Part shown: in pieces, positions 1-64,000 of the stretch
Position numbering within the stretch: the first letter of the stretch is position 1
Layout of the letters: every line of letters starts with the position of its first letter
Assembly (NCBI RefSeq): GCF_004378255.1
Contig: NZ_SNQG01000001.1
Coordinates: 496,001-560,000, forward strand
DNA: 64,000 nucleotides
Reading direction: 5' to 3'
From: Mucilaginibacter phyllosphaerae
GTDB taxonomy: Bacteria > Bacteroidota > Bacteroidia > Sphingobacteriales > Sphingobacteriaceae
Program-made: the position numbers and the translations under genes
The notes under the pieces: generated by a model
Told to the model about the DNA's origin: nothing
Databases searched by the model: none
Seen by the model: only the letters and a program-made list of their open reading frames with translations

Positions 1-1983
1 ATTGCTTGCAATACCCGGTGCATTGGCAAGCAAAAAAGCTGCATATATGCTATCTTTTGTGGTGATGAGTAACTCGGTAGCCAGTGCAACTTTTTGCATG
101 GGGTTTACGCCTGCGTTATTTTGCCATATCTGTTTGGCAATTTGCAGGCATTGTACCGAAAGGGTATCGTTATAACCTATCATCACCCGGCTGGCAGCTG
201 CCAATGCGGCTGCGGTTTGTAAGCTGCGCGATGGATTATCCTCGGTAAACACCCAGCGGTCATCTGCCGGGGCTGGCTGGTTTAATACCGGGGTGGTATT
301 AATGGCTCCGGTAATGTATGGTTTGTTATCGGTAATATTTGCGGCATCGCCCAACAGCACGTACTGCCTGATGGAAGGCTCGATAATACCGCGGTAAAAC
401 CTGCCCATGGCCTGGTAACCCCCGGTTATAGATAACAAGCCGTGCTCTATCTGCTGCAAGATATCAGGCTTTCCGTCCGGCTGCTGTATCTCTACTACAT
501 GATTATTCTGATCGATGGTGGTATTATCGTACCTGATGCCGAAAGCTTCATAAGCCAGCGTAAGGCCGTGCACCGTCTCTGCCTGCGATTCTACCCTCAG
601 ATCAAAATCACCGGCATCGTGCCAAGCCCCACGGTTAAGAAAAGGCACGTTATCGCCGGGTTTAAATTTGGTGAGGGTGCTATGGCCAGAGATATACCCG
701 TCGAAATGGTTAGAATCAACCGGCGCCATACGGGCATCATCCATGTGGCATAAGCCATGCCATACCCGGTATTTATCGTTAATGCGCATATGGCACATCT
801 GGGCAGGCATAAAATAAGCTAATGTTGGCTGCCAAACGTCGTTTTTAAAAACAGCCGTACTTATCTGGAACGGCGCTGTTTGGTATGCGCCGTATTTGAC
901 CACATACATTCCCGGGCTGGTAATGCGGCTAAAATCAAACTGCAGGTAGTGATACCTTAAAAAATCGCCCCATTCTGCAGGCGCCGCAGTTAATACCGCT
1001 TGCATCCCCCCGTTTTCGGCTACACGCATTAAAGATACCGCCGGCCGTTTTTTATCTTTACGGTCAAGTTCTATCACGGCTATTTTTTGCTGGGCCGGGT
1101 GGTACCCTACCTGTGATACCTGCACCACCGGGGCAGATTGCCAGCCATCTACAGCGTGCGGTGTTACCAGCCACTCTATGGCATTTTTTGCAGCCCCTTT
1201 CGCAATTAAAGAGCGTACCACAAACCAGCCGTTATTATGCTTTGCCCGCCCATCCAGCAGTTGCAGGTTACTGTCCTTTAAATTTTCGATGATCATCCGC
1301 TGGTCATCACTTTCCGGCGCAACGGTTAGCTTTTTGCCGGTGGCTAAAGGCATTACTTCGTTTTCGCCATAAGGGCTTTTGTACATCTGCCCGTTAGCCT
1401 GCGGCGTAAAAATACCAAACTGCTTATCCATGTAATAGGATCTGCCGTACAGGATACCCGGAAAAAGTTCTATATTAAAGCCTACCCTGCCTACCCACTC
1501 ATCAGGCAGGGGCTTATCCAGATCAATAATTATTTTAAAGGATTTACCTGCCGGCAACACCCGGATGTGGTATGCAAATTTAAGATCGGGATATATGATG
1601 GGGTTAAACCCCTTCCGGTCAATCTCGGGATTCGGATATTCCATCCGCACGCTTACTTCGCCCCTGGCCTTATCTATCACCCGCTTGCCTACCTTAGGGA
1701 TGGGCGACCACTGCCCCGGCGTCGGCTCCAGCCGCAGATCGCCGTTGGTGGCCACACGCTGCCCGTTCTGGATAATGCCTACCCCTCCCTGATGCCCCTC
1801 GGGGTAAAAATCATGCGCAAGCATAACGTTTACACCCTGGTACTCCAGGTATTCCAGCTTATTTAAAACCATTTGCCCGGCAGCCTTTTTACCCTGTGCC
1901 TTTACCTGTGTTATCTGCGCAGCCATTACCGCCAAAAAAATAAGGGCGTTGGCCAACAGCTTTTTATTATAAAAATTCATCAT
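1..1983 (-). CDS. Glycoside hydrolase family 9 (cellulase-like), 3' end cut by the window edge
   Basis: This open frame of 661 codons has no stop before base 1, so the C-terminal catalytic part is outside the window. It begins with a signal peptide (MMNFYNKKLLANALIFLA..., cleavage near QVKAQ). A beta-sandwich of the CelD N-terminal Ig-like type follows around residues 290-390 (motif VSQVGYHP). The start of a GH9 alpha/alpha barrel comes next, with the signature GAWHDAGDFD near residue 450; the two Asp there belong to the catalytic base region of the family. GH9 enzymes hydrolyse beta-1,4-glucans and related beta-glucosides, and this one is probably periplasmic or extracellular. The roughly 280 residues before the Ig-like domain are unassigned. 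The second in-frame ATG at 1980 is an alternative start. It lies 18 bp downstream of the AGE-family gene, so the two are probably cotranscribed. The general hydrolase class is fairly certain; the substrate is not. Confidence 0.8.
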   Translation of the reverse strand, partial: MMNFYNKKLLANALIFLAVMAAQITQVKAQGKKAAGQMVLNKLEYLEYQGVNVMLAHDFYPEGHQGGVGIIQNGQRVATNGDLRLEPTPGQWSPIPKVGKRVIDKARGEVSVRMEYPNPEIDRKGFNPIIYPDLKFAYHIRVLPAGKSFKIIIDLDKPLPDEWVGRVGFNIELFPGILYGRSYYMDKQFGIFTPQANGQMYKSPYGENEVMPLATGKKLTVAPESDDQRMIIENLKDSNLQLLDGRAKHNNGWFVVRSLIAKGAAKNAIEWLVTPHAVDGWQSAPVVQVSQVGYHPAQQKIAVIELDRKDKKRPAVSLMRVAENGGMQAVLTAAPAEWGDFLRYHYLQFDFSRITSPGMYVVKYGAYQTAPFQISTAVFKNDVWQPTLAYFMPAQMCHMRINDKYRVWHGLCHMDDARMAPVDSNHFDGYISGHSTLTKFKPGDNVPFLNRGAWHDAGDFDLRVESQAETVHGLTLAYEAFGIRYDNTTIDQNNHVVEIQQPDGKPDILQQIEHGLLSITGGYQAMGRFYRGIIEPSIRQYVLLGDAANITDNKPYITGAINTTPVLNQPAPADDRWVFTEDNPSRSLQTAAALAAASRVMIGYNDTLSVQCLQIAKQIWQNNAGVNPMQKVALATELLITTKDSIYAAFLLANAPGIASN

Positions 1984-2001
1984 AGTTTGTGTTTAAATTT
2001 A

Positions 2002-3663
2002 CTACCTGTTAAACCGTACCCTTGCCGACCGGTTACCCTGCAGATCTATGGCTTGCAAGTATAAACCGGCACCCGGTTTAAAGCCCCGGATAGTAATTGC
2101 AGTTTTGGTTAGCGGCGTAAAAGCGACCCGTTTATTACCGCTGTAAATATCATAGCCCATCAACGCATTATCATCGGCTGCTTTGTTCCAGCTCAATACA
2201 GCCACGCCATTTTTGATGCTTTTTTTAAGCCTTGACGGAGCAGCAGGCGGGGTGCTATCCGGATGAAGCCGGGCCACGCAATTTATTAATGCACGCAGGT
2301 TATGATAGGTCCCTTTCCATATCTGCCCTTTTAATGCTGTTTTATACTGCGGCTGTTTATCAATCCCGCCCTGGTACCAGTCGCCATGCTCCTGGTCTAT
2401 CAGGTAAGTTTTAACATAGGCCCACAATTGTAAAAACTTGCTGTAATACTGATGCCCGTCCTTAGGGTAATAATGGCTCATGATCAGTAGTGTGTTTAAA
2501 CCCTCTGCCTGCGCCCACCAGTTTTTGGTATCGGCCAAAATGCTGATACCCGGTTTATCCTTAAAGTAAAAGCCCTCGTCATAAAAACCGCCAACCTGGT
2601 TATCCCATCCGTTATCCAAAGCATGGTCTACCATTCTTTTACCCAGCTGTAAAATAGCCGCGTTGTTTTTTATCCCCAATACATGCGATGCCTCCAGCAT
2701 CAGGTAGGCGGTCTCTACATCATGCCCGAAAGAAACATGATCGATACTTTTGTACCTGGCAATGGCCGTTGCTGAAGAATCTTTTAATGATACGGGCGTC
2801 CAATTCGGCTGAAAAAAAAGTTGCAGATAGCCTTTGGGGTTAATAATAGTTTGCGTTAGCAGGGTTAGCATCTCCTGCAATCGCGCCCGCAATAATTCAT
2901 CCGGCCAAACCTGGTACAGCTCGGTAAATGCTTCTAACAAATGGATGGATGTATTTTGGTCTTTATATCCCAGTTCTGCATTGGGGCTGATACCTGCCGG
3001 CCTGTTTACAGGCGTACCATCGCGCTCCATATGTTGAAAGTAGCCCTTATGGATAGGGTCGTGACTATGCTGTTCTAACCAGATAAACTCCCGTTTAGCC
3101 AGGTTTAAAGCGCTTGTATCGCCAGATTGCTGGTAGTAAGCGGCCAGGGCATACAAGGCAAATGCATTACCATAAGCCTCTTTTTGGGCAAAGTTACTTT
3201 GCTTTACCTTACCCTGCCTGTCGGTATAGGTATAAAAACCGCCGTATTGCTTATCCCACAAAACATCGCGCAGAAAAAAATAGCCGTGTTTTGCCCCATA
3301 AGCATAATATTTTACATCCGGAAAAAGCTGCGCCGCCTTGGCGTTGCTCCAGATATGCCGGGCCTGGGTAACAATCATTTTGTCCTGATTGCCTACCGGT
3401 TTAAAATTATAACTGAACGTGCTTAAAAATCCACCATCCATTGTATCAATAGCGCGAGGGTACCATTGCTTTAAAAGCTTATTCACCATAGAGGCGCGCA
3501 TTTCTGCAGCAAGTGCATTACGCCCCTGCCCGTAAGCCGTATTAAGGCCGCATAACATTACACTAAAAAGGCTGAAGATGCTTAACCGGCGGCACAACCC
3601 AGCGGCACAAAAATAATAACGCCATTTTAGCCGGCCTGTAAAAAAAATATAAGAGTTCGTCAT
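2002..3663 (-). CDS. AGE-family epimerase (cellobiose 2-epimerase-like) with C-terminal Fn3-like domain
   Basis: The 553-residue protein carries an (alpha/alpha)6 barrel of the N-acylglucosamine 2-epimerase family at about residues 50-465. Diagnostic segments are the N-terminal WYPRAIDTMDGGF, GHDVETAYLMLEA near residue 311 (a His motif used by cellobiose and mannose 2-epimerases) and WWAQAE near 381. Residues about 470-553 look like a fibronectin type III module (SWNKAADDNALMGYDIY...), which is unusual for this normally cytosolic 400-residue family. A hydrophobic stretch at about 27-45 ending TAYGQ looks like a signal peptide preceded by an odd basic N-terminus, so the enzyme is probably exported. 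The family epimerises the reducing-end sugar of beta-linked disaccharides at C2. Pairing with a GH9 enzyme 18 bp downstream fits beta-glucan or mannan processing. The true substrate is inference. Confidence 0.75.
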   Translation of the reverse strand: MTNSYIFFTGRLKWRYYFCAAGLCRRLSIFSLFSVMLCGLNTAYGQGRNALAAEMRASMVNKLLKQWYPRAIDTMDGGFLSTFSYNFKPVGNQDKMIVTQARHIWSNAKAAQLFPDVKYYAYGAKHGYFFLRDVLWDKQYGGFYTYTDRQGKVKQSNFAQKEAYGNAFALYALAAYYQQSGDTSALNLAKREFIWLEQHSHDPIHKGYFQHMERDGTPVNRPAGISPNAELGYKDQNTSIHLLEAFTELYQVWPDELLRARLQEMLTLLTQTIINPKGYLQLFFQPNWTPVSLKDSSATAIARYKSIDHVSFGHDVETAYLMLEASHVLGIKNNAAILQLGKRMVDHALDNGWDNQVGGFYDEGFYFKDKPGISILADTKNWWAQAEGLNTLLIMSHYYPKDGHQYYSKFLQLWAYVKTYLIDQEHGDWYQGGIDKQPQYKTALKGQIWKGTYHNLRALINCVARLHPDSTPPAAPSRLKKSIKNGVAVLSWNKAADDNALMGYDIYSGNKRVAFTPLTKTAITIRGFKPGAGLYLQAIDLQGNRSARVRFNR

Positions 3664-3866
3664 AGGTTAATACCGGCACATTTAAAAATGGGCCTGAAAT
3701 TTAAAATCAAAAAAGAAATGATCCGGGATCTGTTGGTTTAATAACTTTTGTAAAGCTATTAACCGCCTTGCCAGCCCTATAACACAGATGTTAAAATTTA
3801 TAGAACAAATGTTAACAAAGCGTATTTGAAGGTTTATCCAACAAAACGCCACCCGCATAATCTTAC

Positions 3867-3900
3867 AAAAAACCCGGAATGCATATGATGCATCCGGGTT
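3867..3900 (-). terminator. Rho-independent terminator of the TonB receptor gene
   Basis: A strong hairpin pairs AACCCGG at 3871-3877 and ATGCAT with their complements at 3888-3900, with one bulged A. On the minus strand it is followed by a run of six T (3867-3872 on plus). It lies 36 bp after the stop of the receptor gene, so the AGE/GH9 pair further on must have its own promoter in 3664-3866. I found no clean TAnnTTTG element there. Confidence 0.85.
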
Positions 3901-3935
3901 AAATAATTGTTAAAAACCTGGAGGAATATAAATTA

Positions 3936-6317
3936 TTACAGAATGTTTGCCCTTACAGTTATACCATACATGCGGGGGTTACCCAGGTGCGATGCGCCAA
4001 AATCATAGGCATAATCTATATAACGCTTATCTGCCAGGTTGCTGCCCCATACAAATGCATCAAAACGGGTAGTGCTTAAACCCAACCGCGCATTAAAGGT
4101 ACTGTAAGCGCCCTGCCCAATGTTATTTGCCAGATCATAGTATTGTTTACCCAGGTAACGCCATTCGCCGCGGGCTATGAGTTTGGTATGTGTGTTATTA
4201 CCCAACAAATACCCGTACTGTGCAGCCAGCATGGATGTAACATCCGGCGTGTAAACCTGCCGGTTACCGTTAAGATTAAGTATTGACCCCTGGTTGGGTA
4301 CTTGTAAATTACCATAGCGGGCATGGGTATAACCAAAATTATAAAATAAATTAAGCCCTTTAAACAGGCTGGCGGCCAGCTCTGCCTCGGCGCCGTAACT
4401 GTTTAACCTGCCTGCATTTTTGGTAACTACAATGGCAGCCGGCAATATTAAGGTTGGCACCTGCGCATTATTAACCCTAACGTAAAATAAGGATAGGTTA
4501 AGCGTTAAACGGTTATTAAATAAGGTATTTTTAGAACCGGCTTCGTAGCTGTTGCTGTATTCGGGCTTGTAGGAAAAGAGAGGTGGCTGCGATGGATCTG
4601 AACCCAACTGACTGATGCCCCCCGCCCGGAAACCACGGCTGTAAGTAACATACAAATTATTATTGGGGCTGATATGATAAGCCAAGCTTAGTTTTGGCGT
4701 TATAGCCTTAAAATTGGCAGTTGATGAGGTATCTGCCTGCGTAGTTATCGCGTCGGCGCCATCTGGCTGAAATTCGCCTTTTACGGTTGCCTTTTTGTGC
4801 TCGTAATCATAACGTAAGCCTGCTGTTATATCCCATTGAGGGGTTATCACATACACTATCTGCCCAAAAACCGCGGCGCCGTAGTTTCGTTCGGTATTGG
4901 TGTTGATGCTGGTAAAATCTGTTATCGGCGAGCCAACAGCCGCTGCATCGGCCCCAAAATGAGTACCCACTTTGCTTGGGCTGTATCTGTAAAACCCGTA
5001 AACGCCGGCCGTCCATTTCCAGTTAGCCGCAGATGCCGGGGCCGCAAACCTGAATTCCTGCGTGCCTACTTTTACCTGGTTAAACTTGGGGCCATAATTA
5101 TTGATCACCGATACGGCATCCAGCGGAGAAAAATCGCCGTCGATAGGCGTTGTGTAGTAACGGTAATTTTGCTGATAAGTGCTGCTGGATATAAAGTTAA
5201 AATTACGCCCTGTATAGTTTGCAGATAACGAAGCATTAAAAATATTATCTACCATTTTAGTGGTAGCATTCTGGTTTACCTTAAACGGTATGGAAAGCGC
5301 ATCTGCAGGCGAACCGCTTAATGCAAACGGGCCATAATTACGGTTGGCATAATTTTTTATATTTAAAGTAAGCGCGAATGACTGCGATGCCAGGTACTTT
5401 AAATAATAATTACCGGTAAAAGAATGCTGCTTATCCAGCTTACTGTTATTAAATAAGTTGGTGTAAAACCCGTTAAAGCCATCATACAAACCTGCAGCAC
5501 CTAAAAACAATTTATTTTTTACCAAAGGCACACGAATACCCAGGCTGTACCGCTGCTGGCCATAGCTGCCATAGCTTGCTTCTGCAAAACCGGTAAGGGT
5601 GTTTGCAGGTTGTTTGGTTAATACATTGATTACCCCGCCCATAGCATTACGGCCGTAAAGCGTACCTTGCGGCCCACGTAAAACCTCTATACGGTCTACA
5701 TCAAACAACTGTGGGATATAGGTATCCAGGCCGAACTGGTTCACCCCGTCAATATAGGTGGCAACGGCAGGATCATAAGAAGTGGTTGCTATGCCCCTAA
5801 TGCCTGTAACATTACGATTATCGCCAGGGTTGGCCGAATAAAGGTTAGGCACAATTGCAGTAATATCTTTAAGGTTACGGATATTATAATCCTGCACCTG
5901 TTTAGCTGACAGTACCGTGATGCTAAACGGAACCTGCGCGGCATCTTCCTCGCGTTTTTGCGCGGTAACCACTACTTCGTCCAGCCGTTTATTTGTTTCG
6001 GTAAGATAAATGCTAACCGAACCGTTACCCTTAACCGTTATATTTTGATTGACAGCTGCATAACCAAGGCCTGTTACATGCAATACGTAAGTGCCGGCAG
6101 GCACATTATAAAAAACAAAATCACCCTGTAAATTGGCAGATGTGGCATAACCGGTATTAAGCAGGCTTGCATTAGCACCCGGCACAGGCTGTTGAGCGGC
6201 ATTTTTAACCGTACCCGATAACCTGGAGCGCGACTGCGCAAAAACAGATGCAGAGATACACAGCATCAATACCAAACCTAACAGTTTCTTAAACCTTATA
6301 CGGCTGCACAATATCAT
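3936..6317 (-). CDS. TonB-dependent outer-membrane receptor with carboxypeptidase-like N-terminal domain
   Basis: The 793-residue protein has a signal peptide (cleavage after ASVFAQ, about residue 28), then a CarboxypepD_reg-like beta-sandwich (about 30-110). A plug domain follows (about 115-230: VVVTAQKREEDAAQVPFSITVLSA, IRGIATTSYDPAVATYIDGV, GPQGTLYGRNAMGGVINV). A 22-strand barrel completes it to the C-terminus. It imports substrates across the outer membrane using TonB energy. The plug resembles FecA/FyuA-type receptors rather than long SusC proteins, and there is no SusD partner in the window, so the ligand may be an iron chelate, vitamin or small glycan. It ends at its own terminator and lies 131 bp from the GH30 gene, so functional linkage to the glycosidases is only positional. 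Confidence 0.9.
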   Translation of the reverse strand: MILCSRIRFKKLLGLVLMLCISASVFAQSRSRLSGTVKNAAQQPVPGANASLLNTGYATSANLQGDFVFYNVPAGTYVLHVTGLGYAAVNQNITVKGNGSVSIYLTETNKRLDEVVVTAQKREEDAAQVPFSITVLSAKQVQDYNIRNLKDITAIVPNLYSANPGDNRNVTGIRGIATTSYDPAVATYIDGVNQFGLDTYIPQLFDVDRIEVLRGPQGTLYGRNAMGGVINVLTKQPANTLTGFAEASYGSYGQQRYSLGIRVPLVKNKLFLGAAGLYDGFNGFYTNLFNNSKLDKQHSFTGNYYLKYLASQSFALTLNIKNYANRNYGPFALSGSPADALSIPFKVNQNATTKMVDNIFNASLSANYTGRNFNFISSSTYQQNYRYYTTPIDGDFSPLDAVSVINNYGPKFNQVKVGTQEFRFAAPASAANWKWTAGVYGFYRYSPSKVGTHFGADAAAVGSPITDFTSINTNTERNYGAAVFGQIVYVITPQWDITAGLRYDYEHKKATVKGEFQPDGADAITTQADTSSTANFKAITPKLSLAYHISPNNNLYVTYSRGFRAGGISQLGSDPSQPPLFSYKPEYSNSYEAGSKNTLFNNRLTLNLSLFYVRVNNAQVPTLILPAAIVVTKNAGRLNSYGAEAELAASLFKGLNLFYNFGYTHARYGNLQVPNQGSILNLNGNRQVYTPDVTSMLAAQYGYLLGNNTHTKLIARGEWRYLGKQYYDLANNIGQGAYSTFNARLGLSTTRFDAFVWGSNLADKRYIDYAYDFGASHLGNPRMYGITVRANIL

Positions 6318-6349
6318 AGAAAGTAATTTTTGGGGGATAATTAAATTTG

Positions 6350-6357
6350 CAAAAATA
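6350..6357 (-). promoter_or_regulatory. Candidate -7 element (TATTTTTG) for the TonB receptor
   Basis: On the minus strand this matches the Bacteroidota -7 consensus TAnnTTTG and sits 33 nt upstream of the receptor start codon. A TTG lies at 6374-6376, but the 16-nt spacing is shorter than the usual 19-21 nt to the -33 box, so this is a weak call. Confidence 0.35.
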
Positions 6358-6448
6358 AGCTATTAACATAAAAACAACCTATACTTTTCGGGCTTATTGT
6401 TTGCTGATTATATCATTTGCCTGGGATATGACCATAATATTTTTCACA

Positions 6449-8044
6449 TCAGTTAAACACAACAGTAGTTACCGACCGGGGCTTTAGCACCACGGGCCTG
6501 CTTAGTTTAGTTACCGCAGACGGTCTCAGATCCTCGCCCGTCGCAGCTGTGGTGGTGTATGTACGATAGTTTTTAACCGGTTTAAAGTTTTTTAGCTGCG
6601 GCACAAAAGCGCGGCTGCTGTTGGTATAATTTATAAGCACCATTACCAGCTTATCTTTACCGCCGGTAAAGGCAGCTATCATCACGTCCTGCAGGGCCTT
6701 TAGTTCGTTTATCCCGTCGTTACGGCCGGTAAGCAGTCTTTTCATGCCGGGGCGCACAAACAAACTGTAATTACCCATGGCCCAAAGGTTTTTGGTGATG
6801 GTAAACTCGCCATCGGTATGTTTATCATTTGGTTTTAAGGCGATAAGGTAATAACGCGTATCCCATTCGGCATCACCGGGCTCGTAGCTGTTCCATAACT
6901 GCCAGGCAGCAGCATTGCCAACGGTAAGGTCCTGGTTTATTATTTTTGCCAAAAACAGGGCGCAGTCCATCCCGCTGCGCTTTTCTTTACTGCCTTCCCT
7001 AAAACCATCGCCCAGCATAGAATATTCCGACTGCCAGTACTCAACCCCGTACTTACGCGCGGTATCTGCCAGGTGGCGCCTTACCGCTACCATGCTGCTA
7101 TCGCCATAATCGGTAAAATAGCTATGGCCTGCAATAACTTTTGGCACTTGTTTAAGTTTATTTAAACTGTATTTGCTGCTATCGGTAAAAAACTGCTGTA
7201 TTTGTTTAGATGCTACGGATTTACCACCATACAAATAAGTAAGCATCCCGGCTTCGGTTGTCAGTATCCTGGTGGTCAGTTTTTTGTTTTGCAGGGATGC
7301 ATCAACCGCAGTAACAACCCGGTTGATCTCGGCATTCGTCCACGGGCTGCCCTCCTGGCTGGCCTGGCCCGGTTTGTTATACCAATCCCACTGCGGTTCG
7401 TTCACGGGGCTTATATAATCAAAGTGCAGGCCTTGTTTATCAAAGTACGCTACCACATCTGCCAGGAAGCTGGCATAAGCGTTATAAGCATCGGGCTTTA
7501 AATTAGCCTTGTAATCTTTAACGGTTTTAAAACCCAGGCCGTTTTGCGTAAACTGCACCGGCGGCGTGTTTGCAAAAGCAATAAGGTTTTCTACACCATA
7601 GGCTTTGGCTTTGCGCAAAAACCATTGGTAACCAGCCTGCCTGGCCCAATCGTAAGTACCATCGGGTTTTAAAAAGCATTCCACCCGTTTTCTAAAATCC
7701 TTTATCCCGCTGCTGTCGCCCTGCTCGGCTGTGCCGCCGCCAATATTAAACCGCCAGGCCGAAAGGCCTATACCTTTAGGGCTGCCATCGGTATTTCTTT
7801 GTTTGCTGAATAACAATTCTGCAATTTTTTCGCGTTTGGCATCCGGCCAGTTCTTGCCGATACCTTCAGAGAACCAGCAGCCGGATGCGCCAATATTATG
7901 AATGGTTTGCGCCATACTATGTGCATCAACAGTAATTATAAGCGGTTTTACACGGTTTTGGCTGTATGCTGATAGACTGAGTATCAGTAGTGCTGTAAAA
8001 AAAAATGCCGGCCTTGTGCTTATAAAGCATCTGTAATATTGCAT
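6449..8044 (-). CDS. Glycoside hydrolase family 30 (endo-beta-1,6-galactanase-like)
   Basis: The 531-residue secreted enzyme has a signal peptide ending about LSAYSQ (residue 29). A (beta/alpha)8 barrel of clan GH-A follows, with the acid/base Glu in YISPVNEPQWDW near residue 215 and the probable nucleophile Glu in EYWQSEYSM near 338. A C-terminal GH30 beta-sandwich spans about 425-531. The N-terminal segment IGASGCWFSEGIGKNWPDAKR and the NEPQWDW sequence resemble the GH30 branch that includes endo-beta-1,6-galactanases, but the exact subfamily cannot be settled by eye. It would act on plant or fungal glycans outside the inner membrane. A terminator separates it from the upstream GH95 operon, so it must use its own promoter in the 122-bp gap; I could not identify one. 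Confidence 0.85.
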   Translation of the reverse strand: MQYYRCFISTRPAFFFTALLILSLSAYSQNRVKPLIITVDAHSMAQTIHNIGASGCWFSEGIGKNWPDAKREKIAELLFSKQRNTDGSPKGIGLSAWRFNIGGGTAEQGDSSGIKDFRKRVECFLKPDGTYDWARQAGYQWFLRKAKAYGVENLIAFANTPPVQFTQNGLGFKTVKDYKANLKPDAYNAYASFLADVVAYFDKQGLHFDYISPVNEPQWDWYNKPGQASQEGSPWTNAEINRVVTAVDASLQNKKLTTRILTTEAGMLTYLYGGKSVASKQIQQFFTDSSKYSLNKLKQVPKVIAGHSYFTDYGDSSMVAVRRHLADTARKYGVEYWQSEYSMLGDGFREGSKEKRSGMDCALFLAKIINQDLTVGNAAAWQLWNSYEPGDAEWDTRYYLIALKPNDKHTDGEFTITKNLWAMGNYSLFVRPGMKRLLTGRNDGINELKALQDVMIAAFTGGKDKLVMVLINYTNSSRAFVPQLKNFKPVKNYRTYTTTAATGEDLRPSAVTKLSRPVVLKPRSVTTVVFN

Positions 8045-8061
8045 AACGCTAAAACTAAAAC

Positions 8062-8090
8062 AAAAAAAGCGGACTGCAAAAGCAGCCCGC
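8062..8090 (-). terminator. Rho-independent terminator of the fucosidase operon
   Basis: The stem GCGGxCTGC / GCAGxCCGC (8069-8077 with 8082-8090, one A-C mismatch, AAAA loop) is followed on the minus strand by seven T. It lies 76 bp after the GH95 stop, marking the end of the L-fucose dehydrogenase-GH95 transcript. Confidence 0.8.
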
Positions 8091-8166
8091 CCAAACTTGA
8101 ATCTATCACATCTTTATTACACATATCGCCTTCACAGTTAACCACGCTGTAAAAACAATTCCTTAT

Positions 8167-10428
8167 TTATTTGGCAGTAAAACTGTACGTTTTGCCCGCA
8201 TAGCTTTTAAAACTGTAGCTAATATTGTTACTTACTGTAACTGCTTTTACACTTGCAGCAGCAGTTTTAAGCGCATTAGGCACCCTGATCTTACAATCCC
8301 CGCCGGATACCGACCTGATGGAAAGCTTTACTATTTTACTATCCTGCCATTCCATATTTGTTATTACAAAATTGCCCCTGGCACATAAACCCTTTACCCG
8401 GCCCGTAGCCCATTCTTTTGGCAGGGCGGGGAGCAATTGTATCTCTTCTGTTTGGCTTTGCAGCAGCATTTCGGCCACACCGGCGGTGTAGCCAAAGTTA
8501 CCATCTATCTGGAATGGCGGGTGGGCGCAAAACAGGTTGGCATAAATACCGCCGCCCTCGTTATAATCAATGCCGGCGCCGCCTACCAGGCTTATAAAAT
8601 TTTTAAGAATGGTATAAGCATGCCCCCCATCCAGCAGGCGGGCCCAAAAGTTCATCTTCCACGCCATGGACCAGCCGGTTGAGGCATCCCCGCGCGCAAG
8701 CAGGCTAACTTTTGCCGCCTGCGCCAGTGCAGGTGTTTTAAGTACGCTTATTTGCTTGCCCGGGTGCAGGGCAAACAGGTGCGATGCATGTCTGTGCGTA
8801 TCTTTTGGGTCGTCGCGGTCGGTTTCCCACTCCTGCAACTGTCCCCATTTACCAATCTTTGGCTTTAACAAATGTTCTTTTAAGGATGCAACATGCTCCC
8901 GATAAGCTTTATCCACACCTAAAACATTAGCAGCAGCTATGTAATTGGTAAACAGATCATAAACAATTTCCTGGTCATAAGTAACCCCATCCTCGGTAGG
9001 CCCATGCTCTGGCGACCATCCCTTTGGCGACACTAAAGTGCCATCCGGCCGGCGTTTTAAATGATCGTCCCAAAATTCGGTTATCTCTTTTAAAATGGGG
9101 TAAGCAAAGCTTTTTAAGTAGGCTTTATCTTTGGTGAACGCATAATGCTCCCAAATCCCCTGTGCGTACCAGGCGCTGCCGGGCGTGTTCCACAAAAAGC
9201 TCGATCCGCCAAAAATATTATTCTCGGTTTTTACCGTCCACCCGCGGGTACCGGGATATTCTTTAGCAGTGCTTTCTGTTTTCACCTTGCGCATGCTGTT
9301 TATGTAATCGAGATACGGGATATGGCATTCCGAAAGATTGGTCGGTTCGGCCGGCCAGTAATTCATCTGTATGTTAATGTTGGAGTGATAATCGCTACGC
9401 CACGGCGGGTTGTTGCTGTTATTCCATAACCCTTGCAGGTTTGCAGGCAAGCCCCCCTTGCGCGATGAACTGATAAGCAGGTAACGCCCGTATTGAAACA
9501 ACAAAGCCTCCAGTTGCGGGTCTGTTGTTTTTTTATAGTTAATAACACGCCGATAAGTTGGTACAAGCGTATCAGCTGCATTTGCAGTGCCCAGGCTTAA
9601 CGATACACGACCAAACAAACCGGTATAATCGGCCACATGCGCTGCCCGTAATTGCGCGTAGGTTTTGGCTGATGCCAGCGCTATTGCTTTCTGCACTTTT
9701 AAGGCAGGGTTTTCACCCTTCCAGTTGCGCTCCCGCTTGTTGGTGTAGTCTGTAGCGGCAGCCAGTAAAATGGTAAAGCCGTTTGCCTTGCTTATACTCA
9801 GCTGCGAACCGCCTTTACCGTCTGGTTCTGCAGCAACAGAGCCGCCATCCACAAGCACTTTAACAATAGCATTGTAGACCATGCCGTTATCCAGCCTGCC
9901 GTTTATTTGCAGCGTTGCCTTATTGCCTGTTATAACCGCCTGGTGCGCATCGCTCAACTGTAGTGTAGCCGAGTAAGCGTCCGCTTTATCCGCTGTATAA
10001 TGCAGCGCCATCACCTTATCCGGAAAGCTGCAAAAATACTGTCGGCTGTAATGGATATTACCTGCCGTATAGCCGATGTTCATCACCGATGTGCTTAAAT
10101 CCAGTTCGCGGCGGTAGTTTTTTGTAAGAGTATCCGGATCCTTAAATTTGATGTAAAGATCGCCGAAGGCCTGGTACGCGCCGGTCTCGGTTTCGTTACC
10201 TGTCCACAAGCTTATTTCGTTAAACTGGATATGCTCCTGCCCTACACCGCCGAATACCATGCCACCTATGCGCCCATTACCAATGGGGTAGGCATCGGTC
10301 ATCCAGTTTTTAGCGGGTTTATCGTCCCACAGCTTTAAGGTTTGCGCGGCTGTATTTTGTACCCAAAGCAAGCTTGCAGCACCAATCATACAGATGACTG
10401 TATAACGCAACAAAAAACTCTTTTTCAT
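8167..10428 (-). CDS. Glycoside hydrolase family 95 alpha-L-fucosidase (or alpha-L-galactosidase)
   Basis: The 753-residue protein has a signal peptide ending about QNTAAQ (residue 29). An N-terminal beta-sandwich comes next (KLWDDKPAKNWMTDAYPIGNGRIGGMVFG, the typical GH95 opening), then an (alpha/alpha)6 catalytic barrel. Key family motifs are intact. WRSDYHSNINIQMNYWPAE near residues 345-363 carries the paired Asn that activate water. WSPEHGP near 473 carries the acid Glu, and IDGNFG near 641 carries the Asp. GH95 enzymes invert alpha-1,2-linked L-fucose (some prefer L-galactose) and release the free sugar in the periplasm. The gene follows the L-fucose dehydrogenase gene by 5 bp and is cotranscribed with it, which strongly supports L-fucose (or L-galactose) as the product. 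A terminator follows. It is somewhat shorter than typical GH95 proteins of about 780-800 residues. Confidence 0.92.
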   Translation of the reverse strand: MKKSFLLRYTVICMIGAASLLWVQNTAAQTLKLWDDKPAKNWMTDAYPIGNGRIGGMVFGGVGQEHIQFNEISLWTGNETETGAYQAFGDLYIKFKDPDTLTKNYRRELDLSTSVMNIGYTAGNIHYSRQYFCSFPDKVMALHYTADKADAYSATLQLSDAHQAVITGNKATLQINGRLDNGMVYNAIVKVLVDGGSVAAEPDGKGGSQLSISKANGFTILLAAATDYTNKRERNWKGENPALKVQKAIALASAKTYAQLRAAHVADYTGLFGRVSLSLGTANAADTLVPTYRRVINYKKTTDPQLEALLFQYGRYLLISSSRKGGLPANLQGLWNNSNNPPWRSDYHSNINIQMNYWPAEPTNLSECHIPYLDYINSMRKVKTESTAKEYPGTRGWTVKTENNIFGGSSFLWNTPGSAWYAQGIWEHYAFTKDKAYLKSFAYPILKEITEFWDDHLKRRPDGTLVSPKGWSPEHGPTEDGVTYDQEIVYDLFTNYIAAANVLGVDKAYREHVASLKEHLLKPKIGKWGQLQEWETDRDDPKDTHRHASHLFALHPGKQISVLKTPALAQAAKVSLLARGDASTGWSMAWKMNFWARLLDGGHAYTILKNFISLVGGAGIDYNEGGGIYANLFCAHPPFQIDGNFGYTAGVAEMLLQSQTEEIQLLPALPKEWATGRVKGLCARGNFVITNMEWQDSKIVKLSIRSVSGGDCKIRVPNALKTAAASVKAVTVSNNISYSFKSYAGKTYSFTAK

Positions 10429-10433
10429 ACCGG

Positions 10434-11216
10434 TTATTGAACAGACCTGTCTAAATGCACATAACCGCCATCAACATAAACAATCTGGCCTGTAGTGTGG
10501 CTGGATACCGGCGATAGCAAAAATATTGCCGCGTTAGCAATTTCTTCGGCCGTTGTCATACGTTTGCCCAAGGGGATATTTTTGGTGATGGATGCAAGTT
10601 TTTCTTCCGGGTTATCAAGGGTTTGTATCCAGCGCTCGTATAAAGGGGTATAGCATTCTGCCACGGCCACGGCATTAACACGCACGTTATGCGGCAATAA
10701 CTCAACCGCCCATTCCCTTGTTAAAGCATTGCGGCCACCGTTTGATGCTGCGTAGGCAGATGTGCCGCCCTGCCCTGTATCTGCCACCTTTGAAGTGATA
10801 TTAAGGATGCTTCCCTGCGATTTGATCAGCTCGGGCAAGGCATAATGTGCTACCAGGTAATAATGCACCAGGTTTTTGTGCAGCGACTGCATAAATTTTT
10901 CGTAACTACCATTCTGCAAACCAACGCCATCATTTTCGCCGGCATTGTTCACCAGGCCGTCTATCCTGCCGAATTGCTGTATCACCTTTTCTACTGCCGC
11001 ACGGCAGGCCTCAGGGTCAGATAGTTCTGCCTGGATATGATACGCCTTACCGCCAAACGCTTCAATCTCTTCTGCCGTTTTTATATTTTCGGCCTCGGTA
11101 CGGCTTATAATAACCGGGATAGCGCCTTCTTTTGCTAAAAGCACTGTTATACCTTTGCCAATACCACGCGCACCGCCGGTAACAATAATTACTTTATCCT
11201 TTATCTGTAGATCCAT
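10434..11216 (-). CDS. SDR-family L-fucose dehydrogenase with catalytic Lys replaced by Asn
   Basis: The 260-residue short-chain dehydrogenase has the cofactor motif TGGARGIG (residues 13-20), NNAG (about 90-93) and the C-terminal TTGQIVYVDGGYVHLDR. The sequence NNAGENDGVGL, LVHYYLVAHYALP, REWAVEL and TPLYERW closely follow what I recall of the characterised Burkholderia L-fucose dehydrogenase. It would oxidise L-fucose at C1 to L-fuconolactone with NAD(P). The active-site motif YxxxK reads Tyr155-Ala-Ala-Ser-Asn159; the codon is AAC at 10740-10742, so the usual Lys is missing while Tyr and the upstream Ser (NITS) remain. The gene is first in an operon with GH95 and divergent from the AraC gene. 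The family call is firm, and the fucose role is well supported by context. Whether the Asn variant is active is open. Confidence 0.85.
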   Translation of the reverse strand: MDLQIKDKVIIVTGGARGIGKGITVLLAKEGAIPVIISRTEAENIKTAEEIEAFGGKAYHIQAELSDPEACRAAVEKVIQQFGRIDGLVNNAGENDGVGLQNGSYEKFMQSLHKNLVHYYLVAHYALPELIKSQGSILNITSKVADTGQGGTSAYAASNGGRNALTREWAVELLPHNVRVNAVAVAECYTPLYERWIQTLDNPEEKLASITKNIPLGKRMTTAEEIANAAIFLLSPVSSHTTGQIVYVDGGYVHLDRSVQ

Positions 11217-11324
11217 AAAATTGGTTTTTACGGCTTTGTACCGTTATAATTGGTTTTATATTAGTAAGATGGTTTACAAATTAAGGCTTTGTAAAAAGGT
11301 AAATATTTTATCCTTTTATCAAAA

Positions 11325-11346
11325 TATTATGCGATTTTGTATTTAA
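11325..11346. promoter_or_regulatory. Operator-like motif, copy 1 (shared by both fucose operons)
   Basis: The sequence TTATGCGATwTTGTAwTTAA (preceded by TA) occurs here between the divergent L-fucose dehydrogenase and AraC genes. It recurs at 18799-18820 upstream of the dehydratase operon, with 20 of 22 bases identical and the same orientation. It overlaps an inverted repeat TTGTATT (11337-11343) / AATACAA (11354-11360). It is a natural candidate site for the AraC regulator encoded 73 bp away. Confidence 0.5.
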
Positions 11347-11379
11347 ACAAAAAAATACAAGTCTTTTGTGGCTTTTATA

Positions 11380-11399
11380 TTGAATTTATGTAAATTCAA
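11380..11399. promoter_or_regulatory. Perfect palindrome upstream of the AraC gene
   Basis: TTGAATTT-ATGT-AAATTCAA is a perfect 8-bp inverted repeat with a 4-nt spacer, ending 19 bp before the chosen AraC start codon. It may be an autoregulatory site or a 5'-leader hairpin. AT-rich palindromes also arise by chance, so the call is modest. Confidence 0.35.
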
Positions 11400-11418
11400 T
11401 GACCCAATTAATTTTTTC

Positions 11419-12288
11419 ATGAAGCCCCAATTATTAAAAGTATCAACAGACCTGGTACACTCATTTAGTGCCAGGCGGGATATTAAACCCAATATAAACA
11501 ATCACTGGCATTATCACCCCGAAGTAGAACTGGTTTTTTTTAAAAAAGGTAATGGCACCCAATTCATCGGCGATTGCATCAGCCAGTTCAATACCGGTGA
11601 TATTGTGCTTGTAGGATCAAACCTGCCCCATTACTGGCAATTTGACGATAGCTATTTTGATGCCCAAACCGATACCACGGCTGATGTGAGCGTGATACAC
11701 TTTAACGAGAATTTTTGGGGAGAGCATTTTCTTGAGCTTCCGGAGAACCAGCCGATCAGGAACATGCTGAAGCAATCAAAACGAGGGATCCAGATAACCG
11801 GGGATCATCTTAAAGCAGTAGGCAACCTGATAGAAAAAATAATTTTTGCCGAAGGCCCCCGCAAGATCATATTGCTGATGGAGGTATTACTGGCCATTGC
11901 TGATAGTGCCGATACCAGGATGCTGGCATCCATGGGCTTTCAGCATAATTTTCAGGAATCGGAGAAAGACCGAATCAACGCCATCTACAACTACTCCATC
12001 CTAAACTTTAAGAAGAAGATAACGCTGGAAGAAATTGCGGCTATTGCCAATATCAGCCCCAATTCGTTTTGCAAATTCTTTAAATCGCGCAGTAAAAAAA
12101 CGTATTCGAGGTTTATTAACGAGATCCGGGTGGGTAACGCCTGCAAGCTGCTTATCAATAACCAGCTGAATGTAAAAGAGGTATGCTATGAAAGCGGCTT
12201 TTACAATTTTGCCAGTTTCCATAAATACTTTAGGGAAATAACCGGTAAAAGCCCCCTAAGTTATCAGAAAACTTATATCAAAAAATAG
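11419..12288 (+). CDS. AraC-family transcriptional regulator of the fucose genes
   Basis: The 289-residue regulator has an N-terminal cupin sensor (about residues 1-150; NHWHYHPEVELVFFKKGNGTQFIGD is the typical sugar-binding arm) and two helix-turn-helix motifs in the C-terminal 100 residues (LEEIAAIANISPNSFCKFFKSRSKKTY... and VKEVCYESGFYNFASFHKYFREITGKSP). An in-frame ATG exists 51 bp upstream at 11368, but MKPQLLKVSTD at 11419 is the usual beginning of this subfamily and leaves room for the palindrome at 11380-11399. It is the only plus-strand gene in the fucose region, divergent from L-fucose dehydrogenase and ending one base before the lutC stop on the other strand. It probably activates both flanking operons when L-fucose or a pathway intermediate binds; this is inference. 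Confidence 0.88.
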   Translation: MKPQLLKVSTDLVHSFSARRDIKPNINNHWHYHPEVELVFFKKGNGTQFIGDCISQFNTGDIVLVGSNLPHYWQFDDSYFDAQTDTTADVSVIHFNENFWGEHFLELPENQPIRNMLKQSKRGIQITGDHLKAVGNLIEKIIFAEGPRKIILLMEVLLAIADSADTRMLASMGFQHNFQESEKDRINAIYNYSILNFKKKITLEEIAAIANISPNSFCKFFKSRSKKTYSRFINEIRVGNACKLLINNQLNVKEVCYESGFYNFASFHKYFREITGKSPLSYQKTYIKK

Positions 12289-12289
12289 A

Positions 12290-12886
12290 TCAGGGGGTTA
12301 CCACAAATACAATTAAGCTGCGTGGCCCGTGCGCGCCTAATACCAAAGATTGTTCGATATCCGCCGTTTTAGATGGCCCGGCTATAAAGGCAGCAAAACC
12401 ATTATCGGTACCCTGGGTACGCAGGTAAGCGGCATGCATATCCGGTACAATATCCGCAGCATTTACAACCAATGCCAGGTGCTGGCAAATAAAAGGCAGT
12501 ACACGGGTACCCATCTGGGTTTCGGTTACCCATAGGGCGCTGTTCTCGGCTACGCCAAATTCGGCAGGTAATATGGCCAGCTCTACATTTTCCAGTTCGT
12601 GAGGCATAGCATCGGTGTAATCTGCAGCATTACCGGCAACATCAAACAAAGCGGGGATGGTTGTAAGTACGCGCGAACCGGGTATAAAATTCAAATGGCC
12701 CCTTACCTCATCCAATTTATTGATGATAATTACCTTACCGCCAACATTAGCTGCCACCATTTTAAAAGTATCTATAACATTAGCGTTGGCCTGCCCTTTA
12801 TTTTCCCATACCTGCATATCGGGTAGGCTGCTTACCGGCGGCTGGCTTTTACGTACGTCTGCTAATATTTTATCTCTGGAGGTCAT
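12290..12886 (-). CDS. lutC: LutC/YkgG-like subunit of L-lactate oxidation complex
   Basis: The 198-residue protein has the LutC/YkgG (LUD) fold, recognisable from MTSRDKILADVRKSQP at the start, GVAENSALWVTETQMG (residues about 110-125) and the closing IAGPSKTADIEQSLVLGAHGPRSLIVFVV. With LutA and LutB it makes an iron-sulfur L-lactate dehydrogenase that converts L-lactate to pyruvate in the cytoplasm. It is the last gene of the six-gene fucose operon, 117 bp after lutB, a longer gap than elsewhere in the operon with no clear promoter or terminator. It is tail-to-tail with the AraC gene, with a single base between the stop codons. Confidence 0.88.
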   Translation of the reverse strand: MTSRDKILADVRKSQPPVSSLPDMQVWENKGQANANVIDTFKMVAANVGGKVIIINKLDEVRGHLNFIPGSRVLTTIPALFDVAGNAADYTDAMPHELENVELAILPAEFGVAENSALWVTETQMGTRVLPFICQHLALVVNAADIVPDMHAAYLRTQGTDNGFAAFIAGPSKTADIEQSLVLGAHGPRSLIVFVVTP

Positions 12887-13003
12887 GTTGATTTCGGATT
12901 TCGGATTTATTCAGGCTGCTTTATTCTAACTTCGGATCGGTGTATTTTAAAAAATTGAGATTACTTTTCATCTGCACGTTTGCATATCTGCTCATCCGCA
13001 CAT

Positions 13004-14365
13004 TTACTTCCTGTGCTCGCTATACCACTCCCCAAAAGATTGCTTTGGCGGCTTGGGCATATCGCGTTGCTTATACCAGGGGTTTAAGCTATTATTAACT
13101 GCAAATGGCGCATATTTCATCACTACCCTGCCGGCTTTACCCGCAATACGGTACGCCGACGGATTTGACAGGGTAAAGGCCATAGCCTGCATAGCCAGGG
13201 TTTTCTTTTTATCGCCGTAACCTTCCTTAATAATTACCTGCCGCCATTTGTATAACTGATCGTGAATATCAATTTTTACCGGGCAAACATTTGAGCATGA
13301 TCCGCATAGCGTTGATGCAAAAGGCAGATCGGCATATTGCTTCATATCCAGGTTTGGCGCCAAAATAGACCCGATAGGCCCGGCAACGGCAGTATGATAG
13401 CTGTGGCCGCCGCTGCGCCTGTAAACCGGGCAGGTATTCATACAAGCCCCGCAACGGATGCATTTTAAAGAATTCCTGAAATCCTCGCGGCCTAACTGAA
13501 TGCTGCGGCCGTTATCTACTAAGATCAGGTGCATCTGTTGCCCTGGCCTCGGCTTTTTAAAATGGCTGGAATATGTGGTAATAGGTTGCCCTGTGGCACT
13601 GCGTGTAAGCAACCGCAAAAATACACCCAGGTGCTTACGCTGCGGTATCAGCTTTTCGATACCCATGCTGGCAATGTGCACATCGGCCAAGTGGGCGCCC
13701 ATATCGGCATTGCCTTCATTGGTGCATACCACAAACTCGCCGGTTTCTGCTACGGCAAAGTTTACGCCCGTTAGCGCGGCTTTACGCGTTAAAAAAGTGC
13801 TGCGTAAGTGGGTGCGGGCGGTTTCGGTAAGGATCTGGGGGTCGTCTTCGCCTTTTTTACTCCCCAGATGCTCATGAAATATTTCGCCTATTTCTTCCTT
13901 TTTTTTATGGATGCAAGGTAATACAATATGGCTTGGCGGCTCGTTGGCCAGCTGTACAATTCGCTCGCCCAGGTCAGAGTCTATCACGCCGATACCCTGC
14001 TCTTCCAGGTAATGGTTAAGGTGGCACTCCTCGGTAAGCATCGATTTGCTTTTAACCATTTGGGTGATGCCATGTTCCTGTAAAATGGCATGCACTATTT
14101 GGTTATGTTCTTTAGCATCCGCCGCCCAATGTACAGTTACACCGTTAGCGATGGCCTGCTTTTCAAACTGTTCCAGGTAGTTTGCCAGATCAGACAGTAC
14201 ATTTAGCTTTATCTGCGACGCCGTTTCGCGCAGTTCTTCCCAATCGGGGATCTGGTGCGATGCCTTATCCCGCTTCTGCCTAACCCACCAAAGGGTTTCA
14301 TCGTGCCAGTCTACCCGCTCTTCGTCCTTATTAAAAACTTCGGCAAGATCTGCGTGGTGTTTCAT
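13004..14365 (-). CDS. lutB: LutB/YkgF-like iron-sulfur subunit of L-lactate oxidation complex
   Basis: The 453-residue protein combines an N-terminal LUD domain (about residues 60-290; AETGEFVVCTNEGNADMG) with a ferredoxin-like pair of 4Fe-4S sites. These are CIRCGACMNTCPVY near residue 300 and CGSCSNVCPV near 352. The C-terminal DUF3390-type tail (SEHRK end) is also present. Length and domain order match LutB. It transfers electrons from lactate oxidation within LutABC. The start codon overlaps the lutA stop by 4 bp, indicating translational coupling. In this operon its likely job is to consume the L-lactate released when 2,4-diketo-3-deoxy-L-fuconate is cleaved. Confidence 0.92.
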   Translation of the reverse strand: MKHHADLAEVFNKDEERVDWHDETLWWVRQKRDKASHQIPDWEELRETASQIKLNVLSDLANYLEQFEKQAIANGVTVHWAADAKEHNQIVHAILQEHGITQMVKSKSMLTEECHLNHYLEEQGIGVIDSDLGERIVQLANEPPSHIVLPCIHKKKEEIGEIFHEHLGSKKGEDDPQILTETARTHLRSTFLTRKAALTGVNFAVAETGEFVVCTNEGNADMGAHLADVHIASMGIEKLIPQRKHLGVFLRLLTRSATGQPITTYSSHFKKPRPGQQMHLILVDNGRSIQLGREDFRNSLKCIRCGACMNTCPVYRRSGGHSYHTAVAGPIGSILAPNLDMKQYADLPFASTLCGSCSNVCPVKIDIHDQLYKWRQVIIKEGYGDKKKTLAMQAMAFTLSNPSAYRIAGKAGRVVMKYAPFAVNNSLNPWYKQRDMPKPPKQSFGEWYSEHRK

Positions 14366-15111
14366 ACAACTTCCTCCTTTACACCATTCAATATTTCGGC
14401 AATATGAATCACCTTTACGCTGCTATTCTTTCTATGCAGGATGCCTTCCATATGCATCAAACAGGAAAGATCGGCAGCGGTAATATATTCGGCACCATTC
14501 TGTTCATGATCGGCCACCCTATCCTTGCCCATTTTTACCGATACGGCTTCTTCGGCCACGCAAAAAGTACCACCGAAGCCGCAGCACTCATCCGGCCTGG
14601 TAAGCGGCACAAGCTCCACGCCTTCTACCATCCCCAGCAAAGCAGCCGGTTTTGAAAATGGCGCGGCGGTAAGTTCAGTCATCTGTGCCAGTTTAAGGCC
14701 GCGCTGCCCGTGGCAGCTTTGGTGCAGGCCTACCCGGTGCGGAAATTTCGCGTCCAATTTTTTAACCTTTAATACATCCGTTAAAAATTCGGTAAGCTCG
14801 TATATTTTTTTGCGCATGCCCAGGGCAACGCCATTATTTTTTTTGGTATGCAAATGCTCTTTTAAATGCAGCGCGCAACTGCCCGATGGGGTAACTATAT
14901 AATCGTAGCCCGCAAAGTTATCTACAAATAAGCTATTGCAGCCTTCGGTTAAATGTTCGTACCCGGAGTTTGCCATGGGCTGCCCGCAGCACGTTTGCCG
15001 CGCGGGGTAACCAACTGCTATACCCTGCTTCTCCAATAACTCTAAAGTGGCTATGGCAGCATTGGGGTAAAACTGGTCTACATAACAGGGGATAAAAAGG
15101 CCTACTTTCAT
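14362..15111 (-). CDS. lutA: LutA/YkgE-like CCG-domain subunit of L-lactate oxidation complex
   Basis: The 249-residue protein has two cysteine-rich CCG domains: the first ends in ARQTCCGQPMANSGY (about residues 38-52), the second in RPDECCGFGGTFCV (about 173-186). This is the arrangement of LutA and of heterodisulfide reductase-type CCG proteins. The start MKVGLFIPCYVDQFYPN is canonical. It is the putative FeS-bearing subunit of the L-lactate to pyruvate enzyme. It overlaps lutB by 4 bp and follows the FAH-family hydrolase gene by 88 bp, a gap containing short TTAACTGTA repeats (15169-15190) of unknown meaning. Confidence 0.92.
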   Translation of the reverse strand: MKVGLFIPCYVDQFYPNAAIATLELLEKQGIAVGYPARQTCCGQPMANSGYEHLTEGCNSLFVDNFAGYDYIVTPSGSCALHLKEHLHTKKNNGVALGMRKKIYELTEFLTDVLKVKKLDAKFPHRVGLHQSCHGQRGLKLAQMTELTAAPFSKPAALLGMVEGVELVPLTRPDECCGFGGTFCVAEEAVSVKMGKDRVADHEQNGAEYITAADLSCLMHMEGILHRKNSSVKVIHIAEILNGVKEEVV

Positions 15112-15199
15112 ATTTTAGTCAGCTAAATAGTTGCTGCAACTGGTTGGCGTAAATTAAAAACTATGCCTCAGTTAACTGTACTTAACTGTATGCTGCAGT

Positions 15200-16057
15200 T
15201 TAAGCTTTTGACCATGCCACTACGTTTTGTTTTGATGTGCCCAGGCCATCTATACCCAGTTCAACCACATCGCCCGGCTTTAAATAAACAGGCGGTTTAA
15301 AACCCAGGCCCACACCGGCAGGCGTACCTGTAGAGATCACATCGCCCGGCAGCAGGGTCATAAACTGGCTTACATAAGCTATCAGGTAAGGCACTTTAAA
15401 AATAAAGTTCGCGGTTGTACCATCCTGCATTTTTTGGCCGTTAACGGTTAACCAAAGGCGCAGGTTATCTACATCTGCAATTTCATCCGGTGTTGCTAAA
15501 AATGGGCCCATTGGTGCAAAGGTGTCGCAGCCTTTGCCTTTATCCCAGGTACCGTTGCGCTCCAGCTGAAACTCGCGCTCAGACACATCATTATGCAATA
15601 CGTAACCTGCTATATAATCACTGGCGTCTGCCTCTTCTATGTATGATGCTTTTTTACCTATCACCACGGCCAGCTCTACTTCCCAATCCGTTTTCACAGA
15701 ATTTTTAGGGATGATGATATCGTCATTTGGCCCAACAAGCGATGTGGTGCTTTTCATGAAAATGATAGGCTCGGTTGGTAGCGGCGCATTGGTTTCTTTA
15801 GCATGGTCGGCATAGTTAAGGCCGATACATACAATTTTTGAAGGCCTTGCCACAGGGCTGCCCAAACGCGTACCATCCGGTATAACGGTTAATTCGCTGC
15901 GGTGCTTTGCTACATAAGCTGCCAGTTCGGCAAGGCCACCGTTCTCAAAAAACTTTTCGTCGTAATCTTTACCGTACGAAGAAGTATCATAATTTACGCC
16001 ATCAATTTGTACACCTGTGCGTTCTTCGCCTGTATTGCCGTATCGTATAAGTTTCAT
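15200..16057 (-). CDS. FAH-family 2,4-diketo-3-deoxy-L-fuconate hydrolase (probable)
   Basis: The 285-residue protein has a short N-terminal domain and a fumarylacetoacetate hydrolase fold. Family motifs include IVCIGLNYADHAKET (about residues 74-88), the metal-binding acidic residues in WEVELAVVIGK, and the closing GDVISTGTPAGVG. Many members are annotated ureidoglycolate lyase, but in an operon with a UxaA-type dehydratase and an SDR the expected reaction is hydrolysis of 2,4-diketo-3-deoxy-L-fuconate to pyruvate and L-lactate. This is the reaction of the homologous enzyme in the non-phosphorylating L-fucose pathway. A divalent metal is required in the family. The presence of lutABC directly downstream supports lactate as a product. 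The gene follows the SDR by 22 bp. Confidence 0.85.
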   Translation of the reverse strand: MKLIRYGNTGEERTGVQIDGVNYDTSSYGKDYDEKFFENGGLAELAAYVAKHRSELTVIPDGTRLGSPVARPSKIVCIGLNYADHAKETNAPLPTEPIIFMKSTTSLVGPNDDIIIPKNSVKTDWEVELAVVIGKKASYIEEADASDYIAGYVLHNDVSEREFQLERNGTWDKGKGCDTFAPMGPFLATPDEIADVDNLRLWLTVNGQKMQDGTTANFIFKVPYLIAYVSQFMTLLPGDVISTGTPAGVGLGFKPPVYLKPGDVVELGIDGLGTSKQNVVAWSKA

Positions 16058-16079
16058 TTAAGTATTGTTGTGGTTTTTC

Positions 16080-16844
16080 TTAATTATTTAATGTGATGAA
16101 GCCGCCGTCTATCGGGTAATCAATCCCTGTGATAAAACCGGCCTCGTCCGAGCAGAGGTATAATGCCAGATGCGCCACCTCATCGGGTTTACCCATGCGG
16201 CCGACAGGCTGGCTTTTAGATAACTTTTCAAATATCTCTGCCTGGTTATCGGGATAGTTTTTAGCAATAAAACCATCTACAAAAGGCGTGTGCACCCTTG
16301 CCGGCGAAATACTGTTACAGCGGATGTTGCTGGCCAGGTAATCGCGGGCTACAGATAAGGTCATGGCGTAAATTGCACCTTTGCTCATAGAATAGGCAAA
16401 CCTATCTGTAATACCTACATGCGCCGCTATTGAGGCCATGTTTAAAATAACGCCTTTACCTGCAGCCTTCATTAAAGGCACGGCAGCAAAAAGGCAATTA
16501 TAAGCACCTTTTACATTTACGCTGAATACCCTGTCCAGGTCGGCTTCGGATGTATTTTCCAGATTGCCTACATGCGCTATACCTGCGTTATTCACCAATA
16601 TATCTACCGTACCTATGGTTTTAAAAACCTGCAATATCGCCTGCTGGTCGGTTACGTTAGCCGCATGCACCTGGCCGTTGCCGCCAGCGCTTTTAATTTC
16701 GGCAATAACTGCGGTAGCAGCATCGGCATTCAGTTCAATAATATGAATGGTAGCGCCTTGTTTGGCAAAAAGCAATGCAATAGCCTTGCCTATACCGCTG
16801 CCGCCGCCGGTTATAACCGCTGTTTTATTTATTAAGCTTAACAT
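16080..16844 (-). CDS. SDR-family 2-keto-3-deoxy-L-fuconate dehydrogenase (probable)
   Basis: The 254-residue short-chain dehydrogenase has an intact active site: TGGGSGIG (residues about 12-19), NNAG (about 88-91), the Ser in MASIAAH and the full YSMSK motif (about 153-157). It ends FITGIDYPIDGGF. Residue patterns such as FSVNVKGAYNC, DYLASNIRCNSISP and GRMGKPDEVAHLALYL resemble 2-keto-3-deoxy-L-fuconate dehydrogenases. It would oxidise the C4 hydroxyl of 2-keto-3-deoxy-L-fuconate using NAD+, between the dehydratase (14 bp upstream) and the hydrolase (22 bp downstream). The SDR family is certain; the exact substrate rests on operon context. Confidence 0.83.
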   Translation of the reverse strand: MLSLINKTAVITGGGSGIGKAIALLFAKQGATIHIIELNADAATAVIAEIKSAGGNGQVHAANVTDQQAILQVFKTIGTVDILVNNAGIAHVGNLENTSEADLDRVFSVNVKGAYNCLFAAVPLMKAAGKGVILNMASIAAHVGITDRFAYSMSKGAIYAMTLSVARDYLASNIRCNSISPARVHTPFVDGFIAKNYPDNQAEIFEKLSKSQPVGRMGKPDEVAHLALYLCSDEAGFITGIDYPIDGGFITLNN

Positions 16845-16858
16845 CCCTTAGTTTATAT

Positions 16859-18523
16859 TTATAATGAAACCCCTCTTTTCCAGGGGATAAAATCATCCTG
16901 CCCCAATTGTACCGCTTTCGGCTTTATATCGCCATTAGCCACATCTATTACATAGTTTAACAAGCGGATGGCTGCCTGCTCAATACTCTCTTCGCCTTCT
17001 ATGACGGTGCCGCAGTTAAAATCTATAATATCCGGCATCTTGTTAAACAATTTGGTATTGGTTGATAGTTTAACCACCGGGGTAACCGGGTTGCCGGTAG
17101 GCGTGCCCAGGCCTGTGGTAAATAAAACGATGTTTGCACCTGCTGCAACTTCGGCCGTGGTGCTTTCCACATCGCTGCCGGGGGTGCATAACAGGTTTAA
17201 ACCGGGTGCCGTTACTTTTTCGGGATAATCAAGCACGGCTGTAACCGGCGATGTACCGCCTTTTTTTGCAGCACCTGCAGATTTAATGGCATCGGTTATC
17301 AAGCCATCCCTGATGTTGCCCGGCGACGGGTTGGCGTAAAAGCCAGATCCATCTGCCTCTGCTTTGGCATTATAAGTGGTCATCAGATCCATAAATTTCA
17401 GCGCCGTGCCTTCATCCACACAACGGTCACTCAGTTCCTGCTCTACGCCGCAAAGTTCGGGAAATTCGGCCAGGATCACGCTGCCGCCCATGGCCACCAG
17501 CATATCAGACAGGTAACCCAGAACCGGGTTAGCCGATATGCCCGAAAAACCATCAGAGCCGCCACACTCCAAACCTATACAAAGCTTACTGATGGATGCC
17601 GGCTGCCTTTGCTGCTTGTTCACTTCTATCAGCCCTGCAAAGGTTTGTTTCAGCGCTTCGTGCAGCAGCCTGCTTTCGGTACCCAGCTTCTGTTGCTCTA
17701 ATATAATAAGGGGTTTGGTAAACCCCCGGTCGCGCTTTTGGATCTCGTTTTGCAAAATGCTTGCCTGCGCATGCTGGCAGCCCAGGCTCAATATGGTTGC
17801 ACCTGCTACATTCGGGTGTGTAATATACCCGGCAAGCAAGCCGCAAAGCGCATCAGAATCTGTTTTGGTGCCGCCACAGCCCATATCGTGGGTAAGAAAT
17901 TTGATACCATCAATATTAGGGAATAACTTACTTGATACACCGGCTTCCGGGGTCATCTGCAGGTCGGCAGAAAGGATCTCCTCTACCGATTTGCCGGTCT
18001 GCAGCATATTCACCAATTGGTCAACTTCGTTCTCGTAGCTTCTGGGCTTGGCAAAACCTAGTTTACCTAATAAGGCATCCTTTAATACGTTAATGTTCCG
18101 GTTCTCGCAAAAAACCAGTGGTATCACCAGCCAGTAATTTGCCGTACCTACCGATCCATCTGCCCGGTGGTAGCCCATAAAGGTTTTGCCGGCGTAGCCG
18201 GTAGTATCCGGCCGGCTCCAGTCGGTTTTACGGTTGCCCAGTTTAAAACCATCGGCGGCGTGTTTAATGTTTTCTGTGGTGATGGCTCCGCCCTGCGGTA
18301 CAGGCTGGCTGGCTTTGCCTACCAGTACGCCATACATATAGATCTCGTCGCCGGTGTTTAAAGCGTTTATGGTAAATTTATGTTTACCGGCTACATTATC
18401 AACCAATACAATATGCTGGCCCTGATGATCTATAACAGTTCCTTTTGGCAGGTCGGTTAGTGCTACCAGCACATTATCAAACCCGTGAATTTGCAAAAAG
18501 GTACGCTTAACTTCTTCTACCAT
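16859..18523 (-). CDS. UxaA-family dehydratase, probable L-fuconate dehydratase
   Basis: The 554-residue protein is a full-length altronate dehydratase-family enzyme: an N-terminal SAF domain (residues about 1-100) joined to the C-terminal catalytic half. Characteristic segments are FLTHDMGCGGT, LGLECGGSDGFSGISANP and FTTGLGTPTGNPVTPVVKLSTN. The family removes water from aldonates with an Fe2+ or Mn2+ site. No uronate genes are nearby. Instead it heads an operon ending in FAH hydrolase and LutABC, so the likely substrate is L-fuconate, giving 2-keto-3-deoxy-L-fuconate. UxaA-type dehydratases also occur in the Campylobacter fucose locus, which is a precedent. An altronate or L-galactonate role is the main alternative. 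It is the first gene of the operon. Confidence 0.85.
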   Translation of the reverse strand: MVEEVKRTFLQIHGFDNVLVALTDLPKGTVIDHQGQHIVLVDNVAGKHKFTINALNTGDEIYMYGVLVGKASQPVPQGGAITTENIKHAADGFKLGNRKTDWSRPDTTGYAGKTFMGYHRADGSVGTANYWLVIPLVFCENRNINVLKDALLGKLGFAKPRSYENEVDQLVNMLQTGKSVEEILSADLQMTPEAGVSSKLFPNIDGIKFLTHDMGCGGTKTDSDALCGLLAGYITHPNVAGATILSLGCQHAQASILQNEIQKRDRGFTKPLIILEQQKLGTESRLLHEALKQTFAGLIEVNKQQRQPASISKLCIGLECGGSDGFSGISANPVLGYLSDMLVAMGGSVILAEFPELCGVEQELSDRCVDEGTALKFMDLMTTYNAKAEADGSGFYANPSPGNIRDGLITDAIKSAGAAKKGGTSPVTAVLDYPEKVTAPGLNLLCTPGSDVESTTAEVAAGANIVLFTTGLGTPTGNPVTPVVKLSTNTKLFNKMPDIIDFNCGTVIEGEESIEQAAIRLLNYVIDVANGDIKPKAVQLGQDDFIPWKRGVSL

Positions 18524-19090
18524 ATTTTTACTCTGCAGATCGGTATCTGCTAATTTGTTTTATTATATACTAAATTTTGCCCGCATAGTTTTTGTTATAA
18601 AACTTAAATGATTGCGGATCATAAACAGGCATGGTTGTTTTTAACAGACTAAGCTTAAACCAAAGGCTTAAATATATTAATCAATTCTTAATAATTATTG
18701 AATACTTGCTTTGTACAGACTGCTTATTTAAATTTTATTTATTGGTATTACAAAGGAAACGTACCGCCGCCAACAATACTTTTGCGTTATTGGCTAATTA
18801 TTATGCGATATTGTAATTAAGAATATATGCTATATCATCTGCAGGCATAAAACACATAATATTATGTTATTATCATCCATAAATTTACGGCAAGGCAACC
18901 CTTTTTAATTAATTATAAGCTACAAATACCATCTTAAAAGGCAAGATATGTAGTTGGAATGTTAAAAATTGTAAAATTACCCACACGCCTTTTGCATGGC
19001 ATTCATTAGTTACTATATTTATCTGATAGACGCTATTGATAGAACTATTTTGGCCTCAAAAGCGTTATCTTATCAAATCACAATTTGAAC
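18524..19090. other. 567-bp AT-rich divergent intergenic region
   Basis: There is no credible gene here: the short frames have no conserved composition. It must hold the promoter of the dehydratase operon (minus) and of the secreted papain-like gene (plus). The only distinct element I recognise is copy 2 of the 22-nt motif at 18799-18820. No strict TAnnTTTG element was found on the strand reading into either gene; TATTTTG at 19047-19053 in front of the plus gene is a near match with one base missing. Confidence 0.6.
18799..18820. promoter_or_regulatory. Operator-like motif, copy 2
   Basis: This is the second copy of the motif found at 11325-11346 (20/22 identical, same orientation). It lies 276 bp upstream of the dehydratase start and 271 bp upstream of the divergent plus-strand gene. 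The shared site links the two minus-strand fucose operons as one regulon, probably under the AraC regulator at 11419-12288. The long distance to the dehydratase start suggests a long leader or a distant activator site. Confidence 0.5.
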
Positions 19091-20233
19091 ATGAAATACA
19101 CCGGTCGGCATTTGTGGTTGAGGGCGATACTTACTGTTTTACTGTTGGGTGGCTATGTTGTGGCAAATGCCCAGCTATCGGCATCTATGCCTTATAAAAC
19201 CAACTACCGCGATTCTTTACTACATGTATCACCATTAGATAACGGAGAGCATCGTTTAGATTTTGCACTGCCCGTAACCACCGGTATTTTTGATGATGAG
19301 AACGATAACTCCCTGCAAAAAACCATTTCGTTAAACCTGGGTAAATCGCAGGAGCGCAAACAGTTAATGAGTTATTTAAAACAGCTGGAACTGGGTAATA
19401 ATATAGCCGAGAATGAAAAGAACAACAAGGCGTTATACCGTTTTGCCAATTTATTTGCCCGGCTAAAGCTATATCCGCTGGCCATGAAATGTTTTTTTAA
19501 AACCATACAGCGCGAGAATCAAAAAGCCCGAAACAACACCGGCCAAACAGACAATAACGACATGGCGATGGATGAACTGGCCATCAGTAATAAAGATGAT
19601 TCGTTAGTTAATGCGCAGGCCGAGCATATAAAAAAGGGCAAAAGCAAACACACCAACTATAACCGGATCGCCGCTACATTTAACGATCATAAACAAACGG
19701 TTGCCTATGCCCTGCTTTTTCATGTAAAGCAGCCGGTATCCGGCAAATCAAAAGTGTTTGTATTTAGCAATACCGGGCATACTTTTATTACGCTGATAAA
19801 ATATAATGCCGACTCTACCTATGTTTCCTGCTCTTTCGGGTTTTATCCAAAAAAAGAAAAAATTCTGTTTGCCACCCCGTGGGATCCGGCGTCGGAGGGG
19901 GAGCTTAAAGATGACGCTACCCACCAGTGGGATGAGGTAGTGGGTAAATTCATATCCAAAAAGAGTTTTGAAAAAATATTGGCCCTTACCAAAAAATATA
20001 ACGAACTGGATTACCACCTAAGCAATAACAACTGTACAGATTTTTGCCTGCAGGCAGCCAGCATGGCCGGTTTAAACATTAGTAACACCAAAGCAAAATG
20101 GCCATTAGGCTATGGCAGTAACCCCGGTACAACAGGCCAAAGCCTTTTAGATGGCACCTATAAAAATACCGATCAGCAACCGGCTGCAAATGTTTTCCGT
20201 GGTTTAAATATCCAGCCAGAAACCGTTAAATAA
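19091..20233 (+). CDS. Secreted protein with permuted papain-like (NlpC/P60-type) hydrolase features, function unknown
   Basis: The 380-residue protein starts at the ATG at 19091 (MKYTGRHLWLRAILTVLLLGGYVVANAQ gives a clean signal peptide); a TTG six bases upstream is less likely. Residues about 90-200 are a charged, helical, lysine-rich linker. The C-terminal part has GHTFITLIKY (about residues 233-242) followed some 80 residues later by NNNCTDFCLQAASMAGL. A His-first, Cys-later order with these surroundings recalls circularly permuted NlpC/P60 or YiiX-like papain folds, whose Cys/His pair hydrolyses amide or ester bonds. This is a structural guess; I do not recognise a named family. It is convergent with the ThuA-like gene: its stop at 20231-20233 abuts the ThuA stop at 20234. 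Confidence 0.6.
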   Translation: MKYTGRHLWLRAILTVLLLGGYVVANAQLSASMPYKTNYRDSLLHVSPLDNGEHRLDFALPVTTGIFDDENDNSLQKTISLNLGKSQERKQLMSYLKQLELGNNIAENEKNNKALYRFANLFARLKLYPLAMKCFFKTIQRENQKARNNTGQTDNNDMAMDELAISNKDDSLVNAQAEHIKKGKSKHTNYNRIAATFNDHKQTVAYALLFHVKQPVSGKSKVFVFSNTGHTFITLIKYNADSTYVSCSFGFYPKKEKILFATPWDPASEGELKDDATHQWDEVVGKFISKKSFEKILALTKKYNELDYHLSNNNCTDFCLQAASMAGLNISNTKAKWPLGYGSNPGTTGQSLLDGTYKNTDQQPAANVFRGLNIQPETVK

Positions 20234-20989
20234 TTACCTGCCTGCCGCCCAAAAAATAGCATTGCTAAATAAACGGGTATAAGCCGGATTATTAAAAAGG
20301 CCGGGCGAATGCCCCATAAAAATATAAATGTTTCGCGCTTTGTAATGTTGGTTGGTCCAGATCACCGGGTGATCGCCCATTTTTATTTTGCCCTGCGGCT
20401 GGTAGCCAGATTCGTTTACACTGGCTAAAACATGCACATTTGGCCGCGGGCTTTTATTGTAGGTGTACCATTCCTCCTGCTTAATAAGGAATGATAAAGG
20501 TACGCACTTCATCACCGGGTGGTGCTTATCCTCTACTTGTACCGTGCCTTTGGCAAATGTGGCTATATAATCCTTCCACCTGATGCCGCCCATAAACTCC
20601 GAGAACCAGTTCCACATCGGGTAGCCGTCAAACTCGCCCAGTAGCGTTGCGTGGTGAAAGCCTATCCAGCCGCCCCGGCCCTCATTAATATATTTCTCAA
20701 ACGCGTTTACAGCCTTTTCTTTCCAGGCATAAGGCGCATAATCCAGCTGAATAAACAGCTGGTATTTATTTAGAAATGCATCGTCAATATTATCTGTATT
20801 TTGAATATAATCTACAGTAAAACCCTTTTGCCCGGCCAGTTTATTTAACCATGCACAGGCACGTTTGGAATATGCTATATGATGACCGCCATTTTCATAA
20901 AGGACCAGTACCCTAAACGGCGGCAACTTTTTTGCAAAAGCGGCAAAGCCAATGCCAAGCATCAATAAAAGCAGTATCACTTTCTTCAT
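20234..20989 (-). CDS. ThuA-like (glutamine amidotransferase-fold) secreted protein
   Basis: The 251-residue protein has a signal peptide (MKKVILLLLMLGIGFAAFA) and a ThuA domain: FRVLVLYENGGHH, GWIGFHHA, FMGGIRWKDY, HPVMKCVP, DHPVIWTNQHYKARNIYIFMGHS. ThuA proteins share the class I glutamine amidotransferase fold but have no proven activity in most cases; they often accompany sugar oxidoreductases. It lies 8 bp after the kinase gene and so is at the end of the kinase/SEDS-PBP transcript. Any link to cell-wall control is unproven and may be only positional. Confidence 0.82.
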   Translation of the reverse strand: MKKVILLLLMLGIGFAAFAKKLPPFRVLVLYENGGHHIAYSKRACAWLNKLAGQKGFTVDYIQNTDNIDDAFLNKYQLFIQLDYAPYAWKEKAVNAFEKYINEGRGGWIGFHHATLLGEFDGYPMWNWFSEFMGGIRWKDYIATFAKGTVQVEDKHHPVMKCVPLSFLIKQEEWYTYNKSPRPNVHVLASVNESGYQPQGKIKMGDHPVIWTNQHYKARNIYIFMGHSPGLFNNPAYTRLFSNAIFWAAGR

Positions 20990-20997
20990 CCTAAAAG

Positions 20998-22404
20998 TTA
21001 AAATATCCCCAGGAATTTTTTGCGCTTTTTCCTGATGGGTTTAGCTTTAATGATGGCCGAATCTACCGTGGCCTTTATGGCCCGGTTGGCAGCCGCCTTT
21101 TTTGCGGCCATAATTTTCCTGTTAACCCGCATTACGCTATCATAATTATAGGGCCTGGCCATAAATGGCGGCTTAAAATAGTCGGCCTGGTTTACATAAA
21201 CTGCCTTTACATTACCCGGCTGTTTAACATTAAACCAGGCATACAAAAACAGGCCGGCAAATATTATCCCGGCCAATACAATCACAGTAAGTGCCTTTTT
21301 GGGGATAAACACCAGTTTGTTATTGCGCTCATAAATACCTTTAGCTTCGTTAAAATTAGCGCCCGTTTCGTTAGCGTAATGCTTTAAGGCTAATAATTGC
21401 TGCTCTTTTTTAAGCTCGTCCTGCTGGTACTGTTTTACCATTCCTGCAAGGCGCTCGTTCTCTGCCTGTATGGCTGCGGTGCTTACCCTGCCATCTGCAG
21501 ACAGGCTGCCGTTGATAATAGCCTCGTGCAGTTCCATGCCGCTTTTAAAACGGGCATCGGGTGTTTTTTGCAGGCATTTATCAATTACATCCAGCAGCCA
21601 TTGCGGTACCTGCAGTTCTTGTGTTTGCTTCAGCGTTGTCCAGCTATCCGGTAAACTTTTCTTTCTTGCTTCGCGCAGATCCGGAACGGGCGCTTCCATG
21701 TGGGCCAGCATAATGGCATTGCGGCCGGTTTCGCCATTGCCTGTAAGCGGGAAGGGTACCTGCCCGGTTAGTAACTCGTAAAGAATGATGCCATAGCTGT
21801 ACACATCTGTTTGCAGATACATGGCGCCATCGTGCTGCTCGGGCGCCATAAATTCTATAGCCCCGGCATGGCGAATGCTGCTTCTGCGCTCTTCTTCGCT
21901 CATGATGGCCAGGCCAAAATCCAGCAGTACATAATTACCCGTGTGGATATTATATTTTACATTATTACTTTTAATATCCCCATGTTTTACACCCACCTTA
22001 TGGCAATGCGCCAGGGCGCTTGCCAGCTGATCGGCCACGCGGATGGCCTCTTTCAGCATAAAGATCTTTTCGTGCGGGGGCTGCAATAGTTCGCAAAGAT
22101 CAGGGCCTTCTATATACTCCATCTCAATGTAGGGAAGCGAACCGCTCTCGGTAATGCCCGAGCTTAAGATCTTTACCACATTGGGGTTAGGCTCTTCGTT
22201 TACCTTTTGCAGTTTGGCAACTTCGTTACTAAAGTTGCGGAAGTTTTTATCATCCTCGCTTTCGGAATGGATAGGTGTTGGCAGCAGCTTTACAGCCGTA
22301 AGCACAGGCCCCATACGGCGGCCCTTATATACCGACCCCTGCCCGCCGGTGCGCAGCGCACCCAAATTTTCCAAACCCTCCGTTATCGTAAAAACCTTAC
22401 TCAT
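20998..22404 (-). CDS. Membrane-anchored Ser/Thr protein kinase A
   Basis: The 468-residue protein has an N-terminal Hanks-type kinase domain (about residues 10-285). It shows a Gly-rich loop GGQGSVYKG, the ATP Lys in TAVKLLP near residue 37, catalytic HGDIKSNN near 140, DFG in LLDFGLAIM near 161 and EFMAPEQ. HGD instead of HRD makes it a non-RD kinase. A juxtamembrane coiled segment follows (about 310-360), then one transmembrane helix (VIVLAGIIFAGLFLYAWF, about 372-389) and a basic C-terminal tail of about 75 residues. It has no PASTA repeats, so it cannot bind muropeptides that way. The first 8 bp overlap the FHA gene. It is paralogous to the kinase at 29946-31316; their kinase domains are nearly identical over long stretches. 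Likely partner: the PP2C phosphatase and FHA proteins of this cluster. Confidence 0.92.
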   Translation of the reverse strand: MSKVFTITEGLENLGALRTGGQGSVYKGRRMGPVLTAVKLLPTPIHSESEDDKNFRNFSNEVAKLQKVNEEPNPNVVKILSSGITESGSLPYIEMEYIEGPDLCELLQPPHEKIFMLKEAIRVADQLASALAHCHKVGVKHGDIKSNNVKYNIHTGNYVLLDFGLAIMSEEERRSSIRHAGAIEFMAPEQHDGAMYLQTDVYSYGIILYELLTGQVPFPLTGNGETGRNAIMLAHMEAPVPDLREARKKSLPDSWTTLKQTQELQVPQWLLDVIDKCLQKTPDARFKSGMELHEAIINGSLSADGRVSTAAIQAENERLAGMVKQYQQDELKKEQQLLALKHYANETGANFNEAKGIYERNNKLVFIPKKALTVIVLAGIIFAGLFLYAWFNVKQPGNVKAVYVNQADYFKPPFMARPYNYDSVMRVNRKIMAAKKAAANRAIKATVDSAIIKAKPIRKKRKKFLGIF

Positions 22405-23188
22405 TTGCTGCCGGTTGATAACTAAATTCTAATACTGCCGATTCGCCCAGGATGATCTGGTCGCCTTCCTGTAACTGGTGGCCTATATGGGTTGATGTCA
22501 ATTTAATGATCTCCTCGCTTTTTTCCGACCGGATCTTGATCTTATTACGTGGGGGTACACCCCCATCATCTGCATACAGCATAAACCTGCCTGCATCATT
22601 ATTCCACTCGATACGGGCATGCTGGCGGCTTACATACTTATTGCTTTCATTTTGGCTATCTGTAGGGAATGCAATATGGTTGGTACGGAAAAAACCATCA
22701 TCGCCCTGTGCCTTTTTATCTCTCCCGATATGGATCTTTTCGCTTTCTGATGACAGCTTATATTCTTTTTGATCGGTTTCGCCGCTTAAAGCCCTGATGT
22801 AGGCCGTGGCGCTTTGCTTAATAAAGTTCTTGCTGGTTTTAATAAAAAAGGCCGCATCCAGCTTGTTTGACCGGATCGCTTCCGGCGGAAATTCTTCGTT
22901 CAATACCACCTCCATCTGCCAGCTTTCGGGCAGATTTACGGCGTAGTCGTCGGCAATGCGCTGCACTTCATCCTTAAAAACCCCGGGTTCTTCCGTATAA
23001 ACAGCAGCCTCGTACATCGGGATATCAGATGCAGGGGCGTTTAAATAAAGATTAAGGCCTTTGATATTCCCCCCTTCGCCCCCCTCGGCTTTTTGCAGTT
23101 CCTGTTTGATGAATTGCAGCAATTCATAGCGGATGCTTTTTACATCTGCGGGCCGATCTTCCTTATCGCTTTTAAATAAATTGAACAT
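22397..23188 (-). CDS. FHA-domain phosphothreonine-binding protein
   Basis: The 263-residue cytoplasmic protein has an N-terminal alpha/beta region (about residues 1-130; LFKSDKEDRPADVKSIRYELLQFI...). This occupies the place that DUF3662 has in actinobacterial FhaA; similarity is only suggestive. The C-terminal FHA domain (about 150-258) has the key phosphopeptide-binding residues: IHIGRD near 155 and YVSRQHARIEW near 187. FHA domains bind phosphothreonine, so this protein probably reads phosphorylation by the kinase whose gene it overlaps by 8 bp. It lies 65 bp after the SEDS-PBP gene. Confidence 0.88.
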   Translation of the reverse strand: MFNLFKSDKEDRPADVKSIRYELLQFIKQELQKAEGGEGGNIKGLNLYLNAPASDIPMYEAAVYTEEPGVFKDEVQRIADDYAVNLPESWQMEVVLNEEFPPEAIRSNKLDAAFFIKTSKNFIKQSATAYIRALSGETDQKEYKLSSESEKIHIGRDKKAQGDDGFFRTNHIAFPTDSQNESNKYVSRQHARIEWNNDAGRFMLYADDGGVPPRNKIKIRSEKSEEIIKLTSTHIGHQLQEGDQIILGESAVLEFSYQPAANE

Positions 23189-23253
23189 TATATTATACTA
23201 TGCTATTATTATTCAACCAAAAAAAACATTTTATATTATGCTAAACCCAAGCC

Positions 23254-26200
23254 TTATTCGCTTGTTTGCCCGTTAATACTTTTAATATATCCCTTCTCTT
23301 TCAGGAATGGTATAACATGGCTGGCAGCAAGCCTTACCGCATCTGATGAGCCCTTGGTAGACTCTATCCGCACACAAACCACCATATTTCCGCCCCCATT
23401 CGCCTTTGGCGCAAAAAAAACGTACCAGCCATCATTGATTTGCTGTTTTTTCCAGATCCGCTCGGGCGTGCCGGTTTTACCGGCCACTGCAAGGCCCAGT
23501 ATCCACTCTTTTGGAGCACTTTGTTCTATCATATATTGCCGAAGCAGATCTGCATACTTCGGATCATTGGTTAACCTGATACCCGGTTTAACACTGGTTA
23601 CCGAATCGGCCAGTTTTAGCACGTACCTGTTTGGCAAAATAGTGCCGCCATTGGCAATACCTGCCGCCATACGTGCCACAGATGCCGGTGTGGCTATCAG
23701 TTCGCCCTGCCCCCATGCCATACCCGAGATTCCCTTGGCACGGGTTTTACGGATATTATCGGGGTTATATTTTGGCTTGGTATTAAATTCTGTTTTGCGC
23801 CAAAACTCCCGCCATTTTTCTTCCTGTTTGGCGTTCTCTTTATCGCGCCCATAATAATAACCGCCTACGCCATGCAAAAACATACCTGTTTTTAAGTAAA
23901 CGGTTGCCATATCTTCCTGCAAATGCTGCTGATTGGCCAGTTTAATAAAATACACGTTGTTTGATTTGGCCACGGCACGCTCCAGTGTGATCAGCCCGGT
24001 TTCATCAGGCTCCAGCCCTTTGGTGCGAATGCGTTCGTAACTTGCCACGTTGTACTTTACATCTGCAGCCGCCAAACCCAATTTATTAAACGATGCGATA
24101 GAAGTAGCCAGCTTTGCCGTTGAACCCGGCTGTGTAGCCAGCGTAAAACCCAGATCCTGCGTGGTCATCCATTGCGAAAGCTGGTTTTGCTCGTAGTAGC
24201 TCATGGTTAGTTTTTCCCAATCGTGCACCGGGGGCAGCGGATAAACGGCCGAGGTGAGCACATCCCCTGTATTGGATTCCATTACTACTACCGATACGCG
24301 GTTATCCAGCAACGAGGTATCTGCGGCCATAGAATTTTGGATGCTGGTTTGCAGGCCGGCATCCATCGTTAGCTTTACATCGCGGTTACGGTTCTTAAAA
24401 GCTTCTACCTCTTTACTGTTAATACCGGCGATAAGCAAGGGGGCTATAGCGCTGTAATCTTTTTTTACCACCGTCATTTCCTTTACGCCACGTGCCAGAA
24501 AGCGGTCTTCCTGGTAGCGGTTTGCGGTAACGTTGTACTTTTCTGTAGGCATTTTAAAGCCGCGCAGTTCGGCCGCGTGTTCGTATTCGGCAAAGTAACC
24601 GTTGGGGCTGCCGTTAAAAACACCGGTATTGGCGTCGCCCGTCCAAAAAAACATTTGCGCATCAAAGGGGTAATACCTGTCCAGCCGCTTATGCATAGCC
24701 GAATCAATATTATAGTCCTGCGCGCCGGCAATTACCAGTTTGCGATGTTGTTTTTTGACGATATCGGGCTTGCTGGTTGCCAGTACCACGCCATCGCGAT
24801 CGTAGATATTACCGGCTTCTAAACGGTTCATTAATATAGCAATACGCGGGTTATAGCTAAACATACGTGCGCCGCTTTTGTCGGCAACTAAAGCGGGTTG
24901 CACCACCCATTTTTTGTTATTGAACAGGTAGCGCGATACGTTTACCGTTAGCAGCGTAACACCTACAAAAGCCGCTATCAAAGCAGGCACCAGGTTTTTA
25001 TCCTGCTGGCGCGACAAGTAGTTCATTTGCACCGGTGTACCCCTTACCAACGATGCCGACAGCAGGAACCCCGAGGCCAGCAAATTAGCGACCAAAGACG
25101 ACCCGCCATAACTTTGAAACGGCAGTGAAACGCCCGAAAGCGGCAATGCCCCGGTAGAGCCGCCTGCGATAAGCATAAATTGTACAAATGTTGATACCCC
25201 GATGCCGGCGCAGAGATAAAACAGAAATGGTGTGCCTGTTCGCCGGCCTATCAGGATAGAACGGTGCAGGTAAACCAGGAAAAGCAGAAAGATACACACG
25301 ATCCCCGTCCACCCGAATTCTTCGCCCATGGAGGGCAGGATCATATCCGTATGCGCCTCGGGGATGGTTTTGGCAAAGCCCTCGCCTACGCCCTGGCCGC
25401 TTACGCCGCCACTGCTCATGGCCCAAAGGCCGTTGGCTACCTGGTCGCCGCCATATACTTCATTGTTCCAGGCATCCTGCCAGATGGCTTTACGGTCTAC
25501 CAGCCGTTGTACCGGGCCGGGGAACAGCTTACCTAAATACGGGATCTGATCAATAGTTAAAAAAGCCGCCATAATGATGAGTACCATCATAGCCGACTCG
25601 CTGAGTTGCCTGCGCTTGAACAGCATAAAAAGAGCCGCAATAGCCGCAGTTATCAATGCCGATAGCCAAACGTTTTTGACCACCCATGATACGATGACGT
25701 AGAGCACCACCGCCCCTGCCATAAACATAAAATCGCCGCGGCAGAAGGAGAACAGCACGATAAACGTGAAACATATTACCATAGCCGGGCCCAGATCGCC
25801 CAGCAGCAGAAATAGCAGCAAGGTTACTAAAATGGCTATCAAAGCAAAAGAGAAGAACGACCAGCGTTTACTCCAGCTGGTATATTCGCTGATGAGTTTT
25901 TCGTTTGCGGCAAAAAAGCCCGCAAGGAAAAGGATCACCAAGTATTTTACAATTTCGCTGGGTTGAAAGCCGAAAAGGTTCACTTTAACACCGCTGCCTT
26001 CGGGGCCGGTGCCAAACTTAATGGTTAGGGCCAGCAGGGTTGCCGCCAATACCACCCAGGGCCAGCCGTTGGCCGCGTTGCGGTTATTTTTAAATACCAG
26101 CATGCGGTAGATCCACGAATCGGGCGTAAAGCGGCGCAGCTTTAATTGCAGCATTACCAGCATAGCTACCATACCAATACCCAGGTAAACCAGCATATCT

Positions 26201-27360
26201 TTAGCTAAAAATCTGTCGCGCAATGGGTCCTGCAAGCTCAACAGCGTTAAAAAAGACAGCCCCGCCAATATCATTACCACCGGTAAGATCAACTGATCTG
26301 ACGTGCTGAACTTCCACGACAGCAGAATGTGCACCAACAGGAACACGCCGATGAAGCAGCCGGATATCATAAGGAACCATTTGTTAAATTCTGCCGGGGT
26401 GCGGATGATGAGTGATCTCTCTTTTTTCAGGATGTTAAAATCCCGGGTAGAAAACAACCTGATGGTATGCGGAGCCTGGCTAAAATTTAAACTTACATCA
26501 TCATCCAGATTTTGTACCCCCTGCGATGCACCAAACTGATAACCGGGCTGCAGCGGCAATAATTTAAAGGCCTTCCCTTCGGGCAGGTTCTTAAATTCGG
26601 CAATACCCTGCTGATTGGTGCGGGCATAGGCCGTAAGTGTTTGCAGGCGTTTATGCCCGGCACTATCCGGCAGGTAAACTTTTTTGAAACCGTTGCCGCT
26701 TTCTGTAACGGGTTTCAGTTCGTCCAGTTCCTCGTCTGTAAATATACTATCCTGCGGCAGTATCATATCCATACGTACCAGCACCCCGGCAACCGGTTCC
26801 TTTTTATTGGTAACCACGCTACTGATGCTGTATTCGCCCATGGCCAGGTCGGTTATATTAGGCACACTAACCGGGCTGCTGCGCTCGCTTACAAACAAGG
26901 TGGAATCCTGGCCGGCATAGCCCAATAATGAGCGCGAGGCACTTACGCGCGCCTTAAAAGATTCGCCGCCTTTTTCAAAGGCTTCATCAGCAGCAATAAA
27001 ATATTTGCGTTTATTCAGCTCGCCTATGTTATCAATTTTTTCGCCGGTGCCTATGTTTCCGGCAACGGTTTGGGTTATCAGGTTGATATCGCGCTTATCC
27101 TCAAAATAGTAGCCTTTGGTGAGCAGGGTTTTCAATTGCCCGGCAGGGTCCTTATCATTCAGGTTGATCATGGTGCCATCCTGCAGGCGCTTATCCACAT
27201 CGGCAAAACGGATCTGCAGCACCGAGTACAGCCTGAAAAATAAAAACACGAACAGAACGCTGATCAGCAGCAGGAAAACACGTTCCTTCCAGCGGGTTTC
27301 AACAGGTATCTTATCTGGCTCCATTTGGCTTGGCGGGGGTTGATATTCTGGTATCTGCAT
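23254..27360 (-). CDS. Fused SEDS (RodA/FtsW) glycosyltransferase and class B penicillin-binding transpeptidase
   Basis: The 1368-residue membrane protein unites two enzymes normally encoded separately. A cytoplasmic tail and one TM (about residues 28-46) lead to an extracytoplasmic region (about 47-325) with a Cna-B-like beta-sandwich. A SEDS domain of about ten TMs follows (about 330-795); it keeps the signature GQGVGEGFAKTIPEAHTDMI, in which Asp672 corresponds to the catalytic Asp of RodA. One more TM (about 806-828) leads to a PBP part starting at AGNIYDRDGVVLATS. The transpeptidase motifs are complete: SxxK at Ser1080-Lys1083 (PGSTAKLA), SxN at Ser1133-Asn1135, KTG at 1295-1297. It should polymerise lipid II and crosslink the strands. 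Its start overlaps the PP2C gene by 50 bp. Context is the kinase/FHA/PP2C cluster. Domain assignments are firm; borders are approximate. Confidence 0.93.
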   Translation of the reverse strand: MQIPEYQPPPSQMEPDKIPVETRWKERVFLLLISVLFVFLFFRLYSVLQIRFADVDKRLQDGTMINLNDKDPAGQLKTLLTKGYYFEDKRDINLITQTVAGNIGTGEKIDNIGELNKRKYFIAADEAFEKGGESFKARVSASRSLLGYAGQDSTLFVSERSSPVSVPNITDLAMGEYSISSVVTNKKEPVAGVLVRMDMILPQDSIFTDEELDELKPVTESGNGFKKVYLPDSAGHKRLQTLTAYARTNQQGIAEFKNLPEGKAFKLLPLQPGYQFGASQGVQNLDDDVSLNFSQAPHTIRLFSTRDFNILKKERSLIIRTPAEFNKWFLMISGCFIGVFLLVHILLSWKFSTSDQLILPVVMILAGLSFLTLLSLQDPLRDRFLAKDMLVYLGIGMVAMLVMLQLKLRRFTPDSWIYRMLVFKNNRNAANGWPWVVLAATLLALTIKFGTGPEGSGVKVNLFGFQPSEIVKYLVILFLAGFFAANEKLISEYTSWSKRWSFFSFALIAILVTLLLFLLLGDLGPAMVICFTFIVLFSFCRGDFMFMAGAVVLYVIVSWVVKNVWLSALITAAIAALFMLFKRRQLSESAMMVLIIMAAFLTIDQIPYLGKLFPGPVQRLVDRKAIWQDAWNNEVYGGDQVANGLWAMSSGGVSGQGVGEGFAKTIPEAHTDMILPSMGEEFGWTGIVCIFLLFLVYLHRSILIGRRTGTPFLFYLCAGIGVSTFVQFMLIAGGSTGALPLSGVSLPFQSYGGSSLVANLLASGFLLSASLVRGTPVQMNYLSRQQDKNLVPALIAAFVGVTLLTVNVSRYLFNNKKWVVQPALVADKSGARMFSYNPRIAILMNRLEAGNIYDRDGVVLATSKPDIVKKQHRKLVIAGAQDYNIDSAMHKRLDRYYPFDAQMFFWTGDANTGVFNGSPNGYFAEYEHAAELRGFKMPTEKYNVTANRYQEDRFLARGVKEMTVVKKDYSAIAPLLIAGINSKEVEAFKNRNRDVKLTMDAGLQTSIQNSMAADTSLLDNRVSVVVMESNTGDVLTSAVYPLPPVHDWEKLTMSYYEQNQLSQWMTTQDLGFTLATQPGSTAKLATSIASFNKLGLAAADVKYNVASYERIRTKGLEPDETGLITLERAVAKSNNVYFIKLANQQHLQEDMATVYLKTGMFLHGVGGYYYGRDKENAKQEEKWREFWRKTEFNTKPKYNPDNIRKTRAKGISGMAWGQGELIATPASVARMAAGIANGGTILPNRYVLKLADSVTSVKPGIRLTNDPKYADLLRQYMIEQSAPKEWILGLAVAGKTGTPERIWKKQQINDGWYVFFAPKANGGGNMVVCVRIESTKGSSDAVRLAASHVIPFLKEKGYIKSINGQTSE

Positions 27361-28771
27361 GCAGGCGGGTAGCCAAGAAATCGGCTGTTACCGGCTTGCC
27401 TGCAGGCAGGTTATATGCCCTTTGGATAGGCAGCTTACAGTTGATAAATTGCGTATTTTTGAGCAACAAACTGTTATTTTGCAGATCGATAGCCACATCA
27501 AAATCTTTAAACGTTATATTATTTAGCCCCACTACCTTGCTATCCGTACCCGGTGATAATGCCGGGCCATGATAGGCGGTATCGCGCTGTAAAACAAGGC
27601 TGCCCTTTATGCGGATATACAACGTATCCTGATCGATATGCAGGGTATCTGTTAATATTACAGGGCTTTTAAAGGAGGTATCTGATAAAACAAGCGTATC
27701 GCCCTTAAAGGCATCAATGGCATCCTGTAATTTTACCTCATCTGCATTACGCAGTTTTTGGGCTGATGATGAGGCTGATGCAACCGGCTTCCCTCCCGAT
27801 CGCTTTGACAGATACAGCCAGATGCTGGTGGCCAAAAACACCAGGCATAATATGCCCAATATCGGGGTTAGTAAGTTACTTTTTTGTTGAGCCATCGGTG
27901 GTTCATCTTGTGGTGTGCGTTCGGTTTTGGTTTGCGGGCGCACAGGCGTTATCCCGTCGTCGTGTTCATCATTCCTTTTTACCGGGGCTGATGCCGGCAT
28001 GGTAGCCTGTGGTTTATGCTGCTGCTTATCGTTTTTAACCAATACCACGGTTACATTATCCCGGCCGCCGTTATCATTAGCGGTGTTGATCAGTTGGATG
28101 GCCTTTTCGGGCAAGGGAATATCCTGGGTAATAATATCCAGAATGCCGCTTTTATCTACCATATCTGTTAAGCCATCGCTGCAAAGCAGCAGCATATCAC
28201 CCGGTAAAAATGGCGACTGCCCCGTTTCTATAAAGCTTTCGTCGGTATCTATCTGGCTGGTAAAGCCCAGCGCCTTATTGATCTCGTTACGTTTAGGGTG
28301 GTTCATGGCGGCGGTTTCGGTCAGCCTGCCGCTATCCTCTAAAAAGCCCACAAACGAATGGTCTTTAGAAATCTTTACCAGTGTACTATCGCGCAGCAGA
28401 TACAAACGGGTATCGCCCACATGGGCATAAAAAAACTGGTTATTCTCTATATCCACCAAAGCCATGGTAGCTACACAGGCCATGCTTTCCAGCTCTTTAT
28501 CGCTTTGCTTTTTAGCAGAGATCTGTTCACTGGCCAGTTTAAAGGCATCTATCATCCCGGGGATGATCTCGCCCTGCAGGCCGCTTAAACGATCAATAAA
28601 AACATCTTTGGCTATGGCCGCTGCCACTTCGCCGCCGTTATAGCCGCCCACCCCATCAATTACGGCGGCAAGTACCATGCGGTTACCCATCACCTTTTGG
28701 GTAATAAAGGTATCCTCGTTATTGGTACGTACCTTGCCTGTATCGGTTAATCCAACATAGTTTTCAGCCAT
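27311..28771 (-). CDS. PP2C-family Ser/Thr phosphatase with membrane anchor and extracytoplasmic domain
   Basis: The start at 28771 (MAENYVGLTDTGKVRTNNEDTF) is preferred over one nine codons upstream because PP2C domains begin this way. The 486-residue protein has a PP2C domain (about residues 1-240) with metal-binding motifs RTNNEDT, AVIDGVGGYNGGE, HVGDTRLYLL, CSDGLTDM and NGGRDNVTVVLV. A Pro/Thr/Gln-rich linker follows, then one TM (ILGILCLVFLATSIWLYL, about 304-321) and an extracytoplasmic tail of about 165 residues with repeated beta-strand patterns (ITFKDFDVAIDLQNNSLLLKN...) resembling a small beta-helix. It would remove phosphates placed by the two kinases. The 3' end overlaps the SEDS-PBP start by 50 bp, so translation is probably coupled. 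The arrangement parallels PstP of mycobacteria. Confidence 0.9.
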   Translation of the reverse strand: MAENYVGLTDTGKVRTNNEDTFITQKVMGNRMVLAAVIDGVGGYNGGEVAAAIAKDVFIDRLSGLQGEIIPGMIDAFKLASEQISAKKQSDKELESMACVATMALVDIENNQFFYAHVGDTRLYLLRDSTLVKISKDHSFVGFLEDSGRLTETAAMNHPKRNEINKALGFTSQIDTDESFIETGQSPFLPGDMLLLCSDGLTDMVDKSGILDIITQDIPLPEKAIQLINTANDNGGRDNVTVVLVKNDKQQHKPQATMPASAPVKRNDEHDDGITPVRPQTKTERTPQDEPPMAQQKSNLLTPILGILCLVFLATSIWLYLSKRSGGKPVASASSSAQKLRNADEVKLQDAIDAFKGDTLVLSDTSFKSPVILTDTLHIDQDTLYIRIKGSLVLQRDTAYHGPALSPGTDSKVVGLNNITFKDFDVAIDLQNNSLLLKNTQFINCKLPIQRAYNLPAGKPVTADFLATRLHADTRISTPAKPNGAR

Positions 28772-28867
28772 TGCGTTTACCGGATTTTTTAATATCAATA
28801 AAATGAGTTATCAGCAGGCAAAAACCAATCCCTAATAACCCGATAGATAAGATCTGCGACATACCCT

Positions 28868-29812
28868 TTATGCTTTAAACAGGTTTAAACCAATAATACC
28901 ATTCAGCAACATGCGCGAGTTTATGGGCAGCTCTACCCATTTTGGTGCGTTAATGTCGCTGCGCTCTATCACCACCTCATTCAGTGTGGTTATTTCGCCG
29001 AATGATGCCAGGTAAAACTTACCATCGGCCTTGTTATATTTGATCTGTAAATGCGGTGCGTTCACCCAATCGCTTGGGATGGTGAAGATGTTTGACCCCT
29101 CGCGCGTTTCTTCGCTGCCCGATATAATGATCTCTTCATCCTTCATCAGATACTCCACCTTTTTACCCGCAAATTGCTGATCGGGGATGATGGTTTCCAG
29201 CCTGGCTATCTGGCTTTGCACTTTGGCAGCCTTTTCTTCCTGCGGCTCCAGTTCCTCTTCGTAAGGGATCTCAAAATACCCTTCGCTATAGTAAGTAAAG
29301 CCTTTTAAAGCTTCCTGGCTTACATCAAAGGTTTGGGCGATACCTGTTTGGCGGGGGATGAACGTTACCCGTAAGTTTTGCTCCTTTTGATTATTATCGG
29401 GCAGTAGCTTACCTATAAAACCTTTATCGCCGCGGGCATAATCCGGATGCGATACCAAACGGAACACCCATTTAGAACCCGAGGGCTTTACGGTTTTGCC
29501 TGCTGCGCGATACTCTTTCAGTATCTCGTAAAACTTGGTAACCGTTTCCTGCACTATCAGCCCGAAGATGCCTTGTTTATCGGCCACAAACTCCCGGTAA
29601 TCTTCGGCATTAAAGCTGATGATGAACTCGTGGTAAAATACCACCCGGTCGGCAAAGGACAGGTCTTTGATAGAACCGCGAAACTTATCTACAATGTAAC
29701 TGTAAACCGTATCGGGCGTTAAGGCTTTGGCCTTAGCCTTTTCGGTGCTTTCGTTGGTTAAAAACCAATCCTGTATGCCTATGCGCTGCCAAAAATTTGG
29801 TGTAGAAGCCAT
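28868..29812 (-). CDS. Uncharacterised cytoplasmic protein with degenerate FHA-like C-terminus
   Basis: The 314-residue protein has no signal peptide or TM. Residues 1-190 are mixed alpha/beta (FADRVVFYHEFIISFNAEDYREFV..., WVFRLVSHPDYARGDKGFIGKLLP) and unknown to me. Residues about 225-314 resemble an FHA beta-sandwich (EIIISGS...NIFTIPSDWVNAPHLQIKYN...FYLASFGEITTLNEVVI...MLLNGIIGLNLF). In it the His of the SxxH motif is kept (NAPH), but the Ser is Asn and the Gly-Arg pair is missing, so phosphothreonine binding is doubtful. It lies between kinase B and the PP2C gene (69 bp before PP2C). By position it would be the second FHA-type member of the cluster. The FHA-like assignment is my reading of the pattern and not a confirmed match. 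Confidence 0.6.
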   Translation of the reverse strand: MASTPNFWQRIGIQDWFLTNESTEKAKAKALTPDTVYSYIVDKFRGSIKDLSFADRVVFYHEFIISFNAEDYREFVADKQGIFGLIVQETVTKFYEILKEYRAAGKTVKPSGSKWVFRLVSHPDYARGDKGFIGKLLPDNNQKEQNLRVTFIPRQTGIAQTFDVSQEALKGFTYYSEGYFEIPYEEELEPQEEKAAKVQSQIARLETIIPDQQFAGKKVEYLMKDEEIIISGSEETREGSNIFTIPSDWVNAPHLQIKYNKADGKFYLASFGEITTLNEVVIERSDINAPKWVELPINSRMLLNGIIGLNLFKA

Positions 29813-29945
29813 TTATTTTTAATTCTAAACTCTAAATACGAAATTCTAATCTGTAAATTCTAAATACGAAACTCTAAAACTAAACTCTAAATACGAATCC
29901 CTAAGCTTTAATACTGATCTCTAAACTCTAAACACTGATCTCTAA
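29813..29945. repeat. Degenerate tandem repeat between kinase B and the FHA-like gene
   Basis: The 133-bp spacer consists almost entirely of degenerate copies of a 14-21-nt unit built on CTCTAAATACGAAA / ATTCTAAATACGAA (for example around 29830, 29857, 29882 and 29924). It contains no gene. Similar wording appears at 34320-34345 (ATGCGAAACGCTAAATTCTAAA), so it is probably a dispersed, slippage-prone intergenic repeat of this genome. Confidence 0.75.
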
Positions 29946-31316
29946 CTACTGTGTGGTAGTTATGGTGTCGGGCTCTGTTTTTAGGGTATCGGGGGCCGGT
30001 TTGGGTATCACCACCGGCTTTTTAACAACTGTGTCTTTTGTTACCGGGGTGCTATCTGCCGCCGCGTCATCAGCCGGATATTTGGCGCCAAAATTAACGC
30101 CGGTATCTGCCTTGTTGCTATTGCTGTTTTGCAACGAATCCTGATTTACAGGTTTTGTCGGCGATTCTTTTTTTAACAATGTGGAGTAAACCGAAAAGCC
30201 CATAAACAGCACCAGCAGCGTCATCACCGTATAATAATAAGGTTTTGACAGCGATACGCGCGACCCATCCTCCGCCGGCTGTTCTGCAAATATTTGCTTT
30301 GGCGGCAGGCTGCTTTGCTGGTATTGCATCAGTTGGTTGTGCAGGCGTTCGTTCTCGCTGCGCAGGGCGGCATTGCTTAAACCACCGGCAATATCAAAAC
30401 TATCCGAGGCGGTAATACTGCCCCTTACAATGGCATCATGCAGCTGCGTGCCGTTGCTAAACCTATCCTTAGGTGCCTTTTGCAGGCATTTTTCTATCAG
30501 CTTTAACACCCATTGCGGTACCTGCATCTCGTGGCCCTGTTTCTCGGCATCCCAGGCGGCGGGTAAAGCCTTGCGGCGGGCATTCAGCAAATCGGGCACG
30601 GGGGTTTCTATATGGGCCAGCATCACCGCGTTACGGCCTGCATCGCCGCCGCCATGCAGCGGGAACGGCACCTCGCCGGTTAACAGTTCATACAAAATGA
30701 TACCGTAGCTGTAAATATCGGTCTCCATCAATATCTTACCCTCGTGCTGCTCGGGCGCCATAAATTCTATAGCCCCGGCATGGCGGATGCTGGTACGGCG
30801 CTGCTCTTCGCTCATGATGGCCAGCCCAAAATCAAGCAGTACATAATTGCCGGTGTGGATATTATATTTTACGTTATTGCTTTTCACATCGCCATGCTTT
30901 ACGCCAACCTTATGGCAGTGTGCCAGGGCGCTTGCCAGTTGGTCGGCCACGCGGATAACCTCTTTCAGCATAAAGATCTTTTCGTAAGGCGGTTTCAGCA
31001 GTTCGCAAAGGTCGGGTCCCTCGATGTATTCCATCTCGATATAAGGGAACGAGCCGCTATCGGTAATACCCGAGCTTAAGATCTTCACCACGTTAGGATT
31101 GGGCTGCTCGTTCACCTTTTGAAGCTTGGTTACCTCATTCCTGAAATTGCGGAAATTCCTGTCATCCTCGCTTTCGGTATGTATGGGGGTTGGCAGCAGT
31201 TTTATTGCGGTATATACCGGCCCCATACGGCGGCCTTTATATACCGAGCCCTGGCCGCCGGTGCTCATGGCGCCTAAGTTTTGAAGTCCCTCTGTTATTG
31301 TAAATACTTTACTCAT
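29946..31316 (-). CDS. Membrane-anchored Ser/Thr protein kinase B, paralogue of kinase A
   Basis: The 456-residue protein has a Hanks-type kinase domain (about residues 10-285) almost collinear with kinase A: GGQGSVYKG, YTAIKLLP, HGDVKSNNVKYN, LLDFGLAIM, EFMAPEQHEG. It is also a non-RD kinase (HGD). A short coiled region precedes one TM helix (VMTLLVLFMGFSVYSTLL, about 361-378). The extracytoplasmic tail is rich in Pro, Thr, Asp and Lys (VTKDTVVKKPVVIPKPAPDTL) and differs entirely from that of kinase A, so the paralogues probably sense different things. There are no PASTA repeats. It appears to be the first gene of the cluster, 133 bp ahead of the FHA-like gene. Gene duplication followed by tail replacement is the simplest explanation. 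Confidence 0.92.
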   Translation of the reverse strand: MSKVFTITEGLQNLGAMSTGGQGSVYKGRRMGPVYTAIKLLPTPIHTESEDDRNFRNFRNEVTKLQKVNEQPNPNVVKILSSGITDSGSFPYIEMEYIEGPDLCELLKPPYEKIFMLKEVIRVADQLASALAHCHKVGVKHGDVKSNNVKYNIHTGNYVLLDFGLAIMSEEQRRTSIRHAGAIEFMAPEQHEGKILMETDIYSYGIILYELLTGEVPFPLHGGGDAGRNAVMLAHIETPVPDLLNARRKALPAAWDAEKQGHEMQVPQWVLKLIEKCLQKAPKDRFSNGTQLHDAIVRGSITASDSFDIAGGLSNAALRSENERLHNQLMQYQQSSLPPKQIFAEQPAEDGSRVSLSKPYYYTVMTLLVLFMGFSVYSTLLKKESPTKPVNQDSLQNSNSNKADTGVNFGAKYPADDAAADSTPVTKDTVVKKPVVIPKPAPDTLKTEPDTITTTQ

Positions 31317-31422
31317 TTGTAGCTATCGTGCCGAATTATATAAACAGCATTTTACAGACTAAAGTACACTTAATATGCTTGTTTGTTGTAGGTATTTTTT
31401 AAGATACGTATAAATTTTCCAC

Positions 31423-31453
31423 AAAAAAGCCCGCTATCCTTGCGGACGCGGGC
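31423..31453 (-). terminator. Rho-independent terminator of the LLM oxidoreductase gene
   Basis: The stem GCCCGC (31429-31434) pairs with GCGGGC (31448-31453) across a 13-nt loop. On the minus strand it is followed by six T (31423-31428). It lies 18 bp after the gene stop and isolates the gene from the kinase cluster that begins at 31316. Confidence 0.85.
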
Positions 31454-31471
31454 CTGATGAGCCTGGATCTG

Positions 31472-32500
31472 TTATACCAAGGGCGCATATGCCGCTGTGC
31501 GGATCACATCTGCAAAAACCTTGTACGAATACATTCTTGATTGATGATCGAAAATATGCGAGGTAGCCATGATCTCGTTCACGCCGGTTTGTGCCACAAA
31601 TGAATTCAGTTCGGTTTTGATCTTATCCGGCCCACCGACGAACGAGTAGGCCAGCATCTGCATTACGGCTTCTTCTTCAAATACGTTCCAAACATTATCC
31701 ATGGTTTTAACAGGTGGCGGCAGCAACTGCCTTTTACCCGTTACCACACCCATAAAAAACTGTTTTACAGATGTTGCCAGGTATTCGGCCTCGCTATCGG
31801 TTTCGGCGGCAACCACATTAACGCAAACCATCACATAGGGCTCTTTTAAATATTCGGACGGTTTAAAATTATCCCGGTAGATCTTAATAGCTTCCATAAA
31901 ATAAGTGGGCGCAAAATGGCTGGCAAAGGCATAAGGTAAACCCATTGCCGCGGCAACCTTAGCACTATCCGTACTGGAGCCCAGCACCCATATCGGTATC
32001 TCCAGCCCTTCGCCGGGGATGGCCCTTACTTTGCTGCCTGCGTTCTCTGCCGAAAAATAAGTTTGCAGCTTTACAATATCCCGTGGGAAGTTGTGTGCTG
32101 CGTTAAAATTCTCGCCACGGATAGCCAGGGCGGTTACCTGATCGGTGCCCGGTGCCCGGCCAAGGCCAAGGTCTATCCTGCCGGGGTATAGTGATGCCAG
32201 CGTACCAAACTGCTCGGCAACTATCAGCGGGGCATGGTTGGGCAGCATAATACCGCCCGAGCCTACCCGGATCTTTGAAGTGCCACCGGCTATGTAACCA
32301 ATTAGTACAGCTGTTGCAGAACTGGCAACCCCAGCCATGCTATGATGCTCGGCAAACCAGTAACGGGTGTAACCTACCTTTTCGGCAAGCTGCGCTACAT
32401 CCATGCTTTTTTTGAAGGTATCGGCGGGTGTGGTGCCCTGCACAACGGTGGCCAGGTCTAATACCGAATATTTCAGATCTGTTAATTTATTATCGCTCAT
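31472..32500 (-). CDS. LLM-class (luciferase-like) flavin-dependent oxidoreductase
   Basis: The 342-residue TIM-barrel protein matches the luciferase-like monooxygenase group often annotated MsnO8: [12 protein letters not shown] at the start, [75 protein letters not shown], and [26 protein letters not shown]. It would use FMNH2 or F420-like reduced flavin; the substrate is unknown. The longest frame begins 42 bp upstream, but [16 protein letters not shown] at 32500 is the normal N-terminus and lies behind a TAAATTTG promoter-like element at 32540-32547. It is a single-gene unit with its own terminator. Confidence 0.88.
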
Positions 32501-32539
32501 AAGTATCAATGTTAACATCTGTTTTTGGCGGATGTTATT

Positions 32540-32547
32540 CAAATTTA
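32540..32547 (-). promoter_or_regulatory. Candidate -7 element (TAAATTTG) for the LLM oxidoreductase
   Basis: This fits TAnnTTTG on the minus strand and predicts a start of transcription about 36 nt before the ATG at 32500. The longer reading frame would start inside this element, which argues for the shorter protein. No -33 TTG box was seen. Confidence 0.35.
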
Positions 32548-32648
32548 CGGCGAATACAGCGCTGTTGGGTTGATATTGATGTTATATGACGTTGTGGTCA
32601 CAAAATCAGACAAGGGTGACAAAAGAACATTTACAAAGCGCCGATTTT

Positions 32649-32786
32649 ACTCACCCGGTCATTGCTTCGCCCGACCACCCTCTCTTCGCCTGCGGCGGAA
32701 AGAGGGATTAAAAGATTATTTTTTTCTTTACCCTCTTTGCGCTTGCGCAGAGAGGGTCGGCCAGCGAAGCGAAGTCGGGGTGAGTT
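32649..32786. repeat. 138-bp imperfect inverted repeat (cruciform/REP-like)
   Basis: The outer arms ACTCACCC (32649-32656) and GGGGTGAGT (32777-32785) and the inner arms CCCTCTCTTCGC (32678-32689) and GCGCAGAGAGGG (32745-32756, pairing chiefly through CCCTCTCT/AGAGAGGG) form a long imperfect hairpin around an AT-rich centre. It fills most of the space between the divergent LLM and HD-YitT genes and holds no gene. It looks like a dispersed intergenic element and is not a simple terminator. Confidence 0.7.
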
Positions 32787-32848
32787 AACTTATAAACAAG
32801 CGCGCTTTTTCCCCTCATTTTAATATCTTAGCGCAACAGAACAAGGAT

Positions 32849-34309
32849 ATGCTTGATAGCCCAGAGGGTAAATATATATTAGACAGGTTGCGTAACGAAC
32901 TCCCTGCAAAGTTCCACTATCATAATATTACTCATACCCTTGATGTTTACCACTCGGCGGCAGCAATTGCGTTACAGGAAAATATAGATGAAGAAGCAAC
33001 CAAATTACTGTTAGTTGCGGCGCTGTACCACGACAGCGGGTACCTGAAAAGTATTAAAGACCATGAGCCGGCCTCGTGCGATGTTGCGCGGGAAGCCTTG
33101 CCCGGGTTTGGATACAGCCAAGCGGATATAACCCAGATCTGCACACTGATAATGGCCACCCAATTACCCCAGCAACCTAAGAGCCTGCTTGAACAGATCA
33201 TTTGTGATGCCGACCTGGATTACCTGGGCCGCGAAGATTTTATAGCTACCGGCAATAACCTGTTTAAAGAAATGCAAGCGTTGGATACCATACGCACTGT
33301 TGAGGAATGGGACAAGATGCAGATTGCTTTTCTGCAAAGCCATCATTATTTTACAGCCACATCGTTGAAAAATAAGGCTCCGAAAAAAGCAGAAAATTTA
33401 AGAGATTTACAAACCAAAATTGCTATCGCCGAAATGAATACAGCGCCAACCGCACGATCTATCCTGACAGACACATTTTACACCATTGCGGGCATTCTGT
33501 TTTGCGGGTTTGCCCTAAAAAGTTTTCTGATACCCAATGCTTTTTTTGATGGCGGCGTAACGGGTATCTCATTACTGATACACGAGCTTTATCATGTTAA
33601 CATTGCCTACGTTATTATTTTAGCCAACATACCGTTTATTATTATGGGTGCCCTGCAGGTAAACAAAACCTTCGCCCTGCGGACTATGATGGCCATTATT
33701 GGTTTGGCATTATGCCTGCTGTACCTGCCCTATCCGGATAAGATCACCTCAGATAAACTGCTTGTATCTATTTTTGGCGGTGTATTCATGGGTACGGGCA
33801 TAGGTTTGGCTATACGCGGCGGTTGTGCGCTTGATGGTATAGAGGTACTGGCGCTTTACACCGGTAAACGTATCAGCTTTACCATCAGCGAGATCATTTT
33901 GGGTATCAACATCGTGATCTTCCTGATAGCTGCCTTAGAGGTTGGCTTCATCACCTCGCTGTATTCTATCATTACCTACTACACGGCATCGCGCATGATC
34001 AATTTTGTGATAGAAGGTTTAGAGGAATACACCGGTGTAACCATTATATCCGGCCAAAACGTGCTAATCAAGGAAATGCTGGTTAAGCAGCTTGGCCGCG
34101 GCATAACCGTTTACAAAGGCGAACGTGGCTTTTTAAAAGAGAGCTTTGATGTTAGCCACCCGGTTGATATTGTATTTACCGTAGTTACGCGATTGGAATT
34201 AAGACGCCTGCGCAACATGGTGCATGAGATTGACCCCAAAGCCTTCATCTTTACCAGTATTATTAAAGAAGCTGCCGGCGGTGTACTTAAACGCCGGGCA
34301 AGGCACTAA
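32849..34309 (+). CDS. HD-domain phosphohydrolase fused to a YitT-family membrane protein
   Basis: The 486-residue protein is an apparent fusion. Residues 1-190 form an HD domain, with the metal ligands in YHNITHTLDVYHSA (His), AALYHDSGYL (His-Asp) and IICDADLDYLG (Asp). Residues about 205-390 contain five to six TM helices of the YitT/DUF161 type (FYTIAGILFCGFALKSFLIPNAFFDGGVTGISLLI; GGVFMGTGIGLAIRGGCALDGIEVLAL). Residues about 395-480 are the DUF2179 cytoplasmic domain usual for YitT proteins (GITVYKGERGFLKE..., RRLRNMVHEIDPKAFIF). YitT proteins are of uncertain, possibly transport, function; HD domains hydrolyse nucleotides or cyclic dinucleotides. The fusion suggests transport gated by a nucleotide signal, which is inference. 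It is monocistronic, framed by two repeat elements. Confidence 0.87.
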   Translation: MLDSPEGKYILDRLRNELPAKFHYHNITHTLDVYHSAAAIALQENIDEEATKLLLVAALYHDSGYLKSIKDHEPASCDVAREALPGFGYSQADITQICTLIMATQLPQQPKSLLEQIICDADLDYLGREDFIATGNNLFKEMQALDTIRTVEEWDKMQIAFLQSHHYFTATSLKNKAPKKAENLRDLQTKIAIAEMNTAPTARSILTDTFYTIAGILFCGFALKSFLIPNAFFDGGVTGISLLIHELYHVNIAYVIILANIPFIIMGALQVNKTFALRTMMAIIGLALCLLYLPYPDKITSDKLLVSIFGGVFMGTGIGLAIRGGCALDGIEVLALYTGKRISFTISEIILGINIVIFLIAALEVGFITSLYSIITYYTASRMINFVIEGLEEYTGVTIISGQNVLIKEMLVKQLGRGITVYKGERGFLKESFDVSHPVDIVFTVVTRLELRRLRNMVHEIDPKAFIFTSIIKEAAGGVLKRRARH

Positions 34310-34388
34310 GGGAGATATAAATGCGAAACGCTAAATTCTAAATCAGAGCGCTAATTGCAGGCATCCAAAATACCTTTTATTTTATTGT

Positions 34389-34760
34389 AGAGACGCGATA
34401 CTTCGCGTCTCCCACATGACGCGATACTTTGCGTCTCTCACATGCAAATCCCGGTATATCAAAAAAAAGACGCGAAGTATCGCGTCTCTACGGTTTAAAT
34501 CCGAAATCGTTCATCCAAAATCATATTGTAAGTACCTTTTATTTTATCGTAGAGACGCGAAGTATCGCGTCTCCACATGCAAATCCCGGTATATCAAAAA
34601 AAGACGCGAAGTATCGCGTCTCTACGGTTTTAATCCGAAATCGTGCATCCGAAATCATATTGTAAGTACCTTTTATTTTTACGTAGGGACGCAATGCTTC
34701 GCGTTTCTAAATGCAAATCCCGGTTTATTTAAAAAAGACGCGAAGTATCGCGTCTCTACA
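34389..34760. repeat. Tandem array of palindromic GACGCGAAGTATCGCGTC repeats (about 135-bp period)
   Basis: Seven copies of a roughly 20-22-nt near-palindrome (AGACGCGAAGTATCGCGTCT and its inverse) lie at about 34390-34411, 34418-34437, 34468-34487, 34552-34573, 34602-34621, 34686-34707 (diverged) and 34736-34757. They sit in units of about 135 bp that also share ATGCAAATCCCGGTATATC and TCATATTGTAAGTACC. Every strand can fold into stable hairpins. The frames across it encode only repeat peptides, so no gene is called in 34310-34775. The array separates the convergent HD-YitT and cyclase genes and may end both transcripts. Confidence 0.9.
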
Positions 34761-34775
34761 ATGTTTAAAATCAAT

Positions 34776-35822
34776 TTATGCGATCACTTCGTAGGTAATT
34801 ACGGGCTTTAGCTTGTTTTTGAGGGTAAACTCACCGTTTTCTTTACACTGGAAGGATTCTTTTGCCTGGTGGTAAACATCTTCGGTGATAATGATCTGGC
34901 CGGCGGTGGCTATGCCCTGCAGGCGCTGCGCCAGGTTTACCGAGTCGCCTATTACGGTATAATCCAAACGTTTTAGGGATGCCGAGCCGATATTGCCGGA
35001 TACCATTTCGCCGCTGTTGATGCCTACCGAGATCTGCGGTTTGAATTTTTTGCCGTTGCCTGCATCAATCTCCGGCTCGTCTGATAAATGTGCTTTAACA
35101 GACAATGCCGCATCTATCGCCCTGTCCAGATGAAACTCGCCGCGAAACACCGCCATAATAGCATCGCCCATAAACTTATCTACATGGCCGCCCTGGGCTA
35201 TAATTTCTTTTACGATCTTATCAAACAAGCCGTTCAGCAGGTTTACTACCGTGTTGGCCGGCACATGCTCTGTAATGGCGGTAAAGCCGCAAACATCTAC
35301 AAACATCACGGTTGCTTGCAACAGTTCGTTCTTTAACAGGCTGCCTTCAAACTCCTTGTGCGTCATAAAATTCAGCACGTTCTCGTCTACATACATCTTC
35401 AGAATGTTGTTCTCTTTGATGGCCTTAAGGGTTTCCTGCAATTGCCTAACGTAGGTAATGGTTTTTTGCATGGTCAGTTCCAGGTCCTCAAAATCAACCG
35501 GTTTCATCACAAAATCATAGGCGCCGCGGTTCATGGCGGTACGGATGTTTTGCATATCGCCATAGGCAGATACCACCACGGCCTTAACCATAGGGTTAGC
35601 CGCGGGCAGGTGCGTAAGCAGGGTAAGCCCATCCATCACGGGCATGTTAATGTCCGACAGGATAATATCCAGATCGGGGTGCTCCTTAATGCGTTGCAAG
35701 GCTTCTTCCCCGTTCTGCGCAAAAACAAACTCGTACTCGTTCTCTCGTATCTTACGGCGGAATTTTTGTTTTACCAGTACTTCCAGGTCCGCTTCATCAT
35801 CCACTACCAGTATCTTAGCCAT
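34776..35822 (-). CDS. Receiver-domain class III adenylate/guanylate cyclase
   Basis: The 348-residue protein has a response-regulator receiver (residues 1-125; acidic pair DDEAD, phospho-acceptor Asp in ILSDINMP near 54, Lys in VMKPVDF). A helical linker follows, with an S-helix-like part (LKAIKENNILKMYV, about 138-155), then a class III cyclase domain (about 165-345). The metal-binding Asp occur in VMFVDVCGFT near 177 and MGDAIMAVF near 220. DKFMGDA supplies the Lys and DYTVIGDSVNLAQRL the transition-state Asn and Arg, so it looks active. Substrate choice (ATP likely) cannot be proven here. It is the last gene of a signalling trio: histidine kinase, single receiver (6 bp upstream), cyclase. 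Phosphorylation by that kinase would control cyclic nucleotide output. Confidence 0.93.
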   Translation of the reverse strand: MAKILVVDDEADLEVLVKQKFRRKIRENEYEFVFAQNGEEALQRIKEHPDLDIILSDINMPVMDGLTLLTHLPAANPMVKAVVVSAYGDMQNIRTAMNRGAYDFVMKPVDFEDLELTMQKTITYVRQLQETLKAIKENNILKMYVDENVLNFMTHKEFEGSLLKNELLQATVMFVDVCGFTAITEHVPANTVVNLLNGLFDKIVKEIIAQGGHVDKFMGDAIMAVFRGEFHLDRAIDAALSVKAHLSDEPEIDAGNGKKFKPQISVGINSGEMVSGNIGSASLKRLDYTVIGDSVNLAQRLQGIATAGQIIITEDVYHQAKESFQCKENGEFTLKNKLKPVITYEVIA

Positions 35823-35828
35823 TGTATG

Positions 35829-36203
35829 CTATAAAGTTTTAAGTTTTTCTTTCAGTAAGTTAAAATCAAGCGGCTTGGTCAAAAAATCATCTGCGCCTTT
35901 ATCCATCGCCTGCTTGTAATTCTCGTCGTCGCCATAGGCGGTTATCATCATCACTACGGGTGGCGGCGGCGTAGGGAAATCCTCGCGGATGTGAGTTAAA
36001 AGTTCTATCCCGCTCATCCCCGGCATGTTAATATCCGACAGGATCAGCACCACTTCCGAATGTTTATCCTTAAGATAGTTTAACGCCTCTTCGCCCGATT
36101 GTGCAAAATCAAATTCAACCTCGTGGTTTTTAATCTCTTTACGGAAACGCTGTAAAAAAAGCGGCTGAACGTCTGCTTCGTCGTCTACAACTAATATTTT
36201 CAT
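35829..36203 (-). CDS. Single-domain response regulator (CheY-like)
   Basis: The 124-residue protein is one receiver domain: MKILVVDDEADVQPLF (acidic pocket), LILSDINMPGM with the phospho-acceptor Asp near residue 55, MITAYGDDEN (Thr switch) and DFLTKPLDF (Lys). No output domain is present. It is closely similar to the receiver of the cyclase 6 bp downstream, suggesting duplication. It lies 56 bp after the histidine kinase. It may act as a phosphate sink or a shuttle between the kinase and the receiver-cyclase. Confidence 0.93.
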   Translation of the reverse strand: MKILVVDDEADVQPLFLQRFRKEIKNHEVEFDFAQSGEEALNYLKDKHSEVVLILSDINMPGMSGIELLTHIREDFPTPPPPVVMMITAYGDDENYKQAMDKGADDFLTKPLDFNLLKEKLKTL

Positions 36204-36259
36204 GCGAAAATAATTATTGATTTAGTGAATTAATAAATTATTTATTGGTATGCTGTGCA

Positions 36260-37570
36260 TCAGGCTAAAGGCAGCGTAATAATAAATGCGGTGCCCTCGC
36301 CCTCCTTACTATCTATATTGATACTGCCTTTATGGGCTTTTACAATAATATCATAACTTAAGGATAAACCCAGCCCCGTACCCTCGCCTGCCGGTTTGGT
36401 AGTAAAAAAAGGCTGCATAATTTTATCTTTTATGGCATCGGGGATACCGCTGCCATTATCGCGCACTATAATTTCCACCTGTTTGCCAATTACCCTGGTA
36501 GCTACCTCTACCCTCGGTTTAAAATCGGGGCCTAATGTTTTTTGCTTTTGATGCACGGCATAAAAGGCATTGGTAAACATATTGAGCAGCACCCTGCCCA
36601 CATCCTGCGAAACAATGTTGATGAGCGGCAGGCTTTGATCAAAGTTTGTAACCAGATCGGCATTGAATGATTTATCCTTGGCCCTTAAACCGTGATAGGC
36701 CAGGCGAAAATACTCGTCGGCTATGGTATTTAAGTTTGCGGGCTCTTTGATATTGCTGCTGGCGCGGCTATGCTGCAGCATGCCTTTTACAATACCATCG
36801 GCGCGTTTGCCGTGATGACGGATCTTTTCGAGGTTTTGTTTAATATCGTTAGCTATGGCGGTGGCTTCTTCCAGATCGCCCTTGGCCATTTCTTCTTCCA
36901 TTTCCTCTATCAGCTCCATACTTACCTCAGAGAAATTGTTGACAAAGTTAAGCGGATTCTGGATCTCATGGGCAATACCTGCGGTCAGCTCGCCCAAGGA
37001 TGCAAGTTTTTCCTGTTGAATAAGCTGCGCCTGCGTGGCCTGCAGTTCTTTTACGGTTTCCTGTAATGCGTTGCGCTGTTTGGTGATCTCGGCAGTGCGT
37101 TCGGCAACCATTAATTCCAGTTCGTCCTTACGCTCGTTAATACGCTTTAGTTCGGCCTGCTGCTTTTTGGAGGTGGCCAGCCTGATAAAAATGTAACCGA
37201 AAGCAACAAAATAGGCGCTTTGGAAAAAATCATCATACTTATCATAAAAGCTTTCGTCTATCAGGGATATCAATTCAACAGTTACGGCAACTGCCACTAA
37301 CGGATAGTGGGCTTTAAGCAAGATGCCGAATGATTTAAAATCGGGTTGGTTTTGCAGGTAATATAACACACCGGCAAGTGCCAAAGCTGCCGCTATACCG
37401 TGGATCTCATCATTTTTTACCGCTTTGGCAAATAACAAAAACATGGCAACAGCCCCCCAGCCTATCAGGTTTAGGGGTAAATTCCATTTTTGATAAAGTG
37501 CTGTAAACTTTAACGACCGGCGGAGCCGCATTGCCAGAGCAAAAACTGCGATATAGGTAAAAACAAACAT
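36260..37570 (-). CDS. Membrane sensor histidine kinase
   Basis: The 436-residue protein has about five hydrophobic helices at the N-terminus (residues 1-130), with no large periplasmic sensor. A coiled coil follows (about 135-190; RINERKDELELMVAERTAEITKQRNALQETVKEL). The dimerisation/phosphoacceptor domain carries His near 200 in LTAGIAHEIQNPLNFVNNFSEV. The HATPase_c domain (about 300-436) carries N-box NMFTNAFYA, G1 DNGSGIP, F-box PFFTTKP and G2 GEGTGLGLSLSYDI. It autophosphorylates and should pass phosphate to the receiver and receiver-cyclase encoded directly downstream. The signal is unknown; the all-membrane input suggests a membrane or intramembrane cue. Confidence 0.93.
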   Translation of the reverse strand: MFVFTYIAVFALAMRLRRSLKFTALYQKWNLPLNLIGWGAVAMFLLFAKAVKNDEIHGIAAALALAGVLYYLQNQPDFKSFGILLKAHYPLVAVAVTVELISLIDESFYDKYDDFFQSAYFVAFGYIFIRLATSKKQQAELKRINERKDELELMVAERTAEITKQRNALQETVKELQATQAQLIQQEKLASLGELTAGIAHEIQNPLNFVNNFSEVSMELIEEMEEEMAKGDLEEATAIANDIKQNLEKIRHHGKRADGIVKGMLQHSRASSNIKEPANLNTIADEYFRLAYHGLRAKDKSFNADLVTNFDQSLPLINIVSQDVGRVLLNMFTNAFYAVHQKQKTLGPDFKPRVEVATRVIGKQVEIIVRDNGSGIPDAIKDKIMQPFFTTKPAGEGTGLGLSLSYDIIVKAHKGSINIDSKEGEGTAFIITLPLA

Positions 37571-37603
37571 GCTTTTATATTTAATTAAAAACCAAGATAC
37601 CTT

Positions 37604-38050
37604 TTAAAATTTAAAGAAAAATGCCACCACCTGCAGTACGATATTAGCATACACACCCGCCAGCACATCATCCATCATTACACCGGTACCGCCCGGGAAA
37701 GCCTCCATTTTACGGATACCCAACGGCTTCACAATATCAAAAAAGCGGAACAGCACCAAACCTATCAGCAGGTAATACAAATGCGGCGGGATAAACAACA
37801 TGGTTACCAGCATGCCGGCAACCTCATCTATCACCACGCGGTAACTATCTTTGCCCCAAAAGGGCTCTACCTTGTCGCCCGCATAAATGCCCAGCAGGGT
37901 GATGATAACCGTTACCGCTACCAGGCACCAAGGGTTTTGCAAGGCAGGCTGCTGCCATAACAGCCATACGAACGGGCACGTAACAATGGCAGCAAGTGTG
38001 CCGCCGCCCTTTATGTACCCAATACCGAAGATAGATGCGATAAGTTTCAC
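37604..38050 (-). CDS. pgpA: Phosphatidylglycerophosphatase A
   Basis: The 148-residue integral membrane protein has the PgpA signature: GIGYIKGGGTLAA at the start, GDKVEPFWGKDSYRVVIDEVAGMLVTMLFIP (acidic catalytic residues) and FRFFDIVKPLGIRKMEAFPGGTGVMMDDVLAGVYAN. It dephosphorylates phosphatidylglycerophosphate to phosphatidylglycerol in the inner membrane. Length and motif order are normal for the family. It lies 33 bp before the histidine kinase gene in the same direction, so may be cotranscribed with the signalling trio; a functional link is not evident. Confidence 0.93.
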   Translation of the reverse strand: MKLIASIFGIGYIKGGGTLAAIVTCPFVWLLWQQPALQNPWCLVAVTVIITLLGIYAGDKVEPFWGKDSYRVVIDEVAGMLVTMLFIPPHLYYLLIGLVLFRFFDIVKPLGIRKMEAFPGGTGVMMDDVLAGVYANIVLQVVAFFFKF

Positions 38051-38110
38051 TTTATAATTAGTAATTTGGTGAATTATTGGTTGAGTGATTTCCGGATGCT
38101 TTTAATTTAC

Positions 38111-38935
38111 TTAGCTTTTATCCAATACACCTTCGGCATCCTCGGCAACTTCTGGTTTAATAATATTCTTTTTAGGCACATTAAATAAAAGCGAGGTTAT
38201 TACCGGGATCAAAAACACGGCTACAGTAAATACCGATACGGCAATATCCGCCGTTTCGCTTTCCATAAATTTAGATACGGCAGATTCAGGATCGAAATGT
38301 ACAAACAGCGAAGCCGTTAATTTGATACCCAGTACACCTATCACCACAAAAGCAACGGTTTCTAAAAAGGTAAATTTCTCCATCAGCTTTACAAAGGCCT
38401 GCGCCACAAAACGCATGGCCAGTATCCCGATGAATACCCCTGTATAGATCAAAAACACGTGATCGGTAAAGGCTACGGCTGCAAATACGTTGTCTATAGA
38501 AAAGGCAAGGTCCATCAATTCTACCAAAGCCACGGTAGCCCAAAAGTTACCCATTAGCCCAACGGTTGATTTATACAGCCAGTTTTTATTCTTATCTACA
38601 GATTCTTCCTCGCCGCCATCTGCATCTTTTTTGGCCAGCTTGCCCTTAAAATAATCAAAAGCCAGGTATAGCAGATATAAACCGCCCAAAGGTTTTAACC
38701 ACCAGATCTTCACCAGCCAGGCGGCTAAAAATAAACATAAACCACGCAATACATAAGCGCCGATGATACCGTAACGCAAGGCACGGGCACGCTGCTGTTT
38801 AGGCAGATCGATAACCATGGTAGCCAGTACGGCGGCATTATCTACCGACAAAAGGCTTTCTATTACGATAAGGTTTAAAATTATCAGCAAACCTGCCTTA
38901 ATATCCGGGCCAAGTAGGGTGTGTATCAGATCCAT
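38111..38935 (-). CDS. terC: TerC-family integral membrane protein
   Basis: The 274-residue protein has about seven to eight TM helices and both conserved acidic motifs of the family: ESLLSVDNAAVLATMV (about residues 25-40) and ELMDLAFSIDNVFAAVAF (about 138-155). TerC proteins are proposed metal exporters or membrane hubs for Ter stress complexes. It is the last gene of the ter operon here, 13 bp after the unknown 320-residue protein. The C-terminus is a short acidic tail. The family is certain; transport of a specific metal (Mn2+ in some relatives) is not shown by the sequence. Confidence 0.92.
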   Translation of the reverse strand: MDLIHTLLGPDIKAGLLIILNLIVIESLLSVDNAAVLATMVIDLPKQQRARALRYGIIGAYVLRGLCLFLAAWLVKIWWLKPLGGLYLLYLAFDYFKGKLAKKDADGGEEESVDKNKNWLYKSTVGLMGNFWATVALVELMDLAFSIDNVFAAVAFTDHVFLIYTGVFIGILAMRFVAQAFVKLMEKFTFLETVAFVVIGVLGIKLTASLFVHFDPESAVSKFMESETADIAVSVFTVAVFLIPVITSLLFNVPKKNIIKPEVAEDAEGVLDKS

Positions 38936-38948
38936 TGTGTGCGTTAGT

Positions 38949-39911
38949 TTAAAGTATATCGGTATTCAACATGGTTTTTAAAATATTAGCCTGAACGTCA
39001 AATGCGTTCATGTGGGCTAAAAAGTTTACATCTGCTATTTTTTTATAATCCTCGGCCAGCAGGGCCGTAATATTTTGCGGCAGGGTGGTTTTTGTTAACC
39101 CGGCCTTGCCTGTTAGCTGTACGTTCTTGTCGCGCAGTTCGCGTATCATGCGCTCGCGCTTACTTACAGTGTTGTTCAGGTCCAGGTCGCCCAGTTTGGC
39201 TATATCGCAAAATAGCAAAACATTATTTAGCGGCGAAAACAGGAAGTACTTATTTACGTCTGCAAAGCGGTAAACTTCCAGCACAATATCGTTAGCCCTT
39301 ACGCCACAGTAAAACGCTATCTTAAAATCGTACTTGCAAAGGCTGCCCATCAGCTTACGCTGTATGGTAGCATATTCGTTAGAGTACACATCTGCCGGGC
39401 TGTAGGTAAGCAATTCGTAAACCAGCTCGGTAGTGATACTATAAAAGTAATCTGCCGAAAAATGCGCACTAAACTTATTGATATTTCCTGCAAACGGATA
39501 CTCCGAAGAATTATCTGACAGTACCTGGAACAGTTTACGTAACGACTGGCTCATTTTAAGCGCCTGCCGCTGTTTATCGTTCGCGTAGTTTTGCTCGGTA
39601 TAGGCCGACCCCTCCATCTGTTCTATCAGCTGATTGTTCAGCGCTACCTCATCAAGCAGCAGATCGGCAACAGCCTCATTGTTCTTCTTGATCTTTTTTA
39701 GCAGGTCAATCAGGCTTTGTGTAAACTGGAGATGAAACATCTCCAGCTGGTTAATATCAAGATCGGGATTGGTTTGAAAAAGCTGATGCAGCACCTGGGT
39801 ACGCAGGTAAATCTTATAAATTACGTCGTTATTAAAAAAAACGGAAAGCAGCTGTAACTTGCTGATAACCCTTGTAGACGCATTTAATATATTTAGCCTG
39901 TTTTCATCCAT
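38949..39911 (-). CDS. Uncharacterised helical protein of the ter operon
   Basis: The 320-residue cytoplasmic protein has no recognisable domain, signal peptide or TM. It is largely alpha-helical (LDLLKKIKKNNEAVADLLLDEVALNNQLIEQM...). The C-terminal half includes an alpha/beta-looking part (LMGSLCKYDFKIAFYCGVRANDIVLEVYRFADVNKYFLFSPLNNVLLFCDIAKLG). It is encoded 7 bp after telA and 13 bp before terC, so it is tightly coupled to the Ter module. I do not recognise a family; a bridging or adaptor role between TelA and TerC is possible by position only. Confidence 0.6.
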   Translation of the reverse strand: MDENRLNILNASTRVISKLQLLSVFFNNDVIYKIYLRTQVLHQLFQTNPDLDINQLEMFHLQFTQSLIDLLKKIKKNNEAVADLLLDEVALNNQLIEQMEGSAYTEQNYANDKQRQALKMSQSLRKLFQVLSDNSSEYPFAGNINKFSAHFSADYFYSITTELVYELLTYSPADVYSNEYATIQRKLMGSLCKYDFKIAFYCGVRANDIVLEVYRFADVNKYFLFSPLNNVLLFCDIAKLGDLDLNNTVSKRERMIRELRDKNVQLTGKAGLTKTTLPQNITALLAEDYKKIADVNFLAHMNAFDVQANILKTMLNTDIL

Positions 39912-39918
39912 ACGTTAA

Positions 39919-41055
39919 TTAACGCGTATTGGTCACATTCTTTTTCAACTCCGTTTCTAAAGTTTGCAACTCGGTATTAAGCGTTTTCCTGTTTTGTGTA
40001 CCCTCGTCATGGATGCGTTTAACCTCGGTTAACGTTTCTATTAACGATTGTGTGGTACGTTTTAAAGTATCCAAAGATACCACAGTTTTCTCATTCTCGC
40101 GCGCTACTTCAATACTGTTTTGCTTAAGCAATTCGGCATTTTTTTGCAGGATGGTGTTCGTGGTATCAGAAACTTTCTTCTGCATCTCTACATTAGCCTT
40201 CTGCCTGTTCAACGCCACGGCAATGGTTAACTGGTTCTTCCAAACAGGGATAGTGGTAGATACGATAGACTGCGCCTTTTCTGCAATAGTGGTATTGTTA
40301 TTTTGCACCACGCGGATCTGCGCCAGCGATTGCAGCATAATAAAACGCACCACTTTTAGATCGGCCAGGCGTTTATCCAGGCGGTTCACGTAATCGCGCA
40401 GGTCGGCTATCTCATAATCCTGGTAGGCAGACGGGTTGCCATCCATCACTGCCAGTTGCTCGTTAAGTTCTGTATATTTTAACTGGCCGGCAATGATCAG
40501 TTCTTCCATCTGGTGGATGTAGGTAACATTGCTATCAAACATGGTTTGTAACGATGCATTATCCTTAATGGAATTAACGCGGCCAGCCTTTATTTTGTTA
40601 ACGATCTTATCTACGTTGTTTACCACCAGATCATACTTGGCAAACATCTTTTTGGTATCCATTACCAAGGTACGCAGCAAGGGAATACGCGACAAGATCC
40701 TTACAAAAGAGTTTTGCTCCAGCTCGTCTACGTCAATATAATTCAATTCGTGCAGCAGATCGGTGATCAGGGTACCCACCTCGCCAGAATCAAACGTACG
40801 TACCGACGACAAAAAGGTGTTGCTGTAACGCTCCATCCCCTGCTGCAGATCAGCCCCATAATTGAGGATAGAGTTTACATCAGCCGGATTCAGGTCTTTG
40901 CCCTTTTCGCTGAATTTTTTTATTTCTTCGGGCGTAATATTGGTCAGGTCAACATTACCGTCTTTATCTAATTTAACCGGGGTGTTAGTGCTTGCTGCTG
41001 CGGGTGCCGGTGTAAAGTCAGGCAGTCCGGCGCCCTCGTTGGTTAGGTTTTCCAT
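39919..41055 (-). CDS. telA: TelA-family toxic anion resistance protein
   Basis: The 378-residue protein is rich in long helices and matches the TelA/KlaA family: GNVDLTNITPEEIKKFSEKGKDLNP, NYGADLQQGMERYSNTFL, FVRILSRIPLLRTLVMDTKKMFAKYD, MIVNNVDKIVNKI-type segment, and MLQSLAQIRVVQNNNTTIAEKAQSIVSTTIPVWKNQLTIA. TelA accompanies TerC and TerD in tellurite and general stress-resistance loci; its molecular role is unknown. A palindromic repeat array (41095-41206) separates it from the terD gene upstream, and the unknown protein follows after 7 bp. Confidence 0.92.
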   Translation of the reverse strand: MENLTNEGAGLPDFTPAPAAASTNTPVKLDKDGNVDLTNITPEEIKKFSEKGKDLNPADVNSILNYGADLQQGMERYSNTFLSSVRTFDSGEVGTLITDLLHELNYIDVDELEQNSFVRILSRIPLLRTLVMDTKKMFAKYDLVVNNVDKIVNKIKAGRVNSIKDNASLQTMFDSNVTYIHQMEELIIAGQLKYTELNEQLAVMDGNPSAYQDYEIADLRDYVNRLDKRLADLKVVRFIMLQSLAQIRVVQNNNTTIAEKAQSIVSTTIPVWKNQLTIAVALNRQKANVEMQKKVSDTTNTILQKNAELLKQNSIEVARENEKTVVSLDTLKRTTQSLIETLTEVKRIHDEGTQNRKTLNTELQTLETELKKNVTNTR

Positions 41056-41094
41056 ATATTTTAATTAAATATAATGTTTTTAACATTGCTATGT

Positions 41095-41206
41095 AGAGGC
41101 GCGATACTTCGCGTCTCCTTTAAAACGGTAACAAAATATCGTTTATCTATTAATAAGACGCGAAGTATCGCGTCATGGATAAAGACGCGAAGTATCGCGT
41201 CTCTAC
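41095..41206. repeat. Palindromic repeat array (same family as 34389-34760) between terD and telA
   Basis: Three copies of the GACGCGAAGTATCGCGTC palindrome lie at about 41095-41117, 41156-41174 and 41183-41206, in both orientations. They lie within the ter gene series, so each can form a transcript hairpin ahead of telA and might reduce expression of the downstream genes. Confidence 0.88.
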
Positions 41207-41209
41207 GTA

Positions 41210-41824
41210 TTATAAATAATTGCGCATTACGGTGTTTACGGTTTCTTCCAGTTTACGGTCTTTGGTGGGTTCGCCAATAGCATTGAACTTCCATTCACCG
41301 TTTTTATGGTAAAAGATGCCCATCACCATAGATACGTGGCCCTTAAAGTCTGATCCGTTTGCGATATCATAAGTAGCAAAGATCTCGTTAACGTGTTTTG
41401 GGGTGCCCTCGTAAATACGGATAGATGCGAAAGGAATAGTACCAAAATCCTGGCCTTTAAAACTATTCAGCACAAAGGCTACATGCTTAACTGCCGGGTT
41501 AAGGCTGCCAAAATCCAGCGTTATTACTTCGTTATCCAGGCCGTCGTCGCCGCCCATATCACCGGTAAGGTCGTCACCGCTGTGGCGCACGGCCTGGTCT
41601 TTAGATTTTAAGTTACCAAAGTAAACCACATCTATCAGTTTCTTATTCTCATCAAACAAGGCGCAGCTGGCGTCAAGGTCAACCGCTTCTTTGCTGCTGC
41701 CAAAGCCAAACAAACCTTTCTTTTCTATAGCGCCCCAGTTGATACCTACGCAAACGTTTTGCAGTTTACTGCCGTTGGTTTTTTCGAGGCTGATGCGCTG
41801 CCCCTTTTGAAGATTGATTGCCAT
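41210..41824 (-). CDS. TerD-family calcium-binding stress protein (1)
   Basis: The 204-residue protein has the TerD beta-sandwich: MAINLQKGQRISLEKTNG, CVGINWG, AVDLDASCALFDENKKLIDVVYFGNL, HSGDDLTGDMGGDDGLDNEVITLDF, FVLNSFKGQDFGTIPFASIRIYE, KNGEWKFNAIGEPT. The acidic DLDAS and GDDLTG segments are the conserved calcium-binding surface. The insertion KKGLFGFGSSKEAV after residue 32 distinguishes it from the second TerD protein and recalls TerZ-like members. TerD proteins bind Ca2+ and join TerC at the membrane in phage, metal or DNA-damage stress. The neighbour downstream is telA, beyond a repeat array. Confidence 0.92.
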   Translation of the reverse strand: MAINLQKGQRISLEKTNGSKLQNVCVGINWGAIEKKGLFGFGSSKEAVDLDASCALFDENKKLIDVVYFGNLKSKDQAVRHSGDDLTGDMGGDDGLDNEVITLDFGSLNPAVKHVAFVLNSFKGQDFGTIPFASIRIYEGTPKHVNEIFATYDIANGSDFKGHVSMVMGIFYHKNGEWKFNAIGEPTKDRKLEETVNTVMRNYL

Positions 41825-41855
41825 GATTTAATTTTGTTTATGTTGAGTTGTCCAT

Positions 41856-41918
41856 AGTCGATGGTCAATAGTCCATAGATTGATTTTACTATGAACCATG
41901 GACTATTGACCATCGACT
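41856..41918. repeat. Perfect 21-bp inverted repeat between the two terD genes
   Basis: The arms 41856-41876 and 41898-41918 are exact reverse complements (left arm begins AGTCGATGGTCAATAG), separated by a 21-nt loop. There is no T-run directly after it, so it is not a standard terminator. It forms a very stable transcript hairpin between terD genes and may be a dispersed repeat or a processing/attenuation site. Confidence 0.9.
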
Positions 41919-41921
41919 GTC

Positions 41922-42476
41922 TTAGTTATATTTATTTAAATAATCCTGCAGGCCGCCTTTCATGCCTGCGCCTACTGCCTCAAATTTCCATTTATTGTCG
42001 CGCTTATAAATGCGGCCAAACTCTACGGCTGTTTCTATCGAGAAATCCTCCTCCAGTTCATATTTCAGGATATCTGTATTGGTGGCAGCATCAAATATGC
42101 GCACAAAGGAATTACGCACCTGCCCAAAATTCTGGCGGCGACTCTCGGCCTCGTGTATGGTTACTACTACGCAGATCTCGGTTACGCGCGGGTCAATTTT
42201 AGTCAGGTCTATCTTAATTTGCTCGTCATCGCCATCGCCTGCACCGGTAAGGTTATCGCCGGTATGCTCAACCGCTTCATCAGGTGATTTTAAATTGTTG
42301 TAAAAAACAAAATGTTCGTCGCTCAGGATCTTTTTGTTATCACCCATAATAAAAATAGATGCATCCAGATCAAAAGCCGCCCCGGTTGATGATGTATTGG
42401 TATCCCAGCCTAAGCCTATGGTAAATTTAGGCGCGTCGATAGCTTCGCGCTGCCCTTTTTGAAGATTAATTGCCAT
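41922..42476 (-). CDS. terD: TerD-family calcium-binding stress protein (2)
   Basis: The 184-residue protein is a canonical TerD/TerE protein: MAINLQKGQREAIDAPKFTIGLGWDTN, FDLDASIFIMGDNKKILSDEHFVFYNNLKSPDEAVEHTGDNLTGAGDGDDEQIKIDL, VTIHEAESRRQNFGQVRNSFVRIFD, YELEEDFSIETAVEFGRIYKRDNKWKFEAVG. All Ca2+-site acidic segments are intact and the length is standard. It shares its first nine residues and overall plan with the TerD protein downstream, indicating local duplication. The phosphoribosyltransferase gene lies 89 bp upstream. Confidence 0.94.
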   Translation of the reverse strand: MAINLQKGQREAIDAPKFTIGLGWDTNTSSTGAAFDLDASIFIMGDNKKILSDEHFVFYNNLKSPDEAVEHTGDNLTGAGDGDDEQIKIDLTKIDPRVTEICVVVTIHEAESRRQNFGQVRNSFVRIFDAATNTDILKYELEEDFSIETAVEFGRIYKRDNKWKFEAVGAGMKGGLQDYLNKYN

Positions 42477-42565
42477 TATATTTTAAATTTATAAATGTTA
42501 AAAAGTTTAGCCTTTCCCTGCCCTCTCCAAAAAAAGAAGGCTATAAAAGCATCATTAATTTCTCC

Positions 42566-43405
42566 CTACATTCTCTCTAAAGCTGTAGGTTCAAATAATT
42601 GTTTCCTGATAAAATTCAAATTCAGTTCATAAGCCTCAATCGTATGGTACCCGTTACCCAACGCCATGTTATAAAGCAACTCTACAAAATGGGCGGTTTG
42701 GTTTTGGATAAATATGCTAAAGCCATCAAAACTATAGTTTAATATGTATTTTACAATGCGGGTATTGATGCAGAAATCGCTGGCTTTAATAATGCTATCC
42801 AGATCGAAGATAGATTTTACCCGGTGATAATTCAGGTGGTTCTCTATATTCGGGTGGATGTTTTTATTGATCAGTTCTGCAAAATAAAGCATGTGGATGT
42901 CGTTATCCAATCCGTAGGCATCCACCATTTTCATGATCATGCGCTCGTGGCTGCCCGTTATACGGATATCATCTAAAAACAGCAGCGTTTTGCCGGTTAA
43001 AAAATCCTTATCAATATGAAACTGGTCGTTCCCTATCAGGTTCATGCGCTGCTCGGCATTCAGTTCGCCGTAATCTTCTTTATAGGTAATGGTGCGGTGT
43101 ACTTTGGTTTCCTGCACCACCGGTAAGCCTTGTTCTGCCAGCCAATTATTCAGGCGGTAAACAAACCAGGTTTTCATGGCGAAGGTTGCCGTTGGGATGA
43201 ATGAATATGGGCTGGAAATAACCACTATCTGGTTGGTTACAGGGTTATCTGCCAGATGATCATTTATAAAACCATTGGCCAGGGCAATACCAAAACGCTT
43301 GGACACAGTGCCGTTGCCAAACTTAAAACGGCTGTAATCATCCGCATCAAACCCAAAATTATCATCCTGATGAATGTGATGTAAGGAATAAGTGGTAGCT
43401 GCCAT
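42566..43405 (-). CDS. Ter-associated phosphoribosyltransferase-like protein
   Basis: The 279-residue protein contains a type I phosphoribosyltransferase signature, KTLLFLDDIRITGSHE near residues 140-155 (the DDxxxTGxH loop binds PRPP). The N-terminal substrate-binding region is unlike that of purine salvage enzymes (YSRFKFGNGTVSKRFG, VISSPYSFIPTATFAMKTWFVYRLNNWL). PRTases of this kind occur in Ter operons with HAD phosphatases and are thought to make a nucleoside-like metabolite. It lies 2 bp after the HAD gene and 89 bp before terD. The fold assignment is good; the product is unknown. Confidence 0.82.
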   Translation of the reverse strand: MAATTYSLHHIHQDDNFGFDADDYSRFKFGNGTVSKRFGIALANGFINDHLADNPVTNQIVVISSPYSFIPTATFAMKTWFVYRLNNWLAEQGLPVVQETKVHRTITYKEDYGELNAEQRMNLIGNDQFHIDKDFLTGKTLLFLDDIRITGSHERMIMKMVDAYGLDNDIHMLYFAELINKNIHPNIENHLNYHRVKSIFDLDSIIKASDFCINTRIVKYILNYSFDGFSIFIQNQTAHFVELLYNMALGNGYHTIEAYELNLNFIRKQLFEPTALERM

Positions 43406-43407
43406 GG

Positions 43408-44106
43408 TTAATTTAAAAGGCTTAAAATAGTGTTTTGGTTGGAGTTGATGAGCAGGGAGCTCATACCCAATGCATCGGCGGGTATGATATCGTTCTTAGG
43501 GTTATCGCCAATATGGATAATGCTTTTCAGCGGCAAATCCTTCCCTCCGTTACATATATCTATATTGTTTAACATAGCCTTAAAAAATTCGGGATTGGGT
43601 TTCGACAGGCCCGCCTCATCAGAGTATAGCTGAAAATCGAAATAGTTATCAAGCCCGTAAATCGCTAATACCTTTCGTAATGTTTTCCCGGTGATGTATC
43701 CTGTGTTGCTCAACAAACTAAAAGTTGCTCCGCTTTTTAATTTTAGACGCTGCAGCGCATCAATTGTTACATCACTGTACATCTGCGGCGGGTATTTAAA
43801 CAGCAACTCTTCCATCTGCAGATGTAACGCCGGGTAATCTACCTCATCAATATCCAGCCGGCTACCATTCATGAGGCTGATCACTATCAGGTACATTTCA
43901 TCCGCATCAATATTTTTGCCCGTTTTTTCGTTAACGGCGTTGCACATCAGATCCACCTGCCTGAAGATACCGGCAACTTCATCTACTGACTTGCCTGTTT
44001 CATTAAAGTTTTGATGAAAGAAATGAGCGCGCTGAACTTTAAATTGCGGGTGCGACCTGATCAGTGTAAGCCACAGGTCAAAAGAATAGTGCTGGTAGTA
44101 AGGCAT
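43408..44106 (-). CDS. HAD-family hydrolase of the ter operon
   Basis: The 232-residue HAD phosphatase starts at MPYYQHYSFDLWLTLIRS (44106); the frame extends 39 bp upstream, but that extension is not HAD-like. Motif I is FDLWLTL (nucleophile and second Asp replaced by Trp-Leu-Thr pattern, DxWxT), motif II is LLSNTGYITG, motif III lies around the Lys of AGLSKPNPEFF, and motif IV is IIHIGDNPKNDI. The nucleophile Asp is kept; the usual second Asp at +2 is Trp, as in several HAD subfamilies with atypical activity. It is the first gene of the ter operon, 2 bp before the PRTase. It would dephosphorylate a PRTase-derived intermediate, which is inference. Confidence 0.83.
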   Translation of the reverse strand: MPYYQHYSFDLWLTLIRSHPQFKVQRAHFFHQNFNETGKSVDEVAGIFRQVDLMCNAVNEKTGKNIDADEMYLIVISLMNGSRLDIDEVDYPALHLQMEELLFKYPPQMYSDVTIDALQRLKLKSGATFSLLSNTGYITGKTLRKVLAIYGLDNYFDFQLYSDEAGLSKPNPEFFKAMLNNIDICNGGKDLPLKSIIHIGDNPKNDIIPADALGMSSLLINSNQNTILSLLN

Positions 44107-44215
44107 CAAGGGTACAAGTGAGATAGCGGGGACTAAAATCGCCATCCAAACTCAACCAATATAGGCTTTTTATACTGATGCCCTTTAAAAAATAACGTAA
44201 TATTTATGTTAAGGT

Positions 44216-45034
44216 TTATTGTGCCATCTGCGCCGCACGGTAGGCCATAATAGCCCGCACAATTGTTTGCACGATCTGCTGCTGGCCTTCTTCAGAATTT
44301 AAGTAGATTTCTTCCTCGGGGTTGTTAATAAATCCTGTTTCTATCAATACGGCGGGCATAGCGCTATTCGCCAGTACGTAAAGGCTTTGCTCGCGCACAC
44401 CGATAGACGGGCGGCCATCTGTTTCGGTAAACTCCTGGTTTAAATATTCGCCGAAATGCACACTTTGCTTGCGGTACTTTTTGGTAAAGGCATCCAGTAT
44501 AATGGCGTTGGCCGGGTCCGTAGCGTCAAGGGCCTCATACCTGGTCTGGTCTTTCTCTATCAGGATAGAGGCGTTCTCGCGCATGGCTTCCAGTTGTTCG
44601 CCTGCCCTTTTTAAACCGTAAACCAGCAGCATTACCCCGCTTTGCTTATGCGCACGGTAGGCGGTGCCTTCGGCAGATGAGTTGCAATGGATAGATATAA
44701 ACAGGTTACCCTGCGATTTATTGGCAATATCCGACCGCCGCCTTAACTCGATAAAGGTATCATCAGACCGCGTCATGATGGTATTCAGATCCGGGATCTG
44801 AGCTTTAATGGCGTCCTGCAGTTTTTGGGCAATGGAAAGTGTAACGTTTTTTTCGAAGGACGACAAGCCGCGTGCACCGGCGTCCTTACCGCCGTGGCCG
44901 GCATCAATAATAACGGTTTTTAACTTAAAGCCACTGGCTTTAATGGTATCGGCTGCCGGTGTAAAAGAACACAGCAATCCGTAAAAAACTATGGTTATGG
45001 CCGAAAATATCAGCCTTAAATATTTATTGCTCAT
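44216..45034 (-). CDS. N-acetylmuramoyl-L-alanine amidase (Amidase_3)
   Basis: The 272-residue protein has an N-terminal signal or anchor (LIFSAITIVFYGLLCSFTPAADT) and an Amidase_3 domain with zinc ligands and catalytic Glu. These are TVIIDAGHGGKDAGARG (His near residue 47), the Glu in FEKNVTLSIA, SIHCNSSAEG (His near 117) and PAVLIETGFINNPEE (Glu near 232). It cleaves the bond between MurNAc and L-Ala of peptidoglycan in the periplasm and so helps separate daughter cells. It lacks AMIN or LysM domains. It is monocistronic as far as can be seen, 109 bp upstream of the HAD gene. Confidence 0.94.
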   Translation of the reverse strand: MSNKYLRLIFSAITIVFYGLLCSFTPAADTIKASGFKLKTVIIDAGHGGKDAGARGLSSFEKNVTLSIAQKLQDAIKAQIPDLNTIMTRSDDTFIELRRRSDIANKSQGNLFISIHCNSSAEGTAYRAHKQSGVMLLVYGLKRAGEQLEAMRENASILIEKDQTRYEALDATDPANAIILDAFTKKYRKQSVHFGEYLNQEFTETDGRPSIGVREQSLYVLANSAMPAVLIETGFINNPEEEIYLNSEEGQQQIVQTIVRAIMAYRAAQMAQ

Positions 45035-45161
45035 TTATATCATTAGGGAACGCTAATTTAACTATCCGTGTATTAGCTTACAACAATAATTTTTGCGTTT
45101 AATTGTTTTGACGAATTTTACCCGCTAAGGATTAAACACGTAAAAAGCAATTTAATTGCAA

Positions 45162-45614
45162 TCAGTTAACCTTGGCTGCCTGTTTTTTGCTGCATTTTGG
45201 GCAAAGCCCCGATGCATATAAGGTGAAGCTTTGCGCCTCGAACCCGGATGGCAAATTTAGCCTGGGCATATTTAATTCGTTAAGGCAATACACATTTTTG
45301 CAAGCCGTACAGTTAAAATGCAGGTGTTCATCGTGGTGGTGGTTTTCCTGGCAATTGGAATGGCAAACAGCATAATTGGCCGTGCCGTTTAAATCAAATA
45401 CCTTATGAATGATCCCTTTTTCCTCAAAAACATTCAGGATGCGGTAAAGCGTAACCCGGTCAATATCATTCATTACGCTCTCCAGGTCGGGCTGCGATGT
45501 AGCCGTATTTTTTGAATACATCATAGACAGCACCCTTAACCGCGGCCCTGTTTTTTTAAGATTATGCTTTTGCAGCATATCTTCAAACTGGTAATTATTT
45601 TTTATTTGTGCCAT
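45162..45614 (-). CDS. Fur-family metal-dependent transcriptional regulator
   Basis: The 150-residue regulator has a winged helix (LKKTGPRLRVLSMMY..., MNDIDRVTLYRILNVFEEKGIIHKVF) and a C-terminal dimer domain with many metal ligands. These include CHSNCQENHHHDEHLHFNCTACKNVYCL and a terminal CPKC pair for structural zinc. The composition fits Fur or Zur; which metal cannot be decided. A start seven codons upstream is possible, but MAQIKNNYQFEDML is more typical. It is encoded 27 bp after the MerC-like gene, and a 9-1-9 Fur-type box precedes that pair at 46107-46125, suggesting autoregulation. Confidence 0.88.
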   Translation of the reverse strand: MAQIKNNYQFEDMLQKHNLKKTGPRLRVLSMMYSKNTATSQPDLESVMNDIDRVTLYRILNVFEEKGIIHKVFDLNGTANYAVCHSNCQENHHHDEHLHFNCTACKNVYCLNELNMPRLNLPSGFEAQSFTLYASGLCPKCSKKQAAKVN

Positions 45615-45641
45615 TTCAAATCCAGCTAAAATCAACTCAGG

Positions 45642-46088
45642 TTAAGCAGCTTTTTGGTTTTCATGCGGGTGTGGGTGCGCATGTTTAATATGAAAAAAGC
45701 TATCACCGGCTTTACAGGTACCGGCATATTTATAATTTACAAAATGCGCCGAGGCAATGGTAAAACCGCCAAGCGGTACAATAACAGCCTCTGCCCAACC
45801 CGTTATAAACAGGTGCCCTATGATAATAGTTAAAAACCCGGCTATTAATAATGCCAGCGGCAAAATGCGGTGATGCTCTTTAAAATACGCGTTACCTATG
45901 GCCGAAATACCTACTACAAGGGCAATGATGATCATGACCCATTCTACCCAGGGGTTGGCTAAAAAACCAAGGCCAACCAGGGGCAGGCTGGTAAAAAATA
46001 CCGGTACAGCCGCACAGTGTATAGCGCACAACGTAGACGCTGTCATCCCTACGTTATCCAGCTTTATTGCTTTTAACCTTGTAAACAT
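45642..46088 (-). CDS. MerC-domain membrane protein
   Basis: The 148-residue protein has four TM helices and the MerC-type opening MTASTLCAIHCAAVPVFF with a CxxxC Cys pair in the first helix, and a His-rich C-terminal tail (HIKHAHPHPHENQ). MerC proteins carry Hg2+ in mercury operons, but in Bacteroidota such genes pair with Fur-family regulators. With a Fur/Zur partner a role in zinc or iron handling is more likely than mercury. It is the first gene of the pair; the start codon lies 5 bp from a TATCTTTG -7 element, predicting an almost leaderless message. Confidence 0.85.
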   Translation of the reverse strand: MFTRLKAIKLDNVGMTASTLCAIHCAAVPVFFTSLPLVGLGFLANPWVEWVMIIIALVVGISAIGNAYFKEHHRILPLALLIAGFLTIIIGHLFITGWAEAVIVPLGGFTIASAHFVNYKYAGTCKAGDSFFHIKHAHPHPHENQKAA

Positions 46089-46092
46089 GCTG

Positions 46093-46125
46093 CAAAGATA
46101 GTTACAAATGCAACAATATTGTATT
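46093..46125 (-). promoter_or_regulatory. Promoter (TATCTTTG) with overlapping Fur/Zur-like box ahead of merC-fur
   Basis: The minus-strand TATCTTTG (46100-46093) matches TAnnTTTG exactly and would place transcription at about the MerC ATG (46088). Directly upstream, 46107-46125 reads AATGCAACA-A-TATTGTATT, a 9-1-9 inverted repeat with 7 of 9 pairs matched. A dimeric Fur-type repressor bound there would cover the promoter. Confidence 0.45.
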
Positions 46126-46187
46126 TAGAAATGTTTGTGATTTGTAAAGAAGATATTAAGCACATCGGGTGGCCTTAACCCAAAACA

Positions 46188-46661
46188 CTATTTTTTGATC
46201 ATCAGGTAAGCTTCCTTCGCCTCTACTCTTTCAATCACTTCAAATTTCTTCCCGGCCAGTTCATTGTAATTTTTAAAAAAGCTTTCTAATTGGTCTACAA
46301 TATCTCCGGGCAGTTGTAGCAACGATCTTACTTCCTTAAAAAGCTCAGAAACTTCGGGCACGGCCAGGTAGCGGTCGTTACGCATGGTGCTGCCGTCGCG
46401 TTCGGTTTGGTTGGCCTTCATGGCGCCAATAATCCGGCAATCCATACAGCAGCCTGCAAAAGTTGCTATCTCTGATAGCACGATCACATCCAGCGGGTCG
46501 CCGTCGCCGCCTATGGTGCCGGGTATAAATCCAAAATCAAACGGGAACACCATGCCTGCCGGCAACACTTTGTTTAGTTTAAAGCATTTTAGTTTGGGTT
46601 CGTAATCATACTTAAGGCCGCTGCCTTTAGGGGTTTCAATTATTACGGTGATCGGTTCCAT
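46188..46661 (-). CDS. ppa: Inorganic pyrophosphatase (family I)
   Basis: The 157-residue protein (start MEPITVIIETPKGSG at 46661; the frame runs five codons further upstream) has the family I signature around DGDPLDVIVL, plus the Lys/Tyr residues of GSGLKYDYEP and FDFGFIPGT and the acidic residues of RIIGAMKANQ...KNDR-type segment. The third region reads RNDRYLAVP, where the usual DE...WKDND motif of longer enzymes is weaker, as in several Bacteroidota proteins. It hydrolyses pyrophosphate in the cytoplasm, driving biosynthesis. A small conserved gene lies 20 bp upstream in the same direction. Confidence 0.85.
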   Translation of the reverse strand: MEPITVIIETPKGSGLKYDYEPKLKCFKLNKVLPAGMVFPFDFGFIPGTIGGDGDPLDVIVLSEIATFAGCCMDCRIIGAMKANQTERDGSTMRNDRYLAVPEVSELFKEVRSLLQLPGDIVDQLESFFKNYNELAGKKFEVIERVEAKEAYLMIKK

Positions 46662-46681
46662 GTATGTATTGATCAAATGTG

Positions 46682-46933
46682 TTACGCTATTTTCCCTTTA
46701 TTATCCCAGTGGTCTTTAACTACTTCGCCATTGGGGCCAAACTTTAACCTGCGTGCAAAATGCTCGCCTCTGATTTTGCCGTTTTCATCCCGTTTGCCCA
46801 TAAACAACAATATGGGCCGCCCGCCGGCATCTGTTTTAAAGGCAATATCATACCGTTTAAAAGTAGTTTCTATCAAGCGCGACGGCTCATATAACTTGTT
46901 TAACACCTTCAATAGCTCTGCTCCTAATACCAT
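46682..46933 (-). CDS. Small conserved hypothetical protein (83 aa)
   Basis: The 83-residue basic protein (MVLGAELLKVLNKLYEPSRLI...IRGEHFARRLKFGPNGEVVKDHWDNKGKIA) has no known domain. Well-formed composition, an ATG start and tight spacing (20 bp) to the pyrophosphatase gene support a real gene. Alternating hydrophobic strands with glycine turns suggest a small beta-sheet fold. No function is proposed. Confidence 0.65.
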   Translation of the reverse strand: MVLGAELLKVLNKLYEPSRLIETTFKRYDIAFKTDAGGRPILLFMGKRDENGKIRGEHFARRLKFGPNGEVVKDHWDNKGKIA

Positions 46934-47129
46934 GTTGTTTAAACATGGCGGACAACCGCTGGTTTTAATTTTTAATTAAATAAAGTTTTACAAGTTTACA
47001 TTAACTTCATCAAATCCATTTATAATATGCTCTGTCTACATGATCCCGGCCCGAATCCAAAAAATCTGTCTGCCTGGTTTAAGCACGGTGCAGGAATTAT
47101 TGTATTTTTAACCGCCAACTAAACAAATT

Positions 47130-47813
47130 ATGAAATACCTGCTGCTGTTAATGCTACTGCCTGTTTTTGCACAGGCGCAAACCCGGCCATCACATCAAAA
47201 CCTGTTTGATACCATTGCCTTTATTCCGGATCATACTACCGAACGGCTGGAACAGTTTAAAAAGCAGGCCATTACCAAAGGCGGCACCATCTTTTTAGGC
47301 AACAGCATCACCGAAATGGGCAACTGGGCAAAATTGCTGAATGATACCACCGTGTTAAACCGCGGCATTGGCGGCGATATTACCTATGGGGTGCTTAACA
47401 GACTGGATGATATTATTACCCGGCAACCCAAAAGGCTGTTTATTTTACTGGGGATAAACGATATTGGCAAAGACATCCCCGATTCTGTTATCGCTTACAA
47501 CTACTTCAGGATCATCCGCCGGATAAAGGCGGGCAGCCCGGGTACGCAGATCTTTGTACAAAGCATCCTGCCCATCAACCCAACCATCAAAAACTTCCCA
47601 CAACATTATGATAAGGCCGAACACATCCCCCGGGTAAACATTATGCTAAAAGCAAAGGCGGCCAGCCTGGGTTATACTTATATTAATTTGCACCCGTTGT
47701 TTCTGGATAAGCAGAACCGCCTGAATGCCAAATACACCTTTGAGGGCCTGCACCTAAAACCCGAAGCTTATGTGGTTTGGATTGCCTACCTTAAAAAAAT
47801 GAAATACCTGTAA
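47130..47813 (+). CDS. Secreted SGNH/GDSL-family esterase
   Basis: The 227-residue protein has a signal peptide (MKYLLLLMLLPVFAQAQ) and the four SGNH blocks. They are FLGNSITEMGNW (nucleophile Ser, about residue 59), GIGGDITYGVLNRLDDI (Gly block), LLGINDIGKD (Asn) and EGLHLKPEAYVVW (Asp/His pair, with a Glu-Gly-Leu-His variant of DGLH). It resembles the acetylesterase group related to platelet-activating factor acetylhydrolase, often removing acetyl groups from glycans in the periplasm. It is the first gene of a six-gene plus-strand sugar operon; the next gene follows after 4 bp. Substrate unknown. Confidence 0.87.
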   Translation: MKYLLLLMLLPVFAQAQTRPSHQNLFDTIAFIPDHTTERLEQFKKQAITKGGTIFLGNSITEMGNWAKLLNDTTVLNRGIGGDITYGVLNRLDDIITRQPKRLFILLGINDIGKDIPDSVIAYNYFRIIRRIKAGSPGTQIFVQSILPINPTIKNFPQHYDKAEHIPRVNIMLKAKAASLGYTYINLHPLFLDKQNRLNAKYTFEGLHLKPEAYVVWIAYLKKMKYL

Positions 47814-47817
47814 TAAC

Positions 47818-48909
47818 ATGACTAAAACTAAAATTGCCATACTTGGCGCCGGGTTTATATCTGATATCCACGTAGAATCTTACCAGCGCTTTATCCCCGA
47901 GGCCGAGATCGTGGCTGTTTATGCCCGTAATGCCGGTAAAGCCAAAGCCTTTGCAGATAAGCACCACATCCCCGCTTATTTTGATGATGTAGATCAACTG
48001 CTGGCCCAAACCGATTGCGAGATAATAGATATTTGCCTGCCCAATTACCTGCACGCGGTAAACACCATTAAAGCAGCCAATGCAGGTAAACATATTATTA
48101 TCGAAAAACCTCTGGCGGTTACTTTAGAGGAAGCCGACGAGATGATTGCTACCTGCAAAGCAAAAAATGTAAAGCTGATGTATGCCGAAGAACTTTGCTT
48201 TGCGCCCAAATACGAGCGCGCCAGGCAGGTGGTAAAAGAAGGCGCCGTTGGCGAAGTGTACATGCTTAAACAGGCCGAAAAACACTCGGGCCCGCATACC
48301 GATTGGTTTTATGATATTAACCTTGCCGGTGGCGGCGTACTGATGGATATGGGCTGCCACGCCATGGGCTGGTTTAGGTGGATGCTGGGTAACGCTAAAG
48401 TTAAAAGTGTTTACGCCACGATGAACACCGTTTTACATACCGGGCGCACCAAAGGCGAAGACAATGCCGTAGTGATAGTTGAGTTTGAGAATGGCGTTAC
48501 CTGCGTGGCCGAAGATAGCTGGGCCAAACATGGCGGTATGGACGACCGCTGCGAGATCTACGGTAAAGGCGGCGTGATCTATGCCGATTTGTTTATGGGT
48601 AATTCGGCTTTAACATACAGCAGGGAAGGCTATGGCTATGCGATGGAAAAGGCCGACACATCTGCCGGCTGGAGCTTTACCATATTTGAGGAAGTATATA
48701 ACCAGGGCTACCCGCACGAACTGAAACATTTTGTGGAATGCGTACGCGAAGACAAAACCCCGCTGGTAACCGGCGAGGACGGCCGCGCCGTGCTGGAGAT
48801 GCTATATGCCGCCTATGCATCTGCCGGGCAGGGTAAAAAGATCAGCCTGCCATTCCACGCCAAAGTAGATAAACCGATTGACCTGTGGCTGAATGCCCAA
48901 CAAGATTAG
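47818..48909 (+). CDS. Gfo/Idh/MocA-family sugar oxidoreductase
   Basis: The 363-residue protein has an N-terminal Rossmann fold (IAILGAGFISDIHVESYQ; NAGKAKAFADKHHIPAYFDD), the EKPLAVTLEEADEMI motif (about residues 100-114) with the Lys of the catalytic site, and a C-terminal alpha/beta domain with MDMGCHAMGWFRWMLG. Family members use NAD(P) to oxidise or reduce sugars, inositols or their keto forms in the cytoplasm. No Tat signal is present, so it acts inside the cell. It is 4 bp after the SGNH gene and 3 bp before the NagB-like gene, and probably handles the same sugar. Confidence 0.92.
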   Translation: MTKTKIAILGAGFISDIHVESYQRFIPEAEIVAVYARNAGKAKAFADKHHIPAYFDDVDQLLAQTDCEIIDICLPNYLHAVNTIKAANAGKHIIIEKPLAVTLEEADEMIATCKAKNVKLMYAEELCFAPKYERARQVVKEGAVGEVYMLKQAEKHSGPHTDWFYDINLAGGGVLMDMGCHAMGWFRWMLGNAKVKSVYATMNTVLHTGRTKGEDNAVVIVEFENGVTCVAEDSWAKHGGMDDRCEIYGKGGVIYADLFMGNSALTYSREGYGYAMEKADTSAGWSFTIFEEVYNQGYPHELKHFVECVREDKTPLVTGEDGRAVLEMLYAAYASAGQGKKISLPFHAKVDKPIDLWLNAQQD

Positions 48910-48912
48910 ATC

Positions 48913-49647
48913 ATGAAAATAGCGATATACGATACTTACGACGACATGTCTAAGGCAGCAGCCGAACTGGTTGCCAAACAACTGGCCGAAAAACCGGCCT
49001 CTGTTTTATGTTTCCCCTCCGGCGATTCGCCGACAGGTACTTTAAAGTATCTGGTAGAATGGGCTAACGAAGGGAAAATAGACCTGAGCCAAAGTTTTAT
49101 TATAGGGTTAGACGAATGGATTGGAATGGACGAGAACGACCAGGGCAGCTGCAAATATTACCTTAAACATACCTTTTTTGATCAGCTGAACACTAAATTA
49201 ACCCATGTTACCCTGTTTGATGCCAAAGCTGCCGACCTGGATGCCGAATGCGAACGGATGAACAGTTTCATCAGCAGCAAGGGCGGTTTAGACCTGATGA
49301 TGGTAGGCATCGGTATGAACGGCCACTTAGGGCTGAATGAACCCGGCACACCGTTTGACCTGTACGCCCACCGCTCGGAGTTAGACCCTATTACTGTGCA
49401 GGTAGGCCAAAAATATTTTACGCAAGAAACCCCGCTAACCGAGGGTATTACGCTTGGCTTAAAGCATTTGGCAGAGGCCGGCAAGGCCGTACTGATCGCA
49501 TCGGGCGTAAAAAAGGCCGATATCATCCACGAAAGCTTGCAGGGTACCGTAAGTACAGAAGTACCGGCCTCCATCCTGCAAAGGTTATCCAATGCTTTGG
49601 TATTGCTGGATAAAGATGCCGCATCAGAACTGGAGCACGCATCCTGA
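48913..49647 (+). CDS. Glucosamine-6-phosphate deaminase/isomerase-family protein (NagB-like)
   Basis: The 244-residue protein has the NagB/RpiA/SugarP fold with phosphate-binding CFPSGDSPTGTLKYL (residues about 33-47), the catalytic GLDEWIG (about 66-72) and MMVGIGMNGHLGLNEPGTPFD (about 130-150). The Asp of GLDEW and the His of NGHLG are catalytic positions in NagB. Members convert GlcN6P to Fru6P plus ammonia; 6-phosphogluconolactonases also share the fold, but NGHLGLNEPG favours the deaminase side. It overlaps no gene; a PfkB kinase starts one base after its stop, so kinase and deaminase are probably coupled. Confidence 0.85.
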   Translation: MKIAIYDTYDDMSKAAAELVAKQLAEKPASVLCFPSGDSPTGTLKYLVEWANEGKIDLSQSFIIGLDEWIGMDENDQGSCKYYLKHTFFDQLNTKLTHVTLFDAKAADLDAECERMNSFISSKGGLDLMMVGIGMNGHLGLNEPGTPFDLYAHRSELDPITVQVGQKYFTQETPLTEGITLGLKHLAEAGKAVLIASGVKKADIIHESLQGTVSTEVPASILQRLSNALVLLDKDAASELEHAS

Positions 49648-49648
49648 T

Positions 49649-50743
49649 ATGGATAGCAAGTTAACGCAAATACAGCAGGCATTGCAAAATGCCCCAACCT
49701 TGCTGGCCCAAAAAAAGGTTGCCGCCGGGTTTGATGGCTTTATAGATTCTATTGTAAAGGTGGTTAACTATAAAACCGATGGTGCAGGTACTGTTTTTTT
49801 TAAAACCATTAATGAATTTGGCAGCTACATCAGCAGCAAAGGCGGATCTGGCTTTAGCCTGGAGAGTGAAGAACTGGTACAAAAACTTGGCGGCAATATG
49901 CCCATTATGGCAAATGCCCTGGCAGGGATGGGGGTTGGCGTAAATTGCGTGGGCGCTTTTGGTGTGCCTGCCATAGCCCCTGCTTTTACCGGGATGCATG
50001 CTAATTGCATGCTGCACAGCTACACTAATCCCGGCTTTACAACGGCTATGGAATTTGCCGATGGCAAGATCATGCTGGCGCAGATGACCGACCTGAACCA
50101 CGCCGACTGGCATACCATCAGGCAAACCGTTGGCCCGGATAAATTGAAAGCAGTTTTCACTGCTGCCGATCTTATTTGCCTGGTTAACTGGAGCGAGCTT
50201 GACCATAGCAACAGCATGTGGCAGGGTTTGCTGGATGATATTTTAAGAGGCCAGGCAGCTACCCCAAAGCAATTCTTTTTTGATCTTTCCGATTGTTCTA
50301 AACGCAGCAAAGAAGCTATCACATCAGCCATAAAATTAATTGCGCAATTTGGCGCCCACGGGCAGGTAACTTTAAGCCTTAACCGCAACGAGGCAAACAT
50401 CCTGTATCAAACTTTGGCAAATGATGAGCCATTGGCAGATATACAGGCCATTGGTAACAAGCTGTTTGCCGGATTAAAGGTGGATACGCTTATCATTCAT
50501 CACTCCAAAATATCCATTGCCTGGGATAACAGCGGCACCTGCACCGCCTTACCGGCTTACATTGCCCAACCCTTGATAGCTACCGGTGCCGGTGATAATT
50601 TTAATGCCGGATATTGCTTAGGCAAATTATTGGGGCTTGATGCAGAAGCCTCGCTCATCATAGCCAATACTACCTCAAATATTTACATGCGTACCGGCCA
50701 AAGCCCCAATATACCCGCTTTAGTAGCCCGCTTTGGCAACTAA
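49649..50743 (+). CDS. PfkB-family carbohydrate kinase
   Basis: The 364-residue protein starts at the ATG one base after the NagB-like stop (MDSKLTQIQQAL). It has the PfkB signature at both ends: GFDGFIDSIVKVV, GGNMPIMANALAGMGVGVNCVGAFG (substrate lid and Gly-Gly motif) and GAGDNFNAGYCLGKLL near residues 312-328, with the catalytic Asp and anion hole. It would phosphorylate a sugar at the expense of ATP. The N-terminus is longer than typical ribokinases. The combination with a NagB-like deaminase and a Gfo/Idh/MocA dehydrogenase suggests an amino sugar or keto sugar route; the actual substrate is unknown. Confidence 0.88.
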   Translation: MDSKLTQIQQALQNAPTLLAQKKVAAGFDGFIDSIVKVVNYKTDGAGTVFFKTINEFGSYISSKGGSGFSLESEELVQKLGGNMPIMANALAGMGVGVNCVGAFGVPAIAPAFTGMHANCMLHSYTNPGFTTAMEFADGKIMLAQMTDLNHADWHTIRQTVGPDKLKAVFTAADLICLVNWSELDHSNSMWQGLLDDILRGQAATPKQFFFDLSDCSKRSKEAITSAIKLIAQFGAHGQVTLSLNRNEANILYQTLANDEPLADIQAIGNKLFAGLKVDTLIIHHSKISIAWDNSGTCTALPAYIAQPLIATGAGDNFNAGYCLGKLLGLDAEASLIIANTTSNIYMRTGQSPNIPALVARFGN

Positions 50744-50860
50744 GCATTCTGGTGCAGAGATCTGGTATGCCGGCGTAGTAAATACCGGATGAGTAAAGCC
50801 TGTAATTTACTTTTACCGATAAATTATTGCATCTTTAGAATACCAATTATTATAAACTTC

Positions 50861-52588
50861 ATGTCAGCATATTTTTCTGAGACGCATTCGGGCACCGCCG
50901 CCGCGAATACTTTTGATGCTATTGTTATCGGTTCGGGCATCAGCGGCGGCTGGGCTGCCAAAGAGCTTTGCGAGCAGGGGCTTAAAACCCTTGTTTTAGA
51001 GCGTGGCCGTGATGTTAAGCACCTTAAAGATTACCCAACAGCCACCACCCCGCCATGGGAATTTCCCTACCGTGGGCGCATGAGCCTGAAACATAATAAA
51101 GAGAACCCGCTGATAACCAAAGCCGCAGGCTACGGCGATGATTGCGACCATTTCTTTGTAAAAGATGCCGACCACCCCTATGTGCAGGAAAAACCTTTCG
51201 ACTGGATCCGCGGGTATCAGGTTGGCGGTAAATCGCTTACCTGGGGCCGCGCCACCCAACGCTGGAGCGAGTTTGAATTTACCGCGCCCGAGCGTTTTGG
51301 CTATGGCATCGGCTGGCCCATTGGGTATAAGGATGTTGCCCCCTGGTATTCGCATGTAGAAAAATTTATAGGCATCTGCGGCAGCAAAGATGGCTTAGAG
51401 GCCATGCCCGATGGCGAGTTTCTGCCACCCTTTGATATGAACATGCCCCTGCAGCACATCAAACAATCGCTGAAAGATAATTATACCGACCGCCACCTGG
51501 TACACGCCCGCTGGGCACACCTTACCGATCCGCAGCAGATCCATCTGGACCAGGGCCGCGGTAAGTGCCAGGCACGTAACATGTGCATGCGCGGCTGCCC
51601 CTTTGGCGGGTACTTTAGCTCGGTAAGTTCTACCCTGCCCTGGGCCGCAAAAACCGGCAACCTTACTATCCGCCCCCATTCGGTTGTGCATTCTGTTATT
51701 TATGATGAAAAGCTGGGCAAAGCCAGCGGTGTACGCATTATTGATGCCAATACCAAAGAGGTGATCGAGTATTATGCCAAAGTGATTTTTATGAATGCTT
51801 CAGCTTTAAATACCAACCTGATACTGCTCAACTCCAAATCTGCCCGTTTCCCTAATGGTTTGGGTAACGATAGCGGCTTGCTGGGTAAATACATCGCATT
51901 CCATAATTACCGGGCATCGGTATCGGGCACATTAGATGGTTATCTGGACAAGTACTACTTTGGCCGCAACCCTACCGACCTGATACTGGTGAACTACCGC
52001 AACCTGCATCAGCGCGATACCGATTACTTTGGCGGCTACACCACTTTTATGAACGCCTACCGCGATCAGCACCCCAACGATACCGAACAGGGCCAGGTTG
52101 GGGCGCAGTATAAAGACGACCTGTGCGAACCCGGCGGCTGGCATGTATTTGCCTACCTGCAGGGCGAAACCGTACCCGTAGAGCGTAACCATGTACGCCT
52201 CAGCGAAACCGAAAAAGACCAGTGGGGAATCCCGCTGTTGATTACATCTGTAGAATACCACCCAAATGATGACATGATGACCGAGGATTTTTTGAACGAA
52301 ACTGCAGCCATGCTGCAAAAAGCTGGTGTAAAAAACATCAGCAAGTACAACAATAAGCAGGCTCCGGGGTTAGATATTCATGAGATGGGTGGCGTGCGCA
52401 TGGGTAAAGATCCTAAAACATCCTTACTGAATGCCAACAACCAGCTACATGCCTGCAAAAACGTTTTTGTAACGGATGGCGCCTGCATGACCAGCACCGG
52501 TAACCAAAGCCCGTCTATATTGTATATGGCGCTTACCGCAAGGGCGGCAACCTTTGCCGTTAAAGAGATAAAAAAAGGAAACTTGTAA
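50861..52588 (+). CDS. GMC-family oxidoreductase (glycoside 3-dehydrogenase-like large subunit)
   Basis: The 575-residue flavoprotein starts at MSAYFSETHSG (50861); the 24 codons further upstream in frame look like intergenic sequence. It has FAD-binding FDAIVIGSGISGGWAAKELCEQGLKTLVLERG (about residues 19-48), GKSLTWGRATQRWSE, a Cys-rich CQARNMCMRGCPFGGY (about 245-260) and the C-terminal catalytic HEMGGVRMGKDPKTS followed by NVFVTDGACMTSTGNQSPSILYMALTARAA. The Cys-rich insert and overall shape match bacterial GMC proteins that oxidise C3 of glycosides with a cytochrome partner. A DUF1080 lipoprotein gene follows after 8 bp, the enzyme class now associated with cleaving 3-keto-glycosides. No small subunit is seen nearby. 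Confidence 0.87.
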   Translation: MSAYFSETHSGTAAANTFDAIVIGSGISGGWAAKELCEQGLKTLVLERGRDVKHLKDYPTATTPPWEFPYRGRMSLKHNKENPLITKAAGYGDDCDHFFVKDADHPYVQEKPFDWIRGYQVGGKSLTWGRATQRWSEFEFTAPERFGYGIGWPIGYKDVAPWYSHVEKFIGICGSKDGLEAMPDGEFLPPFDMNMPLQHIKQSLKDNYTDRHLVHARWAHLTDPQQIHLDQGRGKCQARNMCMRGCPFGGYFSSVSSTLPWAAKTGNLTIRPHSVVHSVIYDEKLGKASGVRIIDANTKEVIEYYAKVIFMNASALNTNLILLNSKSARFPNGLGNDSGLLGKYIAFHNYRASVSGTLDGYLDKYYFGRNPTDLILVNYRNLHQRDTDYFGGYTTFMNAYRDQHPNDTEQGQVGAQYKDDLCEPGGWHVFAYLQGETVPVERNHVRLSETEKDQWGIPLLITSVEYHPNDDMMTEDFLNETAAMLQKAGVKNISKYNNKQAPGLDIHEMGGVRMGKDPKTSLLNANNQLHACKNVFVTDGACMTSTGNQSPSILYMALTARAATFAVKEIKKGNL

Positions 52589-52596
52589 TTACCTGC

Positions 52597-53334
52597 ATGA
52601 AAAAAATTAGTTTAATACTACTGGCAGCTATCGCAATAAGCGCCTGCAAAGGCAAAAGGCCGGCAAACTACCAGGATAGCGCCTCTGCCGCATCGGCAAA
52701 AAAAGGCGAGTGGATAAATCTTTTGGCCGATAGCACCATGGCCGGATGGCATACCTACGGTAAAGGCCCGGTAGGTGCTGCATGGCATTTAAAGGATGGC
52801 GAACTGCACCTGGATGCATCTAAAAAAGCCGATTGGCAAAGCGCAGGCGGCGGCGATATTGTTACTGATGAAGAATACGAAAACTTCGACCTGAAAGTGG
52901 AGTGGAAGATCTCTCGTGCCGGTAACAGCGGTATTATGTTTTACGTGCATGAGGATACCACCCAGTATAAATACCCATGGCAAACCGGCCCCGAAACACA
53001 AATTGCAGATAATAAAGAGAACGAGGATGGTAAACTAATTAAACATCGCGCGGGCGATTTGTACGACCTGATGTCGATAGATAAGGAGATCGTTAACAAA
53101 GCCGGTTCGTGGAATAAAACCGAAGTGATTGCCAACAAAGGCCAGCTTACGATACTGGTAAACCACGAAGTGGTATTAAAAACCACCCTATGGGACGCTA
53201 ACTGGAAAAAGCTGATAGCGGGCAGTAAGTTTAAAGAATTCCCCGGTTTTGGTACCTACAAAAAAGGCCGCATTGCCCTGCAAGACCACGGCGCGGATGT
53301 ATGGTTTAAAAAGGTTGAAATAAAAAAGCTATAG
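52597..53334 (+). CDS. DUF1080 lipoprotein (3-keto-disaccharide/glycoside hydrolase-like)
   Basis: The 245-residue protein has a lipoprotein signal (MKKISLILLAAIAISACKG; lipobox Cys at residue 17) and a DUF1080 concanavalin-like beta-sandwich: WINLLADSTMAGWHTYG, GAAWHLKDGELHLDAS, DEEYENFDLKVEWKISRAGNSGIMFYV, GRIALQDHGADVWFKKVEIK. DUF1080 enzymes cleave 3-keto-glycosidic bonds, acting after a 3-dehydrogenase. It is encoded 8 bp after the GMC oxidoreductase, an arrangement that supports exactly this two-step chemistry. It is the last gene of the operon, followed by a repeat array. Confidence 0.9.
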   Translation: MKKISLILLAAIAISACKGKRPANYQDSASAASAKKGEWINLLADSTMAGWHTYGKGPVGAAWHLKDGELHLDASKKADWQSAGGGDIVTDEEYENFDLKVEWKISRAGNSGIMFYVHEDTTQYKYPWQTGPETQIADNKENEDGKLIKHRAGDLYDLMSIDKEIVNKAGSWNKTEVIANKGQLTILVNHEVVLKTTLWDANWKKLIAGSKFKEFPGFGTYKKGRIALQDHGADVWFKKVEIKKL

Positions 53335-53340
53335 GATGAT

Positions 53341-53668
53341 CGGGCTAATGGTTCGAAAGGCTCACCATGACAAGCTAAAACACTATGTCAGTCTGAGCTT
53401 GTCGAAGACTTGTACGCTCGGTTAATGGTTCGACAGGCTCACCAGGACACACTCCTTAATGTCAGTCTGAGCTTTGTCGAAGACTTGTACGCTAGCCTAA
53501 TGGTTCGACAGGCTCACCATGACATCTGCATTATGTCAGTCTGAACCTGTCGAAGACTTGTACGCTCGGTTAATAGTTAGACAGGCTCACCAGTACACAC
53601 TCCTGAATGTCAGTCTGAGCTTGTCGAAGACTTAGCAAGCGGGTTAATGGTTCGACAAACTCAACATA
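53341..53668. repeat. Tandem palindromic repeat array with exact 74-bp period
   Basis: The phrase GTCAGTCTGAGCTTGTCGAAG recurs starting at 53387, 53461, 53535 and 53609, exactly 74 bp apart. Each copy pairs with the inverted phrase TTCGACAGGCTCACCATGACA that precedes it, so each unit forms a hairpin. A fifth partial unit ends near 53668. No gene lies in 53335-53700. The wording is of a dispersed REP-like family in Bacteroidota; here it separates the plus-strand operon from the minus-strand membrane gene. Confidence 0.92.
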
Positions 53669-53700
53669 ACCATGCCTGCCTGTAATGGCATGCTGCAAAC

Positions 53701-54090
53701 CTACATCGTTTCTATGGCATTGGGGTTTTTGGGCTGCCAGATGACATAGTAATAAACAAGGCAAAACACCCCCATCATAAACGGAATAATGGCCAGATGT
53801 TTATACGTAACAGGCCCATAAACATGCAAGGTATCGTAGCCCATAAACTCGCTGATCATCCAGTAGGAGTTGGCACTTATCCAAAAGGTAATGGCCAGGT
53901 TGTGGCAAAGTTCTGATACCATCTCGCGGGTACGGTAAGCTATCATTACAGAAATTGCCAGTGTAGGGATGATCATTACCAGGCCGAGGGGTTTCCAGAA
54001 CAGGCACCAGCCAATATCTTTAAAAAGCCAGAAAACGATATGCAGGTTTTCCATCCTGCGGTATTTTATGGGAATACTGTATTGTGACAT
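53701..54090 (-). CDS. Small multi-pass membrane protein, unknown function
   Basis: The 129-residue protein has about four TM helices (WLFKDIGWCLFWKPLGLVMIIPTLAISVMIAY; ELCHNLAITFWISANSYWMISEF; LAIIPFMMGVFCLVYYYVIW) and conserved-looking aromatic residues. No family is recognised. The reading frame is well formed with an ATG start and a 54-bp spacer to neighbours. It is downstream of a YeeZ-like gene in the opposite transcription order (both minus), so cotranscription with it is possible. Confidence 0.65.
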   Translation of the reverse strand: MSQYSIPIKYRRMENLHIVFWLFKDIGWCLFWKPLGLVMIIPTLAISVMIAYRTREMVSELCHNLAITFWISANSYWMISEFMGYDTLHVYGPVTYKHLAIIPFMMGVFCLVYYYVIWQPKNPNAIETM

Positions 54091-54133
54091 GGTACTGCTA
54101 AAATAATAAAAAAAAGTTAGCTGTACACAAGGG

Positions 54134-54940
54134 CTATTTCAGCCAATCGTACCAATTTTTTATCCGGTATTCATAAGCTAAAACTTCGGGGATATTTACG
54201 CTGCTTATCATCTTCCACTCCTTTAATTCAGGCAAAAATTGTGGTTCCGGCAGCCCGGCTTTGACAGCAGCCAAGGTGTAAAATTCAGCTTTTGGCGGGT
54301 GGTGCGGTGTACAAGCGTTTAAGGTATAACCGAATGCATCCTGGTGAAGCACAGCGCGGGTTAGGCTTACACAATCATCCTGGTGAATCATGTTTACAGA
54401 GGCCAATCCGTTGGGGATGTCCTTTTTACCGGCAAAAAATCTGCCGGGCTCGCGGCCCGGGCCAATCAATCCGCCAAAACGGATGATGGTTGTTTTAAAG
54501 GCGGTTTGCTGCCTGAAAAGTTCTTCGGCCTGTGCCAGTATTATCGCTGATGGCGTATCAGACGCAGTATCATCATTTTCGGTTAACTCTTTATTCCGAT
54601 CAGCATAAACCCCGGTAGAACTTATGAGCACTACTTTTGTAACGCCGTGCCCTATAATAGCCGTAACCGCGTTTCGTAACTTGGGCACATATTCCGCCCC
54701 TGCTCCCGACCGGCTTTTGGGAGGAATAGCAATAACCAACACATCGCAATTGAAAAAAGCGGGGGCGTAATTAGCATTATCCGTTGATAAATCTATTAGG
54801 AACGGATTGACACCTTCTGCCTGAAGGGTATCCAGTTTATTTGGTGAGGTGGTAGAACCATTTACTTTTATACCGCCGGCAACCAGCGTTTTTGCCAGCG
54901 CCAGTCCAAACCATCCGCAACCTAAAATACTAACCGTCAT
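54134..54940 (-). CDS. NAD(P)-binding epimerase/dehydratase-like protein (YeeZ-type)
   Basis: The 268-residue protein starts at MTVSILGCGWFGLALAKTLV (54940), giving the GxGxxG dinucleotide fold at the very N-terminus; the ORF extends ten codons further upstream without Rossmann character. An extended-SDR layout follows (DVLVIAIPPKSRSGAG, KVVLISSTGVYADRNKELTENDDT, IIRFGGLIGPGREPGRFFAGKKDIPNG, VNMIHQDDCV). The usual YxxxK is replaced by an arrangement seen in YeeZ-like proteins, so catalytic activity is uncertain. It is divergent from yceH, and the two starts are 63 bp apart. Confidence 0.78.
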   Translation of the reverse strand: MTVSILGCGWFGLALAKTLVAGGIKVNGSTTSPNKLDTLQAEGVNPFLIDLSTDNANYAPAFFNCDVLVIAIPPKSRSGAGAEYVPKLRNAVTAIIGHGVTKVVLISSTGVYADRNKELTENDDTASDTPSAIILAQAEELFRQQTAFKTTIIRFGGLIGPGREPGRFFAGKKDIPNGLASVNMIHQDDCVSLTRAVLHQDAFGYTLNACTPHHPPKAEFYTLAAVKAGLPEPQFLPELKEWKMISSVNIPEVLAYEYRIKNWYDWLK

Positions 54941-54992
54941 ACAAAGGCGAAGATAAGGAGCACTAACCAAACGCTAAAACAAAAACCAATGT

Positions 54993-55000
54993 TATATTTG
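54993..55000 (+). promoter_or_regulatory. -7 element TATATTTG directly in front of yceH
   Basis: TATATTTG fits TAnnTTTG exactly and ends 3 nt before the ATG at 55004. Transcription would begin at or next to the A of the start codon, giving a leaderless mRNA. This decides the start: the longer frame from 54989 would begin upstream of the transcript. Confidence 0.5.
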
Positions 55001-55003
55001 TGC

Positions 55004-55651
55004 ATGGATACGCCTCAAACTTTACCTGTTTTAACGGATACCGAGCTACGTGTGCTGGGTTCGCTGATGGAAAAAAGCAAAACCACACCCGATTATTACC
55101 CCATGACGCTTAACGGACTTACTGCCGCCTGCAATCAGAAAACAGCCCGTAAACCCGTGGTAGAATACGATGAGAATACCGTAATGCTGGCTTTGGATAC
55201 CTTGAAACGTAAAGGGTTAATATCTACCGCTACCGGCGGCAGCAGCAGGGCTACCAAATATAAGCACAACTTTGGCATCGTGTTCCCGGTGGTACCGGCA
55301 GAGGTGGCGGTGATATGTTTACTGCTATTACGCGGGCCGCAAACGCCGGGCGAGATCAACACTAACTCGGGCAGGTTGTATGAATTTGACGACCTGGATG
55401 AAGTACATGCTATGCTGGAGAAACTGGCTACCGATGAAACACCGTTTGTAACTCAGCTGCCTAAACGCCCCGGCCAAAAAGAAGTACGCTACCGGCACCT
55501 GCTGGGCGGCACCATTGTAGAAGACGACACACAGGACGAGCCCACCCGCCGTGCCCATACATCTGAGCTGGAAGAGCGACTGAGCAAAGTAGAAACCGAA
55601 CTGGCCGAACTGAAAGAAGCCTTTGATAAGCTGATGAAAGAACTTAGCTAA
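55004..55651 (+). CDS. YceH-family (DUF480) protein
   Basis: The 215-residue protein is the DUF480/YceH family of double winged-helix proteins: LTDTELRVLGSLMEKSKTTPDYYPMTLNGLTAACNQKTARKPVVEYDE (about residues 12-60), LLLRGPQTPGEINTNSGRLYEFDDLDEV (second domain), and a C-terminal coiled coil (ELEERLSKVETELAELKEAFDKLMKEL). Function is unknown; the winged helices suggest nucleic acid or protein binding. The start at 55004 is favoured by a promoter element ending at 55000. It converges with the TMEM175-like gene with an 8-bp overlap of coding ends. Confidence 0.9.
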   Translation: MDTPQTLPVLTDTELRVLGSLMEKSKTTPDYYPMTLNGLTAACNQKTARKPVVEYDENTVMLALDTLKRKGLISTATGGSSRATKYKHNFGIVFPVVPAEVAVICLLLLRGPQTPGEINTNSGRLYEFDDLDEVHAMLEKLATDETPFVTQLPKRPGQKEVRYRHLLGGTIVEDDTQDEPTRRAHTSELEERLSKVETELAELKEAFDKLMKELS

Positions 55652-56243
55652 GGTGCCGGCCCTCGCTGCCCTCCCCTAATATACGTTCTATGCGCTTATC
55701 GGGCACAAGCCACATCAAGGCTACAACGGCATACAGGGCAAAAGCCACCCATGAATACACAAAGGCAACGGCAATGGCCGCAGCATAAATACCGGTAGAT
55801 ATTTTACCCTTGGTATCACTACCCACGGCCCTTGCTAATACAGAATGCTCGCCGTGGTGCTTAATAAGCGTTTGCGCCAGGATCCAGTAAGCTATCGAAC
55901 TCATAATCAGTATCACCCCGTAACAAATTACCGGGAGCCGGGCAAAGTGGTTCTCGCCCATCCATGCGGTAACAAAAGGCACCAATGATAACCAAAACAG
56001 CAGGAATAAATTAGCCCATAAAATGGCGCCGTTTACAGATTTGGCCGCATGCATCATATGGTGATGATTGTTCCAGTAGATCCCTACATAAATAAAACTA
56101 AGCACATAGCTTAAAAACACCGGCCCCAGGTGGCGCAGGGCCTCCCAGCCGGCATCATGCGGCACCTTAAGTTCCAGCACCATTATGGTGATGATGATTG
56201 CCAAAACCCCGTCGCTAAAAGCTTCTAAACGTCCTTTACCCAT
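55644..56243 (-). CDS. TMEM175-family (DUF1211) potassium channel-like protein
   Basis: The 199-residue protein has six TM helices and the family motif RLEAFSDGVLAIIITIMVLEL at residues 5-25 (RxxxFSD lining the pore). Further helices include FLSYVLSFIYVGIYWNNHHHMMHA and LWANLFLLFWLSLVPFVTAWMG. Bacterial relatives form tetrameric K+ channels. The TM1 Ile/Leu hydrophobic constriction is kept. It converges with yceH (8-bp overlap) and starts 8 bp downstream of the GH88 gene, so it is probably cotranscribed with it from the GH88 promoter. Confidence 0.9.
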   Translation of the reverse strand: MGKGRLEAFSDGVLAIIITIMVLELKVPHDAGWEALRHLGPVFLSYVLSFIYVGIYWNNHHHMMHAAKSVNGAILWANLFLLFWLSLVPFVTAWMGENHFARLPVICYGVILIMSSIAYWILAQTLIKHHGEHSVLARAVGSDTKGKISTGIYAAAIAVAFVYSWVAFALYAVVALMWLVPDKRIERILGEGSEGRHLS

Positions 56244-56251
56244 TGTGTATG

Positions 56252-57487
56252 TTAATTATTTTTAATGGCCGGCTCCTTATTTGCCTGCAATGCCTTATAG
56301 CGTTTCATGGCTTCTACAAAATAGTAGTCGGCATAGGTAAGCGGTACGTCTACCTCTGTACCTGCCGGGAAATGCCCCACGCTGTGCTTTAACAAAAACC
56401 CGCCGTTTGTACCGGGGGCCGATTTATATTGCGGCGATGACAGCGTTTTTAAAATGCTTGCTGCCGTATTAAAATAAGTTTGTGCTTGAGCCTTATCTGC
56501 ATACGTGCAAAGTTCTAACAATGCCGAGGCTATAATAGCCGCTGCGGATGCATCACGAGGCGCATCCGGAATATTGGGTGCATTAAAATCCCAGTAGGGT
56601 ATTTTATCGGCGGGCAGGTTAGGGTTGTTCAATATAAATCCGGCAATGTTATTGGCCTGGTTTAAATACTTTTTATCCCCCGTTTCGCGGTACATTACCG
56701 TAAAGCCATAAAGCCCCCAGGCCTGCCCCCTTGCCCATGCCGATGAATCTGCAAAGCCCTGTGCGGTTTTCTGCTGCTGCACAGCGCCGGTTTCGGGGTT
56801 GTAATTCACCACGTGGTATGAACTGTGATCCGGGCGGTAATGGTTTTTGATCGTATTATCGGCATGTGTAACTGCAATTTTATAATAGCTGAAGTCGCCG
56901 GTTGCTTTGGTAGCCCAAAAAAGCAATTCCAGGTTCATCATATTATCGATGATCACCAGATAATCTGACGGTTTGGAATCCCATGACCTGATGGTACCGG
57001 TTGTTGGGTTAAAACGCGTAGCCAGCGATTTGGCGCTGTTTAGCAACACCGCCCTGTATGCTGCCAATGGCGCCAACCGGTTAGCCGTGCCAAAGCTGCA
57101 ATACATCATAAAGCCCAAATCATGCGTATGGGTGTTATACTGCTCTTTAGCCAGTAGCTTAAGCATGCGTGCGGCCTCCTGCATCAATGCCTTATCGCGG
57201 GTTTCCTGGTAAATATTTAATAAGGTGCCCGGGTAAAAACCGCTGCACCACCATCCAGAGTTACTGGTTTCGAGCTTACCCGTTGCCGGATAAAATGTTT
57301 TGGGGAACTCATCAGCCTTTAATTCACCTGCAAACATTTTGTACTGTGCACCGGCATCTGCCATGTTTTTATTGATAATGGCCAGCAAGGCAGGCTGTAG
57401 CTTAAATTTATTTTTTTGCTGCGCGATGCCGGGCAAGGCTATTGTTATCAGCAATAAAGCAGCACAGATAAGAGGCTTCAGGTTCAT
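56252..57487 (-). CDS. Glycoside hydrolase family 88 (unsaturated glucuronyl hydrolase)
   Basis: The 411-residue protein has a signal peptide (LICAALLLITIALPGIAQ) and an (alpha/alpha)6 barrel of GH88: SGWWCSGFYPGTLLNIYQET, THDLGFMMYCSFG near residue 121 with the catalytic Asp, SSAWARGQAWGLYGFTVMYRET, and DAPRDASAAAIIASALLELC. The family hydrolyses unsaturated uronic acids left by polysaccharide lyases (for example from heparinoids, pectin or ulvan); the enzyme is probably periplasmic. No lyase gene is in this neighbourhood. The promoter element TAAATTTG (57501-57494) lies only 6 bp before the start, predicting a very short leader. Confidence 0.9.
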   Translation of the reverse strand: MNLKPLICAALLLITIALPGIAQQKNKFKLQPALLAIINKNMADAGAQYKMFAGELKADEFPKTFYPATGKLETSNSGWWCSGFYPGTLLNIYQETRDKALMQEAARMLKLLAKEQYNTHTHDLGFMMYCSFGTANRLAPLAAYRAVLLNSAKSLATRFNPTTGTIRSWDSKPSDYLVIIDNMMNLELLFWATKATGDFSYYKIAVTHADNTIKNHYRPDHSSYHVVNYNPETGAVQQQKTAQGFADSSAWARGQAWGLYGFTVMYRETGDKKYLNQANNIAGFILNNPNLPADKIPYWDFNAPNIPDAPRDASAAAIIASALLELCTYADKAQAQTYFNTAASILKTLSSPQYKSAPGTNGGFLLKHSVGHFPAGTEVDVPLTYADYYFVEAMKRYKALQANKEPAIKNN

Positions 57488-57493
57488 TCAGAT

Positions 57494-57501
57494 CAAATTT
57501 A
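57494..57501 (-). promoter_or_regulatory. -7 element TAAATTTG in front of the GH88 gene
   Basis: The match to TAnnTTTG lies 6 bp before the ATG at 57487, so transcription would start about 3 nt upstream of it. It sits in the 20-bp gap after the FAD oxidoreductase gene, so GH88 may have its own near-leaderless transcript even though the genes are close. Confidence 0.4.
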
Positions 57502-57507
57502 CCGGGG

Positions 57508-58959
57508 TTAACTCAGGCTATCCACCGAAATATTAAAAATATCTTTCAAAGCTTTTTTTGCCGCATAATAACCGCACATCCCATGCACACCGCCCCCCGG
57601 CGGCGTTGACGACGAACAAATATACAAACCCTTATGCGATGTTTGATAAGGCGAATAGCGCAGCACCGGCCGGGTAAATAACTGCCCGATATCGATCACC
57701 CCGCCGTTAATATCGCCGCCGATGTAGTTGGGGTTATATTCTTCCATCTGCCCGGTATCCATGGTATGCTTCGCTAAAATCACATCCTTAAAACCCGGTG
57801 CATAACGCTCAATCTGTTTCTCGATATTCTCGGTCATGTTCTTTTTAGAGCCGTTGGGCACATGGCAATAAGCCCAGGCAGTGTGTTTCCCTTCCGGGGC
57901 GCGGGTAGGGTCGTACAGGCTTTGCTGGGCAAGCAATACATAAGGTTTATCGGGATGCCTGCCATTCCAGGTTTGCTGCTCGGCATCACGGATCTCGTTG
58001 AGCGTGTTACCCAAATGCACGGTCCCTGCTTTTCGGCAGGCCGCATCTGTAAAGGGGATCTGTTCGCTTAAGGCCCAGTCTACTTTGTAAACGCCCATGC
58101 CATAACGATAACGTTCCAGCTGCCATTTATAAACCGATGAGAATTTATGCCCCGCAATCTGTAATAATTGTTTGGGTGTCACATCAAATAAAACTGCATG
58201 TGCCGATGGTAGCTGCGCTAACGATGTGATATAATTATCTGTTTGGATCTTGCCGCCTAAGTGCCGGAAATACCCCGCCAGGGCATGAGCGATCTGATCA
58301 GAGCCGCCCCTGGGTATAGGCCAGCCCTGCAAATGCCCGGCGGCCATCAGCACCAGCGCTATGGCCGATGTAGCTACATTGGTTATGGGCTGCATGGCAT
58401 GCGCCGCCATACCGGCTATTAAGGCCTTTGCCTGCTTGGTTTTAAACCGGCCGGCCAGCATGGTTGCCGGTTTTATGGCATCCAATCCAAAGCTTGCCAA
58501 TGCCAGCGGATGCCTTGGAAAATGCAGCGGGCCCAATACATCGGCAGCTATCAAAGGCCAGTTTTTAGTAACCGACTGCATCAGGCTGCGGTAGGCTTGC
58601 TCATCGGCACCCAGGTATTGGGCTGTTTCATCAATACTGCGGCACAACATAGCTGTGTGGGCATGCTCTAAGGGGTGCGCGGCATCAACATCTGGGTAAA
58701 TATATTTCAGGCCATGATCGGCCAGCGGCAGGGTTTTCAAAAACGGCGAAGCCGCGGCCAAAGGATGAATAGCCGAGCAGATATCGTGTTTAAAACCTGG
58801 CAACGTTAATTCGGCCGAGCGCAGGCCGCCGCCAATTTCGCCTTTACCTTCTATGATTAGTACATCGAGGCCATTTTGCTGCATTAATATGGCCGCAGCC
58901 AGCCCGTTTGGGCCCGAGCCTACAATTATTGCATCAAAATCGCGCTTATCAAGAGCCAT
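57508..58959 (-). CDS. Phytoene desaturase-like FAD-dependent oxidoreductase
   Basis: The 483-residue flavoprotein has the dinucleotide motif DAIIVGSGPNGLAAAILMQQNGLDVLIIEGKGEIGGGLRS at residues 9-47 and closes with a second FAD-contact segment, GLYICSSSTPPGGGVHGMCGYYAAKKAL. The overall layout is that of the carotenoid desaturase/amine oxidase superfamily, in the group often named NAD(P)/FAD-dependent oxidoreductase (related to pyridine nucleotide-disulfide oxidoreductase domain 2). No carotenoid genes are nearby, so a carotenoid role is not supported. It follows the NIPSNAP gene by 8 bp. Confidence 0.85.
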   Translation of the reverse strand: MALDKRDFDAIIVGSGPNGLAAAILMQQNGLDVLIIEGKGEIGGGLRSAELTLPGFKHDICSAIHPLAAASPFLKTLPLADHGLKYIYPDVDAAHPLEHAHTAMLCRSIDETAQYLGADEQAYRSLMQSVTKNWPLIAADVLGPLHFPRHPLALASFGLDAIKPATMLAGRFKTKQAKALIAGMAAHAMQPITNVATSAIALVLMAAGHLQGWPIPRGGSDQIAHALAGYFRHLGGKIQTDNYITSLAQLPSAHAVLFDVTPKQLLQIAGHKFSSVYKWQLERYRYGMGVYKVDWALSEQIPFTDAACRKAGTVHLGNTLNEIRDAEQQTWNGRHPDKPYVLLAQQSLYDPTRAPEGKHTAWAYCHVPNGSKKNMTENIEKQIERYAPGFKDVILAKHTMDTGQMEEYNPNYIGGDINGGVIDIGQLFTRPVLRYSPYQTSHKGLYICSSSTPPGGGVHGMCGYYAAKKALKDIFNISVDSLS

Positions 58960-58967
58960 AATATGTA

Positions 58968-59762
58968 TTAGAAATCCGAATAATCTGTAGGATATAAAAA
59001 TATAATATCCCCTTTGGATACATTATGCTGAAACTCCTTACGGCCAGATAAGTCTTTCCATTGTGCATCATTACCAAAAGCATCCCAATGTTTATCCCTG
59101 TCTGCCTTATCGTTAAATGTGGTCAGGTACATCAGGTTGGGCATCCTGTCACCAGCAATAACGCTGCCATAAAATACCGGGTTAAAGCCCAGCCTGTCAA
59201 ACAGGTCGGTTTCGCCGCTGTTAAACATGCGCACTTTATTGTAGTGCAGCTGTTCGGTGGCACTTTCATAACTGCGCAATTCATATACACGTTTTGCCCT
59301 GTCGCCGCTTAGTTTAGGTAAAACAGGTTTTAGCCGGGTTACAAAAGCCTTAAGCAAGGTACTTTCTACCCGGGTGTAAGGCGCATCGTTATAAGCCGCA
59401 TTTACATAATCTGCGCTGCTTTTTGCAGTATTGTTTAGCTTTTTAACCCGCTCATCTATTATTTGCACGTCATCCCATTTCTTATAGGCCGTAAATACGT
59501 AGATCTTTCTGTCGGCGGTATCTGCAGTAACAGGCTTAAATACCCCTATGTTAAAAATATTATTTTGATGTAAAAAAGGCAGATACGTTTTTTTAAGATA
59601 ATCGTCTATCAAGCCCTCCTGCTTTTGGGTTTTATAATGATAGACCTTAATTTGATAGTAATAACTATCTGCAGATTGTGCTTTTGTTACTAAGCCAAAG
59701 CACCAGATAGCAAGCGTTAATGTTATGCTGTAAATAAACTTTTTATAGAATGGCATACCCAA
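58968..59762 (-). CDS. Secreted NIPSNAP-family protein
   Basis: The 264-residue protein has a signal peptide (FIYSITLTLAIWCFGLVTKAQS) and two NIPSNAP (ferredoxin-like) modules. The first is YYYQIKVYHYKTQKQEGLIDDYLKKTYLPFLHQ (about residues 34-66). The second is VYELRSYESATEQLHYNKVRMFNSGETDLFDRLGFNPVFYG (about 160-205), with LMYLTTFNDKADRDKHWDAF. NIPSNAP proteins in Bacteroidota are exported and of unknown role. It is upstream of an FAD oxidoreductase in a two-gene unit. Confidence 0.87.
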   Translation of the reverse strand: MGMPFYKKFIYSITLTLAIWCFGLVTKAQSADSYYYQIKVYHYKTQKQEGLIDDYLKKTYLPFLHQNNIFNIGVFKPVTADTADRKIYVFTAYKKWDDVQIIDERVKKLNNTAKSSADYVNAAYNDAPYTRVESTLLKAFVTRLKPVLPKLSGDRAKRVYELRSYESATEQLHYNKVRMFNSGETDLFDRLGFNPVFYGSVIAGDRMPNLMYLTTFNDKADRDKHWDAFGNDAQWKDLSGRKEFQHNVSKGDIIFLYPTDYSDF

Positions 59763-59813
59763 CTAATTTATCGAAAAAAAAAAAATTTAAATAACTGTAA
59801 TAATTTGCTTTAA

Positions 59814-59821
59814 CAAAACTA
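59814..59821 (-). promoter_or_regulatory. Candidate -7 element (TAGTTTTG) for the NIPSNAP gene
   Basis: This matches TAnnTTTG on the minus strand, predicting a 48-nt leader before the ATG at 59762. It adjoins the terminator of the preceding DUF1080 gene at 59827-59855, as expected for a transcription unit boundary. No -33 box was seen. Confidence 0.35.
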
Positions 59822-59826
59822 CAAAC

Positions 59827-59855
59827 AAAAAAAGCCTGCCACCCGGGCAGACTTT
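59827..59855 (-). terminator. Rho-independent terminator after the DUF1080 gene
   Basis: The stem CTGCC / GGCAG extended by AAAG / CTTT (59832-59854, one mismatch) is followed on the minus strand by a run of seven T (59827-59833 on plus). It lies 19 bp after the DUF1080 stop and ends the cytochrome-permease-isomerase operon. Confidence 0.82.
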
Positions 59856-59873
59856 TAGTACACGTATTTTATA

Positions 59874-60647
59874 TTATTTCAATTCCCTAACCCAAATGTT
59901 ACGGAAACTGATCGGTTCGCTTTTATCGCCATGCGCCTGCAGTTTAATAGGTGCAGGGCCATGCGCCATGCGGTAAGCCGCTGTGCCGATATACTGGGTA
60001 GGGCCTAACAGTTCTACGTTATTCTCTACCAGTACGCCGTTAAACAAAACGGTTACACGCGCCGGGGTTTTTACTTTATCGCCGTCAAACGTTGGGGCTG
60101 TCCAGATCACGTCATAAACATTCCATGTGCCCGGTGGCCTGGTTGGGTTAGCCAAGGGGATAAATTGTTTGTAGATACTGCCCGCCATACCGTTAACGTA
60201 GGTTTTATTATTGTATGAATCTAAAACCTGCAATTCGTAACCCAGATCACCTTTACCTATAGATGCCAGGAAAATGCCGCTGTTGCCGCGCGCCTGGCCG
60301 GTACCTGTAATGTTTGCCGGCACTTTCCATTCAATATGCAACTGGTAGCTGCCAAAAGATTTTTTAGTTTCGATATTACCCGATGCTTTGTTCACCGTAA
60401 ATGCATCGCCCTTTACGGTCCATTTTGCATCGCCGCCGCTGGTTACATCCTTCCATTCGCTCAGGCCGGTTTTGCCGTCAAACAAAACCACCGCATCAGA
60501 CGGGGCATCGCCTGCCGTTTTTGCTGCCGTTACCACTGCCGGTACAGGCTCCCACTTTTCGGTATCTTCCGGTTTGCCGGTTTGCTGTGCATTTGCCATA
60601 TAAAAGCCTCCGGATAGCAAAGCGGTTAAAATTAATTTATGTTTCAT
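59874..60647 (-). CDS. DUF1080 secreted protein (3-keto-glycoside hydrolase-like)
   Basis: The 257-residue protein has a signal peptide (MKHKLILTALLSGGFYMANAQQ) and a DUF1080 beta-sandwich: AVVLFDGKTGLSEWKDVTSGGDAKWTVKGDAFTVN, SYQLHIEWKVPANITGTGQARGNSGIFL, GYELQVLDSYNNKTYVNGMAGSIYKQ, WNVYDVIWTAPTFDGDKVKTPARVTVLFNGVLVENNVELLG, and PIKLQAHGDKSEPISFRNIWVREL. It is a different subtype from the lipoprotein at 52597-53334 (longer insert, no lipobox). It is the last gene of an operon with two TIM-barrel isomerases and an MFS permease, a setting seen for 3-keto sugar processing. A terminator follows. Confidence 0.9.
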   Translation of the reverse strand: MKHKLILTALLSGGFYMANAQQTGKPEDTEKWEPVPAVVTAAKTAGDAPSDAVVLFDGKTGLSEWKDVTSGGDAKWTVKGDAFTVNKASGNIETKKSFGSYQLHIEWKVPANITGTGQARGNSGIFLASIGKGDLGYELQVLDSYNNKTYVNGMAGSIYKQFIPLANPTRPPGTWNVYDVIWTAPTFDGDKVKTPARVTVLFNGVLVENNVELLGPTQYIGTAAYRMAHGPAPIKLQAHGDKSEPISFRNIWVRELK

Positions 60648-60671
60648 TTTTGGTTTAATTGGTTGGCTTAA

Positions 60672-61547
60672 TTATAAGTACAGTTTGGTTTTAAGGTAGG
60701 CGCTGCTTTTGGCAATGCTTTTATAAGGATCTATATTGGTAAAGTTCTCCTGCTCTACAATGTAGTGCTTAATGCCTGCCAGCCTGGCCTGGCCCAGTAT
60801 GTTTTTAAAGTCGATAGCGCCGGTACCTATCTCGGTATTCAGATCATGGTTTAACTTATCCATATCCTTAATATGCACCATCGCAAAACGGCCGGGGTGT
60901 TTTTTAAAGATCTCTACCGGGTTTTTACCGGCACGCAATACCCAGTACAGGTCCATTTCCATGGCTACCAGTTTAGGGTCGGTATATTTAAGAATGGTAT
61001 CGTAAAAGGTGGTGCCTTCTACCTCGTGCCATTCAAAATTGTGGTTGTGGTAACCCAGCTTTAAGCCATGCGTTTTGCAGATGGCGGCAGCTTTATTCAG
61101 TTTATCGGCAATGGATCTAAAATCGGCTGCGGTTTTGATCAGGTCGTGGTTTAAAGATGGTACCACAATGTAAGTTTGGCCAATAATTTTTGCAGCCTCG
61201 ATATAGCTGTTAAAGGCATCCATACTGCCGCTGGTAAAGTACTCGTCCATACCGTAATGGCCGCTGGGGGTTTTTAAGCCGTTTGCCTTTAGCAGGGCGC
61301 TAAACTCTTTTGCACTTAAGCCCCAAAAACCGTTTTGTTTAGAGTAGCCGTAGGTTTCTACCTCTTTGTAACCGGCTTTGGCCACTTTTGCTATAACGCC
61401 TTTAACATCCTTAGGCAGTTCATCGCGTAAGCTGTATAATTGTAACCCTATGCCGTTTACACTTTTTGCCGAAAGCAATTGCGGTGCCAGCATCATACCT
61501 GCGGATACCAGGCCCGCCTGTGTTAAAAATGTTCTTCTGCTTGTCAT
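60672..61547 (-). CDS. Tat-exported sugar phosphate isomerase/epimerase-family TIM barrel (1)
   Basis: The 291-residue protein has a twin-arginine signal (MTSRRTFLTQAGLVSAGMMLAPQLLSA) and a xylose isomerase-like TIM barrel: GIGLQLYSLRDELPKDVKGVIAKVAKAGYKEVETYG, GHYGMDEYF, LKLGYHNHNFEWHEVEG, VAMEMDLYWVLRAGKNPVEIFKKHPGRFAMVHIKDMD. The metal-binding Glu/Asp/His residues of the family are present. Proteins of this set are now linked to 3-keto-glucoside processing in Bacteroidota. It is 24 bp before the DUF1080 gene and 56 bp after the second TIM-barrel gene. Confidence 0.88.
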   Translation of the reverse strand: MTSRRTFLTQAGLVSAGMMLAPQLLSAKSVNGIGLQLYSLRDELPKDVKGVIAKVAKAGYKEVETYGYSKQNGFWGLSAKEFSALLKANGLKTPSGHYGMDEYFTSGSMDAFNSYIEAAKIIGQTYIVVPSLNHDLIKTAADFRSIADKLNKAAAICKTHGLKLGYHNHNFEWHEVEGTTFYDTILKYTDPKLVAMEMDLYWVLRAGKNPVEIFKKHPGRFAMVHIKDMDKLNHDLNTEIGTGAIDFKNILGQARLAGIKHYIVEQENFTNIDPYKSIAKSSAYLKTKLYL

Positions 61548-61603
61548 TTATTTTTTATTGGTTGATGTATGTATTGGTATAGACCCATTGCCGGGCCAAT
61601 AGT

Positions 61604-62488
61604 TTAAACATCGCAAATATGTACCGCTTTGCGCAGCGATGCCAGCTTATCTTTTTGCTTCGGGATAAACTCCTGCGCTACAAAGCCTTTATGCCCTACT
61701 TCTATCACGGCGCGCATAATGGCCGGGTAGTAAAGCTCCTGGGTTTCGTCTATCTCGTTGCGGCCCGGTACGCCACCGGTGTGGTAATGCGCAATATAAG
61801 GGTGAAACTCGCGGATAGTGCGGATCACGTCGCCTTCATCTATCTGCATGTGGTAGATATCGTAAAGCAGCTTAAAATTTTCTGATCCCAGCCTTTTGCA
61901 AAGCTCGGCGCCCCATGCAGTGTGGTCGCACTGGTAATCTTTATGGTCTATTTTGCTGTTTAGTAATTCCATCACCAAAACAACATTGTGCTGCTCGGCC
62001 AGTTTTACCATTGGCTTTAAACCCTCCACGCAGTTTTTCCATCCCTCTTCATCGGTTTTACCGCGGCGGCTCCCGCTAAAGCAAATGAGGTTTTTATAAC
62101 CTGCCTTAGCCACTTTAGGGATCATATCCGCGTACTGCTTATGCAGCTGCTCATGAAAGCGGGTATCGCCGAAACCATCTGTAAGGTTTATTTCGGCGCC
62201 GTTGCACATAGATGAGGTAAGCCCGTATTTTTTAAGGGTAGGCCAATCCTGCGGGCCAACCAGGTCTATCCCCGTAATCCCTATCTCTTTGGCAGCCCTG
62301 CACAGGTTCTCTACCGATATATCGCCGTAGCACCAGCGGCATACCGCGTGGTTGATGTTCCCTTTGAGTTTATCGCTCATTTGTTCTTTTTCTTCGGATT
62401 TGAAGGAGGACAGCATCCCCGATGCGCCAATTGCCGCAGAACCTGCAAGCAAACTTTTAATAGCCGATCTTCTGTTTGTGTTTGCCAT
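61604..62488 (-). CDS. Tat-exported hydroxypyruvate isomerase-like TIM barrel (2)
   Basis: The 294-residue protein has a twin-arginine signal (NRRSAIKSLLAGSAAIGASGM) and a hydroxypyruvate isomerase-like barrel: NHAVCRWCYGDISVENLCRAAKEIGITGIDLVGP, NVVLVMELLNSKIDHKDYQCD, FKLLYDIYHMQIDEGDVIRTIREFHPYIAHYHTGGVPGRNEID, GFVAQEFIPK. The catalytic Glu and metal residues (MELLNSK, YDIYHMQ, GFVAQEF) are kept. The family isomerises aldose/ketose pairs of small sugars. The start overlaps no gene; the MFS stop is 4 bp upstream, so the genes are coupled. Confidence 0.88.
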   Translation of the reverse strand: MANTNRRSAIKSLLAGSAAIGASGMLSSFKSEEKEQMSDKLKGNINHAVCRWCYGDISVENLCRAAKEIGITGIDLVGPQDWPTLKKYGLTSSMCNGAEINLTDGFGDTRFHEQLHKQYADMIPKVAKAGYKNLICFSGSRRGKTDEEGWKNCVEGLKPMVKLAEQHNVVLVMELLNSKIDHKDYQCDHTAWGAELCKRLGSENFKLLYDIYHMQIDEGDVIRTIREFHPYIAHYHTGGVPGRNEIDETQELYYPAIMRAVIEVGHKGFVAQEFIPKQKDKLASLRKAVHICDV

Positions 62489-62492
62489 GTAA

Positions 62493-63746
62493 TTAAACTT
62501 CTACCCTCCCTGTTCCCGGTTCTTCAATATCCAGGCCCGGTTTGGTTTGAATTTGATTGGTATCTTTAAAAAATATGATAAATACTAAAAACACAAATGC
62601 TGCTATGGCTGCAGGTATTAACCAAACACTTGTCCAGTTGTGGGATGTTTCTGACACCTTAAACTTATCTACAATAGGGCCTGATATGTACGAGCCGATA
62701 AGCATCCCTACACCATATGTTGCTAAAGTGATAAAGCCCTGTGCCGCGCTTTTAAATTTTTCACCGGCAAGGTTATCGGTATAGATCTGGCCGGTTACAA
62801 AGAAGAAATCGTAACAAATACCATGCATCACAATACCGGCTATCAGCATCCAGTAGTTTGCACCGGTATCGCCGTAGGCAAAAAAGATGTACCTTAATAC
62901 CCAGGCAAGCATGCCTACTGCCAGCATTTTTTTAACGCCCAGGCGCACAAAAAACAACGGCATCAGCGCCATAAACAAAAATTCGGATACCTGGCCTAAC
63001 GACTGAACACCCGCTGCAGCCTTCATACCAACCTCGTTTAAAAACGGATTAGTAAAGTTATAATAAAATGCAAGGGGAATACAGATAGCAACAGACGCCA
63101 GAAAAAAGGTAAGGTATGATCTGTTTTTTAATAGGCCTAATGAATCTAAACCTAATATATCGCCCAGATTTGTTTTCTGTCCTTTTTTTGCTGGAGGGGT
63201 AGCCGGTAGAGTAAAGCTTAATAAACCCAAAATTAACGATGCAATTGCCGCCATTTTAAAGGTTAATACCAACGAATTACTTTGCTCCCAGCCTAACCAG
63301 CCGATTACCAAACCCGCAATGATCCATCCTAAAGTACCAAATACCCTGATTGGCGGAAACTCTTTACTTGGGTTTGCCATTTGTTTAAATGAAACCGAGT
63401 TTACCAACGCAAGTGTAGGCATATACACAATCATGTAAGCAAATATGATAGGGAAAAATCCCTCGAAATTAGGTACCGTTGTAATATAGTACAGCAACGC
63501 CGCGCCGGTTAAATGTAAAATACCTAATACTTTTTGTGCCGAAAAAAACCTGTCGGCAATTAGCCCGATAATGAACGGTGCAATAATAGCCCCCCAGGAT
63601 TGTGTTGCGTAAGCGTTACCGTTTTGTACGCCGGTTGCGCTTAGTGTTTTGGTAAGATACGTCCCCATGGTTACAAACCATGCCCCCCAGATAAAAAACT
63701 CCAGGAACATCATGGTAGATAACTTAACGCGTGTTGTTACGGTCAT
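62493..63746 (-). CDS. MFS transporter of the nucleoside/sugar:H+ symporter group
   Basis: The 417-residue protein has twelve TM helices and the N-terminal motif STMMFLEFFIWGAWFVTMGTYLTKTLSATG typical of the NupG/nucleoside:H+ symporter branch of the major facilitator superfamily (GLIADRFFSAQKVLGILHLTG; FGTLGWIIAGLVIGWLG). In Bacteroidota such carriers often lie in DUF1080/isomerase operons and are then more likely to import a sugar or keto sugar than a nucleoside; this is inference. It is followed at 4 bp by the hydroxypyruvate isomerase-like gene and preceded at 42 bp by a cytochrome c gene. Confidence 0.88.
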   Translation of the reverse strand: MTVTTRVKLSTMMFLEFFIWGAWFVTMGTYLTKTLSATGVQNGNAYATQSWGAIIAPFIIGLIADRFFSAQKVLGILHLTGAALLYYITTVPNFEGFFPIIFAYMIVYMPTLALVNSVSFKQMANPSKEFPPIRVFGTLGWIIAGLVIGWLGWEQSNSLVLTFKMAAIASLILGLLSFTLPATPPAKKGQKTNLGDILGLDSLGLLKNRSYLTFFLASVAICIPLAFYYNFTNPFLNEVGMKAAAGVQSLGQVSEFLFMALMPLFFVRLGVKKMLAVGMLAWVLRYIFFAYGDTGANYWMLIAGIVMHGICYDFFFVTGQIYTDNLAGEKFKSAAQGFITLATYGVGMLIGSYISGPIVDKFKVSETSHNWTSVWLIPAAIAAFVFLVFIIFFKDTNQIQTKPGLDIEEPGTGRVEV

Positions 63747-63788
63747 ATTTATAAATAATTGGTTTTGGTTAATTGGTTGGCTTGGTTG

Positions 63789-64000
63789 TTATTTTACGGT
63801 TAAAATATATTTTACCATTTCTTTTGCATCAGCAACGGGCAGGTCGGGGTGTGCGGTCATACCTACGGTGCCCCAGTTGCCGCTGCCGCCTTTAATTACT
63901 TTTTCGGCCAGCATATCAATGTCCGATTCTTTGTATTTTTTAGCAATATCAACCAGCGCAGGGCCAATTACCTTGCTTTGTGCGTTATGGCAGGTATTGC
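63789..64000 (-). CDS. Cytochrome c (c551-like), 5' end cut by the window edge
   Basis: Only the last 70 codons are present, ending in TAA at 63789-63791. The visible sequence begins within the heme site (NTCHNAQ, the first Cys of CxxCH being split by the window edge). It continues with GPALVDIAKKYK, MLAEKVIKGGSGNWGTVGMTAHPDLPVADAKEMVKYIL. The Met of GTVGMTAHP is the expected sixth heme ligand of class I c551-type cytochromes. It probably accepts electrons in the periplasm from a dehydrogenase of the same operon, consistent with glycoside 3-dehydrogenase chemistry. Confidence 0.85.
   Translation of the reverse strand, partial: NTCHNAQSKVIGPALVDIAKKYKESDIDMLAEKVIKGGSGNWGTVGMTAHPDLPVADAKEMVKYILTVK

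Follow-up and report, generated by a model that had tools for sequence, protein, structure and literature searches.

The window, a stretch of 64,000 nucleotides from Mucilaginibacter phyllosphaerae, carries six minus-strand open reading frames within 10.3 kb. Based on Pfam matches and fold prediction, they encode, in order, a kinase, an FHA-like protein, a PP2C phosphatase, a RodA-PBP fusion, an FHA protein, and another kinase (Table 1). The first-pass annotation had described a directional block of two kinases, an FHA protein, an FHA-like protein, a PP2C, and a SEDS-PBP enzyme, and all six frames were confirmed at the coordinates it had given (20998..31316). The 8-bp overlap that it reported between the FHA and kinase genes is correct. 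The overlap between the PP2C and SEDS genes, reported as 50 bp, is really about 14 bp, as homologues begin at an ATG equivalent to position 27324; an overlap of 14 bp recurs in the loci of two relatives (L028 and L029). Promoter and terminator scans gave results near shuffle expectation.

Table 1. Features of the kinase, phosphatase, and wall synthase block (positions in the window)
Feature	Position	Strand	Details
K2, Hanks-type Ser/Thr kinase	29946..31316	-	456 aa; kinase domain 18-288; transmembrane segment ~363-381
Gap between K2 and FHL	29813..29945		133 bp; degenerate 7/14/21/28-bp A+T-rich repeats
FHL, putative FhaA-type adaptor	28868..29812	-	314 aa; FhaA_N-like N-terminus (divergent); C-terminal FHA fold ~200-314
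PP2C, PstP/Stp1-type	27311..28798	-	<=495 aa; catalytic domain ~10-260; transmembrane segment ~313-331; ~160-aa tail
SEDS-PBP fusion	23254..27324	-	1368-aa ORF extends to 27360; conserved start 27324
SEDS glycosyltransferase domain	residues 358-770 of 1368-aa ORF	-	FTSW_RODA_SPOVE, E 8.3e-46
Transpeptidase domain	residues 1023-1340 of 1368-aa ORF	-	Transpeptidase, E 4.9e-22
FHA2, second adaptor	22397..23188	-	263 aa; C-terminal FHA, Pfam E 1.5e-5
K1, Hanks-type Ser/Thr kinase	20998..22404	-	468 aa; kinase domain 18-287; transmembrane segment ~371-389

The whole 4.42-Mb genome contains two Pkinase genes, both inside the block, and its single Stp1-type PP2C and single FHA domain above cut-off are located there as well. 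Likewise, the one kinase, one PP2C, and one FHA of Pedobacter sp. PLR lie in its own copy of the cassette. A synteny search, which the first-pass annotation had proposed, found the block kept together in further genera and in a second phylum. The complete cassette, in which an FhaA-type protein, PP2C, SEDS-PBP, FHA, and kinase all lie together on the same strand, occurs with the same core order in 62 of the 81 named loci, in Acidobacteriota and Bacteroidota. Because the genome's kinases, Stp1-type PP2C, and FHA all sit in the block, and because the block is kept together elsewhere, the clustering of these genes is not a matter of chance. The fused version is common among the acidobacterial matches and also occurs in Rhodothermia, Spirosomaceae, Chitinophagaceae, and Sphingobacteriaceae. 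Consequently, the earlier label of an actinobacterial-type locus in a Bacteroidota genome captures the likeness of the core but is too narrow. The distribution is sporadic, and one Spirosoma cassette is plasmid-borne. In the SEDS, PBP, and PP2C trees, the cassette forms one clade each time, with broadly similar inner groups, which argues that these three genes travelled together. The open-access literature searched yielded no account of the cassette for either Bacteroidota or Acidobacteriota.

Both kinases match Pkinase clearly (E 2.5e-35 and 1.1e-35), and K2 retains the motifs GGQGSV, AIK, HGDVKSNN, DFG, and APE. Each has one transmembrane segment followed by a predicted periplasmic tail, which is strongly basic in K1 and short and rich in Pro, Thr, and Asp in K2. 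Pfam finds no PASTA repeats in either protein, in agreement with the first-pass annotation. The kinase domains are 82% identical. A codon-level comparison gave no sign of very recent copying, with third-position identity mostly about 0.5, rising to 0.69-0.78 in alignment columns 120-200. Many relatives' loci hold a single kinase. In the kinase tree, whose deep branches are weakly resolved, cassette kinases form several groups apart from PknA and PknB. Judged from this tree, they are not orthologues of PknA/PknB, nor are they orthologous to one another across the cassette family.

The two adaptors differ in their FHA domains. That of FHA2 has an intact phosphothreonine motif (GR, SRQH). FHL matched no Pfam family; structure prediction and search assign an FHA fold to its C-terminus, in which the phosphothreonine-binding Arg and Ser are both lost. 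The structure matches listed for FHL were taken up by this domain. When the N-termini of FHL and FHA2 of the window type were compared directly, as profiles, with actinobacterial FhaA_N, nothing matched, and the connection runs through intermediates alone. Bacteroidota FHL matches acidobacterial FhaA (E 3.9e-11), Bacteroidota FHA2 matches acidobacterial FHA2 (E 2.6e-11), and the latter matches actinobacterial FhaA_N (E 2.3e-10), so that the FHA2 N-terminus is linked to FhaA_N by way of acidobacterial relatives. Pfam FhaA_N is matched directly above cut-off in UBA2364-type relatives and below cut-off in those from Rhodothermia and Acidobacteriota. FHL and FHA2 thus both appear to be FhaA-type proteins, partly by way of intermediate relatives. 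No short stand-alone FHA protein resembling FhaB was found among the ORFs and Pfam matches of the block.

For the phosphatase, the ATG at 28771 is the probable start. Its Pfam match (E 8.5e-13) and its architecture, with one transmembrane segment and a predicted periplasmic tail, fit PstP; against NF033484 it scores 202.5 bits, where the cut-off is 230. In the PP2C tree, deep branches are unsettled and the cassette clade is not placed beside PstP. The PP2C tail of one acidobacterial relative contains a beta-helix (PF13229), and such a fold is suggested for the tail in the window; a comparison of Bacteroidota tails with acidobacterial beta-helix tails was not significant (17% probability).

The largest gene encodes, in succession, a transmembrane segment, a periplasmic helical domain, a CnaB/transthyretin-like sandwich, a second transmembrane segment, SEDS, and transpeptidase. 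The alignment shows the catalytic motifs intact in invariant columns, including the SEDS Asp in PEAHTD and the PBP motifs SxxK (STAK), SxN (SNN), and KTG. One polypeptide looks able both to polymerise and to cross-link the cell wall. Since these motifs are intact and the same genome separately encodes a canonical RodA-PBP2 pair and an FtsW next to a class B PBP, the fused synthase is an extra, active-looking enzyme and the third SEDS protein of the genome.

The relationship of the cassette to the actinobacterial fhaA-fhaB-pstP-rodA-pbpA-pknA-pknB locus is different for its different parts. In the SEDS tree, the fused SEDS, actinobacterial operon RodA, and Monoglobus SEDS share one side of a 100/100 branch, recovered in two trees, and the fused SEDS does not group with RodA or FtsW of its own genome. 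A grouping of the fusion with Actinobacteria without Monoglobus received 91/69 in one tree and was absent from the second. Constraining the fused SEDS with all canonical RodA (p-AU 0.020), with Bacteroidota RodA (p-AU 0.009), or with Bacteroidota FtsW (p-AU 0.0005) was rejected. Furthermore, the order FhaA - PP2C - RodA - PBP is colinear with the actinobacterial locus. Based on the SEDS grouping, the FhaA-type adaptors, and the colinear gene order, the cassette core (FhaA-type adaptors and SEDS) probably shares ancestry with that locus. If, on the other hand, a RodA-PBP2 pair of Bacteroidota had acquired its kinase, FHA, and PP2C genes independently, the likeness would be convergent. Such an origin would account for kinases unrelated to PknA/PknB in particular and for PP2C and PBP trees that fail to put the cassette beside PstP or PbpA, the fused PBPs forming one clade of their own. 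It is nevertheless very unlikely in view of the SEDS grouping, the rejected placements, the shared gene order, and, in Rhodothermia and Acidobacteriota, the FhaA_N-FHA proteins adjoining the fused synthase.

The trees proposed in the first-pass annotation give a divided answer, with SEDS placed with actinobacterial operon RodA and the kinases placed apart from PknA/PknB. Its likeness to the mycobacterial operon holds for a probably homologous core in the same gene order and fails for the kinases and for FhaB. It had offered either an ancient shared origin or independent assembly; because the kinases are not relatives of PknA/PknB in particular, neither inheritance of the entire locus nor independent assembly is by itself a sufficient account. 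It seems instead to be an old core whose kinases were replaced, and the relationship of this core to the mycobacterial operon suggests that the control circuit extends far beyond Actinobacteria.

The cassette shares with the actinobacterial locus an apparently FhaA-type adaptor, a one-transmembrane PP2C, a SEDS of one group, a class B PBP, and kinases within the block. In contrast, its RodA and PBP are a single protein with an extra periplasmic domain, a second, putatively FhaA-type protein follows the PBP, FHL lacks phosphothreonine-binding residues, and the kinases are of other lineages. All across its phylum the actinobacterial locus is conserved (PMC6554272), whereas the cassette is sporadic and accessory. 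In mycobacteria, pstP, rodA, pbpA, and the kinases are linked experimentally to cell-wall control (PMC6554272), and FhaA acts in the elongasome (PMC11898655). The clostridial trio of Monoglobus pectinilyticus (L053) likewise has an FHA adjoining SEDS and a class B PBP, but these are separate genes, and the record shows neither a kinase nor a PP2C in their vicinity. The canonical RodA-PBP2 pair of the Rod complex also joins a SEDS glycosyltransferase with a class B transpeptidase, yet its RodA is not the nearest relative of the fused SEDS.

Two kinases and a PP2C could also belong to a kinase-kinase-phosphatase (KKP) module that acts against phage or controls a prophage, and the kinases match the PADLOC PD-T4-6 and MAD6 kinase models. 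Since these models match kinases in general, the defence matches were rejected as generic. KKP is defined by adjacent PP2C-kinase-kinase genes, cold-shock- and FHA-bearing kinases, and a prophage setting (PMC11341870). The block has no such triplet, neither kinase bears a cold-shock or FHA domain, no evident phage genes occur among the neighbours examined, and single kinases are frequent in relatives, making a KKP identity extremely improbable. No T6SS-like genes, which would indicate a PpkA-PppA-Fha setting, were seen among the neighbouring genes examined.

With moderate confidence, the block can be regarded as a self-contained and transferable module in which phosphorylation gates peptidoglycan synthesis and which is used conditionally. 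What is phosphorylated, which signal is read, which way control runs, and when the module is physiologically active are inferred as follows. The two kinases and the PP2C, each with its periplasmic tail, would read the state of the envelope and set Thr phosphorylation on the module's own members. FHA2 would bind phosphothreonine, while FHL would use its FhaA_N-like half to act as a constitutive scaffold. The synthase, which would polymerise and cross-link wall and carries a putative periplasmic domain of its own for sensing or docking, would be switched on by all of them together whenever RodA-PBP2 and FtsW, the ordinary machines, are insufficient, possibly under damage or stress or in a particular phase of growth. 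The concentration of all Ser/Thr kinases, the sole Stp1-type PP2C, and the sole recognised FHA in the block supports such a module. Further support comes from the conservation of the unit in 62 of 81 loci, the joint travel of the SEDS, PBP, and PP2C genes, the intact motifs of an extra synthase, and the mycobacterial link of pstP, rodA, pbpA, and kinases to wall control. Because the locus is sporadic and once plasmid-borne, in a genome with its own RodA-PBP2 and FtsW with PBP, the control of general growth and division envisaged in the first-pass annotation is less likely than a conditional role.

Two observations count against a gated synthase. The kinases are non-orthologous across the family, and signalling may differ by lineage or hit other targets. 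In addition, some Rhodothermia synthases have no neighbouring kinase or PP2C.

Alternatively, kinases, PP2C, and FHA may form a general Ser/Thr phosphorylation hub in which SEDS-PBP is merely one co-located client. Such a hub would agree with the block kinases being the only ones in the genome and with PknB of mycobacteria, which phosphorylates many substrates. It is unlikely, as the synthase stays co-located across two phyla despite exchanged kinases, and as one relative has PP2C fused directly to RodA-PBP, which argues for the synthase as the main client. The purpose of the module could also be survival of wall-targeting agents, with a stress-switched synthase replacing blocked PBPs as low-affinity class B PBPs do. 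The nearest PBPs among solved structures are indeed the low-affinity class B PBP2a and enterococcal PBP5 (E ~1e-7 to 1e-5), and the synthase is extra, sporadic, and plasmid-borne in one Spirosoma. However, the PBP2a likeness is weak and may mirror an architecture common to class B enzymes, mec-like regulators were not seen adjoining the synthase, and beta-lactam affinity is not readable from sequence; this purpose is quite unlikely.

Chances are about even that the cassette is a third SEDS system of Acidobacteriota and Bacteroidota beside the Rod and division machines: a mobile, phosphorylation-switched, one-protein synthase with an old FhaA/SEDS core, repeatedly swapped kinases, and one FHA that is now a phosphate-independent scaffold. 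Accounts of Ser/Thr kinases coupled by FHA proteins to wall synthesis usually concern Actinobacteria and Firmicutes, with PASTA kinases. That the core also turns up in two additional phyla, carried by a portable cassette whose kinases were swapped, points to synthase, FHA, and phosphatase as the old unit and to the kinase as its exchangeable sensor. Because RodA and PBP are naturally fused, the pair has a fixed stoichiometry, and the single-chain enzyme lends itself to structural and activity studies. Where a host resembling Mucilaginibacter or Pedobacter has only one or two kinases, its entire phosphorylation network is small enough for complete mapping.

All six genes of the minus-strand block were found as the first-pass annotation had described them. 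Both Hanks-type Ser/Thr kinases, K1 and K2, carry the catalytic motifs, a single TM segment and a short tail; as also proposed earlier, they have no PASTA repeats and their periplasmic tails differ, that of K1 being strongly basic. Homologues of the fused synthase, a RodA-type SEDS glycosyltransferase and class B transpeptidase in one protein (SEDS-PBP), begin to align at the methionine equivalent to 27324, so the overlap with the PP2C phosphatase gene is ~14 bp, as in related loci L028 and L029, and not 50 bp as first annotated. Since degenerate, A+T-rich tandem repeats of 7/14/21/28 bp (CTAAACTCTAAATAC-like, window 29821-29945) occupy the 133-bp gap between K2 and the FHA-like adaptor gene (FHL), a single transcript is at most possible. 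A ThuA-family gene (20234-20989) begins 8 bp past K1; it is probably a passenger, because it follows the cassette in L029 and in none of the other loci compared. A 134-bp unit with GACGCGAAGTATCGCGTC-like inverted motifs occurs in ~2.4 copies (90% identical) at 34431-34759; from its sequence it resembles a small repeated element.

Cassette genes in the window and modelled N-terminal part of the fused synthase
Feature	Position	Strand
K2 kinase	29946-31316	minus
FHL (probable FhaA-type adaptor)	28868-29812	minus
PP2C (Stp1-type)	27311-28798	minus
SEDS-PBP	ORF 23254-27360; homologue-supported start 27324	minus
FHA2 (second adaptor)	22397-23188	minus
K1 kinase	20998-22404	minus
Fusion N-terminal part (model, residues)	TM 24-50; helical domain 55-161; CnaB/transthyretin-like sandwich 175-298; TM 322-350	

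The fusion's N-terminal 350 residues gave a good structure model (pLDDT 85), in which the sandwich has a common fold (best structural match Z ~8). This periplasmic region is shorter in the acidobacterial fusion. The PP2C tail is a beta-helix in one acidobacterial relative and may be one in the window's PP2C. The transpeptidase part (23254-24400) weakly matches the low-affinity class B proteins PBP2a and PBP5 as its nearest solved PBPs.

The 4.42-Mb genome has only two genes with a Pkinase domain, and these lie inside the 10.3-kb cassette together with the genome's single Stp1-type PP2C and its single above-cut-off FHA domain, a clustering that exceeds chance; in Pedobacter sp. PLR the sole kinase, PP2C and FHA matches likewise lie within its cassette. 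A separate RodA-PBP2 and an FtsW with its own nearby PBP are also encoded, making the fusion a third SEDS protein.

The cassette is sparsely distributed. Fused-synthase relatives occur in 12 of 296 Bacteroidota-phylum genomes and clear FHL in seven (an eighth, marginal FHL match lies inside a RecG-like helicase). A class-level survey found the synthase in 13 of 396 genomes, with 8 of 9 positive in the window's own genus and none of 12 sampled from other genera of the family; in Acidobacteriota, the phylum of Occallatibacter, 3 of 149 genomes carry it. In a scan of genome contigs, the best 80 of 347 relatives come from Acidobacteriota (Bryobacterales, Solibacter, Terriglobia) and from Roseithermus, Spirosoma, Larkinella, Fibrella, Pedobacter, Mucilaginibacter, Niastella, Ferruginibacter and others; further phyla may be represented beyond these 80. 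The window's SEDS is 80% identical to that of L116, which makes Mucilaginibacter its probable source. In Spirosoma oryzicola the entire cassette lies on a 137-kb plasmid (NZ_CP089545). Pedobacter panaciterrae O48 has two very similar cassettes (L120 and L125) on a single contig, ~0.1 Mb from each other and oppositely oriented; in L125, FHL is apparently split into two ORFs.

Adaptor, PP2C, synthase, FHA2 and kinase occur together in 62 of 81 loci, several of the incomplete ones stopping at contig ends. The order is FhaA - PP2C - kinase - SEDS-PBP - FHA2 in Acidobacteriota, FHL - PP2C - kinase - kinase - SEDS-PBP - FHA2 in Spirosomaceae, (kinase) - FHL - PP2C - (kinase) - SEDS-PBP - FHA2 - (kinase, kinase) in Sphingobacteriaceae/Chitinophagaceae, and FhaA - (PP2C) - SEDS-PBP - FHA2 in Rhodothermia and UBA2364-type genomes. 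In Roseithermus (L038 7262-11416), PP2C is joined ahead of RodA-PBP in a single 1384-aa protein. The downstream FHA protein of two Rhodothermia-type loci (L038 11479-12753, L036 11435-12805) has an N-terminal HEPN_Swt1 domain, which is usually tied to RNA cleavage or conflict systems and here sits next to a wall synthase. The actinobacterial order, FhaA - FhaB - PstP - RodA - PbpA - PknA - PknB, shares with the cassettes the succession adaptor, phosphatase, SEDS, PBP.

The adaptors appear to link these groups in steps. In single-pair comparisons, Bacteroidota FHL N-termini match those of acidobacterial FhaA (E 3.9e-11). The N-terminus of acidobacterial FHA2 in turn matches both Bacteroidota FHA2 (E 2.6e-11) and actinobacterial FhaA_N (E 2.3e-10); acidobacterial and actinobacterial FhaA match more weakly (E 3.5e-5), and Bacteroidota N-termini compared directly with Actinobacteria gave no match. 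FhaA_N (Pfam N-terminal FhaA domain) occurs in four of the 296 genomes, all with the fused synthase (counted by genome, some copies sitting away from it), and among 14 control genomes in Corynebacterium only. The FHL C-terminus matches the FhaA FHA profile (1.6e-9), and its predicted fold (pLDDT 76.8) resembles the FHA domains of MDC1 (Z 14.4, 1.9 A over 101 residues) and M. tuberculosis FhaA (Z 11.8, 1.8 A, 89 residues). Acidobacteriota and Rhodothermia have the full set of phosphothreonine-binding residues in FHL/FhaA (GR, SREH). Spirosomaceae keep part of the set (AR, SNPH), and the window, like its close relatives, has lost it (SG, NxPH); the window's FHA2 retains GR and SRQH.

In the unrooted SEDS tree, the 26 fused proteins group in a single clade (100/100). 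Together with actinobacterial operon RodA and the FHA-linked SEDS of Monoglobus, they lie on one side of a 100/100 branch, opposite all tested FtsW/RodA; the trees fix this grouping and not the branching order within it. The branch kept its 100/100 when three rows, two of them short and one on a long branch, were dropped, and trees constraining the fusion to all RodA (p-AU 0.020), Bacteroidota RodA (0.009) or Bacteroidota FtsW (0.0005) were rejected. Cassette members also form one clade in each of the PBP and PP2C trees, with a poorly placed neighbour. Cassette kinases fall in more than one clade, with K1 paired with K2; acidobacterial, Spirosomaceae and sphingobacterial kinases and PknA/PknB all stand apart, on weak deep branches. 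In the window, L030, L130 and L031, the nearest kinase is the other cassette kinase of the same genome, which, at the sequence level, suggests repeated duplication or gene conversion.

The mycobacterial likeness proposed in the first-pass annotation thus stands for the core, which probably shares common ancestry with that locus, and not for full membership, as orthologues of FhaB, PknA and PknB were looked for in the cassette and not found. Its parts, the fusion, the conservation and the SEDS grouping are observed; on the best reading, the cassette would be a portable module in which wall synthesis is gated by phosphorylation, in response to a sensed signal and for conditional use, a working similar in outline to that of the mycobacterial locus (PMC6554272; PMC11898655).

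Follow-up and report, generated by a model that had tools for sequence, protein, structure and literature searches.

The window, a 64,000-nucleotide stretch of the Mucilaginibacter phyllosphaerae genome, encodes a single polypeptide that joins a SEDS polymerase to a class B PBP transpeptidase and is surrounded by a conserved cassette of Ser/Thr kinase, phosphatase and FHA genes. The gene set probably specifies a third, dedicated synthase of peptidoglycan. Its polymerase, of RodA type and actinobacterial lineage, would share one chain with a class B PBP, and this chain would be worked by the neighbouring Ser/Thr phospho-signalling genes. In our reading the cassette corresponds, in Bacteroidota, to the wall-growth operon of Actinobacteria; it differs by the merging of rodA and pbpA, an additional periplasmic domain and the lack of a PASTA kinase. 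Counted in favour of the dedicated synthase were the fusion and the conservation of its motifs, the cassette order, the tight spacing of PP2C gene and fusion, the SEDS clade with the rejection of other groupings, the short loop near the catalytic Asp, the gene order of actinobacterial clusters, an FhaA_N domain and a PP2C-SEDS-PBP chain in distant relatives, and the retention of separate RodA, PBP2, FtsW and FtsI. Counted against it were the missing PBP_dimer_2, PASTA and (in the window) FhaA_N domains, the long stem and the flat SEDS identities. The genes of the cassette are as follows.

29946..31316, minus strand, Ser/Thr kinase 1, without PASTA domain
28868..29812, minus strand, X314 (314 aa, upstream of the PP2C gene), without Pfam match, C-terminal half with FHA fold
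27311..28798, minus strand, PP2C phosphatase of 495 aa, overlapping the start of the fusion
23254..27360, minus strand, SEDS-PBP fusion gene, 1368 aa as listed ORF, probable true start at 27324 (1356 aa)
22397..23188, minus strand, FHA protein of 263 aa with conserved G155-R156, S187-R188-x-H190 and N215
20998..22404, minus strand, Ser/Thr kinase 2, without PASTA domain, 8-bp overlap with the FHA gene

The fusion protein is divided into the following parts.

27217..27279, minus strand, TM1 (about aa 28-48, from hydropathy), presumably oriented from inside to outside
26386..27216, minus strand, added extracytoplasmic domain (about aa 49-325; AF2 pLDDT 87.3; Foldseek, VIA)
25051..26289, minus strand, SEDS polymerase domain (aa 358-770; PF01098, 157 bits, cut-off 26.4)
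25345..25347, minus strand, codon of the catalytic Asp672, aligned with E. coli RodA D262
25000..25035, minus strand, putative cytoplasmic SEDS-PBP joint (about aa 776-787)
24931..24999, minus strand, TM preceding the PBP part (about aa 788-810, from hydropathy)
23341..24294, minus strand, class B PBP transpeptidase domain (aa 1023-1340; PF00905, 78.9 bits, cut-off 22.1; STAK, SNN, KTG)

Both Pfam domains exceed their cut-offs within a single ORF, in agreement with the original prediction of one chain with both enzymes. The predicted ORF of 1368 residues is present, but its strand had been left out: it runs on the minus strand (27360..23254), and the plus-strand reading of 23254..27360 has stops throughout. 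The true start is probably residue 13 (position 27324), giving 1356 aa, because 74-76 of the 78 copies have gaps at residues 3, 6 and 11, several close relatives have 1356 aa and the 1368-aa ORF would run 50 bp into the PP2C gene. A frame error, the outcome that would have told against the fusion, is not borne out. Intact orthologues rule out a frame or assembly artefact, the fusion being unbroken and conserved among 80 loci, with an in-frame stop in one of them (L067, a MAG) and a few others cut by contig ends.

The catalytic residues Asp672, Ser1080, Lys1083, Ser1133, Asn1135, Lys1295 and Gly1297 were found at their predicted positions. The first five are each kept in 78 of 78 fusion ORFs, and Lys1295 and Gly1297 in 77, the remaining one having a gap; in the SEDS alignment, every one of the 35 sequences has Asp in the column of Asp672, equivalent to E. 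coli RodA D262. With PF01098 and a catalytic Asp in the large extracellular loop the N-terminal enzyme affiliates to the SEDS proteins and is predicted to be an active polymerase, and the C-terminal enzyme affiliates to the class B PBPs by PF00905 with SxxK, SxN and KTG. A Pfam scan of the fusion gave these two domains alone (E<=0.01), without a class A (GT51) polymerase domain. No Pfam match was obtained for aa 811-1022, the dimerisation/pedestal region of the PBP, though the stretch is present and conserved across copies. The fusion scored below the NCBIfam equivalog cut-offs for ftsW (154.5 vs 337.5) and rodA_shape (132.4 vs 336.7), and the fusions form their own clade in the SEDS trees.

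The extracytoplasmic N-terminal domain, also part of the original prediction, agrees with the hydropathy profile, in which TM regions at about residues 23-55 and 324-355 enclose a soluble stretch. In the predicted structure its first half (aa ~48-166) is helical and its second half (aa ~169-299) a transthyretin/CnaB-like beta sandwich. Of 32 members, 29 matched CarboxypepD_reg at E<=1 (best 7.6e-7); the window copy gave no match. A known sensor fold was considered and rejected: Foldseek and VIA gave only the common transthyretin/CnaB-like sandwich (Z <=8.2), which is neutral as to function, and the helical half was barely probed. One relative lacks the sandwich half and retains the helical half, hence a role common to all N-domains, such as the putative regulatory lid of the original prediction, could rest on the helical half only.

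The cassette consists, in this order, of a kinase, an FHA protein, a PP2C phosphatase, the SEDS-PBP fusion, a second FHA protein and a second kinase. Of 80 loci, 76 keep the core order X314-PP2C-fusion-FHA, and likewise 76 have a kinase on at least one side; three of the exceptions to the core order are short contigs and the fourth is the MAG whose fusion carries the in-frame stop. Among the 79 loci having both genes, 69 place the PP2C stop and the fusion start within -14 to +5 bp of each other. Although Pfam FHA was detected in only 2 of 33 X314 members (E<=1), the predicted FHA fold (AF2 pLDDT 74.1; Foldseek; VIA Z 14.5, 1.9 Å, 101 aligned) rules out that X314 is an unrelated protein. Among the GR, SxxH and N residues, which we take to be the phosphothreonine contacts of FHA domains, X314 conserves His254 and Asn278, and not the Arg and Ser. 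PASTA domains were absent from all 36 cassette kinases scanned, with PknB from Tsukamurella positive as control.

The SEDS tree comprised 35 rows. A branch with 100/99 support set off 11 fusions together with three actinobacterial RodA proteins and a SEDS protein from Monoglobus, the host's RodA and FtsW lying on its other side. AU tests rejected the grouping of the fusions with RodA (p=0.005) or FtsW (p=0.037) from Bacteroidota. A set with shortened stem (29 rows) again united fusions and actinobacterial RodA at 100/99, with the same two rejections (p=0.00013 and 0.0055). These trees, which sampled few phyla, reject an origin of the SEDS half from the host's own rodA or ftsW; judged by its place in them, this half is of the actinobacterial RodA type, that of the pstP-rodA-pbpA-pkn operon. 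Directly before the catalytic Asp, a shortened loop is seen in the fusions, in Monoglobus and in RodA from Actinobacteria; Listeria rows 3-5 have it short as well. The window's SEDS part shares 25-28% identity with actinobacterial RodA vs 19-26% with other proteins, hardly any gap, and the fusions sit on a long stem (about 1 change per site), whence long-branch attraction may have contributed to the grouping.

The lineage of the transpeptidase is less clear. Its domain tree gave p=0.45 for the fusion with PbpA and Monoglobus and p=0.34 for the fusion with PBP2, and the best tree placed the fusion with FtsI at 60/46. PBP_dimer_2, the dimerisation domain of PbpA seen in Tsukamurella, was not found in the fusion, and the want of a clear PbpA grouping was counted against the reading as an actinobacterial-type operon. 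Neither the FHA protein of the window nor its X314 gave a match to FhaA_N, the profile comparison of the window's FHA proteins with FhaA was not significant, and the N-terminal parts of cassette FHA proteins could not be aligned to FhaA. In the distant relative L124, a protein with FHA and FhaA_N domains (27.4 bits, cut-off 25) adjoins the fusion; FhaA_N scored under the cut-off in L126 and L206. The latter relative joins PP2C, SEDS and PBP in one chain of 1384 aa. The actinobacterial clusters retrieved for comparison read PP2C-SEDS-PBP-STK-STK and FhaA-FHA-...-SEDS-PBP-STK-PknB.

These mixed signals could also mean that a SEDS protein and a PBP of uncertain origin came to lie with FHA, PP2C and kinase genes without any tie to the actinobacterial operon, a common functional need accounting for the resemblance of the clusters. 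The indistinct transpeptidase tree, the kinases without PASTA, the long stem and the FHA N-terminal parts all fit such a convergent assembly. We nevertheless consider it unlikely given the SEDS clade at 100/99 in two taxon sets, the common loop near the Asp, FhaA_N beside the fusion of a distant relative and the same PP2C-SEDS-PBP order.

A second alternative concerns the mature protein. A cut after synthesis, e.g. in the SEDS-PBP joint, would leave two proteins working as an ordinary complex, with the fusion serving only to fix equal expression. In favour are the shortness and presumed cytoplasmic location of the joint, and engineered RodA-PBP2 fusions were partly cleaved in the linker according to the available text of PMC6207328. 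The joint and adjoining TM are, however, conserved (77-81% mean identity to the window over aa 751-850), and no separate version was seen among the 13 genomes with matches, which makes this processing rather improbable. At position 783 within the joint, 66 of 78 copies carry Thr or Ser, but the site is only a candidate for phosphorylation; the N-terminal tail has no conserved phosphosite in the 78 copies.

The fusion was present in 10 of 61 genomes of the family sample, and its N-domain within fusion-length ORFs in 11 of 296 genomes of the Bacteroidota phylum sample, the genome surveys covering Bacteroidota only. A plasmid collection yielded one more full-length fusion, from Spirosoma. The comparison with separate rodA/pbp2 and ftsW/pbp3 copies called for earlier found RodA, PBP2, FtsW and FtsI all as separate genes in the same genome, and all four are likewise kept in the four other fusion carriers checked. 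The fusion is distinct from these RodA-PBP2 and FtsW-FtsI pairs and is probably an additional, third SEDS-PBP synthase. The original prediction had thus been right about the single chain, its motifs and the extra domain and had overlooked this third-synthase status, the conserved cassette, the actinobacterial-type SEDS and an earlier mention of such fusions in print.

An ordinary duplicate, in which the host's rodA and pbp2 were copied and fused into a redundant elongation synthase with kinase genes as accidental neighbours, might be suspected since host rodA and pbp2 are adjacent and the top NCBIfam transpeptidase match of the fusion is pbp2_mrdA, though far under its cut-off. It is very improbable: both AU tests against a Bacteroidota RodA grouping speak against it, as do the fusion order SEDS-PBP vs the host order PBP2-RodA and the cassette conservation. 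Loss of activity, leaving a sensor or regulator of other synthases, would suit an extra copy with so patchy a distribution and is scarcely credible with both active sites kept in 77-78 of 78 copies and in distant relatives.

For the dedicated third synthase, what we infer concerns activity, phosphorylation, docking, sensing and the growth phase of use. The SEDS part would polymerise lipid II and the tethered PBP part would cross-link the strand, at a ratio fixed to 1:1. Two membrane-anchored kinases and the membrane-anchored PP2C would set the phosphorylation state of targets which may be the kinases and PP2C themselves, the FHA proteins or cytoplasmic parts of the synthase such as the short joint; FHA proteins would dock on phosphothreonine and in this way position the synthase or switch it. 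The added periplasmic domain may report the state of wall or envelope straight to the polymerase, a reporting that PASTA domains on PknB perform in Actinobacteria. A bolder version, which we put forward tentatively as somewhat doubtful, is a self-contained, signal-gated synthase: the synthase, through its periplasmic N-domain, would have taken over the sensing that PASTA gives to the kinase, phosphatase, polymerase and cross-linker would be tightly coupled (in one lineage as one transmembrane protein of 1384 aa), cytoplasmic phosphorylation and periplasmic wall state would be integrated in one polypeptide, and the cassette would travel between Bacteroidota, also by plasmid, as a third growth mode.

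How SEDS and PBP couple and how Ser/Thr kinases gain access to both are open questions, studied mainly in two-protein systems and mycobacteria. The cassette presents a natural 1:1 tie of both enzymes beside kinases, a phosphatase and FHA readers, and one genome adds the phosphatase to the chain. Since the host retains a normal RodA and FtsW, the fusion gene is likely removable, and coupling and phospho-control would then both be testable, in soil bacteria that are harmless.

A search of titles and abstract openings, with subscription papers outside its scope, found no description of the cassette in Bacteroidota, and none of a PP2C-SEDS-PBP triple fusion was found in the literature searched. 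Natural single-ORF SEDS-PBP fusions as such are already known in print, being mentioned in the available text of PMC10449877, which cites the Rhodococcus RHA1 genome paper. Compared by description, these resemble the window's fusion in having one ORF for both enzymes; the passage on them is silent about Bacteroidota, an N-terminal domain or a kinase/phosphatase/FHA cassette. Engineered SEDS-linker-PBP constructs, reported as active in the accessible parts of PMC6207328 and PMC10449877, likewise place SEDS first and PBP second in a single chain, but contain an artificial linker and, as described there, neither a sensor-like domain nor phospho-signalling partners. The separate RodA-PBP2 and FtsW-FtsI pairs share the two enzyme domains and motifs with the fusion (Asp672 corresponding to RodA D262). 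In contrast to it, they are encoded by their own genes, belong to another SEDS clade and coexist in the genome of the fusion. Lastly, the actinobacterial operon, given as fhaA-fhaB-pstP-rodA-pbpA-pknA-pknB in the available portions of PMC6554272 and PMC11898655, contains like the cassette two FHA proteins, a PP2C, a SEDS protein, a class B PBP and two Ser/Thr kinases, with the order PP2C-SEDS-PBP and a SEDS protein of the same clade. The cassette differs in its fused rodA and pbpA, the extra periplasmic domain, the FHA gene between PBP and kinase and the absence of a PASTA kinase, and it is an accessory gene set whereas the actinobacterial operon is phylum-wide.

The SEDS polymerase and the class B PBP transpeptidase are encoded in one uninterrupted frame:

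27360..23254, minus strand, fusion ORF of 1368 aa, stop-free

Each residue on which the original prediction had based its claim of intact motifs was found at its position in this ORF. Pfam matched SEDS (157 bits, aa 358-770) and transpeptidase (78.9 bits, aa 1023-1340), with no domains beyond these two at E ≤ 0.01. Residues 3, 6 and 11 of the listed protein are missing from 74-76 of the 78 copies in the alignment, so the true start is probably residue 13; counted from there, the ORF overlaps the PP2C gene by 14 bp.

The full-length fusion is present in 10 of 61 genomes of the family, the window's own included, with identities of 67-100%. A scan of public genome contigs confirmed 104 fusion loci, of which 80 were kept, with hosts affiliated to Mucilaginibacter, Pedobacter, Paradesertivirga, Daejeonella, Segetibacter, Ferruginibacter, Flaviaesturariibacter and others. 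Active sites were counted in 78 fusion ORFs of at least 1250 aa each: the columns of the SEDS Asp, SxxK and SxN are conserved in all 78 and KTG in 77, the remaining one being a gap. The catalytic Asp D672 aligned to D262 of RodA and, among solved-structure sequences, also to the Asp of an FtsW that we take to be P. aeruginosa-type. In a Segetibacter MAG (L067, 8190-12479), an in-frame stop, which may be either a mutation or an assembly error, parts most of the N-terminal domain from SEDS-PBP; the other short copies are cut by contig ends. Pedobacter panaciterrae O48 carries the cassette twice on one contig (L066 and L071), and two different fusions of 1222 and about 1310 aa occur in another genome (L207:5165-9085 and G187:C87).

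Five SEDS matches in the window's genome represent three genes: the fusion itself, FtsW (C10) and RodA (C6, at about 911 kb). The six transpeptidases of this genome include FtsI and PBP2, the latter adjoining RodA. Hence the separate rodA/pbp2 and ftsW/ftsI copies, proposed earlier for comparison, are all present elsewhere in the genome, and all four other carriers examined (G303, G072, G089 and G092) likewise encode separate RodA, FtsW, PBP2 and FtsI. Judged by gene content, the fusion is a predicted third SEDS-PBP synthase of its host.

In the window, the same-strand gene order is kinase, X314 (a 314-aa protein), PP2C, fusion, FHA protein and kinase. The order X314-PP2C-fusion-FHA is kept in 76/80 loci, the other four being three short contigs and L067, and a kinase flanks the core genes on at least one side in 76/80. 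Among the 79 loci with both genes, 69 have the fusion start between -14 and +5 bp of the PP2C stop. X314 had no match in a Pfam scan; its AF2 model (pLDDT 74.1) predicts an FHA fold in the C-terminal half, with Foldseek matches including the FHA domain of FhaA (2lc1, E 1.4e-5) and a VIA comparison giving Z 14.5 over 101 residues. Most pThr-contact residues are gone from X314; the downstream FHA protein retains GR, SRxH and N. An FHA domain is also present in one of 36 cassette kinases (alignment A5). Two distant relatives have a LysM and SLT lytic transglycosylase gene adjoining the cassette (L126:5072-7339 and L206:1949-4150); in both, the FHA protein encoded after the fusion includes a Swt1-like HEPN domain (L126:13435-14802 and L206:9479-10750). 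A 382-aa protein in the window (19085-20233, plus strand) weakly matches the PPPDE peptidase family, below cut-off.

In the AF2 model (pLDDT 87.3), the first half of the N-terminal domain is predicted to be helical and the second to be a beta sandwich; with Z values of up to 8.2, the sandwich resembles carboxypeptidase regulatory domains or transthyretin/CnaB. Pfam CarboxypepD_reg was matched at E ≤ 1 in 29 of 32 members, with no match at this level in the window copy. The domain, earlier proposed as a regulatory lid, could be a lid, a sensor or a spacer. In a 296-genome sample of the phylum its sequence model gave 12 matches, 11 in ORFs of 1222-1389 aa and a weak one in a 710-aa ORF (genome G166). 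X314 was matched in eight of these genomes; seven are fusion carriers, and so is the eighth, G234, which the domain model missed at the threshold used.

In G234, PP2C, SEDS and transpeptidase form one stop-free chain of 1384 aa (L206:5262-9413), in the order:

aa 23-204, PP2C
one TM
helical half of the N-terminal domain
aa 504-834, SEDS
aa 1073-1372, transpeptidase

Compared with L126, where PP2C and fusion are separate proteins, identity is 53% in the PP2C part and 64% in the remainder. The chain lacks the beta sandwich; the motifs AAHTD, STFK, SSN and KTG are unbroken. That PP2C is joined to the synthase in one species and encoded next to it in others supports a putative working link between the two.

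In a SEDS tree of 35 rows chosen by us, a 100/99 branch has the fusions on one side, together with actinobacterial RodA and with a Monoglobus SEDS whose gene lies in an FHA-SEDS-PBP cluster, and canonical RodA and FtsW, the host's own included, on the other. Trees that placed the fusions with Bacteroidota RodA (p=0.005), with canonical RodA as a whole (p=0.021) or with Bacteroidota FtsW (p=0.037) were rejected by AU tests; fusions plus actinobacterial RodA without Monoglobus were not rejected (p=0.149). A shortened-stem set leaving out Monoglobus recovered fusions plus actinobacterial RodA at 100/99 again, with stronger rejections. Plain SEDS identity between the window and actinobacterial RodA is 25-28%, hardly higher than with others, and no placement of the transpeptidase half was obtained in trees. 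Between the window and G092, from another family, the SEDS tree branch lengths put the fusions 0.43 changes per site apart and the RodA proteins about 1.2; this smaller distance of the fusions suggests a transfer between families. Relative to G303, the fusion is no closer than RodA. A Spirosoma oryzicola plasmid (L102, NZ_CP089545.1) encodes a 40% identical fusion in an FHA-PP2C-STK-STK-fusion-FHA cassette; a two-component system lies nearby.

Single-ORF SEDS-PBP fusions exist according to excerpts of PMC10449877, and therefore the fusion alone is not new. Our searches, which covered open-licence papers, turned up no account of the cassette in Bacteroidota, of its relation to the actinobacterial operon or of a PP2C-SEDS-PBP chain. 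Excerpts of PMC6554272 and PMC11898655 give that operon a role in growth and division. Its gene order is PP2C-SEDS-PBP-STK-STK in Nocardia and Nonomuraea records and FhaA-FHA-(gap)-SEDS-PBP-STK-PknB in a Tsukamurella record. In two distant relatives from the window's phylum, a gene encoding FHA and FhaA_N lies directly upstream of the fusion (L124, FhaA_N above cut-off) or upstream of PP2C (L126, below cut-off). In contrast to the actinobacterial operon, rodA and pbpA are fused in the Bacteroidota cassette, the fusion has an added domain, and a scan of 36 cassette kinases found no PASTA; we therefore regard the cassette as a counterpart of the operon and not as a member of it.
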